NCBI GenBank assembly: GCA_013178095.1 | Contig: JABLXK010000001.1 | Coordinates: 186,001 to 250,000, forward strand | Origin: Anaerolineae bacterium | Lineage (GTDB): Bacteria; Chloroflexota; Anaerolineae; Anaerolineales; Anaerolineaceae | Direction: 5' to 3' | DNA length: 64,000 nt | Shown here: positions 1-64,000 of the stretch, one piece after another | Position numbering within the stretch: position 1 is the stretch's first letter | Layout of the letters: every line of letters begins with the position of its first letter | Program-made: the position numbers and the translations under genes | Notes under the pieces: generated by a model | What the model saw: only the letters and a program-made list of their open reading frames with translations | The model's database searches: none | What the model was told of the DNA's origin: nothing

Positions 1-167
1 ATGCGCACGAAGGCGTTCTGGGTGAGAAAGATGTCCAGCGGCGGGCGAACCCGCTGCATCTCCTCATCTTTCGGTTCCCAGCGGATGGCGCTGTGGTAAG
101 GGATGCGGGTGCGCTGCGGCTTTAATCCGTTGTTATCCGATAATTTCACTCGCGGAGGGTTATTCAA
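1..167 (-). CDS. N-terminal fragment of a probable JAB/JAMM isopeptidase (partial)
   Basis: This is the last visible gene of the ubiquitin-like operon and it is cut by the window edge after 55 codons. I chose a TTG start at 167 because a CGGAG ribosome site sits 8 nt upstream and the frame stays open to the edge; an in-frame ATG at 59 is the alternative. The visible end contains PPLDIFLTQNAFVR, which resembles the first strand and helix of bacterial JAB/MPN proteins (hydrophobic strand, then L-x-Q-x-A). The metal-binding E and HxHxxxD motifs would lie outside the window, so the call rests on this short match and on position, since JAB peptidases commonly close such operons. It starts 27 nt after the ubiquitin-like gene, so the two are probably co-transcribed. 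Any other operon-linked protein remains possible. Confidence 0.45.
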   Translation of the reverse strand, partial: MNNPPRVKLSDNNGLKPQRTRIPYHSAIRWEPKDEEMQRVRPPLDIFLTQNAFVR

Positions 168-194
168 GGCGGCAGCTCCGGATTTTATTCTCCG

Positions 195-461
195 TTATCC
201 CGCGGTGATGTCGGCAGTGATCATCAGGCGGTCGTTATCGGGCACGGCAGCGCTGCTGAGGGTTTCATCGTCCTTCAGTTCGCGGCCGAGCGCCTTGCTA
301 TCCAACCGGTAGCTTACCGGCCGGCCATCCGGGCCGACAGTGGGCAGTTCCAGGGTGGTAGCCAATTCAGGCACCAATTCCTTCACAGCCACGTCATCGG
401 GTACTTCCGCGTTGCGGGTACCTCCGGAGGGTAAAACAAGCGTTACGTTTTTGTCAGCCAT
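195..461 (-). CDS. Free ubiquitin-like protein (EsaB/YukD-like)
   Basis: An 88-residue protein of beta-grasp size. The sequence starts with VTLVLPSGGTR and has the hydrophobic pattern of EsaB/YukD ubiquitin-like proteins. It is about 68 percent identical (60 of 88 positions by my count) to the N-terminal domain of the neighbouring E2 protein, so the two arose by duplication. It ends in DITAG with a single Gly rather than the Gly-Gly of classical ubiquitin; if it is conjugated, this Gly is the likely activated residue, and no C-terminal trimming would be needed. An AAAGGA ribosome site precedes the ATG. It lies 14 nt after the E2 gene and 27 nt before the possible JAB gene. Inferred role: the modifier that the E1 activates and the E2 carries. 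A non-conjugated structural role, as for YukD in type VII secretion, is the alternative; no secretion genes are nearby. Confidence 0.8.
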   Translation of the reverse strand: MADKNVTLVLPSGGTRNAEVPDDVAVKELVPELATTLELPTVGPDGRPVSYRLDSKALGRELKDDETLSSAAVPDNDRLMITADITAG

Positions 462-475
462 CTTCTTTTTCCTTT

Positions 476-1321
476 CTATTTGAGTCTGATTTTGGGTTTC
501 GCCACGCTCAGCGGCTTGTTGAACTTGATGCGTTCCGGCCGCAGCAATTCGCGTGAATCGACGGGAAAATATTTGGGATTCTTTTTACGGAATTCCCGGC
601 ACCATTTGGCGGCTTCCATGTCCCACGGAAAAGGGGGTTTGGTGGGATCATCGTGGAAGTTTTTATATTCCAGCATCTCCCCCAGCATGATCACCAGGCG
701 GTCCAGCGAACGGCTGGCAGACCACCAGGCGGCGTCGATGCACACGCTGCCGTTGGCATGGTTGATGTTCGGGTGCCAGATGGGGGTCAGCCACTTCATG
801 CCCGGCCAGCGCTGCGGGTATTGGCTGTGCAGGTATATTTCCACCTGGTGATGTTCTCCGACTTTGGGATTCCCCAAACGGTCAATCCCGATAATACCTT
901 TGCATTTATAGGTGATGATGTAGCGTTCGGGCGGCAGCCCGATGCGTTCGGTTTTGGCGTTGACCTGGATCAGGTCGCTGCGCGCATCAATTTCCTGGAT
1001 AAGTTCGTAATCCTTGCGCAATCGGCGCAGGCGCGGGTTGGAATCGACCGATATGGCCCCGGCGGTGATGTCGGTGGTAATCATCAGCCGATCTTCATGC
1101 GGAATCCCGCTGCTGGATAAAGTCTCATTCTCGCGCAGTTCGCGCCCCAGCGCCTTGCTGTCCATGCGGTACCCCATCGGACGGCCGTCAGGGCCGACGA
1201 TGGGCAGGCCGAGCAGCGAGGTGAGTTCAGCCAACAGGTCGCGCACCGCCACGTCATCCGGCATATCCGCCCGGCGTGTGCTTCCGTTGGGTAAAACGAG
1301 TGTTACTGGTATATCCGCCAT
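476..1321 (-). CDS. Ubiquitin-like domain fused to E2 ubiquitin-conjugating enzyme
   Basis: A 281-residue two-domain protein. Residues 1-88 form an EsaB/YukD-like ubiquitin fold almost duplicating the free modifier downstream. Residues about 95-255 form an E2 (UBC) domain with the diagnostic HPN motif (H183-P184-N185) followed by G191-S-V-C194; Cys194 is the expected thioester cysteine, and the WW pair after it matches the E2 core. Both motif order and spacing are close to those of eukaryotic E2s. I chose the ATG at 1321, because the GGAGG upstream fits it and the protein then starts with the same MAD-x-x-VTLVLP as the free modifier; the frame is open 20 codons further. The first domain ends in DITAG, the same sequence that terminates the free modifier, so cleavage there would release a second modifier. 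It follows the RING gene by 25 nt. Confidence 0.85.
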   Translation of the reverse strand: MADIPVTLVLPNGSTRRADMPDDVAVRDLLAELTSLLGLPIVGPDGRPMGYRMDSKALGRELRENETLSSSGIPHEDRLMITTDITAGAISVDSNPRLRRLRKDYELIQEIDARSDLIQVNAKTERIGLPPERYIITYKCKGIIGIDRLGNPKVGEHHQVEIYLHSQYPQRWPGMKWLTPIWHPNINHANGSVCIDAAWWSASRSLDRLVIMLGEMLEYKNFHDDPTKPPFPWDMEAAKWCREFRKKNPKYFPVDSRELLRPERIKFNKPLSVAKPKIRLK

Positions 1322-1346
1322 CCGTTCCTCCAAGTAGACAATGAAT

Positions 1347-2237
1347 TCATAGCTCGTTCCGGTGAGCCACACCGCAAGCACCGGTCAGGTCCCAACAATC
1401 CTGATGGTGCCATGTACCGCATTCGGGACAGATCATTTTTCTGTCGTTCTTGTTGACTTTTTCCAGGCAATACGGGCAGACATGTTCCTCTTCGCCCATC
1501 AGTTTAACGTCGTTATTCTGCGGGGTTTTGGATTTTTTAATCGCAGCGGGTTTGGCAGCCGCGAGCTGCTTAACAGCGGGTTTGACTGCACGGCCGGTTT
1601 TTATGGTTTTTGAAGTGGATTTAGAAGCAGCATTAACCCGCACCGGTTTGGCAGAGACAGCCTTTTTGGCGGTTTTGGTGATCTTTTTGACCTGCTTGCC
1701 GACATCACGCGTGACCTGCCAATTGGCCGGGTTGATAGTATTGATCACCGGCTGCACCCGTTCGCTCAAGGAAACCTGCGGCTGGATGCTCTGAATTGGC
1801 TGCGGCGCGGGCGCAGGTGCGGATTGCGCCTGAATCCTGGCGGGTTTGCGGCGCCTGCGCAGGAAAAACAGCGTCGGCAGCGCGACCAGCAGAATCAGAA
1901 TAAACTGAGCGGCATCGCTGGGGATGGGCATGGCGAAAGTAAAATTGCGGGTCAGAAATGACAGGCGATAGGTGCCATCGTAGAAATAGTCGATCACCAG
2001 CAGCGCCATCACCTCCGAGAGCAGGGCAATTAAAAATAAAACAAACCCCGGCAAGCGGTGGAAAAACAAGCGGCATGCCAGGCTGCCGATGAAAGCAACC
2101 GCCAGCAAAATGATGATGCGCAGCCAGAATTCATCCAGGTCCGGCCGGGCGGAGAAGTAGATGATCGCTGCCAACCCAGCCGCCAGGCAAATCGCCAGGA
2201 GCGCCAGCCATTTCAGAAATCCATTGATCACTTTCAT
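1347..2237 (-). CDS. Membrane-anchored RING-finger protein, E3-ligase candidate
   Basis: A 296-residue protein. Four hydrophobic segments (about residues 8-28, 39-56, 63-83 and 108-126) are followed by an RRRRK stop-transfer stretch, a long Pro/Ala/Lys-rich linker (about 135-245) and a C-terminal zinc domain. The zinc domain has C254-x2-C257, C270-x2-C273, H277/H278, C281, C288 and H292, the eight-ligand cross-brace spacing of prokaryotic RING fingers (CPxCGTWHHxxCW). It would place the RING in the cytoplasm on a flexible tether. Its ATG overlaps the E1 stop codon (ATGA), which indicates translational coupling to the activating enzyme, and the E2 gene follows directly. In that setting an E3-like role, bringing charged E2 to membrane substrates, is the simplest reading, but it is inferred. 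A RING used only for protein binding is the alternative. Confidence 0.72.
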   Translation of the reverse strand: MKVINGFLKWLALLAICLAAGLAAIIYFSARPDLDEFWLRIIILLAVAFIGSLACRLFFHRLPGFVLFLIALLSEVMALLVIDYFYDGTYRLSFLTRNFTFAMPIPSDAAQFILILLVALPTLFFLRRRRKPARIQAQSAPAPAPQPIQSIQPQVSLSERVQPVINTINPANWQVTRDVGKQVKKITKTAKKAVSAKPVRVNAASKSTSKTIKTGRAVKPAVKQLAAAKPAAIKKSKTPQNNDVKLMGEEEHVCPYCLEKVNKNDRKMICPECGTWHHQDCWDLTGACGVAHRNEL

Positions 2238-3940
2238 GCCGATTTCTTGTCCTTTACCTTGATGGTCAATTTATCCTGCTCATTTTCCTCTGGCGGGGAG
2301 GGGATTTTCAAATCCGCATCGTGCAGGATGATCCTGGGCTTGCTTTTGATCACCAGTTTGTCGTCCAATTTGATCCGTCCGGTTACCTTGATGGGGGTTT
2401 CGTAGGCCGGTTTTTCAAAGTGGGTGAAGTGCAGCGCGTCCGGCAGGTCGGCATTTAATTCGTAAAAACGGTATTCGCTGGCATTGAAAGCGCGCAGGAT
2501 GTGCAGCGCGGGCACGCCCAGGCTGGAAAGCGTGCGGGTGAGGAAATTTTCCTCCCCGTTAATGGTATGCGAGAGCTCGGTCTCGCGCAGTAGACCGCAA
2601 ACCGGGCAGTGGGCGCGATTGAAACCAACCTCGGAAATCGGCTCCAGCACCTCTTCGCGGGTGCCGCATTGCGGGCAGGTCAGCGAGAGCACCAGTTCCT
2701 GGTCCAACTCAATCACGGCTTCAGGGCCGAGGTCGCGGCGGGCGATCTTGAGCATGTCACCCAGGGTGGTGGTGTCTGAACGCAGCGGCAGCTCGGTGAT
2801 CTCGCCGTAGGTCCAATGGCTCTCGCAATCCTCCACGGGAGTGTAAGCGGTGGTATGCATTTCGTTGGTCATGCCGTTGAAGTGCATCACGTAACCGGGC
2901 TGCACCGGTTTACCGTGGATCAACTTGAGAGCTTCCTGCGCCTGGATGGAGGCGATGATCGAGGCGATGGTGGGCGTGGTGGGCACCTTGCCCAGCAGCA
3001 CGTTCTCGCGCGCCAGCAGCGGGCAGGAATAGCGCAGCGCCAGGTCGCGGCGGGCTTGTTCGGTGAGGCTGCATTCGAAGCAGGCTCCCTGGCCGGGCAC
3101 GAACACGCGCGCCAGGCCGAAAAATTCCTGGATGGCGCCGTCCACCCAGGGTTTGTCGACCCAGTAGGCGAAACGGTTGAGCGCCAGGCGCGCCTCGCGG
3201 TTATCCAGGCAGCCGACGATCACGTCCATGCGGCGGAACACACCCAACCCGATGGCAGTGGTAACGTCGCCGTGCAGGTACTGTACGTGAATGTTGGGGT
3301 TGATCTCCTTGGCGCGCGCGGCGGCCACCTCGGCTTTCTTGCGCCCGGAGTCGCTTTCGCGGAACAGGATCGAGCGCGACAGGTTGGCCAGCTCGACAGT
3401 GTCGAAATCAACGATGAAGATGTGGCCGATGCCCATCAGCACCAGGTTTTTGATCACTTCGTTGCCCAGGGCGCCGGCGCCGACCACCATGATTTTGGCA
3501 TTTTCAACTTTTTCCCTTTCCCACCAGGAAATGAACTCGAAAGTCCCCAGGCGGTCGGTCTTCAGGTTGGGGATGATCAACGGTTTTTCCAGGTTGGCAG
3601 GCAGGCGGCGCGGACCGCTGGGGAAATCTTCAGGAGAAATGCGCACGCGTTCAGCCACAGCCTGGCTGTCTGCTGAGTCGGCGATCTCATGCGCCAGGGG
3701 CAGGTTATGCTCGTCCAGGTCGGAAATGAACCAGCCCACGCCGTGGCGCGATTCGATCAGGTTGATCTCCTCCAACGCCTTGAGCGCTTCGCGCAGGGTG
3801 GAGCGGGAAATACCGAACTGTTTGATCAGATCGCGCTCGGCTGGCAACTGGAAACCGGATTTGTAAGTGCCGTCCAGCACCTGCGCAGCCAGCTTGCCGG
3901 CTACAATTTCAGATAAAGACTTGCGGGGAATTTCATCCAC
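2234..3940 (-). CDS. GntR/FadR winged helix fused to E1-type ubiquitin-activating (ThiF/MoeB) enzyme
   Basis: A 568-residue fusion. Residues about 6-75 are a GntR winged helix (LPAERDLIKQFGISRSTLREAL, then the wing HGVGWFI). Residues about 115-345 are the E1 adenylation fold: nucleotide-binding GAGALG at 154-159, acidic D178/D180, the R in NLSRS at 189, K201/K202, and CLDNREA with D246. C287-x2-C290 could bind zinc. Cys306 in RYSCPLL, before the PTTPTIASIIASIQAQEALK helix, is my candidate catalytic cysteine. A zinc ribbon (C422, C425, C445, C448) and a Lys-rich tail follow. The family adenylates a modifier C-terminus and passes it to a cysteine. The start is GTG at 3940 with GAGG 6 nt upstream. 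The gene heads the operon, and a FadR-type palindrome overlaps its promoter. The HTH-E1 fusion is one uninterrupted frame and unusual to my knowledge. Confidence 0.85.
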   Translation of the reverse strand: MDEIPRKSLSEIVAGKLAAQVLDGTYKSGFQLPAERDLIKQFGISRSTLREALKALEEINLIESRHGVGWFISDLDEHNLPLAHEIADSADSQAVAERVRISPEDFPSGPRRLPANLEKPLIIPNLKTDRLGTFEFISWWEREKVENAKIMVVGAGALGNEVIKNLVLMGIGHIFIVDFDTVELANLSRSILFRESDSGRKKAEVAAARAKEINPNIHVQYLHGDVTTAIGLGVFRRMDVIVGCLDNREARLALNRFAYWVDKPWVDGAIQEFFGLARVFVPGQGACFECSLTEQARRDLALRYSCPLLARENVLLGKVPTTPTIASIIASIQAQEALKLIHGKPVQPGYVMHFNGMTNEMHTTAYTPVEDCESHWTYGEITELPLRSDTTTLGDMLKIARRDLGPEAVIELDQELVLSLTCPQCGTREEVLEPISEVGFNRAHCPVCGLLRETELSHTINGEENFLTRTLSSLGVPALHILRAFNASEYRFYELNADLPDALHFTHFEKPAYETPIKVTGRIKLDDKLVIKSKPRIILHDADLKIPSPPEENEQDKLTIKVKDKKSA

Positions 3941-3951
3941 GGGTACCTCGC

Positions 3952-3982
3952 TTTGGTATATTGGTCAGACCACTAAACCAAA
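3952..3982 (-). promoter_or_regulatory. 31-nt palindromic operator, FadR/GntR type
   Basis: The core TGGTCAGACCA (3962-3972) is a perfect inverted repeat around position 3967 and fits the T-N-G-T-N3-A-C-N-A pattern of FadR-type operators. Outer arms TTTGGT and ACCAAA extend it to 31 nt with 13 of 15 positions paired per arm. It abuts the -10 box and covers the predicted start site, so a bound dimer should block initiation. The GntR domain of the E1 protein encoded directly downstream is the obvious candidate ligand. Confidence 0.75.
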
Positions 3983-4010
3983 GTATAGAATCATTTTTAT
4001 CGGTTGTCAA
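3982..4010 (-). promoter_or_regulatory. Sigma-70-type promoter of the ubiquitin-like operon
   Basis: On the minus strand a perfect TTGACA (4010-4005) is separated by exactly 17 nt from TATACT (3987-3982). Transcription would begin around 3975, about 35 nt before the GTG start of the E1 fusion gene. No other promoter-like sequence was seen inside the five-gene operon, where gaps are 27 nt or less. Confidence 0.8.
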
Positions 4011-4144
4011 TACTGAAATTTACTTATTAGAGGAAAGAAACAAGCGGGAGATCCAATTTATATCAGAAAAATCCCGGGTTATAAAGGTTCATGCTGAATT
4101 AAATGGGTTTAACATTTTCCTAATGGATTTCATATTGTAAATTA

Positions 4145-4173
4145 TTGACAGGGGGAATTCTTGCGATTAATAT
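4145..4173 (+). promoter_or_regulatory. Probable promoter of the C1 protease gene
   Basis: TTGACA (4145-4150), a 17-nt spacer and TAATAT (4168-4173) precede the protease start at 4294 and leave a leader of about 115 nt. The remainder of the 353-nt divergent gap (3941-4293) is AT-rich and shows no other gene or obvious structure. Confidence 0.5.
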
Positions 4174-4293
4174 TTATTAATATGTTGCGTATCCAAAAAT
4201 CTCCTGAAAATACATCGCAGGGGGATTAGAGAAATTGGAGAAACGTAAAGTTCATTTGCCAACATCAATTTACGAGAAAAGGAATTTCTGTTT

Positions 4294-7200
4294 ATGAAAA
4301 TGCGCTCCAAACCGCATACTATTTTTACTCTTTTTGTATCGTTTTCAATCTTTATGTTCGCGTTAACGAACAGCGGGATCATCTCGGCCGACGACAGTCT
4401 GCCCGGCTCCAACCCTACCTCGCTGGAAGTGTACACGGAGACCCCGACTCCTGAAAATCCTTCAGGTGAGAGCAATGCAACCGATACCGGAGAAACCCCA
4501 TTGTCGGAATCGACAGCCGATTCTGGTTTTGAGTCCACGCAGCCTGGCAATCCTGAAATCACCGAAAGCCAAACGCCGTCCTCTATAAGCACCGAAACTC
4601 CGGCGGCGATCAACGAAACCCTGGGTGTAATCCAGACGGAAACACCGATGGAGACGCCGACGGAAACACCAACCGCCGCGCTGACCGAGACGCTGACGCC
4701 GACTGCCTCAGCCACACCGGATGAAAGCATGCAGTGGTCGCTGCAAATCGATGCGATCAGCAAGAGCGTTTACTCTCAGGCCAGCGCGTTGACCTCCGAT
4801 TTTCTGTCGCAAGGCCTTGACAGCGAATTAAGCGCGCAGGGCGGCGGTTTATATAGCATGACCATCAACGGAGAAGATGGAATGCAGGAGATCCGCGATG
4901 TGCTGTATGGAGAGCTGGGCGACGCGGTGCGATTCATCGGCGGTTCAGCCGAGATCACGATTGAAATGCCCCTGGAAAGTACGCAGGAGATCAGCATCGC
5001 GCTCGAAAGCAATCCCTCCACCGGATACGAATGGCAGATTGTGCAGGCTGAAAGCGAAGGGGCTGGCATGTCGGGCGACAGCGCCTACCTGGGACGCGGG
5101 GGGATCGGCGCGCCGGATATGGTCACGCTGACCCTCAAACCCGCACAGATCGGCAGCGCCACCATCCGCCTGGTTTATAAACGCCCCTTTGAACCTGAGC
5201 CGCAGATTACGCGCCATTTGACCATCCGTTTCAGCCAGTCGGTTAATCAAATCGACCTGAGCGATCCCAACCCGCCGGCTGCCGTTGGCGCGGAGGAAGC
5301 GCTGACTGCTATGGGCGCAACTGAGGAGACTCTTAGCGCTCAGGCAGAATTGCCAGCCGCTTTTGACTGGCGTGTGGGCGACGCAACCCACCCGGCCATC
5401 AACATCCCCATCCGCAACCAGGGTAGCTGCGGTTCATGCTGGGCATTCGGCACAGTGGGCGTGATGGAAGGCGCCATGGTCAAGGCCGGCATGCCGGTGA
5501 CCGATCTCTCGGAACAATTCCTGGTTTCCTGCAACAAGGATGGCTGGGATTGCGACGGCGGCTGGATCGCGCACAAGTACCACACCAACACCCTTGGCAA
5601 AAGCCAGAGTGTGATCGGGGCAGTGCTGGAAAGCGACATGCCCTACACCGCAACCGATGGGGGCTGCTACAACGTTTCCAATCATCCGTATAAATTATCC
5701 AGTTACGCGTCAACTTCCGGCGCCAGTGTGTCAGCGATCAAGAACGCGATCTATACCTATGGCCCGGTCCTGGCAACAGTTTGCAGCGGTCCTGCTTTCC
5801 ATGCATATTATTCCTGGTATACCAGCGATCTGGGTGTTTTCTCAACCAATGAAAGCAGCCAATGCGGCAGCGATGGCGTCAACCACGTGATCGTATTGGT
5901 GGGTTGGAATGACGCGGGCGGTTACTGGATCCTGCGCAACAGTTGGGATACCTGGTGGGGCGAAGACGGCTATATGCGCATCGCTTACGGCACATCGAAG
6001 GTCGCCAAATACATCTCCTGGGCAACCTACACCACGCCGCTGGCGCCCGCGCCACTGATGCTCTACCCGGCCAAAGAAGCGCTTACCATGGACAATACAC
6101 CCGAGTTCACCTGGCAAACCTCCGTCAACGCGGTTTCGTACGAAATCCAGATCGCGACCAGCTCGACTTTCTCGGCGACATCACTCATCAAGGACCAAGC
6201 CGGCATCACTAGCTTGACCTATACATCCAGCGCATTACCGGATGGCCGTTATTACTGGCGCGTACGCGGTTTGAACGCTTACAATGCCTACGGCAAGTGG
6301 AGCGCTTACCGCGCTTTCACAGTCGACACCACCGCGCCCCTGCCGCCGAACTTGTATAAACCGCTGACCGCCGCGACCGCGATCGGCACGCCCACGTTCA
6401 CCTGGGTCAAGTCCTCCACGGCGGTTTATTATCAATTCGAATATGGCACTTCAACCGATTACAACTCATACTTGTATCGATCGGGGGAAACGACCTCGCT
6501 CAGCCACAAACCACCCATCATGGCCCCAAAAGTGACCTATTACTGGTTCGCGCGCGCGCGGGATAAAGCCGGCAACTGGAGCGCCTGGAGCGCGCCATTT
6601 ACGATTACCATCGAACCAACTGTTCCGCTCAGGCCAATACTCAATACGCCGCTCAACGGAGAATTCAAGAACGACAACACTCCCGAATTGACCTGGAAAG
6701 CAGTCGATTACGGCGCGAATTACCATGTGCAAGTCTCCAAATCCTCGTCGTTTTCCATTTTAGTGCCCAAGGATGTGGACCAGGAAGGCGTCAGCGCATT
6801 GAGCCATACTGTCTCTACATTGACAGACGGTAAATATTATTGGCGCGTACGCGCCCGCAACGTGAACGGCGCGTATGGTTCCTGGAGCTCGATCCGTTAT
6901 TTCACGGTGGATACCATTGCGCCTCCCGCTCCGGTGCAGGTGCTGCCCGAGGACGTATCCACCAAGATCGGCACACCTACTTTCAGTTGGAAAGCCTCGC
7001 CAACCGCCAGCAAATACCTGTTTGCTTACAATACCAGCGGATCAACCAGCAGCTTCAGCTACACCTCTGCCTTGCTTGCCACGCTATCCCACCGGCCTCC
7101 GACCATGGCAGCCAAGACCCAATACTACTGGTTCGTGCGTGCGGTCGATAAGGCCGGCAACCAGAGTGGTTGGAGCGAGCCCTTCCTTGTATATATCGAA

Positions 7201-7497
7201 CCCACTGTTCCAACACGGGTTTCGTTGTCATCGCCCTATAGCGGCGCGAAATCCACCAGCACGACCGTGACGTTGGCCTGGAAGGCGGTAACATACGGCA
7301 ATATCTATCAAATCCAGATCGACAACAGCTCGGGATTTGGCAGCGTCGATTACGCCTACGATTCAGCAGCGGGCGCCACCTCGCGGGATGTTGGTCCGCT
7401 GCCGGCCGGCCGCTGGTATTGGCGGGTCAGCGCCAGGAACCTCAACGGCGTGAACGGCCCCTGGAGCTCCTACCGCTACTTCACGGTGACACCCTAG
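4294..7497 (+). CDS. Secreted papain-family (C1A) cysteine protease with built-in chagasin-like inhibitor domain
   Basis: A 1067-residue secreted protein. An N-terminal hydrophobic segment (residues about 8-30) is followed by a Thr/Pro/Glu-rich stretch (about 40-145). Residues about 215-313 match chagasin (I42) cysteine-protease inhibitors, with all three inhibitory loops visible: NPSTGY 240-245, the GRGG loop near 267-270, and RPF 297-299. The papain domain runs from about 352 to 580 with oxyanion Gln376, catalytic Cys382 (GSCGSCWAF), His531 and Asn549 (RNSWDTWWGEDG). About five Ig/FN3-like repeats (YYWRVRARN-type) fill 585-1067. A propeptide normally keeps papains inactive; here a chagasin fold occupies that position, so autoinhibition in cis is a reasonable inference. 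A ribosome site AAAGGA lies upstream, and a terminator follows. Likely role: extracellular protein or peptide breakdown, or cell-surface processing. Confidence 0.88.
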   Translation: MKMRSKPHTIFTLFVSFSIFMFALTNSGIISADDSLPGSNPTSLEVYTETPTPENPSGESNATDTGETPLSESTADSGFESTQPGNPEITESQTPSSISTETPAAINETLGVIQTETPMETPTETPTAALTETLTPTASATPDESMQWSLQIDAISKSVYSQASALTSDFLSQGLDSELSAQGGGLYSMTINGEDGMQEIRDVLYGELGDAVRFIGGSAEITIEMPLESTQEISIALESNPSTGYEWQIVQAESEGAGMSGDSAYLGRGGIGAPDMVTLTLKPAQIGSATIRLVYKRPFEPEPQITRHLTIRFSQSVNQIDLSDPNPPAAVGAEEALTAMGATEETLSAQAELPAAFDWRVGDATHPAINIPIRNQGSCGSCWAFGTVGVMEGAMVKAGMPVTDLSEQFLVSCNKDGWDCDGGWIAHKYHTNTLGKSQSVIGAVLESDMPYTATDGGCYNVSNHPYKLSSYASTSGASVSAIKNAIYTYGPVLATVCSGPAFHAYYSWYTSDLGVFSTNESSQCGSDGVNHVIVLVGWNDAGGYWILRNSWDTWWGEDGYMRIAYGTSKVAKYISWATYTTPLAPAPLMLYPAKEALTMDNTPEFTWQTSVNAVSYEIQIATSSTFSATSLIKDQAGITSLTYTSSALPDGRYYWRVRGLNAYNAYGKWSAYRAFTVDTTAPLPPNLYKPLTAATAIGTPTFTWVKSSTAVYYQFEYGTSTDYNSYLYRSGETTSLSHKPPIMAPKVTYYWFARARDKAGNWSAWSAPFTITIEPTVPLRPILNTPLNGEFKNDNTPELTWKAVDYGANYHVQVSKSSSFSILVPKDVDQEGVSALSHTVSTLTDGKYYWRVRARNVNGAYGSWSSIRYFTVDTIAPPAPVQVLPEDVSTKIGTPTFSWKASPTASKYLFAYNTSGSTSSFSYTSALLATLSHRPPTMAAKTQYYWFVRAVDKAGNQSGWSEPFLVYIEPTVPTRVSLSSPYSGAKSTSTTVTLAWKAVTYGNIYQIQIDNSSGFGSVDYAYDSAAGATSRDVGPLPAGRWYWRVSARNLNGVNGPWSSYRYFTVTP

Positions 7498-7504
7498 CAC
7501 GAAC

Positions 7505-7534
7505 AAAGAGTCCGGAACTTTTCCGGGCTCTTTT
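7505..7534 (+). terminator. Rho-independent terminator after the C1 protease
   Basis: A GC-rich hairpin (AAAGAGTCCGGAA paired with TTCCGGGCTCTTT around a short loop) runs into a T tract 8 nt after the stop codon. The next gene starts at 7569, so it probably has its own promoter; a TATAAT occurs at 7544-7549. Confidence 0.7.
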
Positions 7535-7568
7535 CGTTATGGTTATAATGATGGCTCAGGAGGAGAGC

Positions 7569-7958
7569 ATGAAAAGAACCGGATTGCTTTTTTGCTTATT
7601 GCTGGCGCTCGCCGCAGTGGGGTGTCAATCGAAAGCAGGTCAAACCATCCTGACTGAGGAGAACAATGGACAGACCATAACGGTGGCAGCAGGCAGCGAG
7701 ATCGTGATAAAGCTGGAAGGGAACATCACCACCGGTTACAGCTGGTCGGTGCAGGATCTGGACGCGCAGTACTTACAGCAGCAGGGCGAAGAAGAATATA
7801 AAAGTGAGAGTGACCTGATCGGGGCCGGCGGGGTTTCGACTTTTACTTTTAAGGCTATGCAGTCCGGCCAAACGACATTAAAAATGATCTACAGCCGGCC
7901 ATTCGAAAAAAATACCCCGCCGGAAAAAGTATTCGAGATTTCCGTGGATATTCAATAG
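7569..7958 (+). CDS. Chagasin-like (I42) cysteine protease inhibitor lipoprotein
   Basis: A 129-residue protein with a lipoprotein signal (hydrophobic residues 5-17, AAVGC with lipidated Cys19). The rest is a single chagasin domain with the three loops used to plug papain-like active sites: NITTGY 52-57, GAGG 85-88, and RPF 110-112. I chose the ATG at 7569 because it gives a proper signal peptide after an AGGAGAG ribosome site. It lies directly behind a papain-like protease that carries its own chagasin domain, so the two inhibitors are probably paralogous and the lipoprotein may protect the cell surface from that protease. Similarity to the fused copy is clear in the loops only. Direct inhibition of the neighbour is inferred. 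Confidence 0.85.
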   Translation: MKRTGLLFCLLLALAAVGCQSKAGQTILTEENNGQTITVAAGSEIVIKLEGNITTGYSWSVQDLDAQYLQQQGEEEYKSESDLIGAGGVSTFTFKAMQSGQTTLKMIYSRPFEKNTPPEKVFEISVDIQ

Positions 7959-8091
7959 ATCCGGCACTTTGGTTATTGAAAAAACTGTTCAGCGCGGAAT
8001 CGTCCCCGGAATGAAAAGGGGTTAAAATTGACCACACAAATTTGCGGATAAGTGGTATAAATCCGCAGCAAAACTATCAGGAGAGTCCCCT

Positions 8092-8280
8092 ATGAGCAAG
8101 AAATCCAAGAAACAATATCGCGATGCCGGCAAAATTTCCGGAGGTTCCGCTTCCGTTATCAATTCCCGAAGTGATGAGTTTAATCCCGATTACAGCGATG
8201 TGATCAAGGATCTGAAACGCATCGGCGCGCTGGCGGTTGTTTTCTTCGCTGTCTTGGTCGCGCTGTCGTTTGTTCTGTAA
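8092..8280 (+). CDS. Small single-pass membrane protein
   Basis: A 62-residue protein with a basic, hydrophilic N-terminus (MSKKSKKQYRDAG) and one C-terminal hydrophobic helix (about residues 44-62) that ends exactly at the stop codon, giving a tail-anchored topology. A good AGGAGAG ribosome site lies 8 nt before the ATG, which supports real translation. It lies 35 nt before the aminotransferase gene and may be co-transcribed with it. I do not recognise the family and the sequence does not suggest a function. Confidence 0.6.
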   Translation: MSKKSKKQYRDAGKISGGSASVINSRSDEFNPDYSDVIKDLKRIGALAVVFFAVLVALSFVL

Positions 8281-8315
8281 TCAACCCATTCATAATCACA
8301 AATCAGGAGGAGAAA

Positions 8316-9386
8316 ATGGCTCACATGTTCGTACCCGGACCGGTGGATGTGGCGCCCGAGGTCCTGCAAGCCATGGCAAAACCCATGCTGCCGCATCGCA
8401 GCAAGGAATATGAAGCGATCCATAGAAGCGCGGCAGAAAAAGCGCAGAAACTTTTCTATACCCAATATCGCGTATATTTAGGCACCCATTCCGGTTCCGG
8501 CATGCAGGAAACCGGCATCCGCAACCTGGTGGAAAAGGACGTGCTTTGCTGCGTCAACGGCGCGTTCTCCAAACGCTGGTACGATGTGGCGGTTTCCAAC
8601 GGGAAAAACGCCGACAAACTCGAAGTGGAATGGGGCAAAGCACCCATGCCGGATGATTTACGCACGGCGCTTAAAAAGAAACACTACGAAGCGGTCACCA
8701 TCGTGCACAATGAGACCTCCACCGGCGTGGAAGCACCGCTGAAAGACTTGTGCGCAGTTGTACGCGAGGTCAGCCCGGAGACGTTCATCCTGGTGGACGC
8801 GGTTTCATCGCTGGCCGGTTCCAAAATCGAGATGGACGCCTGGGATATCGATTTTCTGCTGACGTCTTCGCAAAAATGCCTGGCGCTGCCGCCAGGGCTG
8901 TCGCTGGCCGGAGTAAACGACCGCTGCCTGCAGAAGGCGGAAAAGGTAGCCAACCGCGGCTGGTATTTTGACCTGCTGCTGCTGGAAAAGCACCGCCTGA
9001 AGGATTCCACCGGCATGACCCCGGTCATCCCGTTGATCTACGCCCTGGATTTCCAACTGGACCGTATTTTTGCCGAAGGTCTGGACGCGCGCTTTGCGCG
9101 CCACGCGGCCATGTCGCAGCGGGTTTACGATTGGGCGCGCGCGCACGGCATGAGCACCTATGCCGACGCTGCCTGCCTTTCCAAAACGGTGGCTACCATC
9201 AACAACGACCGCAACCTGAGCATCCCGGATTTGAACAAGTTCCTGATGGAAAAATACCAGATGCGCATTTCCAACGGTTACGGCGACCTGAAAGACAAGA
9301 CCTTCCGCATCGCGACCATGGGCGAAACCACGTTGAAGGATGTGGATACGCTGCTGGCGGGTATGGAAGCCTTCATGGCAAAGTAA
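8316..9386 (+). CDS. Class V aminotransferase (serine-/alanine-glyoxylate aminotransferase or phosphoserine aminotransferase type)
   Basis: A 356-residue PLP enzyme of fold type I. The N-terminus (FVPGPVDVAPEVLQAM) and the substrate-loop HRSKEY match the serine-pyruvate/alanine-glyoxylate aminotransferase group. D161 in LVDAVSSLAG contacts the pyridine nitrogen and K187 in TSSQKCLALPPG is the Schiff-base lysine. Family members convert glyoxylate or hydroxypyruvate with serine or alanine; in several bacterial lineages a member of this group replaces SerC in serine synthesis. A SerA-type dehydrogenase is encoded in the same window at 22360, which makes a serine-pathway role worth considering. 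A GGAGGAG site precedes the ATG and a terminator follows the stop. Confidence 0.85.
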   Translation: MAHMFVPGPVDVAPEVLQAMAKPMLPHRSKEYEAIHRSAAEKAQKLFYTQYRVYLGTHSGSGMQETGIRNLVEKDVLCCVNGAFSKRWYDVAVSNGKNADKLEVEWGKAPMPDDLRTALKKKHYEAVTIVHNETSTGVEAPLKDLCAVVREVSPETFILVDAVSSLAGSKIEMDAWDIDFLLTSSQKCLALPPGLSLAGVNDRCLQKAEKVANRGWYFDLLLLEKHRLKDSTGMTPVIPLIYALDFQLDRIFAEGLDARFARHAAMSQRVYDWARAHGMSTYADAACLSKTVATINNDRNLSIPDLNKFLMEKYQMRISNGYGDLKDKTFRIATMGETTLKDVDTLLAGMEAFMAK

Positions 9387-9410
9387 GTACGAGAATTTGT
9401 GAATTGTAAT

Positions 9411-9438
9411 GAGGAGGTTGATAGCCTCCTCTTTTTTT
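9411..9438 (+). terminator. Rho-independent terminator after the aminotransferase
   Basis: GAGGAGG (9411-9417) pairs with CCTCCTC (9425-9431) around a 7-nt loop and is followed by seven T residues. Confidence 0.85.
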
Positions 9439-9463
9439 ATTTGGGGCGGGATTTCAACAAAGT

Positions 9464-9985
9464 GGGGCGTTTGGAAAAGCGCTCTACTTTAATTCCACGA
9501 AGATGATTTTGCGAGCGTTGCGCGGCATCGCGACGCAATCTCCCGCCTTGAGAGCGCCACGAAGATTATAAATACTTTTTAGCCGGTTTATCTTTGCGAG
9601 CGAAGCGAAGCAATCTCCTGCGTGGAGGCCGTCAAGCCGCTGGTACTGCATCTCTCTTGGAGAAACAAATTGAGGCAGGCATCCTCTTTACTGGCAGGCA
9701 AGAATGCCTGCCCTACAGATAACTCAATTAAAGCGGCGCGTTTGGAAACGCGCCCTACTTTACTTCCACGAAGATGATTTTGCGAGCGATGCGCGGCATC
9801 GCGAAGCAATCTCACGCCATGAGATCGCCACGCCGCGCAAGCGCGGCTCGCGAAATCAATTATTAATTTGTCTTTGCGAACCCCGCGTCAGCGGGGTGAC
9901 GCAATCTCACGCCTTGAGATCGCCGCGCCGCGCAAGCGCGGCTCGCGAAATCATTCTCAACTTGTCTTTGCGAACCCCGCCGCTT
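9464..9985. repeat. Patch of short interspersed palindromic repeats in a 600-nt non-coding gap
   Basis: The gap between the aminotransferase and the S9 peptidase holds no convincing gene. A unit of nearly 100 nt occurs at about 9466-9563 and again at about 9735-9832; both contain CCACGAAGATGATTTTGCGA and a GCAATCTC core. The core TTTGCGA...CAATCTC...GAGAxCGCC recurs at about 9508-9560, 9591-9630, 9778-9830 and 9870-9925, and a truncated copy at 9964-9984 abuts the peptidase stop codon. Internal hairpins are perfect: CCGCGC/GCGCGG at 9833-9846 and 9928-9941, CCCCGC/GCGGGG at 9881-9896, and GGCAGGCA/TGCCTGCC at 9693-9712. The layout resembles REP-type elements or degenerate MITEs; no transposase is present. 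Confidence 0.75.
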
Positions 9986-9988
9986 TGG

Positions 9989-11821
9989 TTATCCCAGACG
10001 CGCTTTCAGAAACATCTCGATCTGCTGGTAATAATCACGCAGCGTTTCCGGCTGGCGGAAGCCGTGACCCTCGCCTTCGTAGACCTTCAGCGAGCAGGGA
10101 ACCCCGCGCACGTTGAGCTGTTTAAATATTTCGGTCGATTGCGCAGGCGCAACGACCTTGTCGCTGTCGCCGTGGAAAAGCGCAAGCGGGTCCTGGATGC
10201 GGTCGAGGTGAAAGATCGGTGAACGGTCGACAAAGCGCTGGTAATCCTTTTCCAGATTGCCGGTCAGGAAGCGGTGATAATAGCGTTCGAATTTATGCGT
10301 ATGCCGGGCGTCGTCCACCAGATCGCTGACCGGGTAGCTGCAAATTGCCGCCTTGAACAGGCCGGGATAACGGATCAACACGTTCAGCGCGGTGAATCCG
10401 CCCGCGCTGCTGCCGAACAAAACCAGCTTCTCCGAATTTGCCAATCCGCGCCGGATCAACTCCTGCGTGAAGTTGAAAGTATCTTCGACATCCACGACAC
10501 CCCAGTTGTGGCGCAAAGCCTCCTGGTAATCGTAACCATAACCGCTGCTGCCGCGGTAATTGAGCTGCGCATAAGCATAGCCGCGCGAATTGAAAAAGGC
10601 TGCGTCCCCCGAAAAGCAGGGCAGGTCCTGCCCGGTCGGCCCGCCGTGGATATCCAGGATCAACGGCGGCGCGCCGGGACCAGCCTGATTCCCGGCCGGG
10701 GGATAATAGTAACCATACACCTCTTGGTGATCACCGGACAAGAAGGTTATCTCTTCAGGCTGGGTGGCTGCCGCCTGAACGATTTCCGGCAGGGGATTCT
10801 CCACTGCAAGCGAAAGCGTCTCTCCGTTGATTTGCCAAATTTGTTTTGGATCTTTAACGCCGCTGCCCAAAATAACCAATTCATCCCCCGTGCCATCGAG
10901 CTGCGCAGCGCTGACCACCGGATCGATGAGGATGCGGGTGCTTTTCCCGCCGCGCAGATCGACCTTCCACAGCGAAGAAAAACCGCGCAGATTACTCAGT
11001 ATGTAAATCCGCTTGCTGTCCGCGCTCCAGGCGTAACTGCGCATGCCCTGAATCCAGGCTGGCTGGCAAAGATGGCACCCATCCGGGGGCAGCAGCACGC
11101 GTTTTTCACGTTTTTTCAGATTATAAAGCACCAGGCTGTCCCAATCGCCGTCGCGGATGATATAGCTCAACCATTTACCATCGGGAGAAAAGCGCGGCTG
11201 GCAGGCGGCAGTGCCGGGGTTGCCATCTATCCAACTTTCTTCTAACAAGCGCAATTGCATCCCGCCCAATTTTCCCAGTTTGATGCTCCCGGCATCCCAG
11301 GGCATGTAGGGATGATTCCATTCAACCCAGGCAATCATCTCTCCGGACGGGTGCCAGCAGGGCTGCATGTAGAAATCAGCTCCCAATACCAACTGGGAGG
11401 GCCAGGTCAGCCCGTTGGTACGGCAGACAGCCAGTCCGTCTGTTTCGCCTTGCTGGTAGACGTAAAGCACCCATTTTTCATCCGGCGAAAGCGCAGGAGA
11501 GGCTGACCGGGTGAAAGCCGGCGTGATCATTTTCGGCGGCTCAACTGTTTGCAGGTTGACCCGAAAAAGGCTGCCGCTTTTTTCCGCGAAAACCAGGCTG
11601 CCGAGGCCGAGATCAAATTCACCGCCGCCATAGCCGACAGTTCCGCGCACATCCAGATCGCCGGAAACTTCCTGCTGACTGCCATCCGCCTTTTGCCGGA
11701 TGATAGCGCCGCGGCCGGCAATGGATTCCACCCAATAAAGATCGGCGCTTTCTTTACCGATGCGCACGTCGTTGAAATGCCGCAGGCTGTTGAGATCATC
11801 AGGAAGTACTGGCCGGTTCAT
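9989..11821 (-). CDS. S9-family prolyl oligopeptidase / acylaminoacyl-peptidase-like hydrolase
   Basis: A 610-residue protein without signal peptide. Residues about 15-340 form a beta-propeller with repeated SPDEKWVLY/SPDGKWLSY-type blades. The C-terminal alpha/beta hydrolase domain (about 365-610) has the nucleophile elbow G470-S-S472-A-G474, an acidic HGDSDKVV with D554, and His586 in GEGHGF. The propeller of this family limits access to short peptides, so the enzyme probably cleaves oligopeptides or N-acylated peptides in the cytoplasm. The ATG at 11821 has an AGGTGA site upstream. It is on the minus strand downstream of sixA but separated from it by a terminator, so it is probably its own unit. 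Its 3' end touches the repeat patch. Confidence 0.88.
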   Translation of the reverse strand: MNRPVLPDDLNSLRHFNDVRIGKESADLYWVESIAGRGAIIRQKADGSQQEVSGDLDVRGTVGYGGGEFDLGLGSLVFAEKSGSLFRVNLQTVEPPKMITPAFTRSASPALSPDEKWVLYVYQQGETDGLAVCRTNGLTWPSQLVLGADFYMQPCWHPSGEMIAWVEWNHPYMPWDAGSIKLGKLGGMQLRLLEESWIDGNPGTAACQPRFSPDGKWLSYIIRDGDWDSLVLYNLKKREKRVLLPPDGCHLCQPAWIQGMRSYAWSADSKRIYILSNLRGFSSLWKVDLRGGKSTRILIDPVVSAAQLDGTGDELVILGSGVKDPKQIWQINGETLSLAVENPLPEIVQAAATQPEEITFLSGDHQEVYGYYYPPAGNQAGPGAPPLILDIHGGPTGQDLPCFSGDAAFFNSRGYAYAQLNYRGSSGYGYDYQEALRHNWGVVDVEDTFNFTQELIRRGLANSEKLVLFGSSAGGFTALNVLIRYPGLFKAAICSYPVSDLVDDARHTHKFERYYHRFLTGNLEKDYQRFVDRSPIFHLDRIQDPLALFHGDSDKVVAPAQSTEIFKQLNVRGVPCSLKVYEGEGHGFRQPETLRDYYQQIEMFLKARLG

Positions 11822-11877
11822 GGATAATTCACCTGTAATCGAAAATTATGAATAGGAATGGCTTGATTTTAAAATAA

Positions 11878-11901
11878 AAACTCATCGGATAGCGATGAGT
11901 T
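11878..11901 (-). terminator. Terminator downstream of sixA
   Basis: AACTCATCG and CGATGAGTT form a perfect 9-bp stem around a 5-nt loop. Read on the minus strand it is followed by a T-rich run, which fits termination of the sixA transcript 24 nt after its stop. Confidence 0.75.
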
Positions 11902-11924
11902 TTCATCAATACAATTGCGGTTGG

Positions 11925-12410
11925 TTAGTCTTTGGGGATCCACAGGTTCTTCAGCTTGACTTCCTTATCATCACCCAAATCATCCCAATTTTCCAGTTTT
12001 GCCGCCAGGTATGCGATTGAAGCGGTAGGCAGGCTCTCCACTTTACCGGTCAGGATCTGCAGGAAGGCTTCCAGGCCGGGGTTATGTCCGATCACCATCA
12101 CGGTTTTTTTCTTTTTGCCATGTTCCTTGACTGCTTTCAGGATTGCGGAAGGCTCTGCCATGTACAGGGATTCGGAAAAAATGATTTCGTGTTCATATTT
12201 GCTGGCCTGGGCGACAATCTCAGCAGTTTTTACTGCCCGCTCGGCGGTGGATGAAATGATCAAATCCGGCACCAGTTTTTTATTGCGCAGCAACTTCCCC
12301 ATTTTCTCGGCGTCTTTAGTTCCGCGCTTTTTCAAGGGTCTTTCGATATCGGGAACTTCAGTTTCTTTCCAACTCGACTTCGCGTGCCGCATCAACAATA
12401 GTCTTTTCAC
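11925..12410 (-). CDS. sixA: SixA-type phosphohistidine phosphatase
   Basis: A 161-residue histidine phosphatase. The RHG motif LLMRHAKSSW places the phospho-accepting His at residue 9, and the second catalytic His lies in VIGHNPGLE. Length and the immediate RHxKSxW start match SixA, which removes phosphate from histidine in phosphorelay proteins such as ArcB or PTS components; related proteins in other phyla act on different phospho-substrates. The start is GTG at 12410 with a GAGGAG ribosome site. No histidine kinase is encoded in the window, so the partner is unknown. It is monocistronic by its own terminator. Confidence 0.85.
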   Translation of the reverse strand: MKRLLLMRHAKSSWKETEVPDIERPLKKRGTKDAEKMGKLLRNKKLVPDLIISSTAERAVKTAEIVAQASKYEHEIIFSESLYMAEPSAILKAVKEHGKKKKTVMVIGHNPGLEAFLQILTGKVESLPTASIAYLAAKLENWDDLGDDKEVKLKNLWIPKD

Positions 12411-12508
12411 GCTTTTTATCTCCTCGGATACTAATCGTGAAGTTAGTATAACATAATGACTATGCAGGGCTTGCAGGCTTGCGTTAATATTTTGTTAAAA
12501 TTATATGG

Positions 12509-12892
12509 ATGACTGTGAATTCTGAACAACCCGGAAAAGAATTTATAGATGAAGCCATTCTCGTGGAATTCCGCCAGGCGCCATTGCTGCAAAAAGTACC
12601 CAAACCCCCGGATTTTTTCACCTGGCGCGGGAAACGCTACGAGGTTAAATGTCTGCTATCGGAGTGGAGCGATCTGGCGCGGCGGGGAAACCAGGCAAAG
12701 AATATGCGGCCTGCGCACCTGACCCGCGCCGAGAAGATGGGTTCCTGGGGAGTTGGACGCTTTTTTTTCAAGATGAGAACCACAGATGAACGCATTTTCG
12801 TTATTTATTACGATCGCACACCTAAAAAAGGAGATGAAGGCTGCGGAAGCTGGGTGCTGCTTTCAGAATTAACGGACAACCGGGCTGAATGA
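12509..12892 (+). CDS. Conserved hypothetical protein (DUF6504-like)
   Basis: A 127-residue soluble protein with the pattern PDFFTWRGKRYEVKCLLSEW, which resembles small bacterial proteins grouped as DUF6504 (F-x-W-x-G-x-x-Y-x-V, then W). Function of that group is unknown to me. A basic central region and a C-terminal ERIFVIYYDR strand are visible. No clear Shine-Dalgarno is present upstream of the ATG, so the transcript may be leaderless or the start weak. It stands alone between divergent sixA and the SHOCT-like gene. Confidence 0.5.
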   Translation: MTVNSEQPGKEFIDEAILVEFRQAPLLQKVPKPPDFFTWRGKRYEVKCLLSEWSDLARRGNQAKNMRPAHLTRAEKMGSWGVGRFFFKMRTTDERIFVIYYDRTPKKGDEGCGSWVLLSELTDNRAE

Positions 12893-13012
12893 TATTCCCG
12901 GAAGATGGAAATTAATGAAGCGGTTTTCATGCATTTTGTAATCTAACAAAAGGCGCTTTTCTATATATAATTACTATCCGTAGTATGATGAATGCAGGTT
13001 GAGAGGAATTTC

Positions 13013-13396
13013 ATGAGCGAAGAGCGGTTGATGATTTTGAAGTTATTGAAAGACGGCAAGATCACAGCGGATGAGGCAGCCAGACTTTTGGAAGCGATCG
13101 GCGAAACCAAAAACAAGGCCGAGCATTCGCATGATGCGCACGAACCTTTAAAAGGGGAAGGTAAGTTCTTTCGCGTAAAAATCACCGATGCCACGACTGG
13201 AAAAATGCGCACCAATATCCGTATCCCGTTGAGCGTGATGGGAGCCGGTGCGAAATTCGGCGCGCACTTCGCTCCGCAAATTGAAGGAATCGACGAAGAA
13301 GATATCATGCGGCTGGTCCGCAGTGGAGAGGTGGGTAAGGTAATCGATGTGTTCGATGATGAAGACGGGGAGCATGTGGAGATTTATATCGAATAA
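13013..13396 (+). CDS. SHOCT-like-domain protein (YvlB-type N-terminal domain)
   Basis: A 127-residue cytoplasmic protein. Residues 1-30 (MSEERLMILKLLKDGKITADEAARLLEAI) are the short helical SHOCT-like motif often found at the start of YvlB/DUF4097-type envelope-stress proteins. The remainder has a strand-rich segment and an acidic C-terminus (DDEDGEHVEIYIE). I chose the ATG at 13013 because of a GAGAGGA site 6 nt upstream; an in-frame ATG at 12992 lacks one. The MFS gene starts 6 nt after the stop, so the two genes are probably one transcript. A regulatory or scaffold role is possible but not shown. Confidence 0.6.
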   Translation: MSEERLMILKLLKDGKITADEAARLLEAIGETKNKAEHSHDAHEPLKGEGKFFRVKITDATTGKMRTNIRIPLSVMGAGAKFGAHFAPQIEGIDEEDIMRLVRSGEVGKVIDVFDDEDGEHVEIYIE

Positions 13397-13402
13397 CCGT
13401 CG

Positions 13403-14656
13403 ATGAACAACAGCAATCTTGCTGGTTGGAAAAGAACATTCTTTATCATCTGGTCAGGCCAGGCTTTCAGCCTGTTTGGAAGCGAACTGGTCCAATTTGC
13501 GTTGGTCTGGTTCCTGACCAGGCAAACCGGATCTGCTTCGGTTTTAGCGATGGCGTCTTTTGTTGCCCTACTCCCGAGGGTTTTAATTTCCCCATTCATC
13601 GGCGCTTTGATCGATCGCTGGAATCGGCAGCGTGTGATGATCTTTGCCGATTTGTTCATTGCCGGCTTCACACTGGTTTTGGCGGTCATCTTTTGGCAAA
13701 ACCGCGTGCAGGTCTGGCACATCTACGCCATTATGTTCATCCGCGCCCTGGGCAGCAGTTTCCATTGGCCTGCCATGCAATCTTCAACCTCCCTGATGGT
13801 GCCCAAGGATCAGCTTGCGCGCATTTCCGGCATGAACCAAACCCTGCAGGGGATCCTGGGCATACTGGCGCCCATGACGGCTGCACTGCTGCTGGACATT
13901 TTACCGATGCAGGGGATGCTGGCAATCGATATCCTTACCGCCCTGATTGCGATTACCCCGTTGTTGTTTGTCGTAATTCCGCAGCCGGTTAAAAATGAGG
14001 GTGTTACGCCTTATGCTGGAATCGGCGGACTCATCCGGGATGTAAAAGAAGGTTTCCGTTATCTGGCGAACTGGAAAGGGATGATGGTTCTAACCATCGC
14101 AGCCACATTGCTGAATTTCTTACTAAATCCGGGTTTCACCTTCACACCCTTGCTGGTGACACAGCATTTCGGAAAAGGCGCGGTTGAATTGAGTTTGGTC
14201 GAAGCGGTTTTCAGTTTCGGCATGATCGCCGGCGGGATCATGCTGAGCGTTTGGGGCGGATTCAAGCGCCGCATCATGACAACTTTGAGCGGGATCATGG
14301 GCATTGCCGTGAGCACGGCGATCATCGCGGTGGCAAAACCCAGTGAATTCCTGTGGGCGGCAGCCGGCATGGGGGTCACCGGTTTCATGATGCCCATCAC
14401 CAACGGGCCGATTTCGGCCATCATGCAAGCGCACGTTGAACCGGAAATTCAGGGCAGGGTGTTCACGATGACCAACAGCCTGATGAGCGCCATGATCCCA
14501 GTCAGCATGCTGGTGGCGGCGCCTGTGGCGGAATGGATTGGCATTCGCGGATGGCTGGCGCTGGCTTCAGCCGGATGCCTGGTGATCGGCATCACCTGTT
14601 TTTGCGTTCCCGAATTGATGGATGTGGAAAATCCGCTTTCGAAAAAGCGCAATTAA
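13403..14656 (+). CDS. MFS exporter, macrolide-efflux (Mef/EntS) type
   Basis: A 417-residue polytopic protein with about 12 hydrophobic helices. The N-terminal helix FFIIWSGQAFSLFGSELVQFA and the loop after helix 2 (GALIDRWNRQRVM) match the MFS_3 subgroup containing MefA and EntS, which export drugs or siderophores by proton antiport. The substrate cannot be read from the sequence. It starts 6 nt after the SHOCT-like gene, so co-transcription is likely. Its 3' end overlaps the convergent rhomboid gene by 4 nt, so no terminator separates them. Confidence 0.8.
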   Translation: MNNSNLAGWKRTFFIIWSGQAFSLFGSELVQFALVWFLTRQTGSASVLAMASFVALLPRVLISPFIGALIDRWNRQRVMIFADLFIAGFTLVLAVIFWQNRVQVWHIYAIMFIRALGSSFHWPAMQSSTSLMVPKDQLARISGMNQTLQGILGILAPMTAALLLDILPMQGMLAIDILTALIAITPLLFVVIPQPVKNEGVTPYAGIGGLIRDVKEGFRYLANWKGMMVLTIAATLLNFLLNPGFTFTPLLVTQHFGKGAVELSLVEAVFSFGMIAGGIMLSVWGGFKRRIMTTLSGIMGIAVSTAIIAVAKPSEFLWAAAGMGVTGFMMPITNGPISAIMQAHVEPEIQGRVFTMTNSLMSAMIPVSMLVAAPVAEWIGIRGWLALASAGCLVIGITCFCVPELMDVENPLSKKRN

Positions 14657-15342
14657 GCAGAAACCAGGATTTTCAGAGCGATCAGCAGAATGGAGATCGC
14701 CGCAGCCCCAATTGTGACCAGGCGCGGGTTCTTGGGTTGGCGGATGATCACATTGCCCAGCGTGATGGTAGATTCCACGCCGTAAGTCGGTCCGGCGAAC
14801 CAGGCATAAAACAACCCGCCCAGCATTCCCCCGATATGGCCCCAGTTATCGATACCCGGATTCATTCCCAAAAACAGGTTGATCGCCACCACCATCAGGA
14901 TGTTCATCAAGAGCGGGCGGGCGGCGCTGCCTAACAAGAAGCGGTTTTTGTAGATGTAAACGCCCTGGGCGGCAATCAGGCCGAAAATGGCAGTCGAAGC
15001 GCCTAATGAGGGGTTTTTCGAAAGCAAAAAAGATAGGGTATTGCCCCATAAACCGCCGATCAGGTACAGGGTGACAAACGACGAAATCCCGTACCGGCGC
15101 TCAAGTCCCGGGCCGATACTATAAAGCGCATACATATTAAAGGCAATGTGCAGAAAAGAACCATGCAGCAGGATCGGCGTGATCAACCGCCAGAATTCCC
15201 CTTGCAGAATGAACTCGTTGATCTTTGCCCCGAATAACAACAGGTAATCATAACCAAACAACCAATCTGACAGATTTTGCAGCATGTAGCAGAATATCGT
15301 AATGGCGATAATGTAAAAAGAAACCGGAAATTGTCTTTTCAT
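14653..15342 (-). CDS. Rhomboid-family intramembrane serine protease
   Basis: A 229-residue protein with six or seven membrane helices. The rhomboid signature is present: HGSFLHIAFNMYAL (H65-x3-N69), the serine loop GASTAIFG with Ser116, and His169 in NWGHIGGMLGG. The residue after the catalytic Ser is Thr instead of the usual Gly, which is tolerated in some members. The family cleaves single-pass membrane proteins within or near the bilayer. The gene lies 6 nt downstream of guanylate kinase in the same direction, so it is probably co-transcribed with it. Confidence 0.88.
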   Translation of the reverse strand: MKRQFPVSFYIIAITIFCYMLQNLSDWLFGYDYLLLFGAKINEFILQGEFWRLITPILLHGSFLHIAFNMYALYSIGPGLERRYGISSFVTLYLIGGLWGNTLSFLLSKNPSLGASTAIFGLIAAQGVYIYKNRFLLGSAARPLLMNILMVVAINLFLGMNPGIDNWGHIGGMLGGLFYAWFAGPTYGVESTITLGNVIIRQPKNPRLVTIGAAAISILLIALKILVSA

Positions 15343-15348
15343 TTATGG

Positions 15349-15927
15349 TTAGATGGTGATCTTGCGCGGATTGGCGCGTTGATGCTCGGCGGTGATGATC
15401 GCCTCGATGACATGCACGGTTTGGCTCAACTGATTTTGCTTGTTGACCACCAGATAATCGAAATCGCGCGCCTTGATTAGTTCATCCTTCACGGTGGCGA
15501 TGCGGGTATCCAAATCTTTCTCATGGCTCAACCTGCGCCCGCCCAGGCGTTTGAACCAATCCTCCTGGCTGGAAGGCAGCAGGAAAATCAAGATGGCTTG
15601 CGGATAGATCTTTTTGATTTTTTCAGCCCCCTGCACATCCAACCGCAGCACAACGTCCTTGCCGCTGTTCATGGCTTCACGGATCTGATTTTTGGGAACG
15701 CCTTTGTAATCATCATAGACATGCGAATACTCGATAAATTCGTCGTTGGTGATCATCTCCTCGAATTTTTCCCGGCTGACGAAAAAATAGTCGACCCCTT
15801 CTTTTTCATCAGGGCGCGGCGCGCGCGTGTTAACGGTGACCACGTGGTGAATGGGCAAAGAACTGTTTTTCAACGCGCGCAGCACTGAATCTTTACCGAC
15901 TCCGGAAGGGCCGGAGATTACGATCAT
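15349..15927 (-). CDS. gmk: Guanylate kinase
   Basis: Phosphorylates GMP to GDP with ATP. The 192-residue product from the ATG at 15927 matches the family length. The P-loop SGPSGVGKDS is followed by VNTRAPRPDEKEGVDYFF (GMP-binding region) and LRLDVQGAEKIKKIYPQA. The P-loop ends in K-D-S instead of K-S/T-T, a variant also known from plant-type guanylate kinases. The frame is open 53 codons further upstream, but that part has no homology-like pattern and would run into the divergent FmdB-like gene's 5' region, so I prefer the short form. It is followed 6 nt later by the rhomboid gene. Confidence 0.92.
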   Translation of the reverse strand: MIVISGPSGVGKDSVLRALKNSSLPIHHVVTVNTRAPRPDEKEGVDYFFVSREKFEEMITNDEFIEYSHVYDDYKGVPKNQIREAMNSGKDVVLRLDVQGAEKIKKIYPQAILIFLLPSSQEDWFKRLGGRRLSHEKDLDTRIATVKDELIKARDFDYLVVNKQNQLSQTVHVIEAIITAEHQRANPRKITI

Positions 15928-16047
15928 CAGGGAAACTTTTTCCAGGATAGCGAAATCAACGGAAATATTATTCAAATCAGCTCTGTTTATTCGAAAAGAT
16001 TTTGTATGATTATAATTGAAAACCGCTGGCGGTTTTTCGGGAGAAGC

Positions 16048-16446
16048 ATGCCGAACTACGAATACATTTGCGATGATTGTCATCAACGGTTCTCACTCGC
16101 CATTGCTTATGCGGATTACGGGCGGAAAAAAGTATCCTGCCCCTATTGCGGAAGCAGCCGGGTAAACCGGCGTATCGGCCGCGTGCGCCTGGCGCGTTCC
16201 AATGGTGCGCGCATGCAGCAATTTCAGGATCTGGCTGACCCGCAGAGCATTGATCCATTGGAAAATGAGCCTCGCGAAATGGGCAGACGCCTGCGTAAAT
16301 TGAGCGAAGAGATTGGCGAGGATATCAGTCCGCAATTCAATGAAGTGGTGGAGCGCCTTGAGAGCGGCCAATCGACTGATGAGATTGAGAGCGCTTTGGC
16401 GGATGATTCGCTTTCCGGTCATGACGATGATGTTAATCAGGAGTAG
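16048..16446 (+). CDS. FmdB-type zinc-ribbon protein
   Basis: A 132-residue protein beginning MPNYEYICDDCHQRF, the classic start of FmdB/CxxC_CxxC regulatory-type zinc ribbons, with the second knuckle CPYCGSSRVNRR. The C-terminal half is acidic and helical (ELSEEIGEDISPQ-like). The ATG at 16048 has a GGGAGAAG site; an upstream in-frame ATG would add 14 unrelated residues. The family has been linked to amidase and formamidase regulation in a few cases, but most members are uncharacterised. It diverges from gmk and converges with the metallopeptidase gene 5 nt away. Confidence 0.75.
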   Translation: MPNYEYICDDCHQRFSLAIAYADYGRKKVSCPYCGSSRVNRRIGRVRLARSNGARMQQFQDLADPQSIDPLENEPREMGRRLRKLSEEIGEDISPQFNEVVERLESGQSTDEIESALADDSLSGHDDDVNQE

Positions 16447-16451
16447 GGGAC

Positions 16452-17725
16452 TTAATACGCATTGATCAGGATAAAGAGCTGGTCGGGCGAAGTAAGGCCG
16501 CTAATTGTGTTCAGGAATTCAGCCAGTGAGCGCGACCGCAGCCTTAGGGCGCGGACAGCCGCTCCCACGGGGTCTTCGCCGGCGGCGCTGTAAGGTTCGT
16601 CGGCATACGCGCCATGAAAGGCGAAATACGCCTGATTGAGCTTGCGGATCTGATAGCCGTTTTCCCAAAAGTACTGGCGGCGTTCTTCCATGTACGTTTC
16701 CGCTTCCTGGACTTTATTTTCCAACAGTAATTGGTCGACTTTTAGCCGCGTGATGTACATTTCGTGGCGAAAATCAAAAGCGCCGCTTTCTTTTGCCAGG
16801 TCAAATTGACCTCGATAACCAGCCTCGTAGAGCATGGGACTTTGTTTTCGTGAAGGAAGCAAGTCGGCGTAAAACATTTGCAGGACTGTCCGGCCAATCT
16901 CCGCGCCGGCGATGGATGCTGCAGTTTCGTTCATGGTGCGCATGGCCGGGGAATCGGAGAAATGAAGCCCCAAAGGACGGATGTCGAGGTAATTATGGGT
17001 CCACTCATGTGCCACTGTCTCAAGCAAGAATGAAATGTCTGCGGTATCGGAGACCATGGCCGGGTAGGTGCCCACGCCGCCGATATTGACAACCAACGCG
17101 GAAAAATCGGTTTTGCTCTCCACTTCATTTTCCAGTGCGACAATATTGTCCAAATTCATTTCTGCATCCAATGAAATACTTTTAGCTAACCGGATGCTTT
17201 CGCGCGGAGATATGACCAATTCTTTGGGCAGGTTGGTGGCGTGGTATAGCACCGGCGGAAAAGGCTGGCCGGTGTTAGGCAGCCGCATTTGCCTGATTGC
17301 CAAAGCAACCTGATTTTGAATCACGGCCTCTGCCAGAGAGGATTGCTCTCGCAATGCGCTTTGCTTGGCTGCCAGCCTGGCGCGTAAATTGACGGAAGAT
17401 GCTTTGGGATCCTGAATGGTGGGATCGGAAAAGATGGATTCAAGCTCATTTTCCATTTCTTGGGTATCCCTGACCAACAGGAAGTAATCATGACGATTTT
17501 TCTTTCCTGCCTGTAGTTGAAATAATGCTCGAAACCGGCGCCGAGCATGGATAATTTATTAAATAATGCTTGCATCGTCCACCCGGTGTAATCAAACTCG
17601 AAGGGTCGTGTAAATGGACGCACGGCATCTTCCGGCAGAACCGGCTGCCAAACGCTGGTGGTGGGTAAAACCAGAGTAAGGCTGAGACTGGCAACAATCA
17701 AAATCCGCCAAAGAAACTGTTTCAT
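16452..17725 (-). pseudogene. Secreted HExxH metallopeptidase gene with one-base frameshift
   Basis: Two overlapping minus-strand frames encode parts of one protein. The first (from ATG 17725) gives a signal-peptide-like N-terminus and about 75 residues, ending naturally in FNYRQERK. The second continues from the same point as DYFLLVRDTQEME and carries the catalytic HEWTH motif followed by NYLDIR and the NETAASIAG helix, as in zinc metallopeptidases. The join falls at a run of five A residues (minus strand, 17501-17497); one extra A restores a single frame of roughly 425 residues. It may be a true pseudogene, a phase-variable gene, or an assembly error in a homopolymer. The second frame alone could start at TTG 17477 but would lack export signals. 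The family is not one I recognise by name. Confidence 0.65.
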
Positions 17726-17887
17726 GAGTGTATTCGATTATTATACGGTTCACGAAAAATAACAGGTTGTATTATCGTATTAATAAAGTTTTTACAACCC
17801 TTCTTATTATTATTCGTTATAATTTATTGTATAAAATATACGTAGCAATACCAAAAGGGATATATTGTAAAACAAAGGGATTAAAAA

Positions 17888-18496
17888 ATGGCCAGACCAA
17901 AAAATACACCAGAAAAAATTGACCGAATGCGCAACTCAATGATGGATGCGGTGATTTCGCTGCTCGATCACGTGTCACCGGATAAAGTCAGCATCCGCAT
18001 GATCGCTGAAAAAGTAGGCGTATCACACATGGTATTTTATACCTACTTCAAAGACCGCGATGAGATCATGCAAGTGCTGATTGAGCGTGAGCGAAAACGC
18101 ATCAATGATCATTTTGCCGCCAAGCTTGAGAAAGCAAAAACAGCTTCAGCTAAATCGGTAATGCAGGAATTGATCAGCGAATACATGCAAACTGCCGAAG
18201 AACACCCCAAAATATTCCGCCTGTTCTGGTTGGACCCCATGATTGAAGAAAACCAGGAACACGCCCGATTCAACCAATTGGATGACGCGATTGCCAGTCT
18301 ATCCAAGTTAATCAAGATCGGCATAGAAAAAGGTGAATTCAATAAACGAAACGAACGTTTGGCGGCCACAACGATCATGGCAATCATCAACGGACCGATC
18401 GTGATGGAGCAATGCAAGAAACTGCCGGCGGATATCAAATGTGCCAAATTAATGGAGCAAATTACACTGGCGGCTTTTTCCTATCTGCAGTCTTAA
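17888..18496 (+). CDS. TetR-family transcriptional regulator
   Basis: A 202-residue protein with an N-terminal HTH (about residues 12-60; VSIRMIAEKVGVSHMVFYTYFKDRDEIM) and an all-helical ligand/dimer domain. TetR proteins usually repress neighbouring efflux genes until a ligand binds. The adaptor-ATPase-permease operon follows directly downstream, separated by a terminator, so this regulator probably controls that pump. The 160-nt upstream region is strongly AT-rich with a TATAAT at 17818-17823. The start codon is preceded by a weak AAAGGGA site. Confidence 0.88.
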   Translation: MARPKNTPEKIDRMRNSMMDAVISLLDHVSPDKVSIRMIAEKVGVSHMVFYTYFKDRDEIMQVLIERERKRINDHFAAKLEKAKTASAKSVMQELISEYMQTAEEHPKIFRLFWLDPMIEENQEHARFNQLDDAIASLSKLIKIGIEKGEFNKRNERLAATTIMAIINGPIVMEQCKKLPADIKCAKLMEQITLAAFSYLQS

Positions 18497-18549
18497 ACGG
18501 TCTATTGAGCCGCGCAAAAAAAAAACGGCTCATGTGGAATTGAATACAA

Positions 18550-18580
18550 AACAGCACACCGATCCGGCGTGCTGTTTTTT
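18550..18580 (+). terminator. Terminator after the TetR gene
   Basis: AACAGCAC pairs with GTGCTGTT, with three further G-C pairs inside, followed by a T tract. It separates the regulator from the efflux operon; the rest of the 240-nt gap is AT-rich and should hold the efflux promoter. Confidence 0.8.
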
Positions 18581-18736
18581 GTTAATTTGTTTCTAAGCTA
18601 CAAGCGACCAAATCAGGTATATATTTGCACATTCATATCATGTGAAAATTATATTAAAAATATTTTATATAATTGGTTGGCAGTCGAACCTGATAGCGCA
18701 ATCCTTACGTATATATTGCTGGAGTCGAGGTTAAAA

Positions 18737-20248
18737 ATGGCAAAGAAAAAAGAAAATGAATTAAAAGAAAAGAAGATCACGCAGGTTATCCATTCGGAGG
18801 CAGTTGAAAAACCAAAAAACCAATTGCAGAAGCTGGTTTCATGGTTTACAGAAAAGCGTATTCGCTGGATAATACCTTTAATCATAATATTCATTGTCGG
18901 GTTTTTTATCTTCAACAGCATCCAGGCGAAAAACGCAGCCGCTGAAGCATATCAAACCCTGAAATTGGAGAAGGGGGATCTGGTGGTGATCGTGGGAGCG
19001 ACCGGAACTGTCGAAGCGAACCAAACCGCAGAATTGACCTGGCAGACCACGGGGCGTGTGGAAAGCGTCAATGTTAAATTGAACGACCGTGTAAAATCCG
19101 GGGATATCCTGGCGGATTTGGCCGATAATACCCTGCCGCAATCCGTAATCCTGGCTCAAGCGGATTTGGTGGACGCCAAAAAAGCGCTGGAAAACCTGAT
19201 CAATTCGAACACCGAGACCGCTGAAGCATATGCGGCATTGCTGGAGGCCGAACAGGACCTGCGCGATGCCGAAGATGACCGCGACCAGTGGAATTACAAC
19301 GACGCGAACATCGACAGAGTCAATGACGCACGCGCCAAATTTATTGCCGCAGAAGAAGAATTCAAGATCTATAAAGCGAACTATGAAGCGGTTAAGAAAC
19401 TGCCGGTTGATGATCCCAAGCGCGTGAAAGCGAAAGAAGAGCACGATAGCTATAAATTGATCCGCGATAAAGCCCTGCGAACCCTCAACTATATTCTGGG
19501 AAAAGCGTATGGCCAGCAGGTGGCTGAAGATTTCGCCGCTTACGATATCGCGAAAGCCAAATTGGATGATGCGCAGCGTGATTGGGATCGGGTTAAGAGC
19601 GGCCCGAACGCGGATGATATCAGCGCGGCCGAAGCCAAAGTGGCTGCCGCTGAGGCTACCGTTTCAATGGGCTGGCTTGAAGCTCCCTTCAATGGCACTG
19701 TCACACAAGCCAATCCCAAAGTTGGCGACCAGGTCAGCGTTGGAATGGTCGGATTTCGCATCGATGACCTTAGCCAGCTTTTTATGGACGTGAAAATCTC
19801 CGAAGTGGATATCAATAAGGTCAAGGTCGGGCAAAAAGCGGAACTGGCTTTCGACGCGATCAGCGGTGCAACTTATGCCGCTGAAGTAACAGAAGTCTCC
19901 AGCGTCGGCGTGGACAGCGGTTCAGGCGTGGATTTCACTGTCAGGCTGAAAATCCTGGATCTGGACGACCAGGTACGGCCGGGCATGACCGCATCCGTGA
20001 ATATCATTGTCGCCCAAAAGTCGGACATCCTTACCGTCCCCGGGCGGGCAGTGCGTTTCAAAGACGGAAAGCGGATCGTGTATGTACTCGAAGGAGGTGT
20101 TCTTCAGGAAAAAGCCATCGAAATCGGTGCGTCTTCGGATACCAGCATCGAGATCGTGTCTGGTGATCTGAAAGAAGGGGATTTAGTTGTATTGAACCCG
20201 CCGTTCGAGTTCAACATGACCGGCGGAGGACCGTCTTTTGAGGATTAA
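18737..20248 (+). CDS. Periplasmic/extracellular adaptor subunit (HlyD/MacA-type) of an ABC efflux pump
   Basis: A 503-residue membrane-fusion protein. One N-terminal helix (about residues 40-60) follows a basic cytoplasmic tail. A lipoyl/barrel-sandwich half (ATGTVEANQTAELTWQTTGRV) leads into a long charged alpha-hairpin coiled coil, then the second lipoyl half (GWLEAPFNGTVTQANPKVGDQV) and a beta-barrel (RPGMTASVNIIV). The ATG at 18737 has a GAGG site; the frame upstream is not protein-like. MacA-type adaptors link the MacB permease to an exit duct; in a lineage lacking a classical outer membrane they act as stand-alone partners. The ATPase gene starts 3 nt after the stop. Confidence 0.88.
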   Translation: MAKKKENELKEKKITQVIHSEAVEKPKNQLQKLVSWFTEKRIRWIIPLIIIFIVGFFIFNSIQAKNAAAEAYQTLKLEKGDLVVIVGATGTVEANQTAELTWQTTGRVESVNVKLNDRVKSGDILADLADNTLPQSVILAQADLVDAKKALENLINSNTETAEAYAALLEAEQDLRDAEDDRDQWNYNDANIDRVNDARAKFIAAEEEFKIYKANYEAVKKLPVDDPKRVKAKEEHDSYKLIRDKALRTLNYILGKAYGQQVAEDFAAYDIAKAKLDDAQRDWDRVKSGPNADDISAAEAKVAAAEATVSMGWLEAPFNGTVTQANPKVGDQVSVGMVGFRIDDLSQLFMDVKISEVDINKVKVGQKAELAFDAISGATYAAEVTEVSSVGVDSGSGVDFTVRLKILDLDDQVRPGMTASVNIIVAQKSDILTVPGRAVRFKDGKRIVYVLEGGVLQEKAIEIGASSDTSIEIVSGDLKEGDLVVLNPPFEFNMTGGGPSFED

Positions 20249-20251
20249 ACC

Positions 20252-20935
20252 ATGGCCAAAAAAGGGAACGCAATCGTCGCTAAAGACCTCACCAAGGTCT
20301 ACCAAATGGGGCATGTGGAAGTAAGCGCTTTGTGCGGCGTATCGCTGGAAATTAAATATGGTGAAGTAGTCTCAATCATGGGGCCGTCCGGTTCAGGAAA
20401 ATCAACCTTGATGAATATCATAGGCTGCCTGGATCGGCCGACCTCGGGAGAATATTATCTGGATGGCATGCTGGTATCAGACCTGTCAGATGACCAACTG
20501 GCCTTGATCCGCAATCAAAAAGTAGGTTTCGTTTTTCAAAATTTCAACCTGCTGGCCCGTTCATCGGCTTTGGTCAACGTTCAATTGCCGATGCGCTATG
20601 CCGGTGTTCGGGAAGGCATGCAGGAACGAGCCGCCAAATCGCTGGAAGCGGTTGGCTTGAGCGATCGCATGAACCATAAACCCACTGAATTATCCGGCGG
20701 GCAGCAGCAGCGTGTGGCATTGGCCCGCGCCCTGATCAACGACCCGGCCATCCTGCTGGCGGATGAACCGACCGGAAACCTGGATTCCAAATCGGGAGAA
20801 GAGATTATTGAACTTCTGCTGGATTTGAACAAGAAAAACGGAACAACTTTGATTATTGTGACGCATGACCCGAAGATCTCGGCCAGGACCCAACGCATCA
20901 TCCGACTTTACGACGGAAAAGTAGTTAAAGAATAA
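20252..20935 (+). CDS. MacB/LolD-type ABC transporter ATPase
   Basis: A 227-residue ATP-binding subunit: Walker A GPSGSGKSTLMN, Q-loop VFQNFNLL, signature LSGGQQQRVALARAL, Walker B ILLADEPTGNLD, and H-loop VTHD. All catalytic elements are intact. The sequence and short length fit the LolD/MacB/FtsE group, which pairs with FtsX-like permeases rather than forming importers. It sits between the adaptor and permease genes with gaps of 3 and 2 nt, so the three subunits are expected in one complex. Confidence 0.93.
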   Translation: MAKKGNAIVAKDLTKVYQMGHVEVSALCGVSLEIKYGEVVSIMGPSGSGKSTLMNIIGCLDRPTSGEYYLDGMLVSDLSDDQLALIRNQKVGFVFQNFNLLARSSALVNVQLPMRYAGVREGMQERAAKSLEAVGLSDRMNHKPTELSGGQQQRVALARALINDPAILLADEPTGNLDSKSGEEIIELLLDLNKKNGTTLIIVTHDPKISARTQRIIRLYDGKVVKE

Positions 20936-20937
20936 GA

Positions 20938-22164
20938 ATGGACATCGTACTCGCAATTAAAGAAGCACTGGAAAGTCTGAGCGCCAACAAGCTGCGCGCC
21001 GGTTTGACGATCCTGGGAATCGTGATCGGTGTGGCGGCGGTGATTGCCATGCTTGCCATCGGGACAGGCGCCCAGAATACCATCCTGGGTTCAATCAATA
21101 GTGTGGGCACCAACCTGTTATTTGTATTCCAGGGAAACACGCAGCAAGATATACGCAATGAGCAGCCGATCACTATGAGCGACGTCAACGCCATGGAGGA
21201 TGTTCTGCAAGCGCCGCATGTTCAGATGGTATCTCCGGTGGTGTATGGCTATGTCAACGCGACATACGGCGGCGAAACCACACGTCCGGAACTGCTGGGC
21301 GTCACTTCAAATTTTGAAACGACCGCGAACTATGGATTGAGCGAGGGCAGCTTTATCAGCGATGAGAACGTGAACGGGCGCGCCTCGGTTGCTTTGATTG
21401 GGCCGGACGTGGCGGAGAAATTATTCGGCCGCCGCGACATGATCACCGGTGAAACTATCCGCCTGGAAGGGCAGCCTTTCCGCGTGATCGGCGTGCTGGA
21501 ATCCAAAGGCGGCGGTTCGGTCGGCAGTCAGGATAATGTGATCTTTGTGCCGCTCACCACCGCGCGCGTACGCCTGTTGGACCGCGAACGCGACCACGTG
21601 GATATCGTGTATATCCAGGCAGTGGACGCCGAGTCCGTCACCACAGCCAGCAATGAAGTTGCCCAAATTCTGCGGACCCGCCATCATACCGAAATCGGCC
21701 TGGATGATTTCACGATTTACACACAGGAGGATATCCTTTCAGTAGCCGGAACAATCACCAGCGTGCTGACGATATTCCTGGGCGGTATCGCGGCCATTTC
21801 ACTGTTAGTGGGCGGAATCGGCATCATGAATATCATGCTGGTCTCGGTCACGGAGCGCACCAAGGAGATTGGCCTGCGCAAAGCCCTGGGCGCGCGCAAG
21901 GCGGATATTCTGCTGCAATTCCTGACTGAATCTTCGCTGTTGAGTCTGTTTGGCGGGATCATCGGCATTGTATTCGGTTGGCTGATTTCCGTAGCGGTGG
22001 GAAAAATCGCCACAGCCAGCGGTACGCCTTTTACGCCAGCGGTGGGTTTGAACGCTATCCTACTGGCAACCCTGTTTTCGACTGCCGTCGGGCTGTTTTT
22101 CGGCATTTACCCTGCTAACCGCGCAGCCAACCTGGAACCAGTGGAAGCGCTGCGGTACGAATAA
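20938..22164 (+). CDS. MacB-like FtsX-domain ABC permease
   Basis: A 408-residue permease. The first membrane helix carries the typical LRAGLTILGIVIGVAAVIAM, followed by a large extracytoplasmic MacB-PCD domain (about 45-270) and three C-terminal helices in the FtsX domain (ISLLVGGIGIMNIMLVSVTERTKEIGLRKALGA). MacB-type pumps use ATP-driven mechanotransmission to move drugs, peptides or lipoproteins. With the adaptor and ATPase it completes a tripartite operon controlled probably by the upstream TetR gene. A terminator follows the stop. Confidence 0.93.
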   Translation: MDIVLAIKEALESLSANKLRAGLTILGIVIGVAAVIAMLAIGTGAQNTILGSINSVGTNLLFVFQGNTQQDIRNEQPITMSDVNAMEDVLQAPHVQMVSPVVYGYVNATYGGETTRPELLGVTSNFETTANYGLSEGSFISDENVNGRASVALIGPDVAEKLFGRRDMITGETIRLEGQPFRVIGVLESKGGGSVGSQDNVIFVPLTTARVRLLDRERDHVDIVYIQAVDAESVTTASNEVAQILRTRHHTEIGLDDFTIYTQEDILSVAGTITSVLTIFLGGIAAISLLVGGIGIMNIMLVSVTERTKEIGLRKALGARKADILLQFLTESSLLSLFGGIIGIVFGWLISVAVGKIATASGTPFTPAVGLNAILLATLFSTAVGLFFGIYPANRAANLEPVEALRYE

Positions 22165-22186
22165 TATCGCCAACTTTTTGGATAGA

Positions 22187-22220
22187 ACGAGCTGCCTGAT
22201 CAAATGGCAGCTCGTTTTTT
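22187..22220 (+). terminator. Terminator after the efflux operon
   Basis: ACGAGCTGCC pairs with GGCAGCTCGT around a 9-nt loop and is followed by six T residues. Confidence 0.85.
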
Positions 22221-22359
22221 AACATCAAATTCAGAAACCTGTCAGCGCGATGGCCCAAAGGAACAATAAAGTTCGTCTAGACAAAATGATGCATGACACT
22301 GATTTCATCTATCGGAATCGGTTAGAATAGTACAGCAAAATCAATGGGAGGCAGGTATT

Positions 22360-23301
22360 ATGGATACTTGGAAAATAATTGTCACGGATGGATTACAGGA
22401 TGCGGGGATGAGTATTCTCTCGAAAGAAGCAAAAGTGGACGACCGTAAAGGTATTTCCGCAGAAGACCTGGTCAAAGAAATTGGAAATTATGATGCCATC
22501 ATCGTGCGCGGGCGCACAAAAGTCACTCGCGAGGTCATTGAGGCCGGCAAAAATCTGAAAGTGATCGGACGCGCGGGCGTCGGCGTGGACAATATCGATG
22601 TCGCAGCCGCCAAAGAAAAGGGGATCAAAGTAGTCAACGCACCCAGCTCCACCACAACAGCAGTCGCGGAATTGGCCATGGGGTTGATCTTCGCCCTGGC
22701 GCGCGAAATACCCAAAGCGGATGCTTCGATGAAACGCGGCGAGTGGTTGAAAAAAGATCTCGAGGGTGTTGAATTGTTCGGAAAAACACTCGGCATTATC
22801 GGTTTCGGCCGCATCGGTTCGACCATCGGCCAAACGGCGGCAGCAGTGGGGATGCGCATCATGGCTTGCTGCCTTTTCCGTATTCCTGAAACCATCCGCA
22901 TCATCGGCGGCGAATTGCTGGTGATGGACGACATTATTGAAAAGTCTGATTTCATTACCATCCATACGCCTTTGACGGATGAAACCCGCGGCATGATCAA
23001 CGCCGAGGCCTTTTCCCGCATGAAAGACGGCGTTTACATCATTTGCACTGCCCGCGGCGGGATCATCGATGAAAAAGCCCTGTTGGATGCGTTAAATTCC
23101 GGCAAGGTGGCTGGAGCCGCATTGGACGTGTTCGAAACCGAACCGCCGGTATTCAAAGAATTAATCAATCACCCAAAAGTGATCGCCACTCCGCACATTG
23201 GGGGACAAACCAACGAAGCGCAGCGGCGGGCTTCCGTGGATATTTCGCGAGAAGTGATGGCAGCGCTCAAGGGTGATAAACTTCATTGGCAGGTTGCTTA
23301 A
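22360..23301 (+). CDS. serA: D-3-phosphoglycerate dehydrogenase (short, no ACT domain)
   Basis: A 313-residue D-2-hydroxyacid dehydrogenase. Visible elements: substrate-binding VRGRTKVTREV and GRAGVGVDNID, Rossmann loop GFGRIGSTIG, ARGGIIDE with the catalytic Arg, E in FETEPP, and the catalytic His in TPHIGGQT. The substrate loop fits SerA, which oxidises 3-phosphoglycerate in serine synthesis. It is the short form without the C-terminal ACT or ASB domain, so serine feedback through those domains is not expected. An unusual CC pair follows the NAD loop. A strong GGGAGG site precedes the ATG. The M32 carboxypeptidase gene starts 14 nt after the stop. Confidence 0.85.
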   Translation: MDTWKIIVTDGLQDAGMSILSKEAKVDDRKGISAEDLVKEIGNYDAIIVRGRTKVTREVIEAGKNLKVIGRAGVGVDNIDVAAAKEKGIKVVNAPSSTTTAVAELAMGLIFALAREIPKADASMKRGEWLKKDLEGVELFGKTLGIIGFGRIGSTIGQTAAAVGMRIMACCLFRIPETIRIIGGELLVMDDIIEKSDFITIHTPLTDETRGMINAEAFSRMKDGVYIICTARGGIIDEKALLDALNSGKVAGAALDVFETEPPVFKELINHPKVIATPHIGGQTNEAQRRASVDISREVMAALKGDKLHWQVA

Positions 23302-23315
23302 GACAAAGAGGTCGA

Positions 23316-24818
23316 ATGGAAGAAAAATTACAAAAGTTCAAGAAACTTTCCGCTGAAATTTCCAATTTACGCGCAACCAGCGCCGTGTTGAATTGGGATC
23401 AATTGGTCAATATGCCGGCGGGCGCCGCGGAAGACCGCGGCGAGCAAATTGCCACCATCGAAGAGATCCTCCACCAAAAATCAACCTCGGAAGAGCTGGG
23501 CAGGCTGCTGGAAGACTTATCTGCCGACGCCAAGACTTTGGACGCAGATTCGGACGAGGCCCGCATGATCAAGGTTGCCAAGCGTCAATTTGACAAAGCA
23601 GTCAAGGTCCCGGCAGACTACGTCAGCGAAAATGCGCGCGTCACAACAGTTGCGCAAAGCGTTTGGGAAAAAGCCAAGACAGAATCCGACTTCGAAATCT
23701 TCCGGCCATATTTACAGCAGGTTGTGGATTTGCGCCGTCAATATGCGGATTTTTTCAAACCCTGGGATCACGTCTATGATCCTTTGCTGGATGATTTTGA
23801 ACCGGGTATGAAAACCGCCGAGGTTCAGGAAATCTTCGGAAAACTGCGTCCGATGCAGGTGAAACTGATCAAAGCCATCGCGCAAAAACCGCAGGTGGAA
23901 AAATCATTCCTGGAATTGGAGTACCCTGAAAAAGGCCAACTCGATTTTGGGGTAGAGGTCATCCGGCAATTCGGATACGACTGGAATCATGGACGGCAGG
24001 ACAAATCGGCTCATCCTTTCACGACCGGTTTCGGCCTGAACGATGTGCGCATCACAACCCGCTTCAATACGCATTATCTGCCCACAGCCATGTTCGGCAC
24101 CATGCACGAATGCGGGCACGCGCTTTATGAATTGGGCATCAACAAAGCCTATAATCGCACGCCCCTGGCAGACGGCGCATCGATGGCTGTGCACGAATCG
24201 CAATCGCGCATGTGGGAAAACCTGGTTGGACGTTCGCGCGCATTTTGGAAGCACTATTTCCCGCGACTACAGACGATCTTCCCCAGCCAGCTGGGCAACG
24301 TGAATGCGGAAATGTTCTATAAGGCCGTCAACGCAGTGGAACCATCATTCATCCGCACAGAATCCGACGAGGCAACCTATAACTTGCACATCATGCTGCG
24401 CCTGGAGATGGAAATTGCCCTCATGGAAGGCAGTCTGGCGGTCAAGGATGCGCGCGAAGCCTGGAATGAAAAGTTCAAAGCTTACCTGGGGCTGGTGCCA
24501 CCGGATGACGCTCATGGTGTTCTGCAGGACGTGCACTGGTCGTTCGGCGGATTGGGCTACTTCCCGACCTACGCGCTGGGCAACCTGGTTTCGGTGCAAA
24601 TTTGGGAACGCATGACCCGGGATATTCCCGACGTTGAAGAACAAATCGGGGAGGCAAAGTTCGATGGGCTGCTGGCATGGCTGCGCGAACACGTGCACAT
24701 TTTCGGTGCCAAGTACGAACCGCAGGAATTGATGGTCAAGGTGACCGGTTCCAGGATTACCCCTGAACCGTACATGCGCTATCTGGAAACCAAGTTCGGC
24801 GAGATTTACGCATTGTAA
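23316..24818 (+). CDS. M32-family metallocarboxypeptidase (carboxypeptidase Taq type)
   Basis: A 500-residue cytoplasmic zinc enzyme that releases C-terminal amino acids. The metal site MHECGHALYELG gives H264-E265-x2-H268, and downstream HESQSRMWENLVGRS supplies the third ligand and substrate contacts, followed by DEATYNLHIMLR and the GLVPPDDAHGVLQDVHWS signature. Length matches the family. I chose the ATG at 23316 (AAAGAGG site); ten upstream in-frame codons overlap serA. Co-transcription with serA is likely. A bidirectional terminator follows. Confidence 0.93.
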   Translation: MEEKLQKFKKLSAEISNLRATSAVLNWDQLVNMPAGAAEDRGEQIATIEEILHQKSTSEELGRLLEDLSADAKTLDADSDEARMIKVAKRQFDKAVKVPADYVSENARVTTVAQSVWEKAKTESDFEIFRPYLQQVVDLRRQYADFFKPWDHVYDPLLDDFEPGMKTAEVQEIFGKLRPMQVKLIKAIAQKPQVEKSFLELEYPEKGQLDFGVEVIRQFGYDWNHGRQDKSAHPFTTGFGLNDVRITTRFNTHYLPTAMFGTMHECGHALYELGINKAYNRTPLADGASMAVHESQSRMWENLVGRSRAFWKHYFPRLQTIFPSQLGNVNAEMFYKAVNAVEPSFIRTESDEATYNLHIMLRLEMEIALMEGSLAVKDAREAWNEKFKAYLGLVPPDDAHGVLQDVHWSFGGLGYFPTYALGNLVSVQIWERMTRDIPDVEEQIGEAKFDGLLAWLREHVHIFGAKYEPQELMVKVTGSRITPEPYMRYLETKFGEIYAL

Positions 24819-24831
24819 AGGATTATTACTC

Positions 24832-24867
24832 AAAAAAAACCGCTCCTGCAAAAGGAGCGGTTTTTTT
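24832..24867. terminator. Bidirectional terminator between convergent genes
   Basis: CCGCTCCT pairs with AGGAGCGG around GCAAA, flanked by A8 on the left and T7 on the right, so it can terminate both the carboxypeptidase and the L,D-transpeptidase transcripts. Confidence 0.9.
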
Positions 24868-24884
24868 GCTTAAGGTATTCCTGT

Positions 24885-26216
24885 TTAGAACGCGGCGTTG
24901 ACTGTGTAGAATGAGGGATCGGTGGGCGTTTCGCCGCTGGGATCCCAGACGTATACCCAATCGCCTTCGTTGGCCCATTGGTACAACCAGGCTGAGTCCC
25001 CGACCGATAAGTTAATGCAGCCATGTGATTGTTCATACCCGAACATGGCGCGCCAGTAAGCGCCGTGCAGCGCGCGCGGTCCATCGTAGTACATGGTCCA
25101 CGGTACGTCTTCCAGCAAGTAATAATCAGTCTTGCCGCTGGCAAATGCGCCGGTCATGGTTTCAAAGTCTTTCTTCAAGCGGATCTGAAACAATCCGGGT
25201 TGGGTGTAGTAGGGTTCATAACCGGTGGCGACCAGCGTGGCGAAAAGCAATTGGTTGTTCTCGTACACGCACAAGGTTTGTTCGTATAAGTTAACCTCGA
25301 TCCAGCGGCCGTTTTCTACTCCCTCGGGGGCATCACTGTGGGGATAGACGGCGCGAATGGCGCGCCTTTCCACCCATTTGCCGATTCCGATCATGTACCA
25401 GGTGGTGCCTTCCGCTTCAACTGTGTCATAAATCTTGACCACGGTGTTGCGGGTCAATTGCTCGTTCAGGATAGCTGCGTTGTAACTGGGTTCGCGGCGT
25501 GGATTGACCAGATCGATGATCCAGCCGAAATCGTTCTTGGGCTGCTGCGCGAATAACAGACCCTGGAAATCGGAATAAACCGTTGGTGAAGCGCGGATCC
25601 ACTCACCGAGCGCATTGGTCACATAAGCATCGCCGCCGTTGTAACCGATTTTGTCATAGGAGATATACAAGGTGTTACCGATGGGAACGTAATGCGAAGC
25701 ACCCCAGCCGGAAATGGCGGAAGCCATGTCCGGGTACCAGGCGGCTTGCACACCCTCCCCGACGTTCAGCTTGGCGTAATTTTTATTAAGCACCAGCAGG
25801 CTGCGGTCGGGATGCGAGGCGATCAGCGGCTGGTCGGGGATGCTGATGCCTTCACGCGCCCATTTGGTTAGCGTTTCCGACGGACCCATCGGCAGGCAAT
25901 CGACGGGCGCGATCAAATAGACGCCCGGCAGGCAAAGCGGCAGTCCCTCATAGGATTCCTGGTAAGCCGGTAATGTCGGCGTGGGTTCGACGGTTGGCGT
26001 GGTGGTGGCAGCGGGGGTGGGGGTTTCCATCGTTGCTGTTTGAACGGATTCAGCCGTTCCCGTTTCGGGAGCGGCGCCGGAATGATCCGCCGGCAGCGCC
26101 GCATCCGGCTGCGCAGTCGGTTGCGCCTCGTCCTGTGCAAAGACAATCGACGAATCCAGCAGGAGCGCGGCCATCAGCAGCAATCCGAGGAAAATTCTTT
26201 TTCTTTTTTGTAGCAT
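24885..26216 (-). CDS. Secreted L,D-transpeptidase (YkuD domain)
   Basis: A 443-residue exported protein: signal peptide (about 1-28, ending FAQ), Thr/Pro-rich spacer (about 30-85), a middle region with SH3-like strands, and a C-terminal YkuD domain (about 305-430). The catalytic motif is S397-H-G-C400-I-N with upstream His384 in LHGAYW. These enzymes form 3-3 crosslinks in peptidoglycan or attach proteins to it; members in wall-modified lineages can serve other envelope crosslinks. The middle region has two copies of a Tyr-rich repeat. It is convergent with the M32 gene and shares its terminator. A possible ribosome site lies just before the ATG (TGAGG). Confidence 0.88.
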   Translation of the reverse strand: MLQKRKRIFLGLLLMAALLLDSSIVFAQDEAQPTAQPDAALPADHSGAAPETGTAESVQTATMETPTPAATTTPTVEPTPTLPAYQESYEGLPLCLPGVYLIAPVDCLPMGPSETLTKWAREGISIPDQPLIASHPDRSLLVLNKNYAKLNVGEGVQAAWYPDMASAISGWGASHYVPIGNTLYISYDKIGYNGGDAYVTNALGEWIRASPTVYSDFQGLLFAQQPKNDFGWIIDLVNPRREPSYNAAILNEQLTRNTVVKIYDTVEAEGTTWYMIGIGKWVERRAIRAVYPHSDAPEGVENGRWIEVNLYEQTLCVYENNQLLFATLVATGYEPYYTQPGLFQIRLKKDFETMTGAFASGKTDYYLLEDVPWTMYYDGPRALHGAYWRAMFGYEQSHGCINLSVGDSAWLYQWANEGDWVYVWDPSGETPTDPSFYTVNAAF

Positions 26217-26301
26217 TCAAACCTCATTGAGAAATTAACGGGTCTAATTGTACCTGATTCTGTTTTGGCAAAATTCAGCAGGATAACCAACTCAAGCCGG
26301 T

Positions 26302-26892
26302 TCAAATTTCAAAACGAACCAACCAGTGCGCACCTTGCGGGGCGATTTTGGTAAAACCCGCTTTCAGAAAGGTTTCCAGGCTGCCCATGTAGAGGTCGCC
26401 GGGCGCATGGTGACGGTCGATCTGGGTGGGATAAGCTTCAACCAGTTCCGCCCCGCCCTGGCGGGCAAATTCGAGGGCAGCCTGAATGGCTTTCAGCATG
26501 CAGCCCCGTTTGCGTTCAGTTTTCGCGATATAGAAGCAGACAATTGACCAGACCGGTCGATCGTCCACTCTTTTCAAGATACGCAAGCGTTCCAGAGACG
26601 AAAAATCTTCGCGCGGCGCGACTGAACACCAGGCGACCGGATGCCGGCTGCGGTAACCAATCAAGCCGGGCACGAGGCCGCCTTGAACCAGCGCGCGCAG
26701 CGCCTGCCGGTTGGCTTCACCGCAGTTGGCGCAATTCTGCTGGAATTGCTTGCGCGGCAGGCGCCAGAACATGCACCAGCAACCGCCATATGCGCCGTGC
26801 GCCCCGAACAGCGTCTCAAAGTCAGCCCATCGGCTGTCATTCAACGGGAAAAAGGAAATATCCTCAATTTGTATGGCTGAATTAGTATTCAT
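26302..26892 (-). CDS. GNAT-type acetyltransferase
   Basis: A protein of about 196 residues. The central segment (GYRSRHPVAWCSVAPREDF, then IVCFYIAKTERKRGCMLKAIQAALEFARQGGAELVEAYP) has the beta-4/alpha-3 acetyl-CoA-binding pattern (x-x-x-R-x-x-G) of GNAT enzymes. The Cys/Trp-rich start (GGCWCMFWRLP) occurs in a subgroup of uncharacterised GNAT proteins. Substrate is unknown. I chose ATG at 26892; three codons further upstream there is only a TTG. The gene is divergent from the glycan locus, whose first gene has a TATAAT at 26955-26960. Confidence 0.75.
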   Translation of the reverse strand: MNTNSAIQIEDISFFPLNDSRWADFETLFGAHGAYGGCWCMFWRLPRKQFQQNCANCGEANRQALRALVQGGLVPGLIGYRSRHPVAWCSVAPREDFSSLERLRILKRVDDRPVWSIVCFYIAKTERKRGCMLKAIQAALEFARQGGAELVEAYPTQIDRHHAPGDLYMGSLETFLKAGFTKIAPQGAHWLVRFEI

Positions 26893-26995
26893 GATATCCA
26901 AACCTGTTAACGTATTGCTTGATTATCGCATAAACCACTGATAATTCATTATGCTATAATGCTGCTACCTTGGAGATTTCAACTCGGCGGATATC

Positions 26996-27925
26996 ATGCG
27001 TTATTTAATCACTGGTGCAGCGGGCTTTTTGGGCGCGCCTTTGGCGAACCGACTCATACAAGCGGGGCATCGAGTCGTTGGTTTGGATGACCTTTCCACC
27101 GGCGATCCGGAACGTTTATCGTCCGAAGTACATCTGGTACGGGGTGACGTGAACGACCGGCCGAAATTGTGGTCATTACTGCAGGATGTCGATTGCGTGT
27201 ATCATCTGGCTGCGCGCGTGATCGTGCCGGAATCTGTTTTATACCCCAGCGAGTACAACCAGGTCAACGTGGGGGGAACGGTTTCTTTGATGGAAGCCAT
27301 GCGCGACGTGGGGGTGCGGCGCGTGGTTTTTGTGTCCTCAGGGACGATTTACGGCAACCAGCGCACTCAACCTCTGCGCGAATCCTGCCGTCCCAATCCG
27401 CGTTCGCCGTACGCTGTTTCAAAACTCTCAGCGGAATACTACATTCGTTCCATCGGCGACTTGTGGGGGATTGAAACGGTTTGCCTGCGCGTGTTCAATG
27501 CCTACGGCCCCGGCCAGCGCATGCCGCCCACCAATGCGCCGGTAATCCCGTATTGCATCCGCCAGGCTTTGGATCACGGCACCATCGTGGTGCATGGCGA
27601 AGGCAAGCAAACCCGCGATTACGTTTACATTGACGATGTTGTGGATGCTATGGCAGCAGCCTCCTCCATGCCGGATATCAACCGGCTGATCATCAACGTG
27701 GGCAGCGGAAAAGAAACATCCGTGAACGACATCATCAAACGAGTGGTGGAAATCACGCACGCCAAACCGGAGATCGTGATGAACAAGACTCACGACAGCG
27801 GCCCGGCGCGCATGTGCGCTGATCTGGGGTTGGCAAAAAGAAAATTGGGCTTTTCGCCCAAAGTATCCCTGGCCGAGGGGTTAAAGCGCACCATTGAAAG
27901 CGATCCGCGCTTTCGCAAAAAATAG
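26996..27925 (+). CDS. NAD-dependent nucleotide-sugar epimerase/dehydratase (GalE-like extended SDR)
   Basis: A 309-residue extended SDR. The Rossmann motif TGAAGFLGAP, the catalytic VSSGTIYG and the YxxxK pair in SPYAVSKLSAEYY are present, followed by RVFNAYGPGQ and a C-terminal sugar-binding region. The family interconverts UDP- or GDP-sugars, most often C4 epimerisation. It is the left-most plus-strand gene of the glycan locus, separated from the main operon by the opposing methyltransferase-GT2 gene, and probably has its own promoter. The exact sugar is not deducible. Confidence 0.85.
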   Translation: MRYLITGAAGFLGAPLANRLIQAGHRVVGLDDLSTGDPERLSSEVHLVRGDVNDRPKLWSLLQDVDCVYHLAARVIVPESVLYPSEYNQVNVGGTVSLMEAMRDVGVRRVVFVSSGTIYGNQRTQPLRESCRPNPRSPYAVSKLSAEYYIRSIGDLWGIETVCLRVFNAYGPGQRMPPTNAPVIPYCIRQALDHGTIVVHGEGKQTRDYVYIDDVVDAMAAASSMPDINRLIINVGSGKETSVNDIIKRVVEITHAKPEIVMNKTHDSGPARMCADLGLAKRKLGFSPKVSLAEGLKRTIESDPRFRKK

Positions 27926-27949
27926 ATATTTCCCGCGGGATTTCAGAAG

Positions 27950-29380
27950 CTAAATAAATTTCAGCCGTCCGGCTGCGTAGATCACCATGCGTAGCAGCAG
28001 CCAACCATGTTTCCAACGCTGGATGTTGGTCGTGCCGTAGGTGCGTTCGCGGTAACGGATGGGCATATCCACGATTTTCAGGTTCAGTTTGGCTGCGCCG
28101 AAAATCAATTCAAAATCGCCGAAGGGATCGAAATCGCCGAAATAAGCGCGATTGGCGCAAATCGCTTCGTAATCCTTTTTCCACAACACCTTCGTGCCGC
28201 ACAGGGTATCCTTGATCGGTTGCCCCAATAAATAGGTGAAAATGATCGTGAATGCTTTATTCCCGATCAGATTTAACGGCCGCATGGCGTGTTTTTCCAT
28301 GGGGTAAACCAGGCGCACGCCGTTGATGAAATCGCCCTTGCCGCTGACCAGCGCATTGTAAAAACGCGGGAGGTCCTCTGGCGGCATGGTCAGATCGGCA
28401 TCCAGGATCATCAGCACGTCTTCTTTGGCTTTTGAAAAAGCCAGGCGCACCGCGTCGCCCTTGCCCTTTCCGGGTTGTTTATAAACACTGGCATCGACGT
28501 CCTTGTGGGCTTTCATCTGCCTGCAGATTTCGTCATAGGTATCATCGCTGGAATGACCTTCCACGAAAATCAGCTCGGTGTGCGATCCAATTTGCGGGGT
28601 TTCCTCAAAGATTCTTTTAATGTTGCCAGCCTCATTCCTGGCAGGCACCACGATGCTGACGCCCGGCAGTTTACCGCGCAGCGCTGCAGATTCCCTGGGC
28701 CGGGCTACCATGAAATGAGTCATCGCCAAAAAGCGGAACGGCCACATGTGCACCAAATATTTATTGAAAAACGGCGTGATCAACGGGATGTTGAATGGCA
28801 GCAGCACTTCCACCCATTCCCGCACGCGCTCGAATCCGGCTAGATTGAGCAAGTTAGTGAGGTCCTCCACGGTCAACCAGTTTTGCGGCAGGGTAGGTTT
28901 GGCGACGCCCAGCGCAATCGCCAGGTTCAACGGCAGCTCCCACAGGCGGTTATAGAAGTTGATCACCAGGCGGCCTCTGGGTTTGAGATGGCGCAGAACT
29001 GCCTCCAGAGTCGATTGAACGTCCCACAGGTCATTGACGGTATCCGACAAGATTACAACGTCGAATTTTCTGTCCAGAGAAAAATCGACGGCATCCATCT
29101 GGCGGAAATCCAGGCCGGGATGGTTTTTTTGAGCCAACGCCACCATTTTGGACGAGATATCCAGGCCCAAACCGTATTTTGGTTCGAGGAAAGCCAGCAG
29201 ATCGCCGTTGCCGCAGCCGATTTCGAGAATATCCTGGTTTTGGGAAATATTAAATTTAAAAACCTGGGCGATGCGCCGCCGGTAATAGACGCCCCAACCT
29301 TTCCAATTCTCCAATTTTAAGGCGACTTTATCCCAGTGCTGTTGTCTTTCGTCGTAAAATAGCTGCCGGATTTTTTCCAT
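27950..29380 (-). CDS. Fusion of SAM-dependent methyltransferase and GT2 glycosyltransferase
   Basis: A 476-residue two-domain protein. Residues about 40-180 are a class I methyltransferase (LEIGCGNGDLLAFL, then LGLDIS and a DTVNDLWD loop). Residues about 238-470 are a GT2 / dolichol-phosphate mannosyltransferase-like domain (VSIVVPARNEAGNIKRI, ILDADLTMPPEDL with the DxD-like DAD). GT2 members of this sort add sugars to lipid carriers. The order, methyltransferase then transferase, suggests coupled methylation and transfer on the same acceptor, for example to cap a chain; this is inference. It opposes the surrounding locus and faces the divergent regulator. Confidence 0.82.
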   Translation of the reverse strand: MEKIRQLFYDERQQHWDKVALKLENWKGWGVYYRRRIAQVFKFNISQNQDILEIGCGNGDLLAFLEPKYGLGLDISSKMVALAQKNHPGLDFRQMDAVDFSLDRKFDVVILSDTVNDLWDVQSTLEAVLRHLKPRGRLVINFYNRLWELPLNLAIALGVAKPTLPQNWLTVEDLTNLLNLAGFERVREWVEVLLPFNIPLITPFFNKYLVHMWPFRFLAMTHFMVARPRESAALRGKLPGVSIVVPARNEAGNIKRIFEETPQIGSHTELIFVEGHSSDDTYDEICRQMKAHKDVDASVYKQPGKGKGDAVRLAFSKAKEDVLMILDADLTMPPEDLPRFYNALVSGKGDFINGVRLVYPMEKHAMRPLNLIGNKAFTIIFTYLLGQPIKDTLCGTKVLWKKDYEAICANRAYFGDFDPFGDFELIFGAAKLNLKIVDMPIRYRERTYGTTNIQRWKHGWLLLRMVIYAAGRLKFI

Positions 29381-29458
29381 GAATCCTAACTTCGTTTCCT
29401 GTTTTTTTATTGTTATGCATTATACATTGGATGGAAAAGTTAAACTGGCACAAGCTGC

Positions 29459-29487
29459 TTGACCGCATTCAAGGACGGGCTTATAAT
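29459..29487 (+). promoter_or_regulatory. Consensus promoter at the head of the glycan operon
   Basis: TTGACC (29459-29464), a 17-nt spacer and TATAAT (29482-29487) lie 22 nt before the ATG of the winged-helix regulator. Downstream genes to about 41.5 kb are closely spaced and co-directional, so this may drive a long transcript. Confidence 0.75.
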
Positions 29488-29508
29488 TCAACGACTGAAT
29501 ATTGAAGC

Positions 29509-30937
<1,429 letters not shown>

Positions 30938-30948
30938 AGAAACAGCTT

Positions 30949-31782
30949 ATGGTACGCAGCGAACCCCGCAAGATCATCGTAAAACCCACCACCGGTTGGG
31001 CGGCTTTGAATTTACGCGACCTGTGGATCTACCGCGAACTGGTCTATTTCATGACCTGGCGCAACTTGAAGGTACGCTACAAGCAAAGCCTGCTGGGAAT
31101 CGGCTGGGCTATCCTGCAGCCTTTCCTGACCATGGTGGTTTTCAGCATCTTTTTCGGCAACCTGGCCGGCGTTCCCTCGGATGGCGTGCCTTACCCCATC
31201 TTTTCTTATACTGCCCTGATCCCCTGGACGTTGTTTTCCAAGGCGCTGCAGGATGCCAGCCACTCGCTGGTGCAGAGCAGCCACATGATCACCAAGGTAT
31301 ATTTCCCGCGCATGATCCTGCCGCTGGCAGCCGTATTGGCGGGCGTGGTGGACTTCCTGATCGCATTCGTCGTGCTGCTGGGCATGATGGTGTTTTACAA
31401 AGTGACGCCCACCGCGAACATCTGGACGATTCCGTTCTTCCTGCTGCTCACTCTGGTGACAGCCATAGGTGTGGGATTGTGGTTGTCGGCCTTGAATGTG
31501 CTGTATCGCGACATCAACTACGTACTGCCGTTCCTGACCCAATTTTGGATGTATATCTCACCCATCGCTTACCCTACCAGCATGGTGCCGGAAAAATGGC
31601 GCCTGGTATACGCGCTCAACCCCATGACGGGTGTGGTGGAAGGTTTCCGCTGGGCGCTGCTGGGCACCGGCCAGGCGCCCAGCATGGTCACGCTGATCTC
31701 CAGCCTGATGGCCCTGTTCTTGTTCATCAGCGGTATGTTCTATTTCAAGCGCATGGAACGGCAATTTGCCGACATGGTTTAG
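30949..31782 (+). CDS. wzm: ABC-2 polysaccharide export permease (Wzm type)
   Basis: A 277-residue membrane subunit with a cytoplasmic N-terminus (DLWIYRELVYFMTWRNLKVRYKQSLLG is the diagnostic motif) and six helices. The family exports finished O-antigen, teichoic acid or capsule chains on a lipid carrier, together with Wzt. The ATPase gene starts 10 nt after the stop, as expected. I use the ATG at 30949; an in-frame ATG at 30913 overlaps the preceding gene. Confidence 0.9.
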   Translation: MVRSEPRKIIVKPTTGWAALNLRDLWIYRELVYFMTWRNLKVRYKQSLLGIGWAILQPFLTMVVFSIFFGNLAGVPSDGVPYPIFSYTALIPWTLFSKALQDASHSLVQSSHMITKVYFPRMILPLAAVLAGVVDFLIAFVVLLGMMVFYKVTPTANIWTIPFFLLLTLVTAIGVGLWLSALNVLYRDINYVLPFLTQFWMYISPIAYPTSMVPEKWRLVYALNPMTGVVEGFRWALLGTGQAPSMVTLISSLMALFLFISGMFYFKRMERQFADMV

Positions 31783-31792
31783 GAGCGCAGCG

Positions 31793-33073
31793 ATGAGTCG
31801 AACAGCCATTCATGTTGAGCACCTGGGTAAACAATACCGGCTCGGGCAATTTGTGGGCAATTACCGCACGCTGCGCGAGACTTTTTCTGAAAAATTCAAC
31901 GCCAGGAAAACCGAAGAACCGCGCAAGCTGCTGCCCGAGAGCATCTGGGCCCTGGAAGACGTTTCTTTCGACGTTCTGCAGGGAGAAGTGCTGGGCGTGG
32001 TGGGACGCAATGGCGCCGGCAAGAGCACGCTGTTAAAAATCCTCTCGCGCGTGACAGAACCCACCAGGGGCGTCGTGGAAATCTACGGTCGCGTCGGCTC
32101 GCTGTTGGAGGTTGGCACGGGTTTTCACCCCGAGTTGACCGGCCGCGAGAATATTTTCCTTAACGGCGCGATCCTGGGGATGAAAAAGAACGAGATCGAA
32201 TCCAAATTCGATGAGATCGTTTCTTTCGCGGAAGTCGAAACGTTCATTGATACGCCGGTCAAGCGCTACTCCAGCGGCATGTATTTGCGCCTGGCGTTCG
32301 CCGTGGCGGCGCACCTGGAACCGGAAATCCTGGTAGTGGACGAAGTGCTGGCGGTGGGCGACGCGGATTTTCAACGCAAGTGCCTGGGAAAAATGAGCGA
32401 CGTAGCCAAACAGGGCCGCACTGTGCTGTTCGTCAGCCACAACATGTCCGCCATCCTGCGCCTGACACAGGAGACGCTGGTGATCGATAAGGGCCACCTG
32501 CTGCTGCGCGCCCCCACGGCCGAAGCGGTCGATTTTTACCTGTCGCGCGGCCTGACCCAGGAAGGGCAGCGCATCTGGCAGCCGGACGAAATTCCGGCCA
32601 GAGCTGATCCTTTTGTGCCGGTCGCCGTGCGCCTGACGGACCGCAAGGGGCACATTTTGGACGGCGTGCGTTCGACCGAGCCATTTTTCCTGGAAGTGGA
32701 ATATAAACTGAAAAAACCGATCAAAGGTTTACGGGTGGGCATCTATATCATCACGTCACACGGCGAGTTCGTGTTTACATCATTCGATACCGACGACCCC
32801 GCGCAATTCGAGCAATACCCGCAGCGTCCGGAAGGCGCGTATCGCAGCCGCTGCGAGGTGCCGGCTAATTTGTTGAACGGCGGACGTTTCGTAGTGGGCG
32901 TGAATGCCAGTTCCTACCGCATCAAGACTTATTTCCATGACGAACAGGCGCTGGCTTTCAACGTGGACGCAGCCGGCGCGCCTGGAACCCATTGGCCGGA
33001 AAACCGCCTGGGAGCGGTGCGCCCGATGCTTGCCTGGAAGATCGACAAAATTGATGGAAGCGAGAAAAAATAG
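31793..33073 (+). CDS. wzt: ABC-2 polysaccharide export ATPase with carbohydrate-binding tail (Wzt type)
   Basis: A 426-residue protein. The ATPase half has Walker A GRNGAGKST (71-79), the signature YSSGMYLRLAFAVA and Walker B ILVVDEVLAVGD, all typical of TagH/Wzt. The C-terminal part (about 265-420) is a Wzt-C-like beta-sandwich, which in characterised systems recognises a terminal modification on the finished glycan and so licenses export. A chain-end cap is therefore expected; a methyltransferase gene lies just downstream. The ATG at 31793 has an AGGAG site. Confidence 0.92.
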   Translation: MSRTAIHVEHLGKQYRLGQFVGNYRTLRETFSEKFNARKTEEPRKLLPESIWALEDVSFDVLQGEVLGVVGRNGAGKSTLLKILSRVTEPTRGVVEIYGRVGSLLEVGTGFHPELTGRENIFLNGAILGMKKNEIESKFDEIVSFAEVETFIDTPVKRYSSGMYLRLAFAVAAHLEPEILVVDEVLAVGDADFQRKCLGKMSDVAKQGRTVLFVSHNMSAILRLTQETLVIDKGHLLLRAPTAEAVDFYLSRGLTQEGQRIWQPDEIPARADPFVPVAVRLTDRKGHILDGVRSTEPFFLEVEYKLKKPIKGLRVGIYIITSHGEFVFTSFDTDDPAQFEQYPQRPEGAYRSRCEVPANLLNGGRFVVGVNASSYRIKTYFHDEQALAFNVDAAGAPGTHWPENRLGAVRPMLAWKIDKIDGSEKK

Positions 33074-33075
33074 AC

Positions 33076-34704
33076 ATGGCTGAAACCGTAACGCGCGCCA
33101 AGAACATCCTCAAAACCGTATTGGGGCAGGTGCCATTAACCGCTGAACTTTATTGGTTGATGCGAGGCAGCGATAAAACACTCAATTCCCGATTTTCATT
33201 GAAGAAGCTCGACCAGCATATGGCAGAGCTGGTGGAACAGGCGTCGGCATTGAAGGCGGCAGCCAAAGCGGGCGGCAAGAAAATATTCATCTTCTCGACT
33301 TTGCATTACTGGATCGAACATGCCGCTGTCATGGGCATAGCTTTAGCCGGATTGGGGCATGACGTCACACTGGGCTATCTGCCATATCACGACTGGCAGA
33401 ACCCCATCAATCCGTTCGACCTGCGGCGCCAGAATCTTTATGCCGAAGATATCCTGGGAAAAGCCAAAGCGGTGATTAACGTGGTTTCTTTCCTGAGCCT
33501 GCATAACGGGTACAAGGTCGTTCCGGAAGACCTGCGCAGCAAAATCGAGCAGGTTTCCCGCTATGACAGCATGTATACCCTGCAAGTGGAGAACGTGGAT
33601 ACCGGCAGCGCGATCTACAAGCTGCGATTGAAACGCAACATGAGCGCGGCGCGCGACGCATACGATTACCTGACCACACAAAAACCGGACGTGGTGATTG
33701 TACCTAACGCCACCATCCAGGAGTTTGGCGTAGTTTATGAGGTAGCCCGGTCGCTCGGTATTCAGACCATCACCTATGAATTCGGCGAGCAGCGCGAGCG
33801 CATGTGGCTGGCGCAGAATGGCAAGGTGATGCTGCAGGAAACCGGCGAAATGTGGGAAGCTTTCCGCGATTTGCCGTTGAAACCTGACGAGAAGAAAACC
33901 ATCCATGAGCAATTCGAAGCCAGGCGCGGCGCGTCGCTTTGGAAAAATTTCTCACGGCAATGGCAGCAGATTCCCGCCCAAGGCGTGGAAGCCGCGCGCA
34001 AACAATTGGGATTGGACCAAAGACCGGTGGTGCTGCTGGCGACCAACGTACTGGGCGACAGCCTGACTCTGGGGCGCGAGGTTTTCTCGCAATCGATGGA
34101 AGATTGGCTGGTAAAATCGCTGCAATACTTTGCCGGAAGACCGGACGTGCAATTGGTGATCCGTGTACATCCGGGCGAAGTGCTCATCCACGGCCAATCG
34201 ATGATGGACGTTATCCAGCGCGTGCTGCCGAAATTGCCTGAATATATTCACGTGATCGCGCCGACTGAAAAGGTGAACACGTATGACCTGATCGCGGCCG
34301 CGGACGTGGGCCTGGTGTACACCACCACGGTCGGGTTGGAGATGGCTATGAGCGGCATCCCGGTGGTGGTGGTGGGGAATACCCATTACCGCGGCAGGGG
34401 TTTCACCCAGGATCCGGATACTTGGGTTAAATATCACAAAATGCTGAAAGCCATCCTGGAAAAACCGCAAGATTTCCGCCTGACGGACGAGCAGGTCGAA
34501 TCTGCATGGGCGTATGCCTATCGCTTTTTCTTCAATTACCCGCTGCCTTTCCCCTGGCACCTGGTGCATTTATGGGAAGATTATCCCAAACGGCCGATCG
34601 GCGAGTTGGTTAAATCCAAAGAATGGAAAACCTACAAGGATACCTTCAGTTATCTGGCCGGCGAACCTTTGGACTGGCAGAATGTCAGGAATAAATACGC
34701 ATAA
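33076..34704 (+). CDS. KpsC/LipB-like capsule polysaccharide biosynthesis protein
   Basis: A 542-residue cytoplasmic protein. The C-terminal half has the GT-B-like pattern of the capsule-synthesis family (VVIRVHPGE, then YDLIAAADVGLVYTTTVGLEMAMSGIPVVVVG), in which the HPxE and S/T-T-x-G-E loops contact CMP-Kdo or related donors. The N-terminal half has LHYWIEHAAVMGIALAGLGHDV. It is distantly similar in plan to the protein encoded at 48891. It begins 2 nt after wzt. A glycosyltransferase role, possibly linker or cap synthesis, is likely; donor unknown. Confidence 0.65.
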   Translation: MAETVTRAKNILKTVLGQVPLTAELYWLMRGSDKTLNSRFSLKKLDQHMAELVEQASALKAAAKAGGKKIFIFSTLHYWIEHAAVMGIALAGLGHDVTLGYLPYHDWQNPINPFDLRRQNLYAEDILGKAKAVINVVSFLSLHNGYKVVPEDLRSKIEQVSRYDSMYTLQVENVDTGSAIYKLRLKRNMSAARDAYDYLTTQKPDVVIVPNATIQEFGVVYEVARSLGIQTITYEFGEQRERMWLAQNGKVMLQETGEMWEAFRDLPLKPDEKKTIHEQFEARRGASLWKNFSRQWQQIPAQGVEAARKQLGLDQRPVVLLATNVLGDSLTLGREVFSQSMEDWLVKSLQYFAGRPDVQLVIRVHPGEVLIHGQSMMDVIQRVLPKLPEYIHVIAPTEKVNTYDLIAAADVGLVYTTTVGLEMAMSGIPVVVVGNTHYRGRGFTQDPDTWVKYHKMLKAILEKPQDFRLTDEQVESAWAYAYRFFFNYPLPFPWHLVHLWEDYPKRPIGELVKSKEWKTYKDTFSYLAGEPLDWQNVRNKYA

Positions 34705-34716
34705 GGCAGGTTTGGC

Positions 34717-35574
34717 ATGACTGAAGATTCGATCAAAAAGGATGTGCGGCAATTTTATGACCAGGTCGGTTGGCAGAAGATCAGCAGCGGCGTTTACCAG
34801 AACGCCGAATACGAAGACCTGCGGCCGGTTTCGCGCGCTTACATCCATAAGTGCCATCTGCGCGTCAACCGCCACCTCAATCCGCAGGGGAAATATCTGT
34901 TGGATGCCGGGTCAGGCCCCATCCAATACCCGGAATACCTGACCTACTCAGAGGGCTACCAGTACCGCGTATGTCTGGACATTTCCATCGTAGCCTTGAT
35001 GGACGCGCGCGAACGCATTGGCAAACGCGGGCTGTTCGTGGTGGCGGATGTGGCCAACCTGCCCTTTGCCGAAGGCGTAATGGACGGGGTGGTTTCGCTG
35101 CATACCCTACATCACCTTACCGCCGAGGATTACCTGCCTGCCTATCATGAGCTTAAACGCGTGATGAAGAGCGGCGCAAGGGCGGTGGTGGTGAACGGCT
35201 GGGGCGATTCCGTCCTAATGCGCATCTTCCGCCGGCCGATGCTGCTGATGGAGAAATTGAGCCGCCGCAGGGAAGTCGAATTGGTGGGCGGGAAGAAAGC
35301 GGAGCAAAATTCGCAACCTTCATCCTCCCCGAAACCGGAAGGGACTTTCGTTCATAAACTGGACGCGGCCGGGCTGCGCGCGCTGTTGGGCGAAGATTTC
35401 CCGGTGGACATCCTGGTATGGCGCAGCGTCAGTGTGCGCTTTCTGCGAGCCATGATTAAACCCTGGCTGCTGGGGCGCTTCTGGCTATGGCTGCTGTATG
35501 GGTTGGAGGAGCTTTTCCCGCATTATTTCGGTGAAAAAGGTCAGTATCCTTTAATCACTTTTTCCAAAAAATAG
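34717..35574 (+). CDS. Class I SAM-dependent methyltransferase
   Basis: A 285-residue protein with motif I LLDAGSGPIQY, the acidic LDIS after strand 2, VADVANLPFAEGVMDGVVSLHTLHHL, and a long variable tail. These match methyltransferase type 11/25 enzymes. Position 12 nt after the KpsC-like gene and within the export operon makes a sugar or lipid carrier the likely acceptor; a chain-terminating methyl group read by Wzt is one attractive option, but no direct evidence is visible. Confidence 0.8.
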   Translation: MTEDSIKKDVRQFYDQVGWQKISSGVYQNAEYEDLRPVSRAYIHKCHLRVNRHLNPQGKYLLDAGSGPIQYPEYLTYSEGYQYRVCLDISIVALMDARERIGKRGLFVVADVANLPFAEGVMDGVVSLHTLHHLTAEDYLPAYHELKRVMKSGARAVVVNGWGDSVLMRIFRRPMLLMEKLSRRREVELVGGKKAEQNSQPSSSPKPEGTFVHKLDAAGLRALLGEDFPVDILVWRSVSVRFLRAMIKPWLLGRFWLWLLYGLEELFPHYFGEKGQYPLITFSKK

Positions 35575-35618
35575 AAGATAATTAGTAAAAATAAAACACT
35601 TACAGGAACGAACGAAAA

Positions 35619-36617
35619 ATGGATTGGAAGAATAAAGTCATTCTGGTAACCGGCGGTACCGGTTCCTTTGGGAAAAAATTTATCGAGATTGTGTTGAAAG
35701 AATACACGCCCGCCAAGCTGATCGTGTTCAGCCGCGACGAGCAGAAACAGCACGAAATGCGCCAGGCGGGTTTTGATCATCCCAACCTGCGCTACTTCAT
35801 CGGCGACATCCGCGATTACCAGCGCCTGCGCCGCGCTTTCGAGGGAGTTGACTTCGTGGTGCACGCCGCCGCACTCAAACAGGTGCCGGCTTGCGAGTAC
35901 AACCCCATGGAAGCCGTCAAGACCAACATCCTGGGCAGCAGCAATGTGATCGACGCGGCGTTGGATGCCAACGTTGAAAAAGTAATCGCGCTCAGCACTG
36001 ACAAGGCGGTCAACCCCATCAACCTGTACGGCGCCACCAAGCTGGCGGCCGAAAAACTCTTCGTGCAGAGCAACGCCTACGCCGGCGGGCGCAAATCGCG
36101 CTTCGCCTGCGTGCGCTACGGCAACGTGGTTGGCAGCCGCGGCAGCGTGGTGCCCGTGTTCCTGCGCCAGCGCGACGAAGGCGTGATCACTATCACCGAC
36201 GAACGCATGACACGTTTCTGGATCTCACTCGAACAGGGCGTGCGCTTTGTGATCCGATGTCTGGATGAAATGCACGGCGGCGAGGTTTTTGTACCCAAGA
36301 TTCCCAGCATGAAAGTGGTTGACCTGGCCAAAGTAGTCGCACCGCAGGCCAAAATCAACGTGATCGGCATCCGCCCCGGCGAAAAGCTGCACGAAGTGCT
36401 GATTTCCGAAGATGAAGCCCGCACGGTGGTGGAATTGGATGACATGTACGTGGTGCAGCCGGCCGAAGCATTATGGTTCGGGCGGGATTGGGAAAATAAA
36501 GGCAAATCCATCGCAGATGAGTTCCGCTACGCCAGCAACACCAACACGGAGTGGCTGTCGGTCGAGCAGATCGCGGCAATCGTGAACCAGGTGGAGGAGA
36601 GCCTGCAGAAGAGTTAG
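35619..36617 (+). CDS. UDP-GlcNAc 4,6-dehydratase (PseB/FnlA-like)
   Basis: A 332-residue SDR. TGGTGSFGKKF, the FSRDEQKQHEMR loop, HAAALKQVPACEYNPMEAVKTN, STDKAVNPINLYGATKLAAEK and RPGEKLHE are hallmarks of inverting UDP-N-acetylglucosamine 4,6-dehydratases. PseB opens pseudaminic acid synthesis; FnlA-like enzymes start N-acetyl-fucosamine. A NeuB-type synthase lies two genes downstream, which favours a nonulosonic-acid or deoxy-amino sugar route. No PseC aminotransferase is adjacent; the only DegT-type aminotransferase in the window is far downstream at 59688 under different regulation. Confidence 0.85.
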   Translation: MDWKNKVILVTGGTGSFGKKFIEIVLKEYTPAKLIVFSRDEQKQHEMRQAGFDHPNLRYFIGDIRDYQRLRRAFEGVDFVVHAAALKQVPACEYNPMEAVKTNILGSSNVIDAALDANVEKVIALSTDKAVNPINLYGATKLAAEKLFVQSNAYAGGRKSRFACVRYGNVVGSRGSVVPVFLRQRDEGVITITDERMTRFWISLEQGVRFVIRCLDEMHGGEVFVPKIPSMKVVDLAKVVAPQAKINVIGIRPGEKLHEVLISEDEARTVVELDDMYVVQPAEALWFGRDWENKGKSIADEFRYASNTNTEWLSVEQIAAIVNQVEESLQKS

Positions 36618-36623
36618 GTATTT

Positions 36624-37535
36624 ATGCGCATCCTGGTCACCGGCGCTTCCGGTCTTCTCGGATTGAATCTCTGCCTTAAGTATGCTCACGAACACGAACT
36701 GAGCGGCGTGGTCAATCGCCGTACCTTGCAGGACGCGCCTTTTCCAACCGTCCCGCTGGACCTGACAGACGGCGATGCGCTCAAAAAAGTACTGGATGAG
36801 AAGCAGCCGGAATACCTGATCCACTGCGCAGCAATGGCAGATGTGGATCGCTGCGAGCGCGACCCGGAGGAAGCCTGGCGCATCAACGCGCAGGCGCCGG
36901 CGCAGTTGGCGAGCCTGTGCGCCGAGAGGAACATCGGTTTCCTCCACGTTTCCACAGATGCGGTTTTCGACGGGGAACGCGGCAGCTATACCGAGGAAGA
37001 CCAACCCAATCCGCTTTCCGTGTATGCGCACACCAAACTGGAAGGCGAGCAGGGCGTGCTGGCCGCCAACAGCCATGCGCTGGTCATCCGCGTGAATTTT
37101 TACGGGTTCAGCCTGAGCGGCAGCCGCAGCCTGGCTGAATTCTTTTTATATAACCTGCTGGATAACAGGCCGGTGAAAGGTTTCACGGATGTGCATTTCT
37201 GCCCGCTGTACGTGGGCGACCTGGCGGAGGTTATGTTCGCCATGCTGGAAAAGAAACTAAGCGGGCTGTATCACGTGGTCAGCCCGGAATGCCTGAGCAA
37301 GTATGATTTCGGACGGCGCATTGCCGACCGTTTCGAGCTGGATGGAAGCCTGATCGCGCCGGTCTCCGTGTACGACGGGGGATTGCTGGCCAAACGCTCA
37401 CCTAACCTGACCTTGCGCGTGGATAAATTGCTGGCGGCTGGAATAATACTTCCCGGCCAGGCAGCCGGTTTGGAACATTTCCACACCCATTTCCAGCACG
37501 GATACCCCGAATTGATTAAATCTTATGCAGGATAA
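36624..37535 (+). CDS. RmlD-like sugar-nucleotide reductase
   Basis: A 303-residue SDR similar to dTDP-4-dehydrorhamnose reductase: TGASGLLGLNL, HCAAMADVDRCERDP, STDAVFDGERGSYTEED and the YxxxK pair in VYAHTKLEGE. RmlA, RmlB and RmlC are absent from the window, so it may act on another 4-keto sugar, for instance the product of the neighbouring dehydratase. It starts 6 nt after that gene. Confidence 0.78.
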   Translation: MRILVTGASGLLGLNLCLKYAHEHELSGVVNRRTLQDAPFPTVPLDLTDGDALKKVLDEKQPEYLIHCAAMADVDRCERDPEEAWRINAQAPAQLASLCAERNIGFLHVSTDAVFDGERGSYTEEDQPNPLSVYAHTKLEGEQGVLAANSHALVIRVNFYGFSLSGSRSLAEFFLYNLLDNRPVKGFTDVHFCPLYVGDLAEVMFAMLEKKLSGLYHVVSPECLSKYDFGRRIADRFELDGSLIAPVSVYDGGLLAKRSPNLTLRVDKLLAAGIILPGQAAGLEHFHTHFQHGYPELIKSYAG

Positions 37536-37557
37536 ATTCTAAATTCAGGAGGAAAAC

Positions 37558-38625
37558 ATGGAATTCAAAATTGGAGAACACTGGATCGGCGAAAAATATC
37601 CCACTTATTTCATCGCGGACATTGCCGCCAACCACGACGGGAACCTGGATCGCGCCAAGCAGTTGATCAAGCTGGCGAAAGATGCCGGTGCGGACGCGGC
37701 CAAATTCCAGAATTTCTCGGCGCCCAAGATCGTCTCCGATTTCGGTTTCAAATCCCTGGGAGGGCAGCAATCACACCAGTCCAAATGGAAGAAATCGGTC
37801 TTTGAAGTTTATTCGGATGCTTCGGTGTCGTCCGACTGGACGCCCATCCTGAAAGAAGAATGCGACAAGGTCAGCATCGATTATTTTTCCTCACCGTACG
37901 ATTTCGAAGCCACCGATATGCTGGATGCTTTCGTACCGGCTTACAAGATCGGCTCGGGCGAAATCGACTGGATTGAAGCCCTGGAAAGAATGGCCTCCAA
38001 AGGCAAGCCGGTGCTGTTGGCTACTGGCGCGGCCACCATCGGGGAAGTGCAGAAAGCCGTGCACGCCATCCAGGCGATCAACGAGCAGTTAGTACTGATG
38101 CAGTGCAACACCAACTACACCGCCGACCCGGATAACTTCAACCACATTCACCTGAATGTCCTGAAAACCTATGCTGTCATGTTCCCGGATGTGGTGCTGG
38201 GCCTCTCAGACCACACGCACGGCCATGCCACCGTGCTGGGTGCGGTGGCTTTGGGCGCCAGGGTGATCGAGAAACACTTCACCGACGATAATTCGCGCGA
38301 AGGACCGGATCATAAATTCGCCATGAACCCGCGCACCTGGGCGGACATGGTGGAGAACACCCGCCAGCTCGAAAAAGCCCTGGGTTCGGCCGACAAGCGT
38401 GTGGCGGGCAACGAGGTGGACACCGTGGTGATCCAGCGCCGCTGCCTGCGGGCAGCACGCGACCTGAAAGCGGGCGAGATATTGACGCGCGAGATGATCG
38501 ACGTGCTGCGGCCGGCCACCCCGGGCGCCATCCTGCCGGACCAGATTCAAAAAGTAGTTGGCATGAAGCTGCTGGTAGATGCGCCTTACGGCAAGGAGTT
38601 GCGCTGGGGCATGTTGTCGGATTAA
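37558..38625 (+). CDS. neuB: Nonulosonic acid synthase (NeuB family) with SAF domain
   Basis: A 355-residue synthase that condenses PEP with a six-carbon amino sugar to form a nine-carbon acid. ADIAANHDGNLDRAKQLIKLA, DAAKFQNF, YKIGSGEIDW, LMQCNTNY and SDHTHGHATVLGAVALGARVIEKHFT are typical. The C-terminal SAF/antifreeze-like domain (about 285-350; RRCLRAARDLKAGEILTREM) is present. Neighbouring dehydratase and reductase genes could supply a modified hexose. A second, shorter NeuB is encoded at 48007. Whether the product is neuraminic, legionaminic or pseudaminic-like cannot be told here. Confidence 0.85.
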   Translation: MEFKIGEHWIGEKYPTYFIADIAANHDGNLDRAKQLIKLAKDAGADAAKFQNFSAPKIVSDFGFKSLGGQQSHQSKWKKSVFEVYSDASVSSDWTPILKEECDKVSIDYFSSPYDFEATDMLDAFVPAYKIGSGEIDWIEALERMASKGKPVLLATGAATIGEVQKAVHAIQAINEQLVLMQCNTNYTADPDNFNHIHLNVLKTYAVMFPDVVLGLSDHTHGHATVLGAVALGARVIEKHFTDDNSREGPDHKFAMNPRTWADMVENTRQLEKALGSADKRVAGNEVDTVVIQRRCLRAARDLKAGEILTREMIDVLRPATPGAILPDQIQKVVGMKLLVDAPYGKELRWGMLSD

Positions 38626-38638
38626 ACAGGAGAGAAAA

Positions 38639-39748
38639 CTGCGCATTCTGTATTGTTCCCAAAATTACAGCCCGCATGACCACCGTTTCCTGACCGCGTT
38701 AAGCGAGACGGAACACGAGGTGCATTGGCTGCGCCTGGAGCAGGATGTGCGCCGGCAGGAAGCGCGGCCGGTGCCGGCGGGCATCCGCCCGGTGATCTGG
38801 CGCGAGGATGCCACGCGCACCGCCTGGACGGATTACCCGGAATTGAAAAATCGTTTCCGCGAGGTCGTACGCAGGATCCAACCAGACCTGGTGCATGCCG
38901 GGCCGCTGCAGCGCGTGGCGCTGCTGCCGGCCATGATTGGCTTTCACCCGCTGCTGAGTATGTCGTGGGGCTTCGACATCATGGAGGACGCTTACCGTGA
39001 CTTCATCTGGAGCGCCGCCACGCGCTACGTGCTCAAGCGCAGCGACTGGTTCACTGCGGATTGCCAGACGGTCAGGGAAAAAGTGGAAGGTTATGGTTTC
39101 CCGCCGGAGCGTATCACCATTTTTCCCTGGGGGGTAGATCTGGAGATCTTCCAGCCTAAGGACTGCCGCTACGAACGCAGCCAGATTGGCTATGAAGACG
39201 ACCTGCTGATCATGCACACGCGCTCGTGGGAGCCGCGTTATGGCGTGGATGTGGCGCTGGAGGGTTTCTGGCTCGCCTACCGGCAAAATCCCCGAATGCG
39301 TATGCTGATGATGGGCGGGGGCTCGCAGGAGCGCAAGGTCAAACAATTCGTAAAAGAAAAAGGACTGGAAGAACACATCCTTTTCTGCGGCTACAAGGAA
39401 AACGAAATTTTGGCCAAATATTACTGCGCGGCGGACGTTTACCTGAGCGCTTCACACATCGACGGCTCCTCGGTTGCGCTAATGGAAGCCATGGCCTGCG
39501 GCTGCGTGCCGCTGGTATCCGACATCCCGTCCAATTTGGAATGGGTGCGAGACGGGCAGGAAGGCTGGGCCTTCCAAGACGGAAATCCGGAGAGCCTGGC
39601 GGAGCGCATCCTCGAAATTTCCCGCAGCCGGGATACGCTGCGCGAGCATGGTCAACTGGCTCATCAAAAAGCCCGGCAGGACGCCAATTGGAAGGTCAAC
39701 TTCGCCAAACTGCTGGAGATTTACGGCAAAATGACCGCCCGATCGTGA
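38639..39748 (+). CDS. GT4-family glycosyltransferase, probable CTG start
   Basis: A GT-B glycosyltransferase of about 369 residues: N-terminal LRILYCSQNYSPHDHRF, and the C-terminal EX7E-type segment (YLSASHIDGSSVALMEAMACGCVPLVSDIPSN). The coding pattern starts right after an AGGAGAG ribosome site, where the only in-frame codon at proper distance is CTG (38639). An in-frame ATG at 38579 lies inside the neuB gene and would add 20 residues with no family resemblance. I therefore prefer the rare CTG start. Donor and acceptor are unknown. Confidence 0.85.
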   Translation: MRILYCSQNYSPHDHRFLTALSETEHEVHWLRLEQDVRRQEARPVPAGIRPVIWREDATRTAWTDYPELKNRFREVVRRIQPDLVHAGPLQRVALLPAMIGFHPLLSMSWGFDIMEDAYRDFIWSAATRYVLKRSDWFTADCQTVREKVEGYGFPPERITIFPWGVDLEIFQPKDCRYERSQIGYEDDLLIMHTRSWEPRYGVDVALEGFWLAYRQNPRMRMLMMGGGSQERKVKQFVKEKGLEEHILFCGYKENEILAKYYCAADVYLSASHIDGSSVALMEAMACGCVPLVSDIPSNLEWVRDGQEGWAFQDGNPESLAERILEISRSRDTLREHGQLAHQKARQDANWKVNFAKLLEIYGKMTARS

Positions 39749-39786
39749 TAGACTTGCCCTGATTTCGGAGACTAAGGAAAAGATTC

Positions 39787-40554
39787 ATGGAACGTGTCGT
39801 GTGCATCATTCAAGCCCGCATGGGCTCCAGCCGGCTGCCCGGCAAGGTGCTCAAGGACATCGGCGGAAAACCGATGCTGGGCTGGGTGGTGGAGCGCGTC
39901 CGGCAGAGCAATAAGATCGATCAGGTGGTGGTTGCCACCACAAGCGACGCGGGTGACGACCCGATCGTGGAGTATTGCCGGGATCAGCAGATCGATTGTT
40001 TCCGCGGGGACGTCTTCGACGTGCTGGACCGCTATTACCAGGCCGCCAGAAAATTTAAAGCAGACGTGGTGGTGCGCGTTACAGCCGATTGCCCATTAAT
40101 CGACCCGGCGGTGGTGGATCGCGCCATCGCTGAACTTCAGGAAAAGAAGCTGGACTTCAGCGCAAATCGCCTGCCGCCGCCCTTCAAACGCACCTATCCC
40201 ATTGGATTGGATGTAGAAGTGGCTACTATGGCGGCTTTGAGCGATGCCTGGCAGAATGCCAGGGAACAGCACGAACGCGAACATGTCATGCCCTACCTGT
40301 ACGCCGGGACGCGCCAGTTCAAGACCGGCGTGATCAACGCCCCCCAGGATTACGGCAGCCAGCGCTGGACAGTGGACACACCCGAAGACCTGGAATTCCT
40401 GCGCGGCATCGCGCGCCTGCTGGACGGGCGCATGGACTTTACCTGGGAGGAAATCCTGGCGCTGGTGCAGGCGCATCCCGAGTTGAGCACGCTCAACGCC
40501 GCGGTGCAGCACAAATTCATGAAAGAAGTGGACGTCCGCGCCGCAAAGAAATAA
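39787..40554 (+). CDS. SpsF/NeuA-like cytidylyltransferase-family protein
   Basis: A 255-residue protein with the nucleotidyltransferase start CIIQARMGSSRLPGKVLKDIGGKPMLGWV, the DCFRGDVFDVLDR pattern, and VRVTADCPLIDP. This matches the SpsF group related to CMP-sialate and CMP-Kdo synthetases. Such proteins usually activate nonulosonic or related acids as CMP-sugars. The preceding NeuB gene makes that plausible, but SpsF members are poorly characterised. Confidence 0.78.
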   Translation: MERVVCIIQARMGSSRLPGKVLKDIGGKPMLGWVVERVRQSNKIDQVVVATTSDAGDDPIVEYCRDQQIDCFRGDVFDVLDRYYQAARKFKADVVVRVTADCPLIDPAVVDRAIAELQEKKLDFSANRLPPPFKRTYPIGLDVEVATMAALSDAWQNAREQHEREHVMPYLYAGTRQFKTGVINAPQDYGSQRWTVDTPEDLEFLRGIARLLDGRMDFTWEEILALVQAHPELSTLNAAVQHKFMKEVDVRAAKK

Positions 40555-40575
40555 GGAAATAAGGTAAAGGGAACT

Positions 40576-41502
40576 TTGAGCGAGAAACTGCTGACCATAT
40601 TCACCACCCCCAAACCCTTCCGTGACAGCCACATCGTCACCATCCAGCGCAACGCGCTGCGTTCGTGGAAAGCGCTGGGGGAGGAGGTGGACGTGCTGGT
40701 GATCGGCAATGACGAGGGCGTGGCGGAGAACGCGCGCGCCCTGGGCGTGCGCCACATCCCGCAGGTCAAATGCAACTCGCACGGCACGCCCCTGATCAGC
40801 TCCATGCTGGCCAATGCGCGCGAACACAGCAGCAGCCCCTACCTGGCGATCATCAACACCGACATCATTCTTTTCCCGGATTTACTGGAAGCCATCCGCA
40901 GTATATCTGCATTTAAACAGCAATTTGTGTTGATTGGGCAGCGCTGGGACATGGACGTCACCGTGGAGCTGCCCGGCGAGGCGGAAGACTTTGCCCGCTT
41001 CAAACAGCGCGTGAAAGCGAAAGCCAAGCTGCACCCACCCATGGGCAGCGATTATTTCCTCTTTCCCCGCTCTTGCTACGAAACTATCCCCGACTTCGCC
41101 ATCGGGCGCGCCGGTTGGGATAACTGGTTCATCTTCAACAGCCGCTTCCAGGGCTGGCCGCTGGTGGATGCCACGCACGACGTGACCATCGTGCACCAGT
41201 CGCACGATTACCGCCACCTGCCGGGCGGGCAGCCGCATTACCGACTGCCGGAAACGGACGAGAACGTGGAGCAGGCCGGCGGTTACCACACCATCTTCAC
41301 CATCGCCGATGCGCAGTATGACCTGGTCGATGGAAAGCTTGTGAAAAAACCCCTGACCTTTAAAAAGATCGCGCGCGAGGTGGAGATCGCTCCGCTTACG
41401 CGTTTGCATTCCCACAGCCTGGGAAAGCTCTTTTTTTACCTGTATAACCCGCGCAAAGGTTACCAGGCATTGCGGAGTTGGTTGAAAAACCTGTTCCGTT
41501 AA
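40576..41502 (+). CDS. Putative GT-A-fold glycosyltransferase (glycan locus)
   Basis: A 308-residue soluble protein. It begins LLTIFTTPKPFRDSH and has an INTDIILFPDLLEAI segment that resembles the metal-binding D-x-D strand of GT-A enzymes, then GSDYFLFPRSCYETIPDFAIGRAGWDNWF, a substrate-loop pattern seen in glycosyltransferase-like proteins of polysaccharide loci. TTG start at 40576 with AAAGGGA upstream. It ends 4 nt into the opposing binding-protein gene. Family assignment is tentative. Confidence 0.6.
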   Translation: MSEKLLTIFTTPKPFRDSHIVTIQRNALRSWKALGEEVDVLVIGNDEGVAENARALGVRHIPQVKCNSHGTPLISSMLANAREHSSSPYLAIINTDIILFPDLLEAIRSISAFKQQFVLIGQRWDMDVTVELPGEAEDFARFKQRVKAKAKLHPPMGSDYFLFPRSCYETIPDFAIGRAGWDNWFIFNSRFQGWPLVDATHDVTIVHQSHDYRHLPGGQPHYRLPETDENVEQAGGYHTIFTIADAQYDLVDGKLVKKPLTFKKIAREVEIAPLTRLHSHSLGKLFFYLYNPRKGYQALRSWLKNLFR

Positions 41503-43436
41503 GGCAGGCAGTCCGTTCCATAATTGAAAGACTCTATCCCGGAAAGATCACTCAACCTGCCGCTTTGAAAGGCGCAGAAGTCATCGCGTGAAACCAGCAA
41601 GTTATTGCAGGTATACAAAGGAATGATGGCCAGGTCCTGGTTGAGGACGGTTTCCATTTCCTTTATCAAGGTTTGGCGGTCGGCTGCAAGGGGTGTTTCC
41701 GCCCATTGCCTGCAGAGCTCATCCACGCGCGCGTCGGATAATCCGCCGAAATTCAATCCCGCGTATTGATTCTCCGCCTTGGAAATATCCACGCTTTCCA
41801 CCAGCGGGCAGGGATTATCGGTCGGTACAATCCAGTTCACCTGCGCTAAATCCCAATTACCCTGGAAGATGGATTGCGCGGCTTCCTGATCCCAATAGAC
41901 CTGCGGCGCGGCCGCGATGATGTTCACCTGAAAACCGCATTCGGTTAAAGAAGCTTTAACTTGCTGCGCGGCGGCCAGGCTGCCAGCGTCATTCTCGACC
42001 AGGTAATGGATCGAGAGCGGCGTGCCGTCGGGAAGTCCGGCGATGCCCGCGGAGGTACGCGGTTCGCCTGCCTGCCAGCCGCTTTGCTCCAGCAGGGTAT
42101 TGCCGCGTGCCGGGTTGGGCGCCAGGGCTGTGTTGGGATTTTGCGCACCACCGCGGCCGTCGAAAGTGAAGGTATGGGGCGTTTGCACCAGATTATGAAA
42201 GACCGTCTCGGCCAGTTCGCCGCGTTCCAGGCAGGCTGCCGCGGCTTGCCGCATAGCCAGGTTATCGAAGAGCGCCTTACCTCCGTTGGCGTCCTCACGT
42301 CGGTTGAAGAGCAGCCAGGCAGCCCGTCCCTGCGGGGAGGCGCTGACTTTCACGGCCGGGTCGGAGAAATACTCCAGTAAAATGTGCAGCACGTCGAACT
42401 GGTCGGTCATATCTACCGTACCTGAGATCAGGTCACAGCCGTTTTGATCTACTTCGCCCTGGTATTCGCCCAGGTCAAACTTGAACTGCGCGTAGGGCTT
42501 GCGGTCGAATTTTAGATTGGCCAGGTTGGTATCGCCGTAGCTGTCAGTGATCTTGAAGATCAGCGTATCAAATTTGGGCAGGCCTTCACCCGCGCGGAAG
42601 TAATGCGGATTTTTAACCAGGCGGATGTACTCGCCCGCTTTCCACTCGTCCAGCACATAGGGCCCCCAGCCGAGCGGCTGGCGCGTGGAGGCGTCCGCGG
42701 TGAGCAGTTCGGCCGCGTTGTACTTTCCCCAGGCATGCTGGGGCAGGGGCTGCCAGAAATAGTCCGTGTAAGTATCCGTCACCAGGCCGGGCAAGCCGGT
42801 CCACTGCAGGGTGGTCTCGTCCAGCATGCGGTAGGTTTCGGTCTGCTCGACCGCGGCCTTGCCGCCGGGTGTGGCGGAGTCGGAAGCGAGTTGATAGCTA
42901 TACAGCGAGTCCGCGGCGGTGAGGGGCCGCCCGTCCGACCAGGCGAGACCGTCCAGCAGGCGGAAGGTGGCGCGGGGCTGATCGAGCTGCTGGGCGCTGC
43001 GGCCATCCCACGTGACGGCGCAATCGGCCTGGCGGCAGCCAGCGGGAAAGACGCGCGTGCCCGCTTGCAGGCTGACGACTTGCCCATGCGTGTCCACCAC
43101 TTTCATGCCGGCCTGTGCAGCGACTTGCGTATAGGCAATCTCCGGCAGGTTTTGCAGAATGACCGGCTGCGTTTCTCCATCGATCTCGTCGAATGGTCCA
43201 TCATAGATAGCCTGCAGCACGTCGCGCGCAGCTTGCGAACGCGCCGCGTAAAGGTAGAGCGATTCCGGCTCGTAACCCAGGCAGATGGTCAGCGTGCGCG
43301 CGTCATCCTGCGCGGGCGCCGATTCAGCAGGCGCGGCTGCTGCGGTTGATTGACCGGAATCGGCGGCAGGCACTGCGCAGGCGCTCAAGCCGGCGGCCAG
43401 CAGCAGGATGGGGAGAATCAAACGAGTGATTTTCAT
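41499..43436 (-). CDS. Oligopeptide/nickel-type ABC substrate-binding lipoprotein (SBP family 5)
   Basis: A lipoprotein of about 645 residues: signal with lipobox LSAC, Ala/Ser-rich spacer, then a family 5 binding protein (LTICLGYEPESLY, LDGLAWSDGRPLTAADSLYSY, KNPHYFRAGEGLPKFDTLIFKI, IIPLYTCNNLLVSRDDF). Family 5 proteins bind peptides, nickel chelates or sugars for ABC import. No import permease or ATPase is nearby, and it is antisense to and inside the glycan operon, so it is probably an insertion with its own promoter. The start is ambiguous between ATG 43451 and 43436; I use 43436, which gives the typical KITRLIL signal. Confidence 0.85.
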   Translation of the reverse strand: MKITRLILPILLLAAGLSACAVPAADSGQSTAAAAPAESAPAQDDARTLTICLGYEPESLYLYAARSQAARDVLQAIYDGPFDEIDGETQPVILQNLPEIAYTQVAAQAGMKVVDTHGQVVSLQAGTRVFPAGCRQADCAVTWDGRSAQQLDQPRATFRLLDGLAWSDGRPLTAADSLYSYQLASDSATPGGKAAVEQTETYRMLDETTLQWTGLPGLVTDTYTDYFWQPLPQHAWGKYNAAELLTADASTRQPLGWGPYVLDEWKAGEYIRLVKNPHYFRAGEGLPKFDTLIFKITDSYGDTNLANLKFDRKPYAQFKFDLGEYQGEVDQNGCDLISGTVDMTDQFDVLHILLEYFSDPAVKVSASPQGRAAWLLFNRREDANGGKALFDNLAMRQAAAACLERGELAETVFHNLVQTPHTFTFDGRGGAQNPNTALAPNPARGNTLLEQSGWQAGEPRTSAGIAGLPDGTPLSIHYLVENDAGSLAAAQQVKASLTECGFQVNIIAAAPQVYWDQEAAQSIFQGNWDLAQVNWIVPTDNPCPLVESVDISKAENQYAGLNFGGLSDARVDELCRQWAETPLAADRQTLIKEMETVLNQDLAIIPLYTCNNLLVSRDDFCAFQSGRLSDLSGIESFNYGTDCLP

Positions 43437-43542
43437 ATATTCTTTTCGCATGGATGGAAAAAGTGTAATTATGGTAGCATTATATCAATCCAAGCCATTG
43501 GATTGATAAGCATTTGACCCTTTTATTAAATGGAGAACAAGT

Positions 43543-44538
43543 TTGCCTAGAATTGGAATGAATCCCAGCCGCGGGAAAAAATCGGACTACACCCCCGCGC
43601 GCGTCACCGTGGCCGTGCTGACCTACGTCCCCAATTCCCTTGGTTATTTTGAAAACCGGCTGGAAGTCACCAAGACCTGCCTGCAAAGCATCATTAAAAA
43701 CACTACCGCGCCCTATGACCTGATGGTGTTCGACAATGCCAGCCGCCCCGAACTGGTCGATTATCTGCGCCAATTGAAGGACGATGGCGCCATCGATTTC
43801 CTGATGCTCTCGCAGCAGAACATCGGCAAGATCGGCGCGCTGCAATTGATGTTCCGCGCCGCGCCGGGCGAGGTGATCGCGTATTGCGATGACGACGTGT
43901 TTTACCTGCCGGGCTGGCTGGAGCGTAATCTGGAAGTGATCGACACCTTCCCCAACGTGGGCGTGGTTTCGGGCATGTACATCAAATCGCACATGAAGGA
44001 AGGCGTGGCTTCCACGTTGAAGTTCGCGCAATCCAAAGGCGTGCAGTGCCAAAAAGGCAACCTGGTCGATCCCGCGCTGGAGCAGCACTACATGGACCAG
44101 ATGGGGCGCACACCCGAAAAGTATAAGGAAGAAACCGCAGGATTGGAGGACGTGCTCATCACCTACAAAGGCATCCAGGTATGGGCTTCCGCCGGCCACT
44201 ACCAGTTCGTGGCCAAGAAAGCCGCCATCCTGGAAGCGCTGCCCAAAACCTGGTCGAGCAACCTGATGGGGCAGATGCGCGACCTGGATGTAGCCATCGA
44301 CAAACTGGGCTTGCTGCGGGTATGCACCACGCCGCCCACCCTGCGCCTGCTGGGCAACCAGATCGACGAGGCGGCTGCCAAAGTGATCGCGCAGTACGGT
44401 GTGGCGGTAGAGGCGGCCAAAGATAAGCCTAAGACTGCAACCGCGGGATTGAAAGCCAGGTTCTATCGCCTGCCGCTTGTCCGCAAAGTTGCTTACGCCA
44501 TTTACGAGAGAATGTTCAGGATCATCAATGCCGGTTAA
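43543..44538 (+). CDS. GT2-family glycosyltransferase
   Basis: A 331-residue GT-A enzyme: VTVAVLTYVPNSLGYFENRL start, DNASRPELVDYL nucleotide loop, and CDDDVFYLPGWLE carrying the metal-binding DDD. The C-terminal tail is basic and may bind membrane. TTG start at 43543 with GGAGAA upstream. It restarts the plus-strand run after the opposing lipoprotein gene, so a promoter may lie in the 100 nt before it. Confidence 0.83.
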   Translation: MPRIGMNPSRGKKSDYTPARVTVAVLTYVPNSLGYFENRLEVTKTCLQSIIKNTTAPYDLMVFDNASRPELVDYLRQLKDDGAIDFLMLSQQNIGKIGALQLMFRAAPGEVIAYCDDDVFYLPGWLERNLEVIDTFPNVGVVSGMYIKSHMKEGVASTLKFAQSKGVQCQKGNLVDPALEQHYMDQMGRTPEKYKEETAGLEDVLITYKGIQVWASAGHYQFVAKKAAILEALPKTWSSNLMGQMRDLDVAIDKLGLLRVCTTPPTLRLLGNQIDEAAAKVIAQYGVAVEAAKDKPKTATAGLKARFYRLPLVRKVAYAIYERMFRIINAG

Positions 44539-44568
44539 AAAAAGCACGGGAAAAGGAAAAAGAAAGCC

Positions 44569-45555
44569 ATGAAATTCCTGATCGCCGGTTTGGGTTCCAT
44601 CGGCCGCCGTCATTTGCGCAACCTGGTCGCGTTGGGCGAGGACGATATTGTGCTCTATCGCACGCATCGCGGCACGCTGGAAGATGAAGAACTGGCGGCG
44701 TTTCCCGTGGAAACTGAGCTGACCGCCGCGCTGGCGCAGCGCCCCGAGGCGGTGATCATTTCCAATCCTACCGCTTTGCACATGAGCGTGGCTGTACCCG
44801 CGGCGCAAGCCGGCTGCGCCTTGTTCCTCGAAAAACCCATCGCTTCCTCCCTGGATGACTTGCGTGTATTAGAAGAAGCCCTGAAGAATCATGGGAACAA
44901 AGTCTTCTCGGCTTACCAGTTCCGATTCAATCCCGGCTTGCGCAAGGTCAAGGAATTGCTGGAACAGGGCGCCATCGGCCGGCCGCTGACCTTTGCCTGC
45001 CATTGGGGCGAACATCTGCCCGATTGGCATCCCTGGGAGGATTATCGCCAAAGCTATGCCGCCCGCCGCGACCTGGGTGGGGGCGTGGTGCTGACGCTTT
45101 GCCATCCGCTGGATTACCTGCGCTGGCTGTTCGGGAACGTGCGCGAGCTGTGCGCTTTCACCGGCAAGCTCAGCGATTTGGAACTAGACGTAGAAGACAC
45201 AGCCGACGCGCTGCTCCTCTTCGATAGCGGCGCGCAGGGCAGCCTGCACCTGGATTACTTCCGCCGACCCAAACGCCACGACCTGGAAATCAGCGGCACG
45301 GACGGCACGCTTTATTGGGATTACGAAAGCAGCGCAGTGCGCCTCGCGCAGGGTGCGCAGGCAGAACAGATGTTTCCGGCTCCCGAAGGATTCGAACGCA
45401 ACCAGATGTTCCTGGACGAAATGCGGCATTTCATCCAGGTGGTCAAAGGCCAGGCCGAGCCGCTGTGCACCTACGCGGACGGCAGGGGCGCCCTGGAATT
45501 GGCCTGGGGCATCCTGCAGGCGGGCCGCTATCGCCAGCGGGTGATTTTTCATTAA
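44569..45555 (+). CDS. Gfo/Idh/MocA-family oxidoreductase
   Basis: A 328-residue NAD(P)-dependent enzyme: Rossmann loop AGLGSIGRRHLRNL, the EKPIASSLDDL motif with catalytic Lys, FNPGLRKVKELL, and the GGGVVLTLCHPLDYLRWL metal-free active-site helix. Members oxidise or reduce sugar nucleotides and polyols; in sialic and legionaminic loci they often occur beside cytidylyltransferase genes, as here (the NeuA-HAD gene follows in 18 nt). Confidence 0.87.
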   Translation: MKFLIAGLGSIGRRHLRNLVALGEDDIVLYRTHRGTLEDEELAAFPVETELTAALAQRPEAVIISNPTALHMSVAVPAAQAGCALFLEKPIASSLDDLRVLEEALKNHGNKVFSAYQFRFNPGLRKVKELLEQGAIGRPLTFACHWGEHLPDWHPWEDYRQSYAARRDLGGGVVLTLCHPLDYLRWLFGNVRELCAFTGKLSDLELDVEDTADALLLFDSGAQGSLHLDYFRRPKRHDLEISGTDGTLYWDYESSAVRLAQGAQAEQMFPAPEGFERNQMFLDEMRHFIQVVKGQAEPLCTYADGRGALELAWGILQAGRYRQRVIFH

Positions 45556-45573
45556 AATATGGGTGATAAAACC

Positions 45574-46809
45574 ATGACCGATAAAAAAGAAGTTCTAGCG
45601 CTCATTCCGGCGCGCGGCAATTCCAAATCCATCCCGCGCAAGAACATCCGCGACCTGGGCGGCTATCCGCTGATCGCCTACAGCATCGCGGCGGGATTGC
45701 AGGCGGAAAGCGTGACGCGCACCATGGTCTCCACGGACGATGCGGAGATTGCGGAAATTGCGCGCGCTTACGGCGCGGAAACACCCTTCCTGCGCCCGGA
45801 GGAGTTCTCGCGCGACGACACACAGGACCTGCCGGTTTTTCAGCATGCCCTCAAGTGGCTGGCGGAAAATGAAGGTTATCAGCCGGATGTTGTTGTGCAA
45901 TTGCGCCCGACCTCGCCCTTCCGGCCGCCGGAAATGCTGGACGCGGCAGTCAAACTGCTGCTGGACCATCCCGGCGCGGATTCCGTGCGCGGGGTGGTGC
46001 CTTCCGAGCAGAACCCCTATAAAATGTGGCGGGTAGAAGCGGATGGCAGCATGCGCCCGCTGTTAACGGTGAAAGGAATCAAGGAAGCCTTCAACGCGCC
46101 GCGCCAGCAACTGCCGGATACCTACTGGCAGACCGGCCACATTGACGCTATCCGGCCAGAAGCCATCCTGAAGAAAAATTCCATGAGCGGCGACGTGATC
46201 CTGCCGCTGTTCATTGACCCGGCGTATACCGTGGACATCGACACGCTGCTGGACTGGCAGCGCGCTGAATCCTCTATCTACGAAGGCCGCCTGAACATTG
46301 TCATGCCTGGCTACCGGCGCCGCCCCTTTCCAAAAACTGTGAAACTGCTGGTGATGGATTTCGATGGCGTGATGACCGATGACCGCGTGTGGGTGGACCA
46401 GGATGGGCGCGAAATGGTGGCTGCCAACCGCTCTGATGGTTTGGGACTTGAACGGCTGCGTAAATTGACAGACGTACAGGCTTTCGTGATCTCCAAAGAA
46501 TCCAACCCGGTAGTGGCAGCCCGCTGCCGGAAGTTGAATCTCGGCATCCAGCAGAACGTGCAGGACAAGGCGCAAGCGTTGAAAAAATTGCTGGAGGAGA
46601 AAAAGGTTGCGCCCGGCGAAGTGGTGTATGTGGGCAACGACCTGAACGACCTGCCGTGTTTCCCGCTGGTGGGCTATGCGGCAGTGCCTGCTGACGCGCT
46701 GGAGGGCATCAAGCGCCGCGCGGACTTCGTGCTGCAGAAAGCCGGCGGATTCGGGGCAGTGCGCGAAATGTGCGAATTGATCATCGAAAAAATCGGCGGA
46801 AACGCATAA
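45574..46809 (+). CDS. neuA: CMP-nonulosonate synthetase fused to KdsC-like HAD phosphatase
   Basis: A 411-residue fusion. Residues about 5-240 are CMP-acylneuraminate cytidylyltransferase (ALIPARGNSKSIPRKNIRDLGG, VVQLRPTSPFRPPEMLDAA). Residues about 256-411 are a KdsC-type HAD domain with MDFDGVMTDD (D262, D264), NRSDGLGLERL and GNDLNDLPC. This order resembles animal CMP-sialate synthetase. In sialic-acid paths NeuB makes a free acid or its 9-phosphate; a HAD phosphatase domain could remove that phosphate, or serve oligomerisation only. ATG 45574 has GGGTGA upstream. Confidence 0.88.
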   Translation: MTDKKEVLALIPARGNSKSIPRKNIRDLGGYPLIAYSIAAGLQAESVTRTMVSTDDAEIAEIARAYGAETPFLRPEEFSRDDTQDLPVFQHALKWLAENEGYQPDVVVQLRPTSPFRPPEMLDAAVKLLLDHPGADSVRGVVPSEQNPYKMWRVEADGSMRPLLTVKGIKEAFNAPRQQLPDTYWQTGHIDAIRPEAILKKNSMSGDVILPLFIDPAYTVDIDTLLDWQRAESSIYEGRLNIVMPGYRRRPFPKTVKLLVMDFDGVMTDDRVWVDQDGREMVAANRSDGLGLERLRKLTDVQAFVISKESNPVVAARCRKLNLGIQQNVQDKAQALKKLLEEKKVAPGEVVYVGNDLNDLPCFPLVGYAAVPADALEGIKRRADFVLQKAGGFGAVREMCELIIEKIGGNA

Positions 46810-46902
46810 AGAAGTCAATTTATAAAAAAAATGCAAGGCGTTATAATGGCTTTCCTGCATGAAACATGTAGATTATCCCAAAAGGGTAAATTGGAGTAAC
46901 CC

Positions 46903-47964
46903 ATGATCGATATCGATTTTTACCAGAAAGTTTACGACCTGAAATACAAGGTGATGAACGGACAGAAGTTCAGCAAAGAAGAATTGCTGGAAAAGCTGGA
47001 GTCGTACCGCAATCCCGAACCGGTGGTATACAACATCGAAACCACCAACGCCTGCAATATGCGCTGTGAGATGTGTCCGCGCACGACCATGATGACCCGC
47101 CCGATTGAGACCATGCAGAAGGATACTTTCGAAAAGGTCATCAACCAGCTGCGCCCCTGGACGGAAAATGAATGGAGCACCTGGGAAAAGTTTGTACTGG
47201 AGAAATACGAGATCAACAAGGATGACGTGAGTGAAAACCATTTCTTTCTGTACGTCATTCCCAAAGTGATCGTGCTGCACGGTTATGGCGACCCGCTGCT
47301 GGACAAAAATATCCCCGATTACGTGGCCATGATGACCAAACGCGGGCTGAAGAGCTATTTCAGCTGCAATCCGGCTAACATCAACCTGGAACGCACCATC
47401 GAAACCTTCGAAAACGGCCTGGATTACATTAAATATTCGGTCGAGAGCGTGGACGACCTGCGGCACAAGGAAGTGCGCGGGCAGCAGTCCAATTTCTCCG
47501 AAAGCTACCAGAAGATCCTCAAGCTGCTGGACGTGAAAGCCCAGCGCAACCTGAAAACTACTATCGTGATCACCATGATCAATCTGAACAAAACCTGGCA
47601 GCAGGAGGAGTTCCAAAAAGTTAAAGATGCTTTCAAGGGCATGGACGTTTACGTCTATCTCAAGAGCCAGGACCAGATGTGGTACGAAGACAACAAACAA
47701 ACCACACAATCCATCCACTGGTTGGAGTTTTGCCAGTTCCCCTGGTCGTCCATGACCATCAAGTCGAACGGCGAGGCGGTGGAATGTGTGGAGGATTTCA
47801 ACAACGAAATCATCCTGGGTGACGCCAAAACGCAGTCGCTGCACGACATCTGGAACGGCGAGAAATACAAACGTTTCCGCCTGGATCATTTCGACCTGAC
47901 CCCCGGGCTGAAATGCACCGAGCAGTGCGATATGCGCCTGATCGGCAGCTTTTTGGCGTCCTGA
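46903..47964 (+). CDS. Radical SAM protein with SPASM-like C-terminus
   Basis: A 353-residue protein. C51-x3-C55-x2-C58 (TTNACNMRCEMCPR) binds the [4Fe-4S]-SAM cluster, and LHGYGDPLLDKNIPDYV follows. C-terminal cysteines (FCQFPWSSM, AVECVEDFN, GLKCTEQC) suggest an auxiliary SPASM cluster. Such proteins perform radical chemistry on peptides or sugars. Placement between NeuA and NeuB genes makes a sugar-modifying step (for example deoxygenation or epimerisation) conceivable; this is a guess. GGAG precedes the ATG. Confidence 0.85.
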   Translation: MIDIDFYQKVYDLKYKVMNGQKFSKEELLEKLESYRNPEPVVYNIETTNACNMRCEMCPRTTMMTRPIETMQKDTFEKVINQLRPWTENEWSTWEKFVLEKYEINKDDVSENHFFLYVIPKVIVLHGYGDPLLDKNIPDYVAMMTKRGLKSYFSCNPANINLERTIETFENGLDYIKYSVESVDDLRHKEVRGQQSNFSESYQKILKLLDVKAQRNLKTTIVITMINLNKTWQQEEFQKVKDAFKGMDVYVYLKSQDQMWYEDNKQTTQSIHWLEFCQFPWSSMTIKSNGEAVECVEDFNNEIILGDAKTQSLHDIWNGEKYKRFRLDHFDLTPGLKCTEQCDMRLIGSFLAS

Positions 47965-48006
47965 AGTTACCGGCGAAATATCCAAAATTCATTCGAGGAG
48001 CGAAGC

Positions 48007-48879
48007 ATGGCACGTGAAGTCAAAATCGGCAATCGCATGGTCGGGGATGGTTATCCCGCTTATATCATCGCAGAGATCGGCATCAACCATAACGGCGACT
48101 TGGATACCGCCAAGGACATGATCTTGAGCGCCAAGGAAACCGGCGCGGATGCCGTGAAATTACAAAAACGTACCCCCGAGTTATGCGTTCCTAAGGAACA
48201 GCGCGACATCATGCGTGAAACACCCTGGGGCTACATCACGTACATGGCGTACCGCGAGCACGTGGAATTCGGCAGGGAAGCGTATCAGGAGATCGACCGC
48301 TATTGCAAGGAGCTGGGCATCGACTGGTTCGTATCCGTGTGGGATGAGGAAGCCGTGAACTTCATGGAGCAGTTTGACCCCATCTGTTATAAAATCCCTT
48401 CAGCCTCCCTGACCGACCATTCCCTGCTGCGCAAGATCCGCGCCACCGGGCGGCCGATGATCCTCTCTACGGGTATGTCCACCGGCGAACAGATCAAAGA
48501 CGCGGTGGCTGCCATTGGCACTCAGGACTTGATCATCACGCACGCCACCAGCGCGTACCCTTGCGATCCCAAAGAACTGAACCTGCGCATGATTCCAACC
48601 CTGAAAGAGCAGTATCCCTGCCCGATCGGTTATTCCGGCCACGAAGTCGGGCTGGTCACCTCCGTGGTGGCGGTTTCGCTGGGCGCCTGCCTGGTGGAAC
48701 GCCATTTCACCCTGGACCGCTCCATGTGGGGCGGCGACCAGGCGGCTTCCGTCGAACCGGGTGGTTTCCGTTTGTTGGTCAAGTACATCCGCGTCACCGA
48801 AATGGCCCTGGGGGATGGCGTCAAGCACGTTTATGAAAGCGAACAATCTTCGCTCAAGAAACTGCGGCGTTATTTATAA
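48007..48879 (+). CDS. neuB: Second NeuB-family nonulosonic acid synthase, without SAF domain
   Basis: A 290-residue synthase: AEIGINHNGDLDTAKDMI, DAVKLQKRTPELCV, YKIPSASLTDHSLLRKI, STGMSTGEQI, THATSAYPCDPKELNL and GYSGHEVGLVTSVVAVSLGACLVERHFT. It matches the catalytic barrel of sialic acid synthase, closer to the classical sialate form than the copy at 37558. The C-terminal SAF domain is absent; that domain normally closes the neighbouring subunit's active site, so a different partner or reduced activity is possible. Proximity to the NeuA-HAD fusion suggests they form one route. Confidence 0.85.
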   Translation: MAREVKIGNRMVGDGYPAYIIAEIGINHNGDLDTAKDMILSAKETGADAVKLQKRTPELCVPKEQRDIMRETPWGYITYMAYREHVEFGREAYQEIDRYCKELGIDWFVSVWDEEAVNFMEQFDPICYKIPSASLTDHSLLRKIRATGRPMILSTGMSTGEQIKDAVAAIGTQDLIITHATSAYPCDPKELNLRMIPTLKEQYPCPIGYSGHEVGLVTSVVAVSLGACLVERHFTLDRSMWGGDQAASVEPGGFRLLVKYIRVTEMALGDGVKHVYESEQSSLKKLRRYL

Positions 48880-48890
48880 AACCTGAGGCT

Positions 48891-50492
48891 ATGGACGTTT
48901 TCCAAAGGGCCAAGATGCGCTTGAAGCGCGAAGGTAACCTGCTGCGCAACCGGCAGCGCGTGAGAGCTTTGACCAGCGAGATTGAAAAATCCGCGGCCTC
49001 CGCGGAAAGGCCGGTGATCTTTTTCAATGCATCTACGCGTCTGTCGGGACTGAGCCAGAATGCCGGCTTTTCGCTGGTCAGCAGTCTGGCGCTGCGCCGC
49101 GCCGGCCGGCCGATCATCCACTTCGTATGCCGGCAAGGTCTGTCGCACTGCGTACTGGGCACCGATAAACTTCACCCGCAAACCCCGCCGCCCTGCGCCG
49201 AATGCATGCGCACCTCGCGCCGGATTTTCGATGGCGCGCAGGTGCAACCCTTCACCCTGCAGCGCGACCAGGCCCTGGAAAATGCCATGGCCGCGTTGTC
49301 GCTGGAAAAATTGCTGGCATTCGAGTGGCAGGAAGTTCCCCTGGGCAAACTGGTGCTGCCTTCCCTGCGCTGGATCCTGCGCATCCACCACCTGCAAGAT
49401 GACGAAGCCACGCGCTACCTGGCGCGCGAATATATGCTCTCCGCTTTGAATGTGGTGCGCCAGTTCGGCGGCCTGATTGAACGCGCCAATCCGCTATCGG
49501 TGGTAGTGTTTAACGGCATGTTCTACCCGGAAGCCGCCGCGCGCTGGATCGCCCAGCGCAAGGGCCTGCCGGTGTATTCGCACGAAGTCGGCATGCTGCC
49601 GCTCTCGGCCTTCTTCACTCCCGAAGAAGCCACCGCTTACCCAGTCAGGGTGGATGAATTCTTCCGCCTTTCCGAAGAACAGGACAGACGCCTGGACGAA
49701 TACCTCGCGCAGCGCACCCAGGGAAAATTCGTCACCGCGGGCGTGAAATTCTGGCCGGAAATGCACAATCTGGACGACGCTTTCTGGCAGCGCGCCAGCC
49801 AATTCAAGAGCCTGGTGCCGGTTTTCACCAACGTGGTGTTCGATACCAGCCAGGGGCACGCTAACCTGCTCTTCGAGCACATGTTCGCCTGGCTCGACCT
49901 GGTGCTGGAGCAAATCAAGGCGCATCCAGAAATTTTCTTCGTGCTGCGCGCCCACCCGGACGAAACCCGCCCGGGTAAGGAAAGCCGCGAAACGGTGATG
50001 GACTGGGTGCGGGAAAATAAGGTGGAACAGCTTGCCAACGTGCTGTTCATCTCCCCGGACCAATACATCAGCTCGTATGACCTGATCGCGCATGCCAAGT
50101 TCGTGATGGTGTACAACTCGACGGTCGGCCTGGAAGCATCCGTACTGGATAAGCCGGTGCTGTGCGCGGGCAAGGCGCGCTACACGCAGATTCCTACCGT
50201 GTTCTTTCCGCAGACCATCGCCGAATACCGCCGCAAACTGGACGAATTCCTATCAGCCGGGGAGGTGGCGCATCCGGGCGAGTTCCGCATGAATGCCCGC
50301 CGCGTGCTTTACAGCCAGCTTTTCCGTGCCTCGCTGCCTTTCGGGGATTTCCTCGAGGAAGACGGCGTGTGGCGCGGCTACGTGCGCCTGAAAGATTTCG
50401 GCGCCGACGAGCTGCTTCCCGAAAAATCCGACACCCTCCGCGTGATCCTGGACGGCGTCCTGAAAGGCAAGCCTTTTATTCTAGACTTATGA
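48891..50492 (+). CDS. Capsule polysaccharide biosynthesis-like protein (KpsC/S group)
   Basis: A 533-residue protein with YDLIAHAKFVMVYNSTVGLEASVLDKPVLCAG, the S/T-x-x-G-x-E loop of the capsule-synthesis/GT-B group, preceded by a VLRAHPDE motif. An N-terminal Cys-rich segment (CRQGLSHC, CAECMRTSRR) may bind a metal and is not seen in the homologue at 33076. Its TGA overlaps the ATG of the next GT2 gene. A transferase using CMP-activated acid is plausible, given the NeuB gene just upstream. Confidence 0.62.
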   Translation: MDVFQRAKMRLKREGNLLRNRQRVRALTSEIEKSAASAERPVIFFNASTRLSGLSQNAGFSLVSSLALRRAGRPIIHFVCRQGLSHCVLGTDKLHPQTPPPCAECMRTSRRIFDGAQVQPFTLQRDQALENAMAALSLEKLLAFEWQEVPLGKLVLPSLRWILRIHHLQDDEATRYLAREYMLSALNVVRQFGGLIERANPLSVVVFNGMFYPEAAARWIAQRKGLPVYSHEVGMLPLSAFFTPEEATAYPVRVDEFFRLSEEQDRRLDEYLAQRTQGKFVTAGVKFWPEMHNLDDAFWQRASQFKSLVPVFTNVVFDTSQGHANLLFEHMFAWLDLVLEQIKAHPEIFFVLRAHPDETRPGKESRETVMDWVRENKVEQLANVLFISPDQYISSYDLIAHAKFVMVYNSTVGLEASVLDKPVLCAGKARYTQIPTVFFPQTIAEYRRKLDEFLSAGEVAHPGEFRMNARRVLYSQLFRASLPFGDFLEEDGVWRGYVRLKDFGADELLPEKSDTLRVILDGVLKGKPFILDL

Positions 50493-51430
50493 AACCGGTT
50501 TGTTCCATCGTCATTCGTGCGTTCAATGAAGAAAAGCACATCGGCCGCCTGCTGAACGGTATCGCCCGGCAAACCGTGAAAGACGTGCAGGTAATCCTGG
50601 TGGATTCGGGATCCACCGACCGCACAGTCGAGATCGCACGCAGCCACGGCGCCGAGGTGGTGAGCATCTCGCCCGAGGAGTTCACCTTCGGGCGTTCGCT
50701 CAACGCCGGCATGCGCCAGGCCAAGGCGGAGCTGGTGCTGATCGCCAGCGCGCACGTTTACCCGGTTTATCCCGACTGGATCGAGCGCATGTTGGAGCCC
50801 TTCGGCGATGAAAAGATCGCCCTGACCTATGGCAAGCAGCGCGGCGTGGCGGCTTCACAGTTCTCCGAGCAGCAGCTTTTCACGCATTGGTATCCCGACC
50901 AGTCCCAATCCCCTCAGGACCATCCCTTCTGCAACAACGCCAATGCCGCCATCCGCAGGCGCCTGTGGGAAGAACACGCTTACGACGAGAACCTGCCCGG
51001 CCTGGAGGATTTGGAATGGGCCAAATGGGCTTTCGAGCAGGGCTACCGCATTGCCTACCTGGCCGAGGCCGAGATTATCCATGTACACGGCGAATCCTGG
51101 CAGGGCATCCATAAGCGCTACATGCGCGAGGGCATGGCTTTCAAGCAAATTTATCCGCACGCCAGCTTCAGCCTGGCGGATCTTTGGAGCCTGTTCCTGA
51201 AAAATTCCTTCAGCGACCTGAACCAGGCCGCCCGCCAGCGCGTTTTCTTCCGCCAGTTCGTCAACGTGCTGCGTTTCCGCTGGATGCAGTTTCACGGGAC
51301 TTACATCGGCTACAAACGCTCCGGTCCGCTCACCTGGCAATTGAAGCAGTCCTTTTACTACCCGCGCGAGAACGGCAAGCCCAACGGGCAATCCTCCCGG
51401 CGGGATGTCAAACCCATCACTTACGATTAG
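50489..51430 (+). CDS. GT2-family glycosyltransferase
   Basis: A 313-residue GT-A enzyme: SIVIRAFNEEKHIGRLLNGI, VDSGSTDRTVEIA, the ASAHVYPVYPDW metal/acceptor region and DLEWAKWAFEQGY (ED-x-x-W-like base motif). Start ATG overlaps the previous stop (ATGA), showing tight coupling; the frame is open far upstream but inside the preceding gene. The family transfers sugars such as rhamnose or galactose; specificity unknown. Confidence 0.87.
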   Translation: MKPVCSIVIRAFNEEKHIGRLLNGIARQTVKDVQVILVDSGSTDRTVEIARSHGAEVVSISPEEFTFGRSLNAGMRQAKAELVLIASAHVYPVYPDWIERMLEPFGDEKIALTYGKQRGVAASQFSEQQLFTHWYPDQSQSPQDHPFCNNANAAIRRRLWEEHAYDENLPGLEDLEWAKWAFEQGYRIAYLAEAEIIHVHGESWQGIHKRYMREGMAFKQIYPHASFSLADLWSLFLKNSFSDLNQAARQRVFFRQFVNVLRFRWMQFHGTYIGYKRSGPLTWQLKQSFYYPRENGKPNGQSSRRDVKPITYD

Positions 51431-51479
51431 AATATACGGAAAGACAATATTTTTATCCTGATCGTATGCGGAGGAGAGT

Positions 51480-52157
51480 TTGAACGAACACAAGATCGTT
51501 GCGCTGGTGCCCATGCGCCATCATTCGCAGCGCGTGCCCAACAAGAATTTCCGCGACCTGGCAGGCAAGCCTCTATTCCATTACATCATCGATACGCTGC
51601 TGGAATGCCCCGAGATCGAGCGCGTGGTGGTCAACACCGACAGCCAACCGATCCAGGAAGACCTTGCTAAAAATTATAAAAATGTAACCGTGCTGGTCAG
51701 GCCGCCGGAATTGTGTGCCGACACCGTCTCGATGAATGAGATCCTGCTGTACGACACCGAGCATGTCAAAAGTGAGTTATATTTACAGACCCACAGCACC
51801 AATCCCATGCTCAAGTCCGCTACCATCTCTAAAGCCATTAACGAATTTATGGGTCGCATGGATGAATATGACTCGCTCTTTTCCGTCACGCGCGTGCAGA
51901 CCCGATTTTGGGATCGCTTCACCAGGCCCATCAACCACGATCCGGAGGTGTTGATCCAAACCCAGGACCTGCCCCCGATTTACGAAGAGAATTCCTGTAT
52001 CTACATTTTCACCGCAGAGAACCTGCGCAAGCGCGGCACGCGCATTGGCTGGAAACCGTTGATGTTCGAGACGCCTGTGGATGAAGCCCTGGATATCGAT
52101 GAGGAGATCGATTTTCTGATCGCCGACCTGTTGATGCGCAACCGGAAGAAATCCTGA
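51480..52157 (+). CDS. Acylneuraminate cytidylyltransferase-like protein
   Basis: A 225-residue nucleotidyltransferase with VALVPMRHHSQRVPNKNFRDLAGKPLFHYII, the R-x-x-S-x-R-x-P-x-K-N pattern of CMP-NeuAc synthetases, and LYLQTHSTNPMLKS. It is the third member of this superfamily in the locus and lacks a HAD domain. TTG start at 51480 is backed by GGAGGAGAG. It could activate a different acid from the fused enzyme. Confidence 0.8.
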   Translation: MNEHKIVALVPMRHHSQRVPNKNFRDLAGKPLFHYIIDTLLECPEIERVVVNTDSQPIQEDLAKNYKNVTVLVRPPELCADTVSMNEILLYDTEHVKSELYLQTHSTNPMLKSATISKAINEFMGRMDEYDSLFSVTRVQTRFWDRFTRPINHDPEVLIQTQDLPPIYEENSCIYIFTAENLRKRGTRIGWKPLMFETPVDEALDIDEEIDFLIADLLMRNRKKS

Positions 52158-52197
52158 CTGGTATAATGCCAGAGAAATTTACTTGTTCTGGTTAATC

Positions 52198-53181
52198 ATG
52201 GCAAAATATCAAATTCTCTTTTCAGCCCCTTACATGCAGCCGTTCATCGAACGTTTCCGACCGGTCTTTGAACATTACGATTGCGAGCTCATCATTCCGG
52301 AAATCCACGAGCGCATGGAAGCCGGGCAGATCCTGCAATACGCCGGCCAATTCGACGGAACGATATGCGGCGACGACCGCTATAACCCGGAAGTGCTGCG
52401 CCAGTGCAGCCCGCGCCTGAAAGTGATCTCCAAATGGGGCACCGGCATCGACTCCATCCATCAGGAAACCTGCGGCGAATTGGGCATCAAAGTGTTCCGC
52501 ACGGTTAACGCTTTCACAATCCCGGTGAGCGACAGCGTTTTCGGCTACATGCTGGCTTTCGCGCGCCGGCAGCCCTGGATGGATCGTGCCGTGAAATCCG
52601 GCATCTGGCAGAAACTGCCCGGGCGGGCGTTGAGCGAATGCGTGCTGGGCGTGATTGGCGTGGGCTACATCGGCAAGGAAGTGCTGCGCAAGGCGCATGC
52701 CTTCGGCATGACCCTGCTGGCAAACGATATCATCCCCATCCCGGAGGAATTCACGCGCGCCAACGATGTGCGCATGGTGCCGCTGGATGAACTGATGCGG
52801 GAAGCGGATTTTATCAGCGTAAACTGCGACCTGAACCCGACCAGCTTCCACATCATCAACCACGATTCACTGGCGCTGGTCAAACCGGGCGCGGTGCTCA
52901 TCAATACCGCGCGCGGCCCGCTGGTGGACGAAAAGGCGCTGGTGCAGGCGCTGCAGCAGGGGCGGCTGGGCGGGGCAGCCCTGGACGTTTTCGAGCAGGA
53001 ACCGCTGCCGGCGGATTCGCCGCTGCTCAAGATGGAAAACGTGATGCTTGCGCCGCACAATTCCAATTCCAGCCCGACAGCCTGGGAAAAAGTGCATTGG
53101 AATACCATCCTTAATTTACTGGATGGTTTGGAAATTCCTCACCCCGATTTTGAGGAAATCAGACAGAAAAACAACAGGTGA
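52198..53181 (+). CDS. D-isomer 2-hydroxyacid dehydrogenase
   Basis: A protein of about 327 residues: ISKWGTGIDSIH, Rossmann loop GVGYIGKEV, NTARGPLVDEKAL with catalytic Arg, FEQEPLP with Glu, and LAPHNSNSS in which the catalytic His is retained. The fold reduces or oxidises 2-hydroxyacids with NAD. In sugar loci such enzymes may act on keto-acid precursors, but none is proven here. A TATAAT lies at 52162-52167, so a secondary promoter inside the operon is possible; no strong ribosome site is visible. Confidence 0.83.
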   Translation: MAKYQILFSAPYMQPFIERFRPVFEHYDCELIIPEIHERMEAGQILQYAGQFDGTICGDDRYNPEVLRQCSPRLKVISKWGTGIDSIHQETCGELGIKVFRTVNAFTIPVSDSVFGYMLAFARRQPWMDRAVKSGIWQKLPGRALSECVLGVIGVGYIGKEVLRKAHAFGMTLLANDIIPIPEEFTRANDVRMVPLDELMREADFISVNCDLNPTSFHIINHDSLALVKPGAVLINTARGPLVDEKALVQALQQGRLGGAALDVFEQEPLPADSPLLKMENVMLAPHNSNSSPTAWEKVHWNTILNLLDGLEIPHPDFEEIRQKNNR

Positions 53182-53186
53182 AACTT

Positions 53187-53951
53187 ATGGCGGACAGAAA
53201 AAAGGTAATGTTAATCACGGGCGCCGCCGGCGGCATCGGCCGCGCGGTGGTGGCGGTTTTCCACGAACATGGCTGGCGCGTGGTGGGGGTGGACCGCGCC
53301 GAATTCGGGGCGGATTTCCCTGGCGATGGATTGTTCATCCGGGCGGATATTTCCGATCCGCGGGCTATCGAGACTATCTATGAACGTACCGCGGAATTCA
53401 GCCCGGTGCTGGACGCGGTGGTAAACAACGCCGGCGTACAGATTGCCAAACCCATTCTGGAAACCAGCGCGGAAGATTGGGACATGACCATGGCGTCCAA
53501 CCTGCGCTCGGTTTTCCTGGGCACCAAGCTGGCTGTGCCTCTGCTGAAAGCTGCGGGCGGCGGCGCGATCGTTAATATGAGCTCGGTGCACGCCATCGCC
53601 ACCTCGCCCAACATCGCGGCTTACGCTGCCAGCAAGGGCGGGCTGCTGGCTTTCACCCGCGCTGCGGCCATCGAATTCGCGGCCGCCAACATCCGCGTCA
53701 ATGCGGTGCTGCCGGGTGCGGTGGACACGCCCATGCTGCGCGCCAGCATGAACCGCGGGCACTTCGACGGTACTTCGGTGCAGCAGCGTCTGGATAACCT
53801 GGCGGGCAAGACCGTCAACGGCCGTATCGCCCAGCCGCGCGAGATCGCGCAAACCATTTACTTCCTGGCGGACAATGAGCAGTCCTCATTCATGACCGGC
53901 CAGGCGCTGGTGGTGGACGGCGGCGCGACCGCCAAATTGAGCACGGAATAA
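53187..53951 (+). CDS. Short-chain dehydrogenase/reductase
   Basis: A 254-residue classical SDR: TGAAGGIGRAVV, NNAGVQ, NMSSVHAIATSPNIAAYAASKGG with the Ser-Tyr-Lys triad, and a C-terminal MTGQALVVDGG. Classical SDRs reduce ketones on sugars, polyols or acyl groups. AGGTGA precedes the ATG at 53187. The next gene follows by 3 nt. Together with the preceding dehydrogenase it may form a two-step oxidation/reduction of a sugar precursor. Confidence 0.88.
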   Translation: MADRKKVMLITGAAGGIGRAVVAVFHEHGWRVVGVDRAEFGADFPGDGLFIRADISDPRAIETIYERTAEFSPVLDAVVNNAGVQIAKPILETSAEDWDMTMASNLRSVFLGTKLAVPLLKAAGGGAIVNMSSVHAIATSPNIAAYAASKGGLLAFTRAAAIEFAAANIRVNAVLPGAVDTPMLRASMNRGHFDGTSVQQRLDNLAGKTVNGRIAQPREIAQTIYFLADNEQSSFMTGQALVVDGGATAKLSTE

Positions 53952-53954
53952 TTC

Positions 53955-54773
53955 ATGGCGAATGTTAAAGAGACTTTAAAAAAGATTCTACCCAAGAGCG
54001 CGCAGAACATCCTGCGCAATACGCGCGACGGGCTTCAGCGATTGCCGGAGGACTATGAAGCGGCCACGCATCCCTGGCGGCGGGCGGTTAACGCGCGCCT
54101 GCGCCCCATGCGCGATCAATATAAGGGAAAGCGCTGTTTCATCATTGGCAACGGCCCCAGCCTGCGCGATACGGACATGCGCAAACTGCGCGGCGAATAC
54201 ACCTTCGGCATGAACCGCATCTACCTGATGTTCCCGGAGTTGGGTTTCGAAACTTCTTTCTTTGTATCTATCAACGATTTGGTGGTCGAACAATCCGCCG
54301 CGGACATCCAGCAATTAAGCATGCCCAAGTTCATCGCCTGGCATGCGCACCGTTTCCTGCAGCCGGCGGAGAACATGTTCTTCCTGCATACCACTTACAC
54401 CGGCCCCAAGTTCGCGCGCGACATCACCGGCCGCCTGTGGGAAGGCGCCACCGTGACCTACGTGGCGCTGCAGGTGGCGTATTATCTGGGATTCTCGGAG
54501 GCCATCCTGATCGGCGTGGACCACAGTTTTGCCACCAAAGGCAAGCCCAACACCACCGTGATCTCCGAGGGCGACGACCCCAACCATTTCAACCCGGCTT
54601 ATTTCGGCAAGGGTTTCCGCTGGCAATTGCCCGACTTGGATACTTCCGAGGTGGGCTACGCCATGGCGCGCGCTGCGTACGAAAGCGACGGGCGCCGTGT
54701 GCTGGACGCGACCATTGGCGGCAAGCTGGCCATTTTCCCCAAGGTGGATTACAACACCTTGTTTGGTAAATAA
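53955..54773 (+). CDS. GT42/DUF115-like protein, candidate nonulosonic acid transferase
   Basis: A 272-residue soluble protein. The segment CFIIGNGPSLRDTDMRKL, followed by FGMNRIYLMF, FFVSINDLVV and VTYVALQVAYYLGFSEAILIGVDHSF, resembles both DUF115/MptE-like proteins of flagellin-glycosylation loci and GT42 sialyltransferases (GNGPSL, then x-x-G-x-x-x-x-A-x-x-LGYKEIYLxGID). Being next to CMP-sugar synthetase genes and before three glycosyltransferase genes, transfer of a nine-carbon acid is an attractive guess. Its stop overlaps the next ATG by 1 nt. Family membership needs profile comparison. Confidence 0.6.
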   Translation: MANVKETLKKILPKSAQNILRNTRDGLQRLPEDYEAATHPWRRAVNARLRPMRDQYKGKRCFIIGNGPSLRDTDMRKLRGEYTFGMNRIYLMFPELGFETSFFVSINDLVVEQSAADIQQLSMPKFIAWHAHRFLQPAENMFFLHTTYTGPKFARDITGRLWEGATVTYVALQVAYYLGFSEAILIGVDHSFATKGKPNTTVISEGDDPNHFNPAYFGKGFRWQLPDLDTSEVGYAMARAAYESDGRRVLDATIGGKLAIFPKVDYNTLFGK

Positions 54774-55762
54774 TGGACAAGTACCCGCTCGTCTCAATTG
54801 TCACCCCATCCTTCAACCAGGCCCGTTTTCTCGAGTACACCCTGCGCTCCGTGCTGGAGCAGGATTACCCCAACATCGAGTACCTGGTGGTGGATGGCGC
54901 TTCGACGGATGGCAGCCTGGAAATCATCAAGAAATATGAAAAGAAGCTTGCCTGGTGGGTATCCGAAAAGGATCGTGGCCAGGCGGAAGCCATCAACAAG
55001 GGCTTGCGCAAAGCCAAAGGCGAATACATCGCCTGGTTGAACTCGGACGACATGTACGCGCGCGGCGCGGTGCGTAAGGCGGTGGGCGCGCTGCAAGCGG
55101 AGCCTGCCCTCGGCATGGTGTTTTCCAACGTCTTTTCCATTGATGCGGACAATCAGATCTTCAACACCATACGCTACGGCGTTTACGGATTGGTGGACTT
55201 GATGGCTTTCAACATCATCGGCCAGCCGGGCGTATTCATGCGCCGCGCCGCGCTGGAGCAGGCGGGGTATATGGACCTGAATTATCATTATCTGCTGGAT
55301 CACCAGCTTTGGCTGCGCATAGCCAGTAAAGCACCCATACGCTACGTAGACGATTATTTCGCCGCGGCACGTTTCCACGCGGACGCCAAGAACGTGGCTA
55401 TGGCGGCCGAATTTGGGCGTGAGGCGTTCGCCATTCTGGGTTGGATGCGCACGCAGCCCGAGTTGGCAGGGATCTTGAAAGTCAATGAACGCCGGATCAC
55501 GGCGGGCGCATACCGCCTGAGCGCGCGCTACCTGCTGGACGGCGGCCTGAATGCCAAGGCTTTGAGCCATTACCTGAAGTCGTTGTGGTATCATCCAGCT
55601 ACCGCCTGGGTTGAAAGACGCCGCATGGCTTACGCAACGGCCAGCCTGATCCTCCCGCTGGGGAAGGCGCGTGAGAAATTTGTCGCGGAGCGCTCGCTGC
55701 GCATCCGCAGCCAGAATTTGCACGATTACGAGAGTTTATTCGATTATGGCGACCAAAAATAA
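54773..55762 (+). CDS. GT2-family glycosyltransferase
   Basis: A 329-residue GT-A enzyme: SIVTPSFNQARFLEYTLRSVL, YLVVDGASTDGSLEII, and the WLNSDDMYARGAVRKAV box with the DD metal site. Its N-terminal half is close to that of the protein encoded at 57302 (shared VVTPSxNQAxxLExT and ASxDGSLEII), so the two are recent paralogs. It overlaps both neighbours (1 nt upstream, 17 nt downstream). Confidence 0.87.
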   Translation: MDKYPLVSIVTPSFNQARFLEYTLRSVLEQDYPNIEYLVVDGASTDGSLEIIKKYEKKLAWWVSEKDRGQAEAINKGLRKAKGEYIAWLNSDDMYARGAVRKAVGALQAEPALGMVFSNVFSIDADNQIFNTIRYGVYGLVDLMAFNIIGQPGVFMRRAALEQAGYMDLNYHYLLDHQLWLRIASKAPIRYVDDYFAAARFHADAKNVAMAAEFGREAFAILGWMRTQPELAGILKVNERRITAGAYRLSARYLLDGGLNAKALSHYLKSLWYHPATAWVERRRMAYATASLILPLGKAREKFVAERSLRIRSQNLHDYESLFDYGDQK

Positions 55763-57296
55763 AAATAAAAATAAAAAGGAAAAGAAAACGATCTCGAAAA
55801 CCCAACCTCCGGCTTACCGCTGGGTGTGGGTTGGATTGATCGTGCTGGCTTTCGTGCTCGGGCTGGCAGTGCGCTTCTACGATCTCAAAGATGCGCCGCT
55901 GGACTTCCATCCCACCCGCCAACTGCATTCCGCCCTGATCGCGCGCGGCATGTACTACCAGACGCTCGCGGATGCTCCCGAATGGCAAAAGGCGCTTTCT
56001 TATAAACAATGGCAGAAAGAAGGGCTGATCGAACCGCAGATCATGGAGCGCCTGACCGCGCTGACCTACCAGGTGATCGGCTCCGAGCAATTGTGGGCGG
56101 CGCGCGTATGGGCCATCCTGTTCTGGACGCTGGGCGGGGTGTTCCTGTGCCTGCTGGCGAACGAACTCTTCGGCCTGGCGGGTGCGGCTTTGGGCGTGAT
56201 CTACTTCATGCTGTGGCCGTATGCCGTCACTTCCAGCCGGGCGTTCCAGCCGGAATCGCTCATGGTGGCGGCCATCATCTTCGGCTTATGGGCGGCGATG
56301 CGCTGGATGAAGCAGCCGAGCTGGGGGCGCCTGGTCCTGGCCGGGTTGAGCTGCGGAGTGGCCATCTATATTAAATCTGTGGCGGTGTTCTTTATTGCCC
56401 CGGCTTTGGCCGGACTGCTGCTTAGCGCTTACAGCTTCAAGGAATTGCTGCGCAACAAGCAGGTGTGGGTGCTGTTCGTCCTGGCGATTGCTCCCTATCT
56501 GGCCTATCACGTGTATGCCATGTATGTGCTCAAGCTGCTCGAGTCGCAATTCAGCCTCCGCTTTTTCCCGAATTTATGGAAAGACCCTGTATTCTATTTG
56601 CAGTGGGTCGGCCAGATCAAAAGCGTCATGGGCCTGGAAGTGTTCCTGACCGCGCTGGTGGGCATTTTGGTCCTGCCGCAAAAACCGTGGAAGGGCATGT
56701 TGATCGGGCTGCTGGTTGGTTACCTGATTTATGGGTTTACTTTTTCATATCACATATCCACGCACGATTATTACCAGATGCCCATGCTGGCGGTCACTGC
56801 GCTGGGCCTGGCGGCCATGTTCGACTTCGTCATCAGCCGCCTGCCTAAGGTCAATGCTTTCAACCTGGGAGCGATCGCTTTGGTGCTGGCGGGCTTTATG
56901 CTGCTGAAGGCCTGGGATGCGCGCGTGACATTCAAGAAAGTGGATTATCACAACGAAACGCGCTTCTGGGAAAAGCTGGGCGACCAATTGGGGCACGACA
57001 GCCGCGTGACCGGATTGCTGACCGATTACGGCTACCGCCTGGCTTACTGGGGCTGGATGGACGTCGACCCCTGGATGCAGACCAGCGATATCAGCCTGCG
57101 CGAAATGGCCGGCAGTGAAGTGGACATCAACGCGGCTTTTCAAAAAGAAGTCGCCGGGCGCGATTATTTCGTGGTCACCCTGCTGGGCGATTTTGAAAAA
57201 CAGCCTGAGCTAAAAGCTGCCTTGAATGCGGCATACCCGCTGATCGAAACCAACGACGAAGTTCTGATTTACGACCTGCGCGGGCAGGCGCAATAA
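55746..57296 (+). CDS. Polytopic membrane glycosyltransferase (GT39/ArnT-like)
   Basis: A 516-residue membrane protein. A Lys/Asn-rich start (encoded by an AAAAAT repeat) precedes the first helix; the first extracytoplasmic loop has YDLKDAPLDFHPTRQLHSALIARGMYY with the acidic D residues used by GT39-type transferases. About ten further helices follow, then a soluble tail. Such enzymes transfer sugar from polyprenyl phosphate on the outside face. ATG 55746 begins 17 nt before the preceding stop. Acceptor unknown. Confidence 0.78.
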   Translation: MATKNKNKNKKEKKTISKTQPPAYRWVWVGLIVLAFVLGLAVRFYDLKDAPLDFHPTRQLHSALIARGMYYQTLADAPEWQKALSYKQWQKEGLIEPQIMERLTALTYQVIGSEQLWAARVWAILFWTLGGVFLCLLANELFGLAGAALGVIYFMLWPYAVTSSRAFQPESLMVAAIIFGLWAAMRWMKQPSWGRLVLAGLSCGVAIYIKSVAVFFIAPALAGLLLSAYSFKELLRNKQVWVLFVLAIAPYLAYHVYAMYVLKLLESQFSLRFFPNLWKDPVFYLQWVGQIKSVMGLEVFLTALVGILVLPQKPWKGMLIGLLVGYLIYGFTFSYHISTHDYYQMPMLAVTALGLAAMFDFVISRLPKVNAFNLGAIALVLAGFMLLKAWDARVTFKKVDYHNETRFWEKLGDQLGHDSRVTGLLTDYGYRLAYWGWMDVDPWMQTSDISLREMAGSEVDINAAFQKEVAGRDYFVVTLLGDFEKQPELKAALNAAYPLIETNDEVLIYDLRGQAQ

Positions 57297-57301
57297 ACGC
57301 C

Positions 57302-58081
57302 ATGATCGAAAAACCGCTGGTTTCCATCGTAACGCCTTCCTACAATCAAGCTGCCTACCTGGAAGAGACCATCCTCTCGGTGCTCGGGCAGACCTACCCG
57401 CGCATCGAATACATCCTGGTCGACGGGGCATCGCAGGATGGCAGCCTGGAAATCATCCGCAGATATGAGGGAAAGCTGGCGCACTGGATTTCCGAGAAGG
57501 ATAAAGGCCAGACCGACGCCATCAATAAGGGTTTTGCCCTGGCGCGCGGCGAGTACCTGGCCTGGCTCAACTCCGACGACACCCTGCTGCCGGATGCGGT
57601 GGAAGAAGCCGTTGCTTATCTGCTGGAGCATCCCGGGGTGGGGCTGGTGTACGGTGACGCCAACTACATTGACGAAAAGAGCCGCGTGATCGGCAAGTTC
57701 CCGGCAGCGCAAACCGACCTGCCCAGATTGCGGCGCGGTTACGTGCACATTCCGCAGCAGGCTTCCTTTTTCCGTAAAGCCTTGTGGGATCGCGTCGGGC
57801 CGCTGGACGACAGCTTTTTCTTTGCCATGGATTACGACCTGTGGACGCGCCTGGCGGCGGTTTCGGAACTGAAGTACCTGCCGCGCACCTGGGCCAATTT
57901 CCGCCTGCACGCCGACGCCAAAACCATCGCGGCCGACGACCGCTGCTGGCCGGAAATGCTGCGCGTGCATTACCGCGGGGGCGGCTCGCGCTTTGCCCCC
58001 ATCGTGCTGAAATACCAGGTGCGTAAACTCGCAGCGCCTTTTATTCGTTGGCGCCGGCGGCGCATGTTTACCAAAGGTTGA
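57302..58081 (+). CDS. GT2-family glycosyltransferase, last gene of the glycan operon
   Basis: A 259-residue GT-A enzyme: SIVTPSYNQAAYLEETILSVLG, ILVDGASQDGSLEIIRRYEGKLAHWISEKDKGQTDAI, WLNSDDTLLPDAVEE with metal-binding DD, and MDYDLWTRLAAV near the active site. It is a shorter paralog of the protein at 54773 and lies 5 nt after the GT39-like gene. A terminator follows about 45 nt after the stop, which marks the operon end. Confidence 0.87.
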   Translation: MIEKPLVSIVTPSYNQAAYLEETILSVLGQTYPRIEYILVDGASQDGSLEIIRRYEGKLAHWISEKDKGQTDAINKGFALARGEYLAWLNSDDTLLPDAVEEAVAYLLEHPGVGLVYGDANYIDEKSRVIGKFPAAQTDLPRLRRGYVHIPQQASFFRKALWDRVGPLDDSFFFAMDYDLWTRLAAVSELKYLPRTWANFRLHADAKTIAADDRCWPEMLRVHYRGGGSRFAPIVLKYQVRKLAAPFIRWRRRRMFTKG

Positions 58082-58125
58082 TGGCCTGGCAAACTTAATG
58101 CCGGGAACGCCTCCCTGAGAATAAG

Positions 58126-58165
58126 TAGACCCTCGCGTATGACCCTGCAGAAGGGTCTATTTTTT
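58126..58165 (+). terminator. Terminator of the glycan operon
   Basis: TAGACCCT (58126-58133) pairs with AGGGTCTA (58152-58159) across an 18-nt loop, followed by six T residues. The rest of the 313-nt gap up to 58394 holds the promoter and operator described next and a long untranslated leader with no further gene. Confidence 0.7.
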
Positions 58166-58240
58166 AGATCAAGAGATCAGTCACTATGGCACTCGCTGCC
58201 ATGGATTGAGGAATTTGTCTGAGCAAATTGTTAACAAAAA

Positions 58241-58269
58241 TTGACTTCTATTTTTAGACATGCTAAGAT
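58241..58269 (+). promoter_or_regulatory. Promoter of the M20 peptidase/aminotransferase operon
   Basis: TTGACT (58241-58246), 17-nt spacer, TAAGAT (58264-58269). The hexamers and spacing are identical to those before the GntR gene at 60991, which suggests common control. Confidence 0.65.
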
Positions 58270-58291
58270 GTTAGATATCTGATATGTTAAC
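58262..58291 (+). promoter_or_regulatory. 30-nt palindromic operator, probable GntR-UTRA site
   Basis: An imperfect inverted repeat centred on AGATATCT (22 of 30 positions symmetric by my count) overlaps the -10 box and the expected start site. It matches the copy at 61012-61041 at 22 of 30 positions. Confidence 0.65.
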
Positions 58292-58394
58292 TCCGATCCT
58301 TTTAGCTGGAGGAATTTAAAGGCATAAAAACGTGAAGCAGAACTGATTCCCGCAATCGTAAATAAAAACGAATATCGCATTACAGGAGATTGGG

Positions 58395-59657
58395 ATGGAA
58401 GAAATCTGGCAGAAATTATCCAAAGCCATCGCGAATCGCAGGGATATGGCGATCGCGCTGACCCAGGAAATGGTGCGGCGTCCTTCGCAGAACGGCGAGG
58501 GCGACGTGGTGAAATTTGTGGCGGAATGGTGGCGGGAGCGCGGCATCGAACCGGACATTTGGGAACCGCAAATGACGGAATTATCCAGCCATTCCGGTTT
58601 TGTGGACGTGGACTACGATTATAAAGGGCGACCGAACCTGGTGGTGATGCTGAAGGGCAGCGGGGGCGGCCATTCCCTGACACTCAACGGGCACACCGAC
58701 GTGGTGCCGGTCGAGCCGGTGCCCTGGCAGCACGGCGATCCTTTTGGCGGGCAATTCGTGGATGGCAAAATCTTCGGGCGCGGTTCCGTTGATATGAAGG
58801 GCGGCCTGGCGCTGGGCATGATCGTAATCGACGCGCTGTTGGAATGCGGCATCCAATTGAAGGGCGATTTGCAGATGCAATTCGTGGTGGATGAAGAGAA
58901 TGGCGGCAATGGAACGTTGGCCGCCATACAGCGCGGCTACCGCAGTGACGCCACCATCTTCATTGAATCCACAGCGGCGGATACGGCCATGGTTTCTTCG
59001 CGCGGCGCGCAGTTCTTCCGCATCACCGTGCCCGGCGTGGAAGGCGGGATCGAGTACCAGGCGGTGCTGCCCAACGTCATTCAGAAAGCGACCCTGTTGT
59101 TCCAGGCGGTGGAAGCCTATGCCGCCTGGCGGGTTTCGCAGGCGGATCATCCTTTGTATGCCTGGGATCCCACGCGTATTCCCGCAGCCATTTGCAAGAT
59201 TCAGGCGGGCAGCTGGCCCTCCACTTTCGCGGCCAAGTGCGTCATGGAAGGCAGCCTGGAGTGCCTGCCCGGTGAAGATATCGATCAGGTGAAAGAAGCC
59301 TTCCGAACCTATCTGCTGGAAGTCTCGCGCAAGGATGCCTGGCTGGCGGAACACCCGCCCGTGATCGAATGGTTCGGTTTGCGTTTCGAAGCCGGCGAGA
59401 CCTCGCTGGAGCATCCTTTTATCAAACAATTGACCCAAACCTACCAGGGCATGACCGGCCGCAGGCTGGAGACGCTGGGCGGCGGCGGTTCCGATTTGCG
59501 CCTGCCGGTGTTGTATGCCGACAGCGCCAGCATCCTGCTTGGGCCGACCGGCGGAGCCATTCACGCCACGGACGAGTATGTGGATGTGGATTCCATGATG
59601 CAAATGGCGCAGATCTTCGGAAAACTCATTCTGGATTGGTGTGAGGTAAAGGAATAA
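58395..59657 (+). CDS. M20-family metallopeptidase/deacylase (ArgE/DapE-like)
   Basis: A 420-residue zinc hydrolase. LTLNGHTDVVPVEP gives the first metal ligands (HxD), GRGSVDMKGGLALGM the bridging Asp, VVDEENGGNGTL the catalytic Glu pair, and IESTAADT the next ligand; GGGGSDLRLP follows near the end. M20 enzymes remove acyl groups or amino acids from amides (N-acetylornithine, succinyl-diaminopimelate, carnosine and others). AGGAG precedes the ATG. The aminotransferase follows after 30 nt, so deacylation then transamination of an amino compound is conceivable. Confidence 0.88.
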   Translation: MEEIWQKLSKAIANRRDMAIALTQEMVRRPSQNGEGDVVKFVAEWWRERGIEPDIWEPQMTELSSHSGFVDVDYDYKGRPNLVVMLKGSGGGHSLTLNGHTDVVPVEPVPWQHGDPFGGQFVDGKIFGRGSVDMKGGLALGMIVIDALLECGIQLKGDLQMQFVVDEENGGNGTLAAIQRGYRSDATIFIESTAADTAMVSSRGAQFFRITVPGVEGGIEYQAVLPNVIQKATLLFQAVEAYAAWRVSQADHPLYAWDPTRIPAAICKIQAGSWPSTFAAKCVMEGSLECLPGEDIDQVKEAFRTYLLEVSRKDAWLAEHPPVIEWFGLRFEAGETSLEHPFIKQLTQTYQGMTGRRLETLGGGGSDLRLPVLYADSASILLGPTGGAIHATDEYVDVDSMMQMAQIFGKLILDWCEVKE

Positions 59658-59687
59658 ATTGTTTGATTTGACAGGAGAAGAAAGAAA

Positions 59688-60953
59688 ATGAGCATTGAAC
59701 CTGAAAAACTGGCCATCCACGGCGGCCGCCCGGTGCGGCAAACGCCTTTCCCGCCCTTTCCGGATTATGGCGAGGAAGAGATCGCTGCGGCGGTGGCCGT
59801 GTTAAAGTCGGGCAAGCTAGCCCGCCAGAGCGGTTCCAAGGTGGGGGAGTTCGAGAAATCTTACGCTGAAAAATTCGGCGTCAAACATGCCCTGGCGGTC
59901 AGCTCGGGCACGGCGGCCATCCATGTTGCCATTTCCGCACTGGGAATCGGCCCAGGGGACGATGTCATCGCCACCTCGCACAGCTTCGCCGGGTCCGCCA
60001 CCCCCATCGTGCACGCCGGGGCGGTGCCGGTTTTCGCCGACATCGACCCGCGCACCTTCAACATCGATCCGCGCAGCATCGCAGAGAAGATCACGCCCTA
60101 CACCAAAGCCATCATACCGGTGCACCTGAACGGCTGCCCGGCAGATATGGACCCCATCCTGGAAATCGCGCGCAAGCACAACCTTTTCGTGATCGAGGAT
60201 GCCGCTCAGGCGCATGGCGCCCAATATAAAGGCCGGATGGCCGGCACGATTGGCAGCTTTGGTTGTTTCAGCTTCTGGGAAGATAAACTGATCACCACGG
60301 CTGGGGAGGGAGGTATGGTGCTGACCAATGACGACGACCTTGCCAAAAAAGCCCGCATGGTTCATCACCACGGCGAGTTGAAAGAAGACGGGGCTTACTA
60401 CAAAGGGGAACGGTTGTACCTGCATTCCATGCTGGGTTACAACTTCCGCATGACCGAGATCCAGGGCGCCATCGGACTGGCGCAATTGGCCAAACTGGAT
60501 GGTTACATCCAACAGCGCAGAGAAAACGCGCATCTTCTAACCGAATTGTTATCAGGCGTACCCGGCATCATCCCGCCCTACGAACCGGATTATGCCTTCC
60601 ACGTATTCTACAAATATATTCTGCGCATCGATCGCAAGGTGATTAACGCCGACGCCAAAGCCTTTGTGGAAGCGCTCACCGCCGAGGGAATTCCCTGCTC
60701 GCGGCGCTACCCTACACCGCTGCACCAGCAGCCGGTCTTCACCGAGCACCGTGGTTTTGGCGGCGGCAAAGCGCCTTTCGAAAAGCCCTGGTACCAGGGG
60801 GAGACGAATTACGGCAGCGGGCTGCCCAACGCCGAGCAATTGCCCGGGGAATTGGTGCGCATCATGATGCGCCCTACACTCTCCGCGCAAGACATGCGGG
60901 ATGTGGCCGATGCGGTCAAGAAAGTGGCGATTTATTTCGGAGTGGAAGGTTGA
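59688..60953 (+). CDS. DegT/DnrJ/EryC1-family PLP aminotransferase
   Basis: A 421-residue sugar-type aminotransferase: VSSGTAAIHVAISALGIGPGDDVIATSHSF, VIEDAAQAHGAQYKG with the ring-stacking Asp/His, and K200 in SFWEDKLITTAGEGG as Schiff-base lysine. A longer N-terminus (IHGGRPVRQTPFPPFPDYGEEE) matches the StsC/NtdA-like branch that aminates keto-inositols and sugars. It is the second gene of the M20 operon and not part of the glycan locus. Substrate is open; a keto-cyclitol or keto-sugar is a fair guess given the glycerol-1-phosphate-dehydrogenase-like domain further downstream. Confidence 0.87.
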   Translation: MSIEPEKLAIHGGRPVRQTPFPPFPDYGEEEIAAAVAVLKSGKLARQSGSKVGEFEKSYAEKFGVKHALAVSSGTAAIHVAISALGIGPGDDVIATSHSFAGSATPIVHAGAVPVFADIDPRTFNIDPRSIAEKITPYTKAIIPVHLNGCPADMDPILEIARKHNLFVIEDAAQAHGAQYKGRMAGTIGSFGCFSFWEDKLITTAGEGGMVLTNDDDLAKKARMVHHHGELKEDGAYYKGERLYLHSMLGYNFRMTEIQGAIGLAQLAKLDGYIQQRRENAHLLTELLSGVPGIIPPYEPDYAFHVFYKYILRIDRKVINADAKAFVEALTAEGIPCSRRYPTPLHQQPVFTEHRGFGGGKAPFEKPWYQGETNYGSGLPNAEQLPGELVRIMMRPTLSAQDMRDVADAVKKVAIYFGVEG

Positions 60954-60990
60954 GGGCATGCAGGAAAACCCGATGAATATTAAAAAAATA

Positions 60991-61019
60991 TTGACTTTCG
61001 ATTTTCGGCGTGTTAAGAT
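60991..61019 (+). promoter_or_regulatory. Promoter of the GntR-UTRA regulator gene
   Basis: TTGACT (60991-60996), 17-nt spacer, TAAGAT (61014-61019), identical in hexamers and spacing to the promoter at 58241. Confidence 0.65.
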
Positions 61020-61041
61020 ATAAGACATCTGATGACATAAC
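61012..61041 (+). promoter_or_regulatory. Second copy of the probable GntR-UTRA operator
   Basis: Aligned with 58262-58291 it shares TAAGAT, AGAxATCTGAT and a terminal TAAC at the same offsets, and it overlaps the -10 in the same way. Autoregulation of the downstream gene is inferred. Confidence 0.6.
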
Positions 61042-61079
61042 ACCTGCTGGTTAAATGCGGCGACAGAAGGGAGAAACCT

Positions 61080-61820
61080 TTGATACGGTTTAATGACAAT
61101 CAACCCAAGCGTTTTCAGATCAGAAAACGGATTATTGAATTGATCAAAGAGCAAAACCTGAGGCCGGGCGATAAATTGCCGGCAGAGAAAGACCTGATGG
61201 ATCTGTTGAATGTCAGCCGTCTGTCGCTGCGGGAAGCCTTGCACATTCTGGAAGAAGAGCACGTTGTCCGCGTGATTCATGGACTGGGCTGGTATTTGAT
61301 GTCGCCTTCCAAAACGTTGGAAACTGATATTTCCGCTTTATTTTCAGTCACCGATATGTTTGCCTATTCGGGCTTGGAATTGACAACCCGTGTTCTATCC
61401 CTCAAGTTCGAAGATTTGGAAGATATTCGCGAGGAACTTAACCTCAAGAAAAAGGAGCGGGTTGCGGCGATCGAACGTGCGCGAATGTGCGAAGACATGC
61501 CCTATATCTACTCCATCGATTACGTTCCTGAAAAATTGTTCTCGCGCGAGCCGAAAGTCGAGGATTTTGAAGGTTCGATCCTGACAGCCATGGAAAAAAC
61601 CTTCGGCCATCGTATCGAATACACCGATGCCCGCATCCAGGTGGTGGAACAGAAGGATTTTGAATCGAAAGATCCCATTTTCAAAGAAATCACTTCCTGG
61701 TTGATGATGGAACAGGTCAATTATGACATCAATGGCACCCCCATCATCTATTCACGCGACTACCACCGCAGCGACAAAATCAAGTTCTACACCAGAAGAT
61801 ATCGAAAAGACCTGGTTTAG
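61080..61820 (+). CDS. GntR-family transcriptional regulator with UTRA ligand domain (HutC type)
   Basis: A 246-residue regulator. The winged helix (about residues 8-75) shows LRPGDKLPAEKDLMDLLNVSRLSLREALHILEEE. The C-terminal UTRA domain (about 95-245) has the ERARMCEDMPYIYSIDYVPEKLF and GTPIIYSRDYHRSDKIKFY pattern. UTRA regulators sense sugars, amino acids or phosphosugars and repress catabolic genes. TTG start at 61080 with AAGGGAG upstream. Its own promoter carries the same palindrome as the M20 operon, so it probably controls both units and perhaps the GH4 fusion gene. Confidence 0.88.
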   Translation: MIRFNDNQPKRFQIRKRIIELIKEQNLRPGDKLPAEKDLMDLLNVSRLSLREALHILEEEHVVRVIHGLGWYLMSPSKTLETDISALFSVTDMFAYSGLELTTRVLSLKFEDLEDIREELNLKKKERVAAIERARMCEDMPYIYSIDYVPEKLFSREPKVEDFEGSILTAMEKTFGHRIEYTDARIQVVEQKDFESKDPIFKEITSWLMMEQVNYDINGTPIIYSRDYHRSDKIKFYTRRYRKDLV

Positions 61821-61951
61821 GTTTCTATCTGGAGCATTGATGAGATATCCGGCCGTGAAGCATTTCACATTAGTCCAAACCGTAGCGTACCGTATGGCGT
61901 TCCCGGGTTTGCGATATGTCGGGACTGACTCAATACTGTCGAGAAGAATAA

Positions 61952-64000
61952 ATGAATAGGACCATCAAGTTATGTGTCCTTGGCGGCAGCGCGCTGGCAA
62001 CACCTATGTTGTTCGAAAGCATGGGCCGGCAGAACGCGCGGGGTTCTTACCAAGTTTGCTTGCATGGCAGGGATTCTCAACGCCTGGCGATGGTCAAGAA
62101 AATCTCGGAGAAAATTACCTGCCAATTTCCTGATCTGGACCTCTCAATAACAGCCACCCTCGATATGCGCGAAGCAATCGAGGGTGCTGCGTTTATATTA
62201 AACCAGATCCGGGTTGGCGGTTTGAAAGCGCGCCTGTTCGATGAAACCTTTCCACGGAAATACGGGATTCCCGGCGAAGAGACTGTTGGGCCGGGCGGTT
62301 TTTCCAATGCGCTGCGCGGCATACCGGTGGTTCTCGATCACTGCAAAACCATTGAGAAATATGCCCCGCAAGCGGTCATGCTGAATCTGATGAACCCCAG
62401 CAGCCTGATCCAATACGCGGTTACCCGCTACACATCAGTGAATGTCGTTGGAACTTGCGACACCCCCGTGAGCACCTGCCGCATGGTATCGAATGCCTTG
62501 GGCCTGCCAAAAGACAAATCCCGGGTTTCCTGGTTTGGCATGCACCACTTCGGATGGCTCTTCGACCTGGCTGTGGATGGGCAATCCCGACTTGATGCAG
62601 TTTTCGGGCAGTTGGAACGCATGGCCAACCTGGGCGTGGATCCCGAGATCGTTACTGCTTTACGGGCCATACCGGCGCCTTATCTCAAATATTATTTTCA
62701 TCCGGACCGCATGCTGGCGATGACAGAGGGGCGAAAACCGCGCGCGGAGCAGTTGATCGAGGTGTTTGCGCAATTGGAGAATGCCATGGACCACTGGTCC
62801 GAAGGCCAGCCGCTGGATTTCATGCAGCAGCGCGGTGCGGGCTGGTATGACAAGATTGTCGTTCCCACTCTGCTTGCCCTGGCTGAGAAGCGGGAGAGCG
62901 ATCTGATCTTGAGCGTTGGCAATGAAGATTCCGTTGCCTGGCTGCCCAAATCGGCTGTCATTGAAGCGCCGGTGGCTATTTCCGAAGGAAAGATCGGCAG
63001 GCCTCGAATTCCGGCATCTATCCCTGAAGATATCCAGGGCATGATTATGCGTAACTGCGCTTATGAAATGCTGGCGGTCGAAGCGATCGTGGAACATGAC
63101 CGCAGCAAAGCCCTGCGGGCGCTGCAATCCAATCTGCTGGTGAAGGATTTCAACCAGGTGCGCGGCATCATGGGTGAAATCTGGCCGGAAGAGGCGCGCC
63201 CCGCTTTCAAGTTGATTGCAGCCGAAAAACCCGCTGCCGAGGCATCTTCCGGGGCTGGAAAACCGGGCTTTGCCGTCCCAACCCTGCATTACGGCGAAAA
63301 AGCCATCGAGAGGATGCCGCTGCGTGAGAAAAAGTATGCAGTGATCACCATGGAAATCCCCTGGGTGAACATCCGCCAGCGCTTCCCGCGCGATCCCGAA
63401 GTGGTAGTTTACGTGGATGAGCTGGACTGGTACGCGCTGGAAGCCATCGAGCGCAGCCTGCCGGAGATCGATCTGGTGGTTGGCGTGGGCGGCGGGATGG
63501 CCACCGATGGCGCCAAGTTCGTGGGCTGGAAACGCCGCATCCCCGTGGATGTTGTCCCGACCATCACCTCCGTGGACGCTTCCGTTACCAAGAGCATTGC
63601 CGCCCGGTCGGGCGGGCACGTCACCTACATCGGTTACGTCGTTCCGCGCGACGTTTACGTTGACTATCCGGTTATCCGCGGCGCCCCCAAACGATTGAAC
63701 CGCTCCGGTGTCGGCGATATCCTCTGCTCCCACGTGGCCTTATTCGACTGGAAACTCTCCCACGATCACACGGGCGAGGAATACGATCCAAGCGCGGTTG
63801 ACCAAATGAAAACCTGGCTGGAGAAGATCGAAACCCAGGCCGCCGATATCGAGGCGATGAACGATAACGGTATCCGCCTGATCATGAACGCATTCGAAGA
63901 CATCAGCATCATTTGCCGCAAGTTCGGCAGCAGCCGCCCCCAGGAAGCCTCCGATCATACCTTTGCCTACAATGCCGAGTTCCAAACGGGCAAGAAATTC
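61952..64000 (+). CDS. Fusion of GH4 glycosidase and glycerol-1-phosphate dehydrogenase-like domain (partial)
   Basis: An uninterrupted frame from ATG 61952 (GAGAAG site) to the window edge: 683 codons, no stop. Residues 1 to about 428 are a GH4-type NAD-dependent glycosidase: GGSALATPMLF loop, IRVGGLKARLFDETFP, GEETVGPGGFSNALR, metal Cys169 in VVGTCDTP, and MHHFGW at 197-202 (usually NHFGW). After a short Ala/Gly linker (about 428-438), an iron-alcohol-dehydrogenase domain follows with GVGGGMATDGAK (511-), PTITSVDASVTKS and RSGVGDILCSHVALFDWKL, as in the glycerol-1-phosphate dehydrogenase/AraM group. GH4 enzymes cleave glycosides by redox elimination at C3. The 131-nt gap before it has no obvious promoter, so it may be transcribed with the regulator. 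Confidence 0.85.
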   Translation, partial: MNRTIKLCVLGGSALATPMLFESMGRQNARGSYQVCLHGRDSQRLAMVKKISEKITCQFPDLDLSITATLDMREAIEGAAFILNQIRVGGLKARLFDETFPRKYGIPGEETVGPGGFSNALRGIPVVLDHCKTIEKYAPQAVMLNLMNPSSLIQYAVTRYTSVNVVGTCDTPVSTCRMVSNALGLPKDKSRVSWFGMHHFGWLFDLAVDGQSRLDAVFGQLERMANLGVDPEIVTALRAIPAPYLKYYFHPDRMLAMTEGRKPRAEQLIEVFAQLENAMDHWSEGQPLDFMQQRGAGWYDKIVVPTLLALAEKRESDLILSVGNEDSVAWLPKSAVIEAPVAISEGKIGRPRIPASIPEDIQGMIMRNCAYEMLAVEAIVEHDRSKALRALQSNLLVKDFNQVRGIMGEIWPEEARPAFKLIAAEKPAAEASSGAGKPGFAVPTLHYGEKAIERMPLREKKYAVITMEIPWVNIRQRFPRDPEVVVYVDELDWYALEAIERSLPEIDLVVGVGGGMATDGAKFVGWKRRIPVDVVPTITSVDASVTKSIAARSGGHVTYIGYVVPRDVYVDYPVIRGAPKRLNRSGVGDILCSHVALFDWKLSHDHTGEEYDPSAVDQMKTWLEKIETQAADIEAMNDNGIRLIMNAFEDISIICRKFGSSRPQEASDHTFAYNAEFQTGKKF

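Follow-up and report, generated by a model that had tools for sequence, protein, structure and literature searches.

A conserved seven-gene operon of Chloroflexota predicted to encode a ubiquitin-like conjugation pathway with a GntR-E1 fusion

At the left edge of the window (the whole 64,000-nt stretch of Anaerolineae bacterium DNA that was analysed), minus-strand genes resembling the parts of a ubiquitin-like conjugation pathway lie side by side. This raises the question of whether they form a complete pathway, what it would act on and how it would be controlled. The reading that we consider fairly probable is that the operon would attach a modifier to proteins at the membrane and remove it again, and that its E1 likely represses its own operon.

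Gene content, layout and distribution

An earlier note on this DNA had described a five-gene operon for an E1, a membrane RING protein, an E2, a free modifier and a probable JAB start. All five minus-strand genes were found where it had placed them, and the profile searches it had proposed gave Pfam matches above the curated cut-offs. The gene count was too low. Including the sequence left of the window, there are seven tightly packed genes: GntR-E1, RING, modifier-E2, free modifier, JAB/JAMM, FHA and vWA (Table 1). The presumed JAB start proved correct, as reading leftward past the window gave the whole JAB gene with a full JAMM motif. The tight spacing (gaps of 27 nt or less and one ATGA overlap) was also reproduced: the E1 and RING genes share the ATGA at 2234-2237, and the gaps are 25 nt (RING-E2), 14 nt (E2-free modifier) and 27 nt (free modifier-JAB).

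Table 1. Coordinates of the operon features (window positions unless L003 is given)
Feature	Position	Strand	Basis or remark
Sigma-70-type operon promoter TTGACA-17 nt-TATACT	3982..4010	(-)	11/12 matches
Putative FadR/GntR-like operator, extended dyad TGGT-N4-TGGTCTGACCA-N4-ACCA	3954..3980	(-)	dyad match
E1-like activating enzyme	2234..3940	(-)	Pfam
E1 tail motif RIKL, residues 522-525	2366..2377	(-)	motif in 60/65 E1 tails
Membrane RING-like protein, candidate E3	1347..2237	(-)	Pfam, AF2 model, conserved residues
YukD-like modifier fused to E2/UBC	476..1321	(-)	Pfam, PDB profiles, AF2, Foldseek
Fused modifier domain, E2 residues 1-88	1058..1321	(-)	conserved internal TAG end
E2 tail motif KIRLK, residues 277-281	479..493	(-)	motif in 65/67 E2 tails
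Free 88-residue YukD-like modifier, end ...DITAG	195..461	(-)	Pfam YukD
JAB/JAMM isopeptidase start	1..167	(-)	whole gene L003:9496-10167; ~505 nt past left window edge
FHA membrane protein	L003:8642-9499		outside window; 4-nt overlap with preceding gene
vWA membrane protein	L003:7517-8638		outside window; 3-nt gap after FHA gene

Among 66 named Chloroflexota loci, 58 have the complete seven-gene order, and the other eight reach the end of the available sequence; some loci may be one genome under two names, and row counts do not equal independent genomes. An identical order in 58 of 66 loci means that the operon is not a product of chance. Judged by sequence, it is a widespread conserved family. 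The distribution is patchy, with the operon in 66 of 301 genomes of the order. The lineage includes Pelolinea submarina MO-CFX1 (L035), a named and cultured strain.

Three alignments (A1, A2 and A3) comprised 43, 62 and 43 loci plus the window, picked from the 66 named loci for diversity and length. Residue conservation was counted in rows from which L001-L005 (own-genome copies and a paralogue) were excluded. The catalytic residues were invariant across the rows examined. The own genome has one UQ_con, one Prok-RING_1 and two YukD matches, all in the operon, so there is no second cascade in it.

Domains and conserved residues of the pathway proteins

The E1 consists of a GntR winged helix (residues 10-72), a ThiF/E1 domain (135-366) and a variable C-terminal tail. 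The Pfam matches (ThiF 3.6e-57, GntR 1e-17) were above the curated cut-offs, and both domains were present in 44 of 44 E1s scanned. Cys306 was conserved in 61/61 close and 14/14 distant rows, and G154, G156 and G159 in 61/61 close rows. The predicted ThiF fold, glycine-rich nucleotide motif and conserved candidate catalytic Cys place the protein in the E1/ThiF class. Cysteines 422, 425, 445 and 448 likely form a Zn-ribbon. The NCBIfam matches of the operon proteins were partial or generic (ThiF, HTH, JAB, FHA, vWA; the best 25 of 49 for the E1).

The E2 carries HPN at residues 183-185 and the catalytic Cys194 (UQ_con 1.4e-11). The HPN...C pattern was present in all 94 E2 rows. A stricter pattern was found in 83 of them, and the 11 misses were nine with CV, one with IC and L049, which passes the looser pattern. 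PDB profile matches were to UBE2K/UBE2D, and the best Foldseek match of the AF2 model was UBE2K (probability 1.00). In a VIA fold comparison of the same model, modifier rows filled the list and the E2 part was hardly covered. According to Pfam, PDB profiles and Foldseek, the protein has a UBC fold and belongs to the UBC class; the lack of this fold, which the earlier note had named as grounds for refutation, was not observed.

The YukD matches in Pfam had E-values of 5.1e-7 and, for the free modifier, 4.1e-11. By sequence, the free modifier alone had no significant match in the PDB (best E 0.13). Free modifiers ended with Thr-Ala-Gly in 88 of 92 rows. With a beta-grasp fold and an exposed C-terminal Gly, the protein is a predicted ubiquitin-like modifier. 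The fused copy ends at an internal Thr86-Ala87-Gly88, with all three residues invariant in 44/44 A1 rows and Gly88 in 75 of 76 letters of the wider conservation count. The internal TAG was found in 73 of 94 E2 rows. The 21 misses comprised the 18 E2s of L016-L033, which were taken as unfused, the cut or broken L096 and L100, and finally L015, in which trimming of the start probably concealed the modifier-E2 junction.

The RING protein has four predicted membrane helices (2-29, 36-58, 64-85 and 106-124), followed in the AF2 model by a low-confidence linker and a C-terminal RING-like domain (~250-292). Prok-RING_1 matched the window protein with 4.5e-9 and was present in 62 of 63 proteins scanned. 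Residues C254, C257, C270, C273, H277/278, C281, C288 and H292 were found in 76/76 rows. The eight-ligand Zn pattern was found in 74 of 75 rows, and in the remaining one (L011) nothing but the pattern's Gly is absent. Fold searches with the model gave weak matches to a mix of RING and PHD fingers, and the predicted structure resembles PHD fingers as much as RING fingers. A shared motif in the linker was dropped, being present in 17 of 66 linkers compared to 21% in shuffles.

The JAB protein (Pfam: JAB 1.2e-8, Prok-JAB 1.2e-6) has E67, H133, H135, S143 and D146 in all rows with letters there. The JAMM motif was found in 87 of 89 rows, and the two misses are fragments of 126 and 103 aa. The E...HxH...SxxD metal site makes it a predicted JAMM isopeptidase. 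Profiles, conservation and predicted structures agree with the earlier claim of a complete set of E1, E2, E3 and isopeptidase, whose RING-like protein, the candidate E3, is anchored in the membrane.

A short tail motif is common to E1, E2 and vWA, and less often occurs in JAB. In a distant variant, three inspected loci have a second motif (hydrophobic-x-I-T/R-x-acidic-acidic), for which no claim is made. Shared tail motif, conserved Ala-Gly end, operator and rplL-lexA location in relatives extend the five-gene picture.

Promoter, operator and neighbouring genes

A promoter matching at least 9 of 12 positions was found in 49 of 57 loci. The 11-nt core of the operator (3962-3972) begins 9 nt past the -10 element of the E1 promoter. 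The FadR-like operator, allowing one mismatch, was found in 57 of the 59 loci compared, which were the window plus 58 named loci whose upstream sequence reached 150 nt or more. No exact copy was found upstream of 11 E1s without GntR. The E1 has a GntR winged helix at its N-terminus and a GntR-like operator at its own promoter, and is, as far as sequence can tell, also a member of the GntR family. In the Pelolinea clade, a secreted lipoprotein gene carries a near-copy of the operator; the lipoprotein has no Pfam match.

The operon adjoins rplL in 25 of 57 and lexA in 23 of 51 loci with enough flank. The rplL-lexA placement belongs to one clade (22 of 28 tips in a tree of 53 of the 66 loci).

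Proposed mechanism, alternatives and known systems

The JAMM protease would trim rare C-terminal extensions of the modifier and may also release the modifier from the E2 fusion by cleavage after Gly88. The E1 would then adenylate Gly88 of the modifier, hold it on Cys306 and hand it over to the E2 at Cys194. A long flexible linker would tether the RING protein to the membrane, where it would trigger transfer of the modifier onto lysines in nearby targets. E1, E2, vWA and often JAB have short basic-hydrophobic tails that may bind one shared partner, most plausibly the FHA protein, and a signal would come from the vWA domain on the outer side of the membrane. The GntR part of the E1 would bind the operator at the start site. 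In this proposal, a GntR part on the operator would couple modifier charging to transcription in a BirA-like manner.

Proteasome/HslV (PF00227), Pup ligase (PF03136) and WXG100 (PF06013; the B. subtilis control was positive) were not found in the own genome (94% complete). The proteasomal, Pup-linked and type VII readings were dropped for this reason. Given the lack of proteasome, HslV and Pup ligase matches, the mark would more probably serve as a signal, or as a membrane-protease cue, than as a proteasome tag.

A bolder form of the proposal comes, in our estimate, not far short of an even chance. The E1 would regulate transcription of its own pathway, as a 'BirA of ubiquitin' that senses the amount of charged modifier waiting and sets expression of the cascade (and of the lipoprotein gene in the Pelolinea clade). 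A shared peptide tag on E1, E2, JAB and the vWA surface receptor would gather the machine at the membrane, so that an outside signal would direct inside tagging.

The strongest alternative concerns the fused modifier, which may be a permanent regulatory domain (for backside or E1 docking) that is never cleaved, with only the free copy conjugated. We regard this as a serious contender, although somewhat doubtful. Divergence between the fused and the free copy (mean identities over 70 loci: 72% fused-free within a locus, 75% fused-fused, 80% free-free) suggests that the two are kept apart. However, the TAG end is kept in the fused copy of the 44 A1 rows although it is internal, and JAB was proposed to release the modifier from a related E2 fusion (Kaur 2020, PMC7159879).

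An anti-phage conjugation system similar to Bil or CBASS, tagging phage structural or effector proteins, is unlikely. Bil systems reportedly act in defence, the presence of the operon is patchy, and the PADLOC models E1-E2, JAB and BilD match parts of E1 and JAB. CBASS operons with E1, E2, JAB and modifier reportedly act in defence as well (PMC10097602 and PMC11153139). However, the PADLOC matches reflect partial ThiF and JAB similarity (for the E1, among the best 25 of 34), and the E2, modifier, RING, FHA and vWA proteins have no PADLOC match at E 0.01. For Bil, the BilD model matched part of the E1 (4.1e-7), with no BilA-C among the matches listed (again the best 25 of 34 for the E1), so the operon is not assigned to Bil. 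Nor is it a type II CBASS, as no CD-NTase was found among the 12 operon and flank proteins scanned. Moreover, no relatives of the E2 fusion were found in collections of plasmids, phages and viral contigs, and one clade keeps the operon beside rplL and lexA, unlike a mobile defence island.

It is quite improbable that the YukD-type modifiers act non-covalently as in type VII secretion, with membrane FHA and vWA as a secretion or surface complex: besides the missing WXG100 match, nearly all rows retain Cys306, Cys194, JAMM and the Ala-Gly end, a conservation that non-covalent binding would not require. A sulfur-carrier relay (ThiS/MoaD-like) is very improbable, since, although the E1 belongs to the ThiF/MoeB family, the operon has an HPN...Cys E2 and a RING-like protein, neither of which is known from sulfur relays, and a separate ThiF-family gene lies elsewhere in the own genome.

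The operon can be set beside known systems. Burroughs, Iyer and Aravind are said to have predicted in 2011 (in Mol BioSyst) prokaryotic operons with RING-type E3, E1, E2, JAB and YukD-like modifiers, reportedly including modifier-E2 fusions and RING/E1/E2/JAB systems related to the present one. In bacterial Bil and Bub systems, a single operon encodes a modifier, an E1, an E2 and a peptidase; we know of no RING in either. To our knowledge, the Caldiarchaeum subterraneum operon has no E1 transcription domain and no membrane FHA/vWA partners. The biotin ligase/repressor BirA combines adenylation with binding to its own operator; it charges biotin, whereas the present E1 would charge a protein modifier.

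The following comparisons refer to the parts of the cited papers that were available. FtsH-ternary MoxR-vWA conflict systems have separate JAB, E1 and RING E3 genes and a modifier-E2 fusion (Kaur 2020, PMC7159879). The earlier claim of a distinct version was therefore only partly right: related RING/E1/E2/JAB systems with such fusions are known, and the present operon is a variant. It differs from FtsH-ternary in GntR-E1, free second modifier, membrane RING, FHA and membrane vWA. The FtsH-ternary modifier carries EAD1 and lies beside MoxR, FtsH and caspase-like genes (PMC7159879); in the present E2 fusion, no additional domain precedes the modifier. No AAA+ gene was found in Pfam scans of seven operon and five flank proteins, which separates the operon from FtsH-ternary, and no MoxR, FtsH or caspase-like genes were among the proteins scanned. 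The same paper describes a related modifier system coupled to Pup conjugation in Thermofonsia and Planctomycetes.

The C. subterraneum operon comprises E1, E2, a small RING and an adjoining Rpn11/JAMM that trims the pro-modifier (Hennell James 2017, PMC5654768). It is archaeal and its ubiquitin has Gly-Gly, whereas the present modifier ends with Ala-Gly. Operons of modifier, JAB, E1-like and E2-like genes were described in several bacteria (Iyer 2006, PMC1779556). Their E2-like domains depart from the classical HPN site, which the present E2 has, and the paper links YukD with ESAT-6 export rather than with E1/E2. Bub, with a putative immune role, has CapW or CapH+CapP regulators in 219 of 544 operons (PMC13373217), whereas the present E1 itself carries a DNA-binding-type domain.

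Neither a GntR-E1 fusion nor an operon of the present type with FHA and membrane vWA was found in the literature searched, as far as available (including PMC1779556, PMC11354881, PMC13373217, PMC3701619, PMC5654768, PMC7159879 and PMC8195603, with most subscription journals outside). No design that wires charging and expression in one protein was found among the literature matches listed (in one search the best 10 of 24).

By sequence, the E1-E2-RING-isopeptidase set is complete, and its conservation is broad enough for residue-level predictions. This compact bacterial set of seven genes parallels the ubiquitin-tagging pathway of human cells and is predicted to tag at the membrane. A question that reportedly dates from 2011 would be settled if YukD modifiers with an Ala-Gly end proved to be conjugated. 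Should the E1 control the operon that encodes it, a single protein would link modifier charging to gene expression. A membrane-tethered RING and shared docking tails would give a small, genetically simple model of how such a machine is assembled and placed. The origin and control of ubiquitin-like pathways thus become testable in bacteria.

Composition, spread and genomic setting

The five genes named in the earlier note (E1, membrane RING-like protein, fusion of a YukD-like modifier to an E2, free modifier and the start of a JAB gene) were all found in the window, a section of contig C1 from a 2.94 Mb genome (94% complete). The full JAB gene was seen when the sequence was extended 10 kb to the left. 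The five-gene size had to be revised, as two more genes follow: the order is E1 – RING – modifier-E2 – modifier – JAB – FHA – vWA, with intergenic gaps of −4, 25, 14, 27, −4 and 3 nt. The FHA protein carries an FHA domain with the invariant His and Gly-Thr; the usual phosphothreonine-contact Arg and Ser are seemingly missing, and the membrane part is very highly conserved.

Coordinates of the E1 gene, its operator and other features (L003, own-genome sequence left of the window; L108, locus on another contig of the same genome)
Feature	Location	Strand	Remark
GntR-E1 gene	window 2234–3940	−	first gene of the operon
FadR/GntR-like operator	window 3954–3980	−	3' of the −10 element
Papain-family protease gene, with chagasin-like inhibitor domain and Ig-like repeats	window 4294–7497	+	divergent neighbour, right of the operon
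Small gene	window 7419–7958		after the protease gene; apparently the same inhibitor domain (judged by eye)
FHA protein gene	L003:8642–9499		
MazF/PemK-like toxin gene	L003:6696–7025	−	downstream of the vWA gene
Lipoprotein-like protein gene, no Pfam match	L108:6882–7658 (G000:C19)		unlinked to the operon
Second operator, one mismatch	about L108:7683–7709		just upstream of the lipoprotein-like gene

A protein search with the modifier-E2 fusion returned 1,890 relatives; YukD and UQ_con are both present in all 120 listed. Among named matches to the E2 protein, Pelolinea submarina MO-CFX1 ranked first, its best segment at 89%, which makes a Chloroflexota host from the family Anaerolineaceae very likely. 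All seven genes were found in identical order in 58 of 66 named loci, and the remaining eight end at a sequence edge; all 66 bear Chloroflexota names. Counting weaker and partial matches, 66 of 301 genomes matched at order level (42 of 174 among good ones), 33 of 298 at class level and 18 of 400 at phylum level, the three samples overlapping.

Among the 57 loci whose upstream sequence reaches 600 nt or more, 25 have the operon 141–266 nt after rplL, with nusG-rplK-rplA-rplJ usually preceding rplL. Of the 51 loci with 800 nt or more on the downstream side, 23 (numbered between L058 and L100) have a convergent lexA there, at a median distance of 79 nt; one rplL and one lexA example were checked by Pfam. 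The window's locus has a different genomic position. The rplL-linked loci made up 22 of the 28 tips under one node (support 0.96; 53-locus tree, midpoint root), and the plasmid, phage and viral contig collections gave no match. This pattern points to mainly vertical transmission with loss rather than a mobile defence island.

The GntR-E1 and its putative operator

A GntR winged helix was found in 44 of 44 E1s scanned. Upstream of the E1 start codon, TGGTNNNACCA was exact in 51 of 59 loci, with one mismatch in six more; shuffled sequences contained it exactly in 0.4%. Its predominant form was TGGTCTGACCA. With at most one mismatch, the operator was located 20–50 nt upstream of the start in 57 of 59 loci. 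A sigma-70-type promoter (≥9/12) accompanied it in 49 of these 57, compared with 7% for shuffled sequences; in 48 of the 57, 6–11 nt separate the end of the −10 element from the operator. The mean pairwise identity was 0.87 in the 19-nt operator (whose eight fixed positions were themselves the selection criterion), 0.33 in the preceding 40 nt and 0.27 further up. Conservation was 91–100% at the C of position 5 and in the outer ACCA, neither of which was part of this criterion. The operator resembles the FadR-type consensus.

Within the own genome, E1 was the only place with a perfect 19-nt operator, and two-mismatch forms were not commoner than the reversed control. In other genomes, the operator was present at E1 in eight of eight (seven perfect, one with a mismatch); scattered one-mismatch sites occurred elsewhere in six of them. 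For 11 E1s judged from length and alignment start to lack the GntR part, the exact operator was absent from the 260 nt upstream; two near-identical loci had a one-mismatch site at −111. On this sequence evidence, E1 is probably the regulator of its own operon. The second dyad, at the lipoprotein-like gene, was also kept in two relatives, P. submarina (L126) and L130 (70–78% identity), and the two sites likely form a small regulon.

Modifier ends, RING protein and shared tails

The free modifier ended exactly in Thr-Ala-Gly in 88 of 92 cases, including a distant variant (32–39% identity); one was cut off by the contig end. Those of L016, L026 and L030 continue two to five residues beyond Ala-Gly. 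This is the pattern expected of a conjugated modifier with occasional pro-peptides, from which we infer conjugation. In the 44 alignment rows, the E2-fused copy retains Thr-Ala-Gly, followed by a variable stretch, an arrangement that would suit cutting by JAB.

In the structural model of the RING protein, four helices (pLDDT mostly >90) are joined to a small C-terminal domain (pLDDT ~89) by about 120 residues of low-confidence linker. The metal-site residues were found in 76 of 76 rows, and Prok-RING_1 matched 62 of 63 proteins scanned. Structure searches gave matches to PHD as well as RING fingers, none strongly significant, so its E3 role is a prediction.

A tail motif, [KRG][IVL][RKH][IVL] (typically -RIKLK or -GRIRL-), composed after the tails had been inspected, was found at the C-terminus of E1 (60/65 vs 14% in shuffles), E2 (65/67 vs 15%) and vWA (51/60 vs 19%), and at the N-terminus of JAB (26/64 vs 2%). 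RING linkers (17/66), FHA (8/63) and the modifier (0/65) showed no enrichment; in flanking ORFs, C-terminal matches numbered 56 of 644 and N-terminal ones 21 of 644. We read it as a putative docking tag for a single common partner.

Known systems and a distant sister form

E1-E2-RING-JAB modifier operons were reportedly predicted in a 2011 study. The literature searched contained no report of a GntR-E1 with its own operator, of shared tails or of a membrane RING accompanied by FHA and vWA proteins. As described in Kaur 2020 (PMC7159879), FtsH-ternary systems combine a modifier-E2 fusion with JAB, E1 and a RING E3, and a related modifier system adjoins Pup conjugation. Since the architecture is thus partly published and those features were not found, we place the operon among the known RING/E1/E2/JAB modifier systems, as a variant.

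A sister form occurs in other genomes of the class. It has an E1 without GntR, an E2 and an unfused modifier (TAG end mostly retained), generally with a pair of JAB genes; in 5 of 12 fetched loci, a large gene upstream was read by eye as encoding a dynamin-like GTPase. RING-like proteins are present in L136–L144, where some additional proteins have a repeated short hydrophobic-x-I-T/R-x-acidic-acidic motif. L145 (relative's genome G278) is possibly an intermediate form: besides an E1 without GntR and an unfused E2, it has a modifier ending in TAGRQL, two RING-like genes, two JAB genes, of which one encodes 808 aa, and a vWA gene of which the start is present. Three RING-like proteins of the sister form, picked by pattern, had one (L137), three and none (L145) predicted membrane helices. 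Because some of them have such helices, membrane attachment of the RING may be ancient; the GntR fusion of E1 and the operator, by contrast, belong to the operon form of the window and its close relatives.
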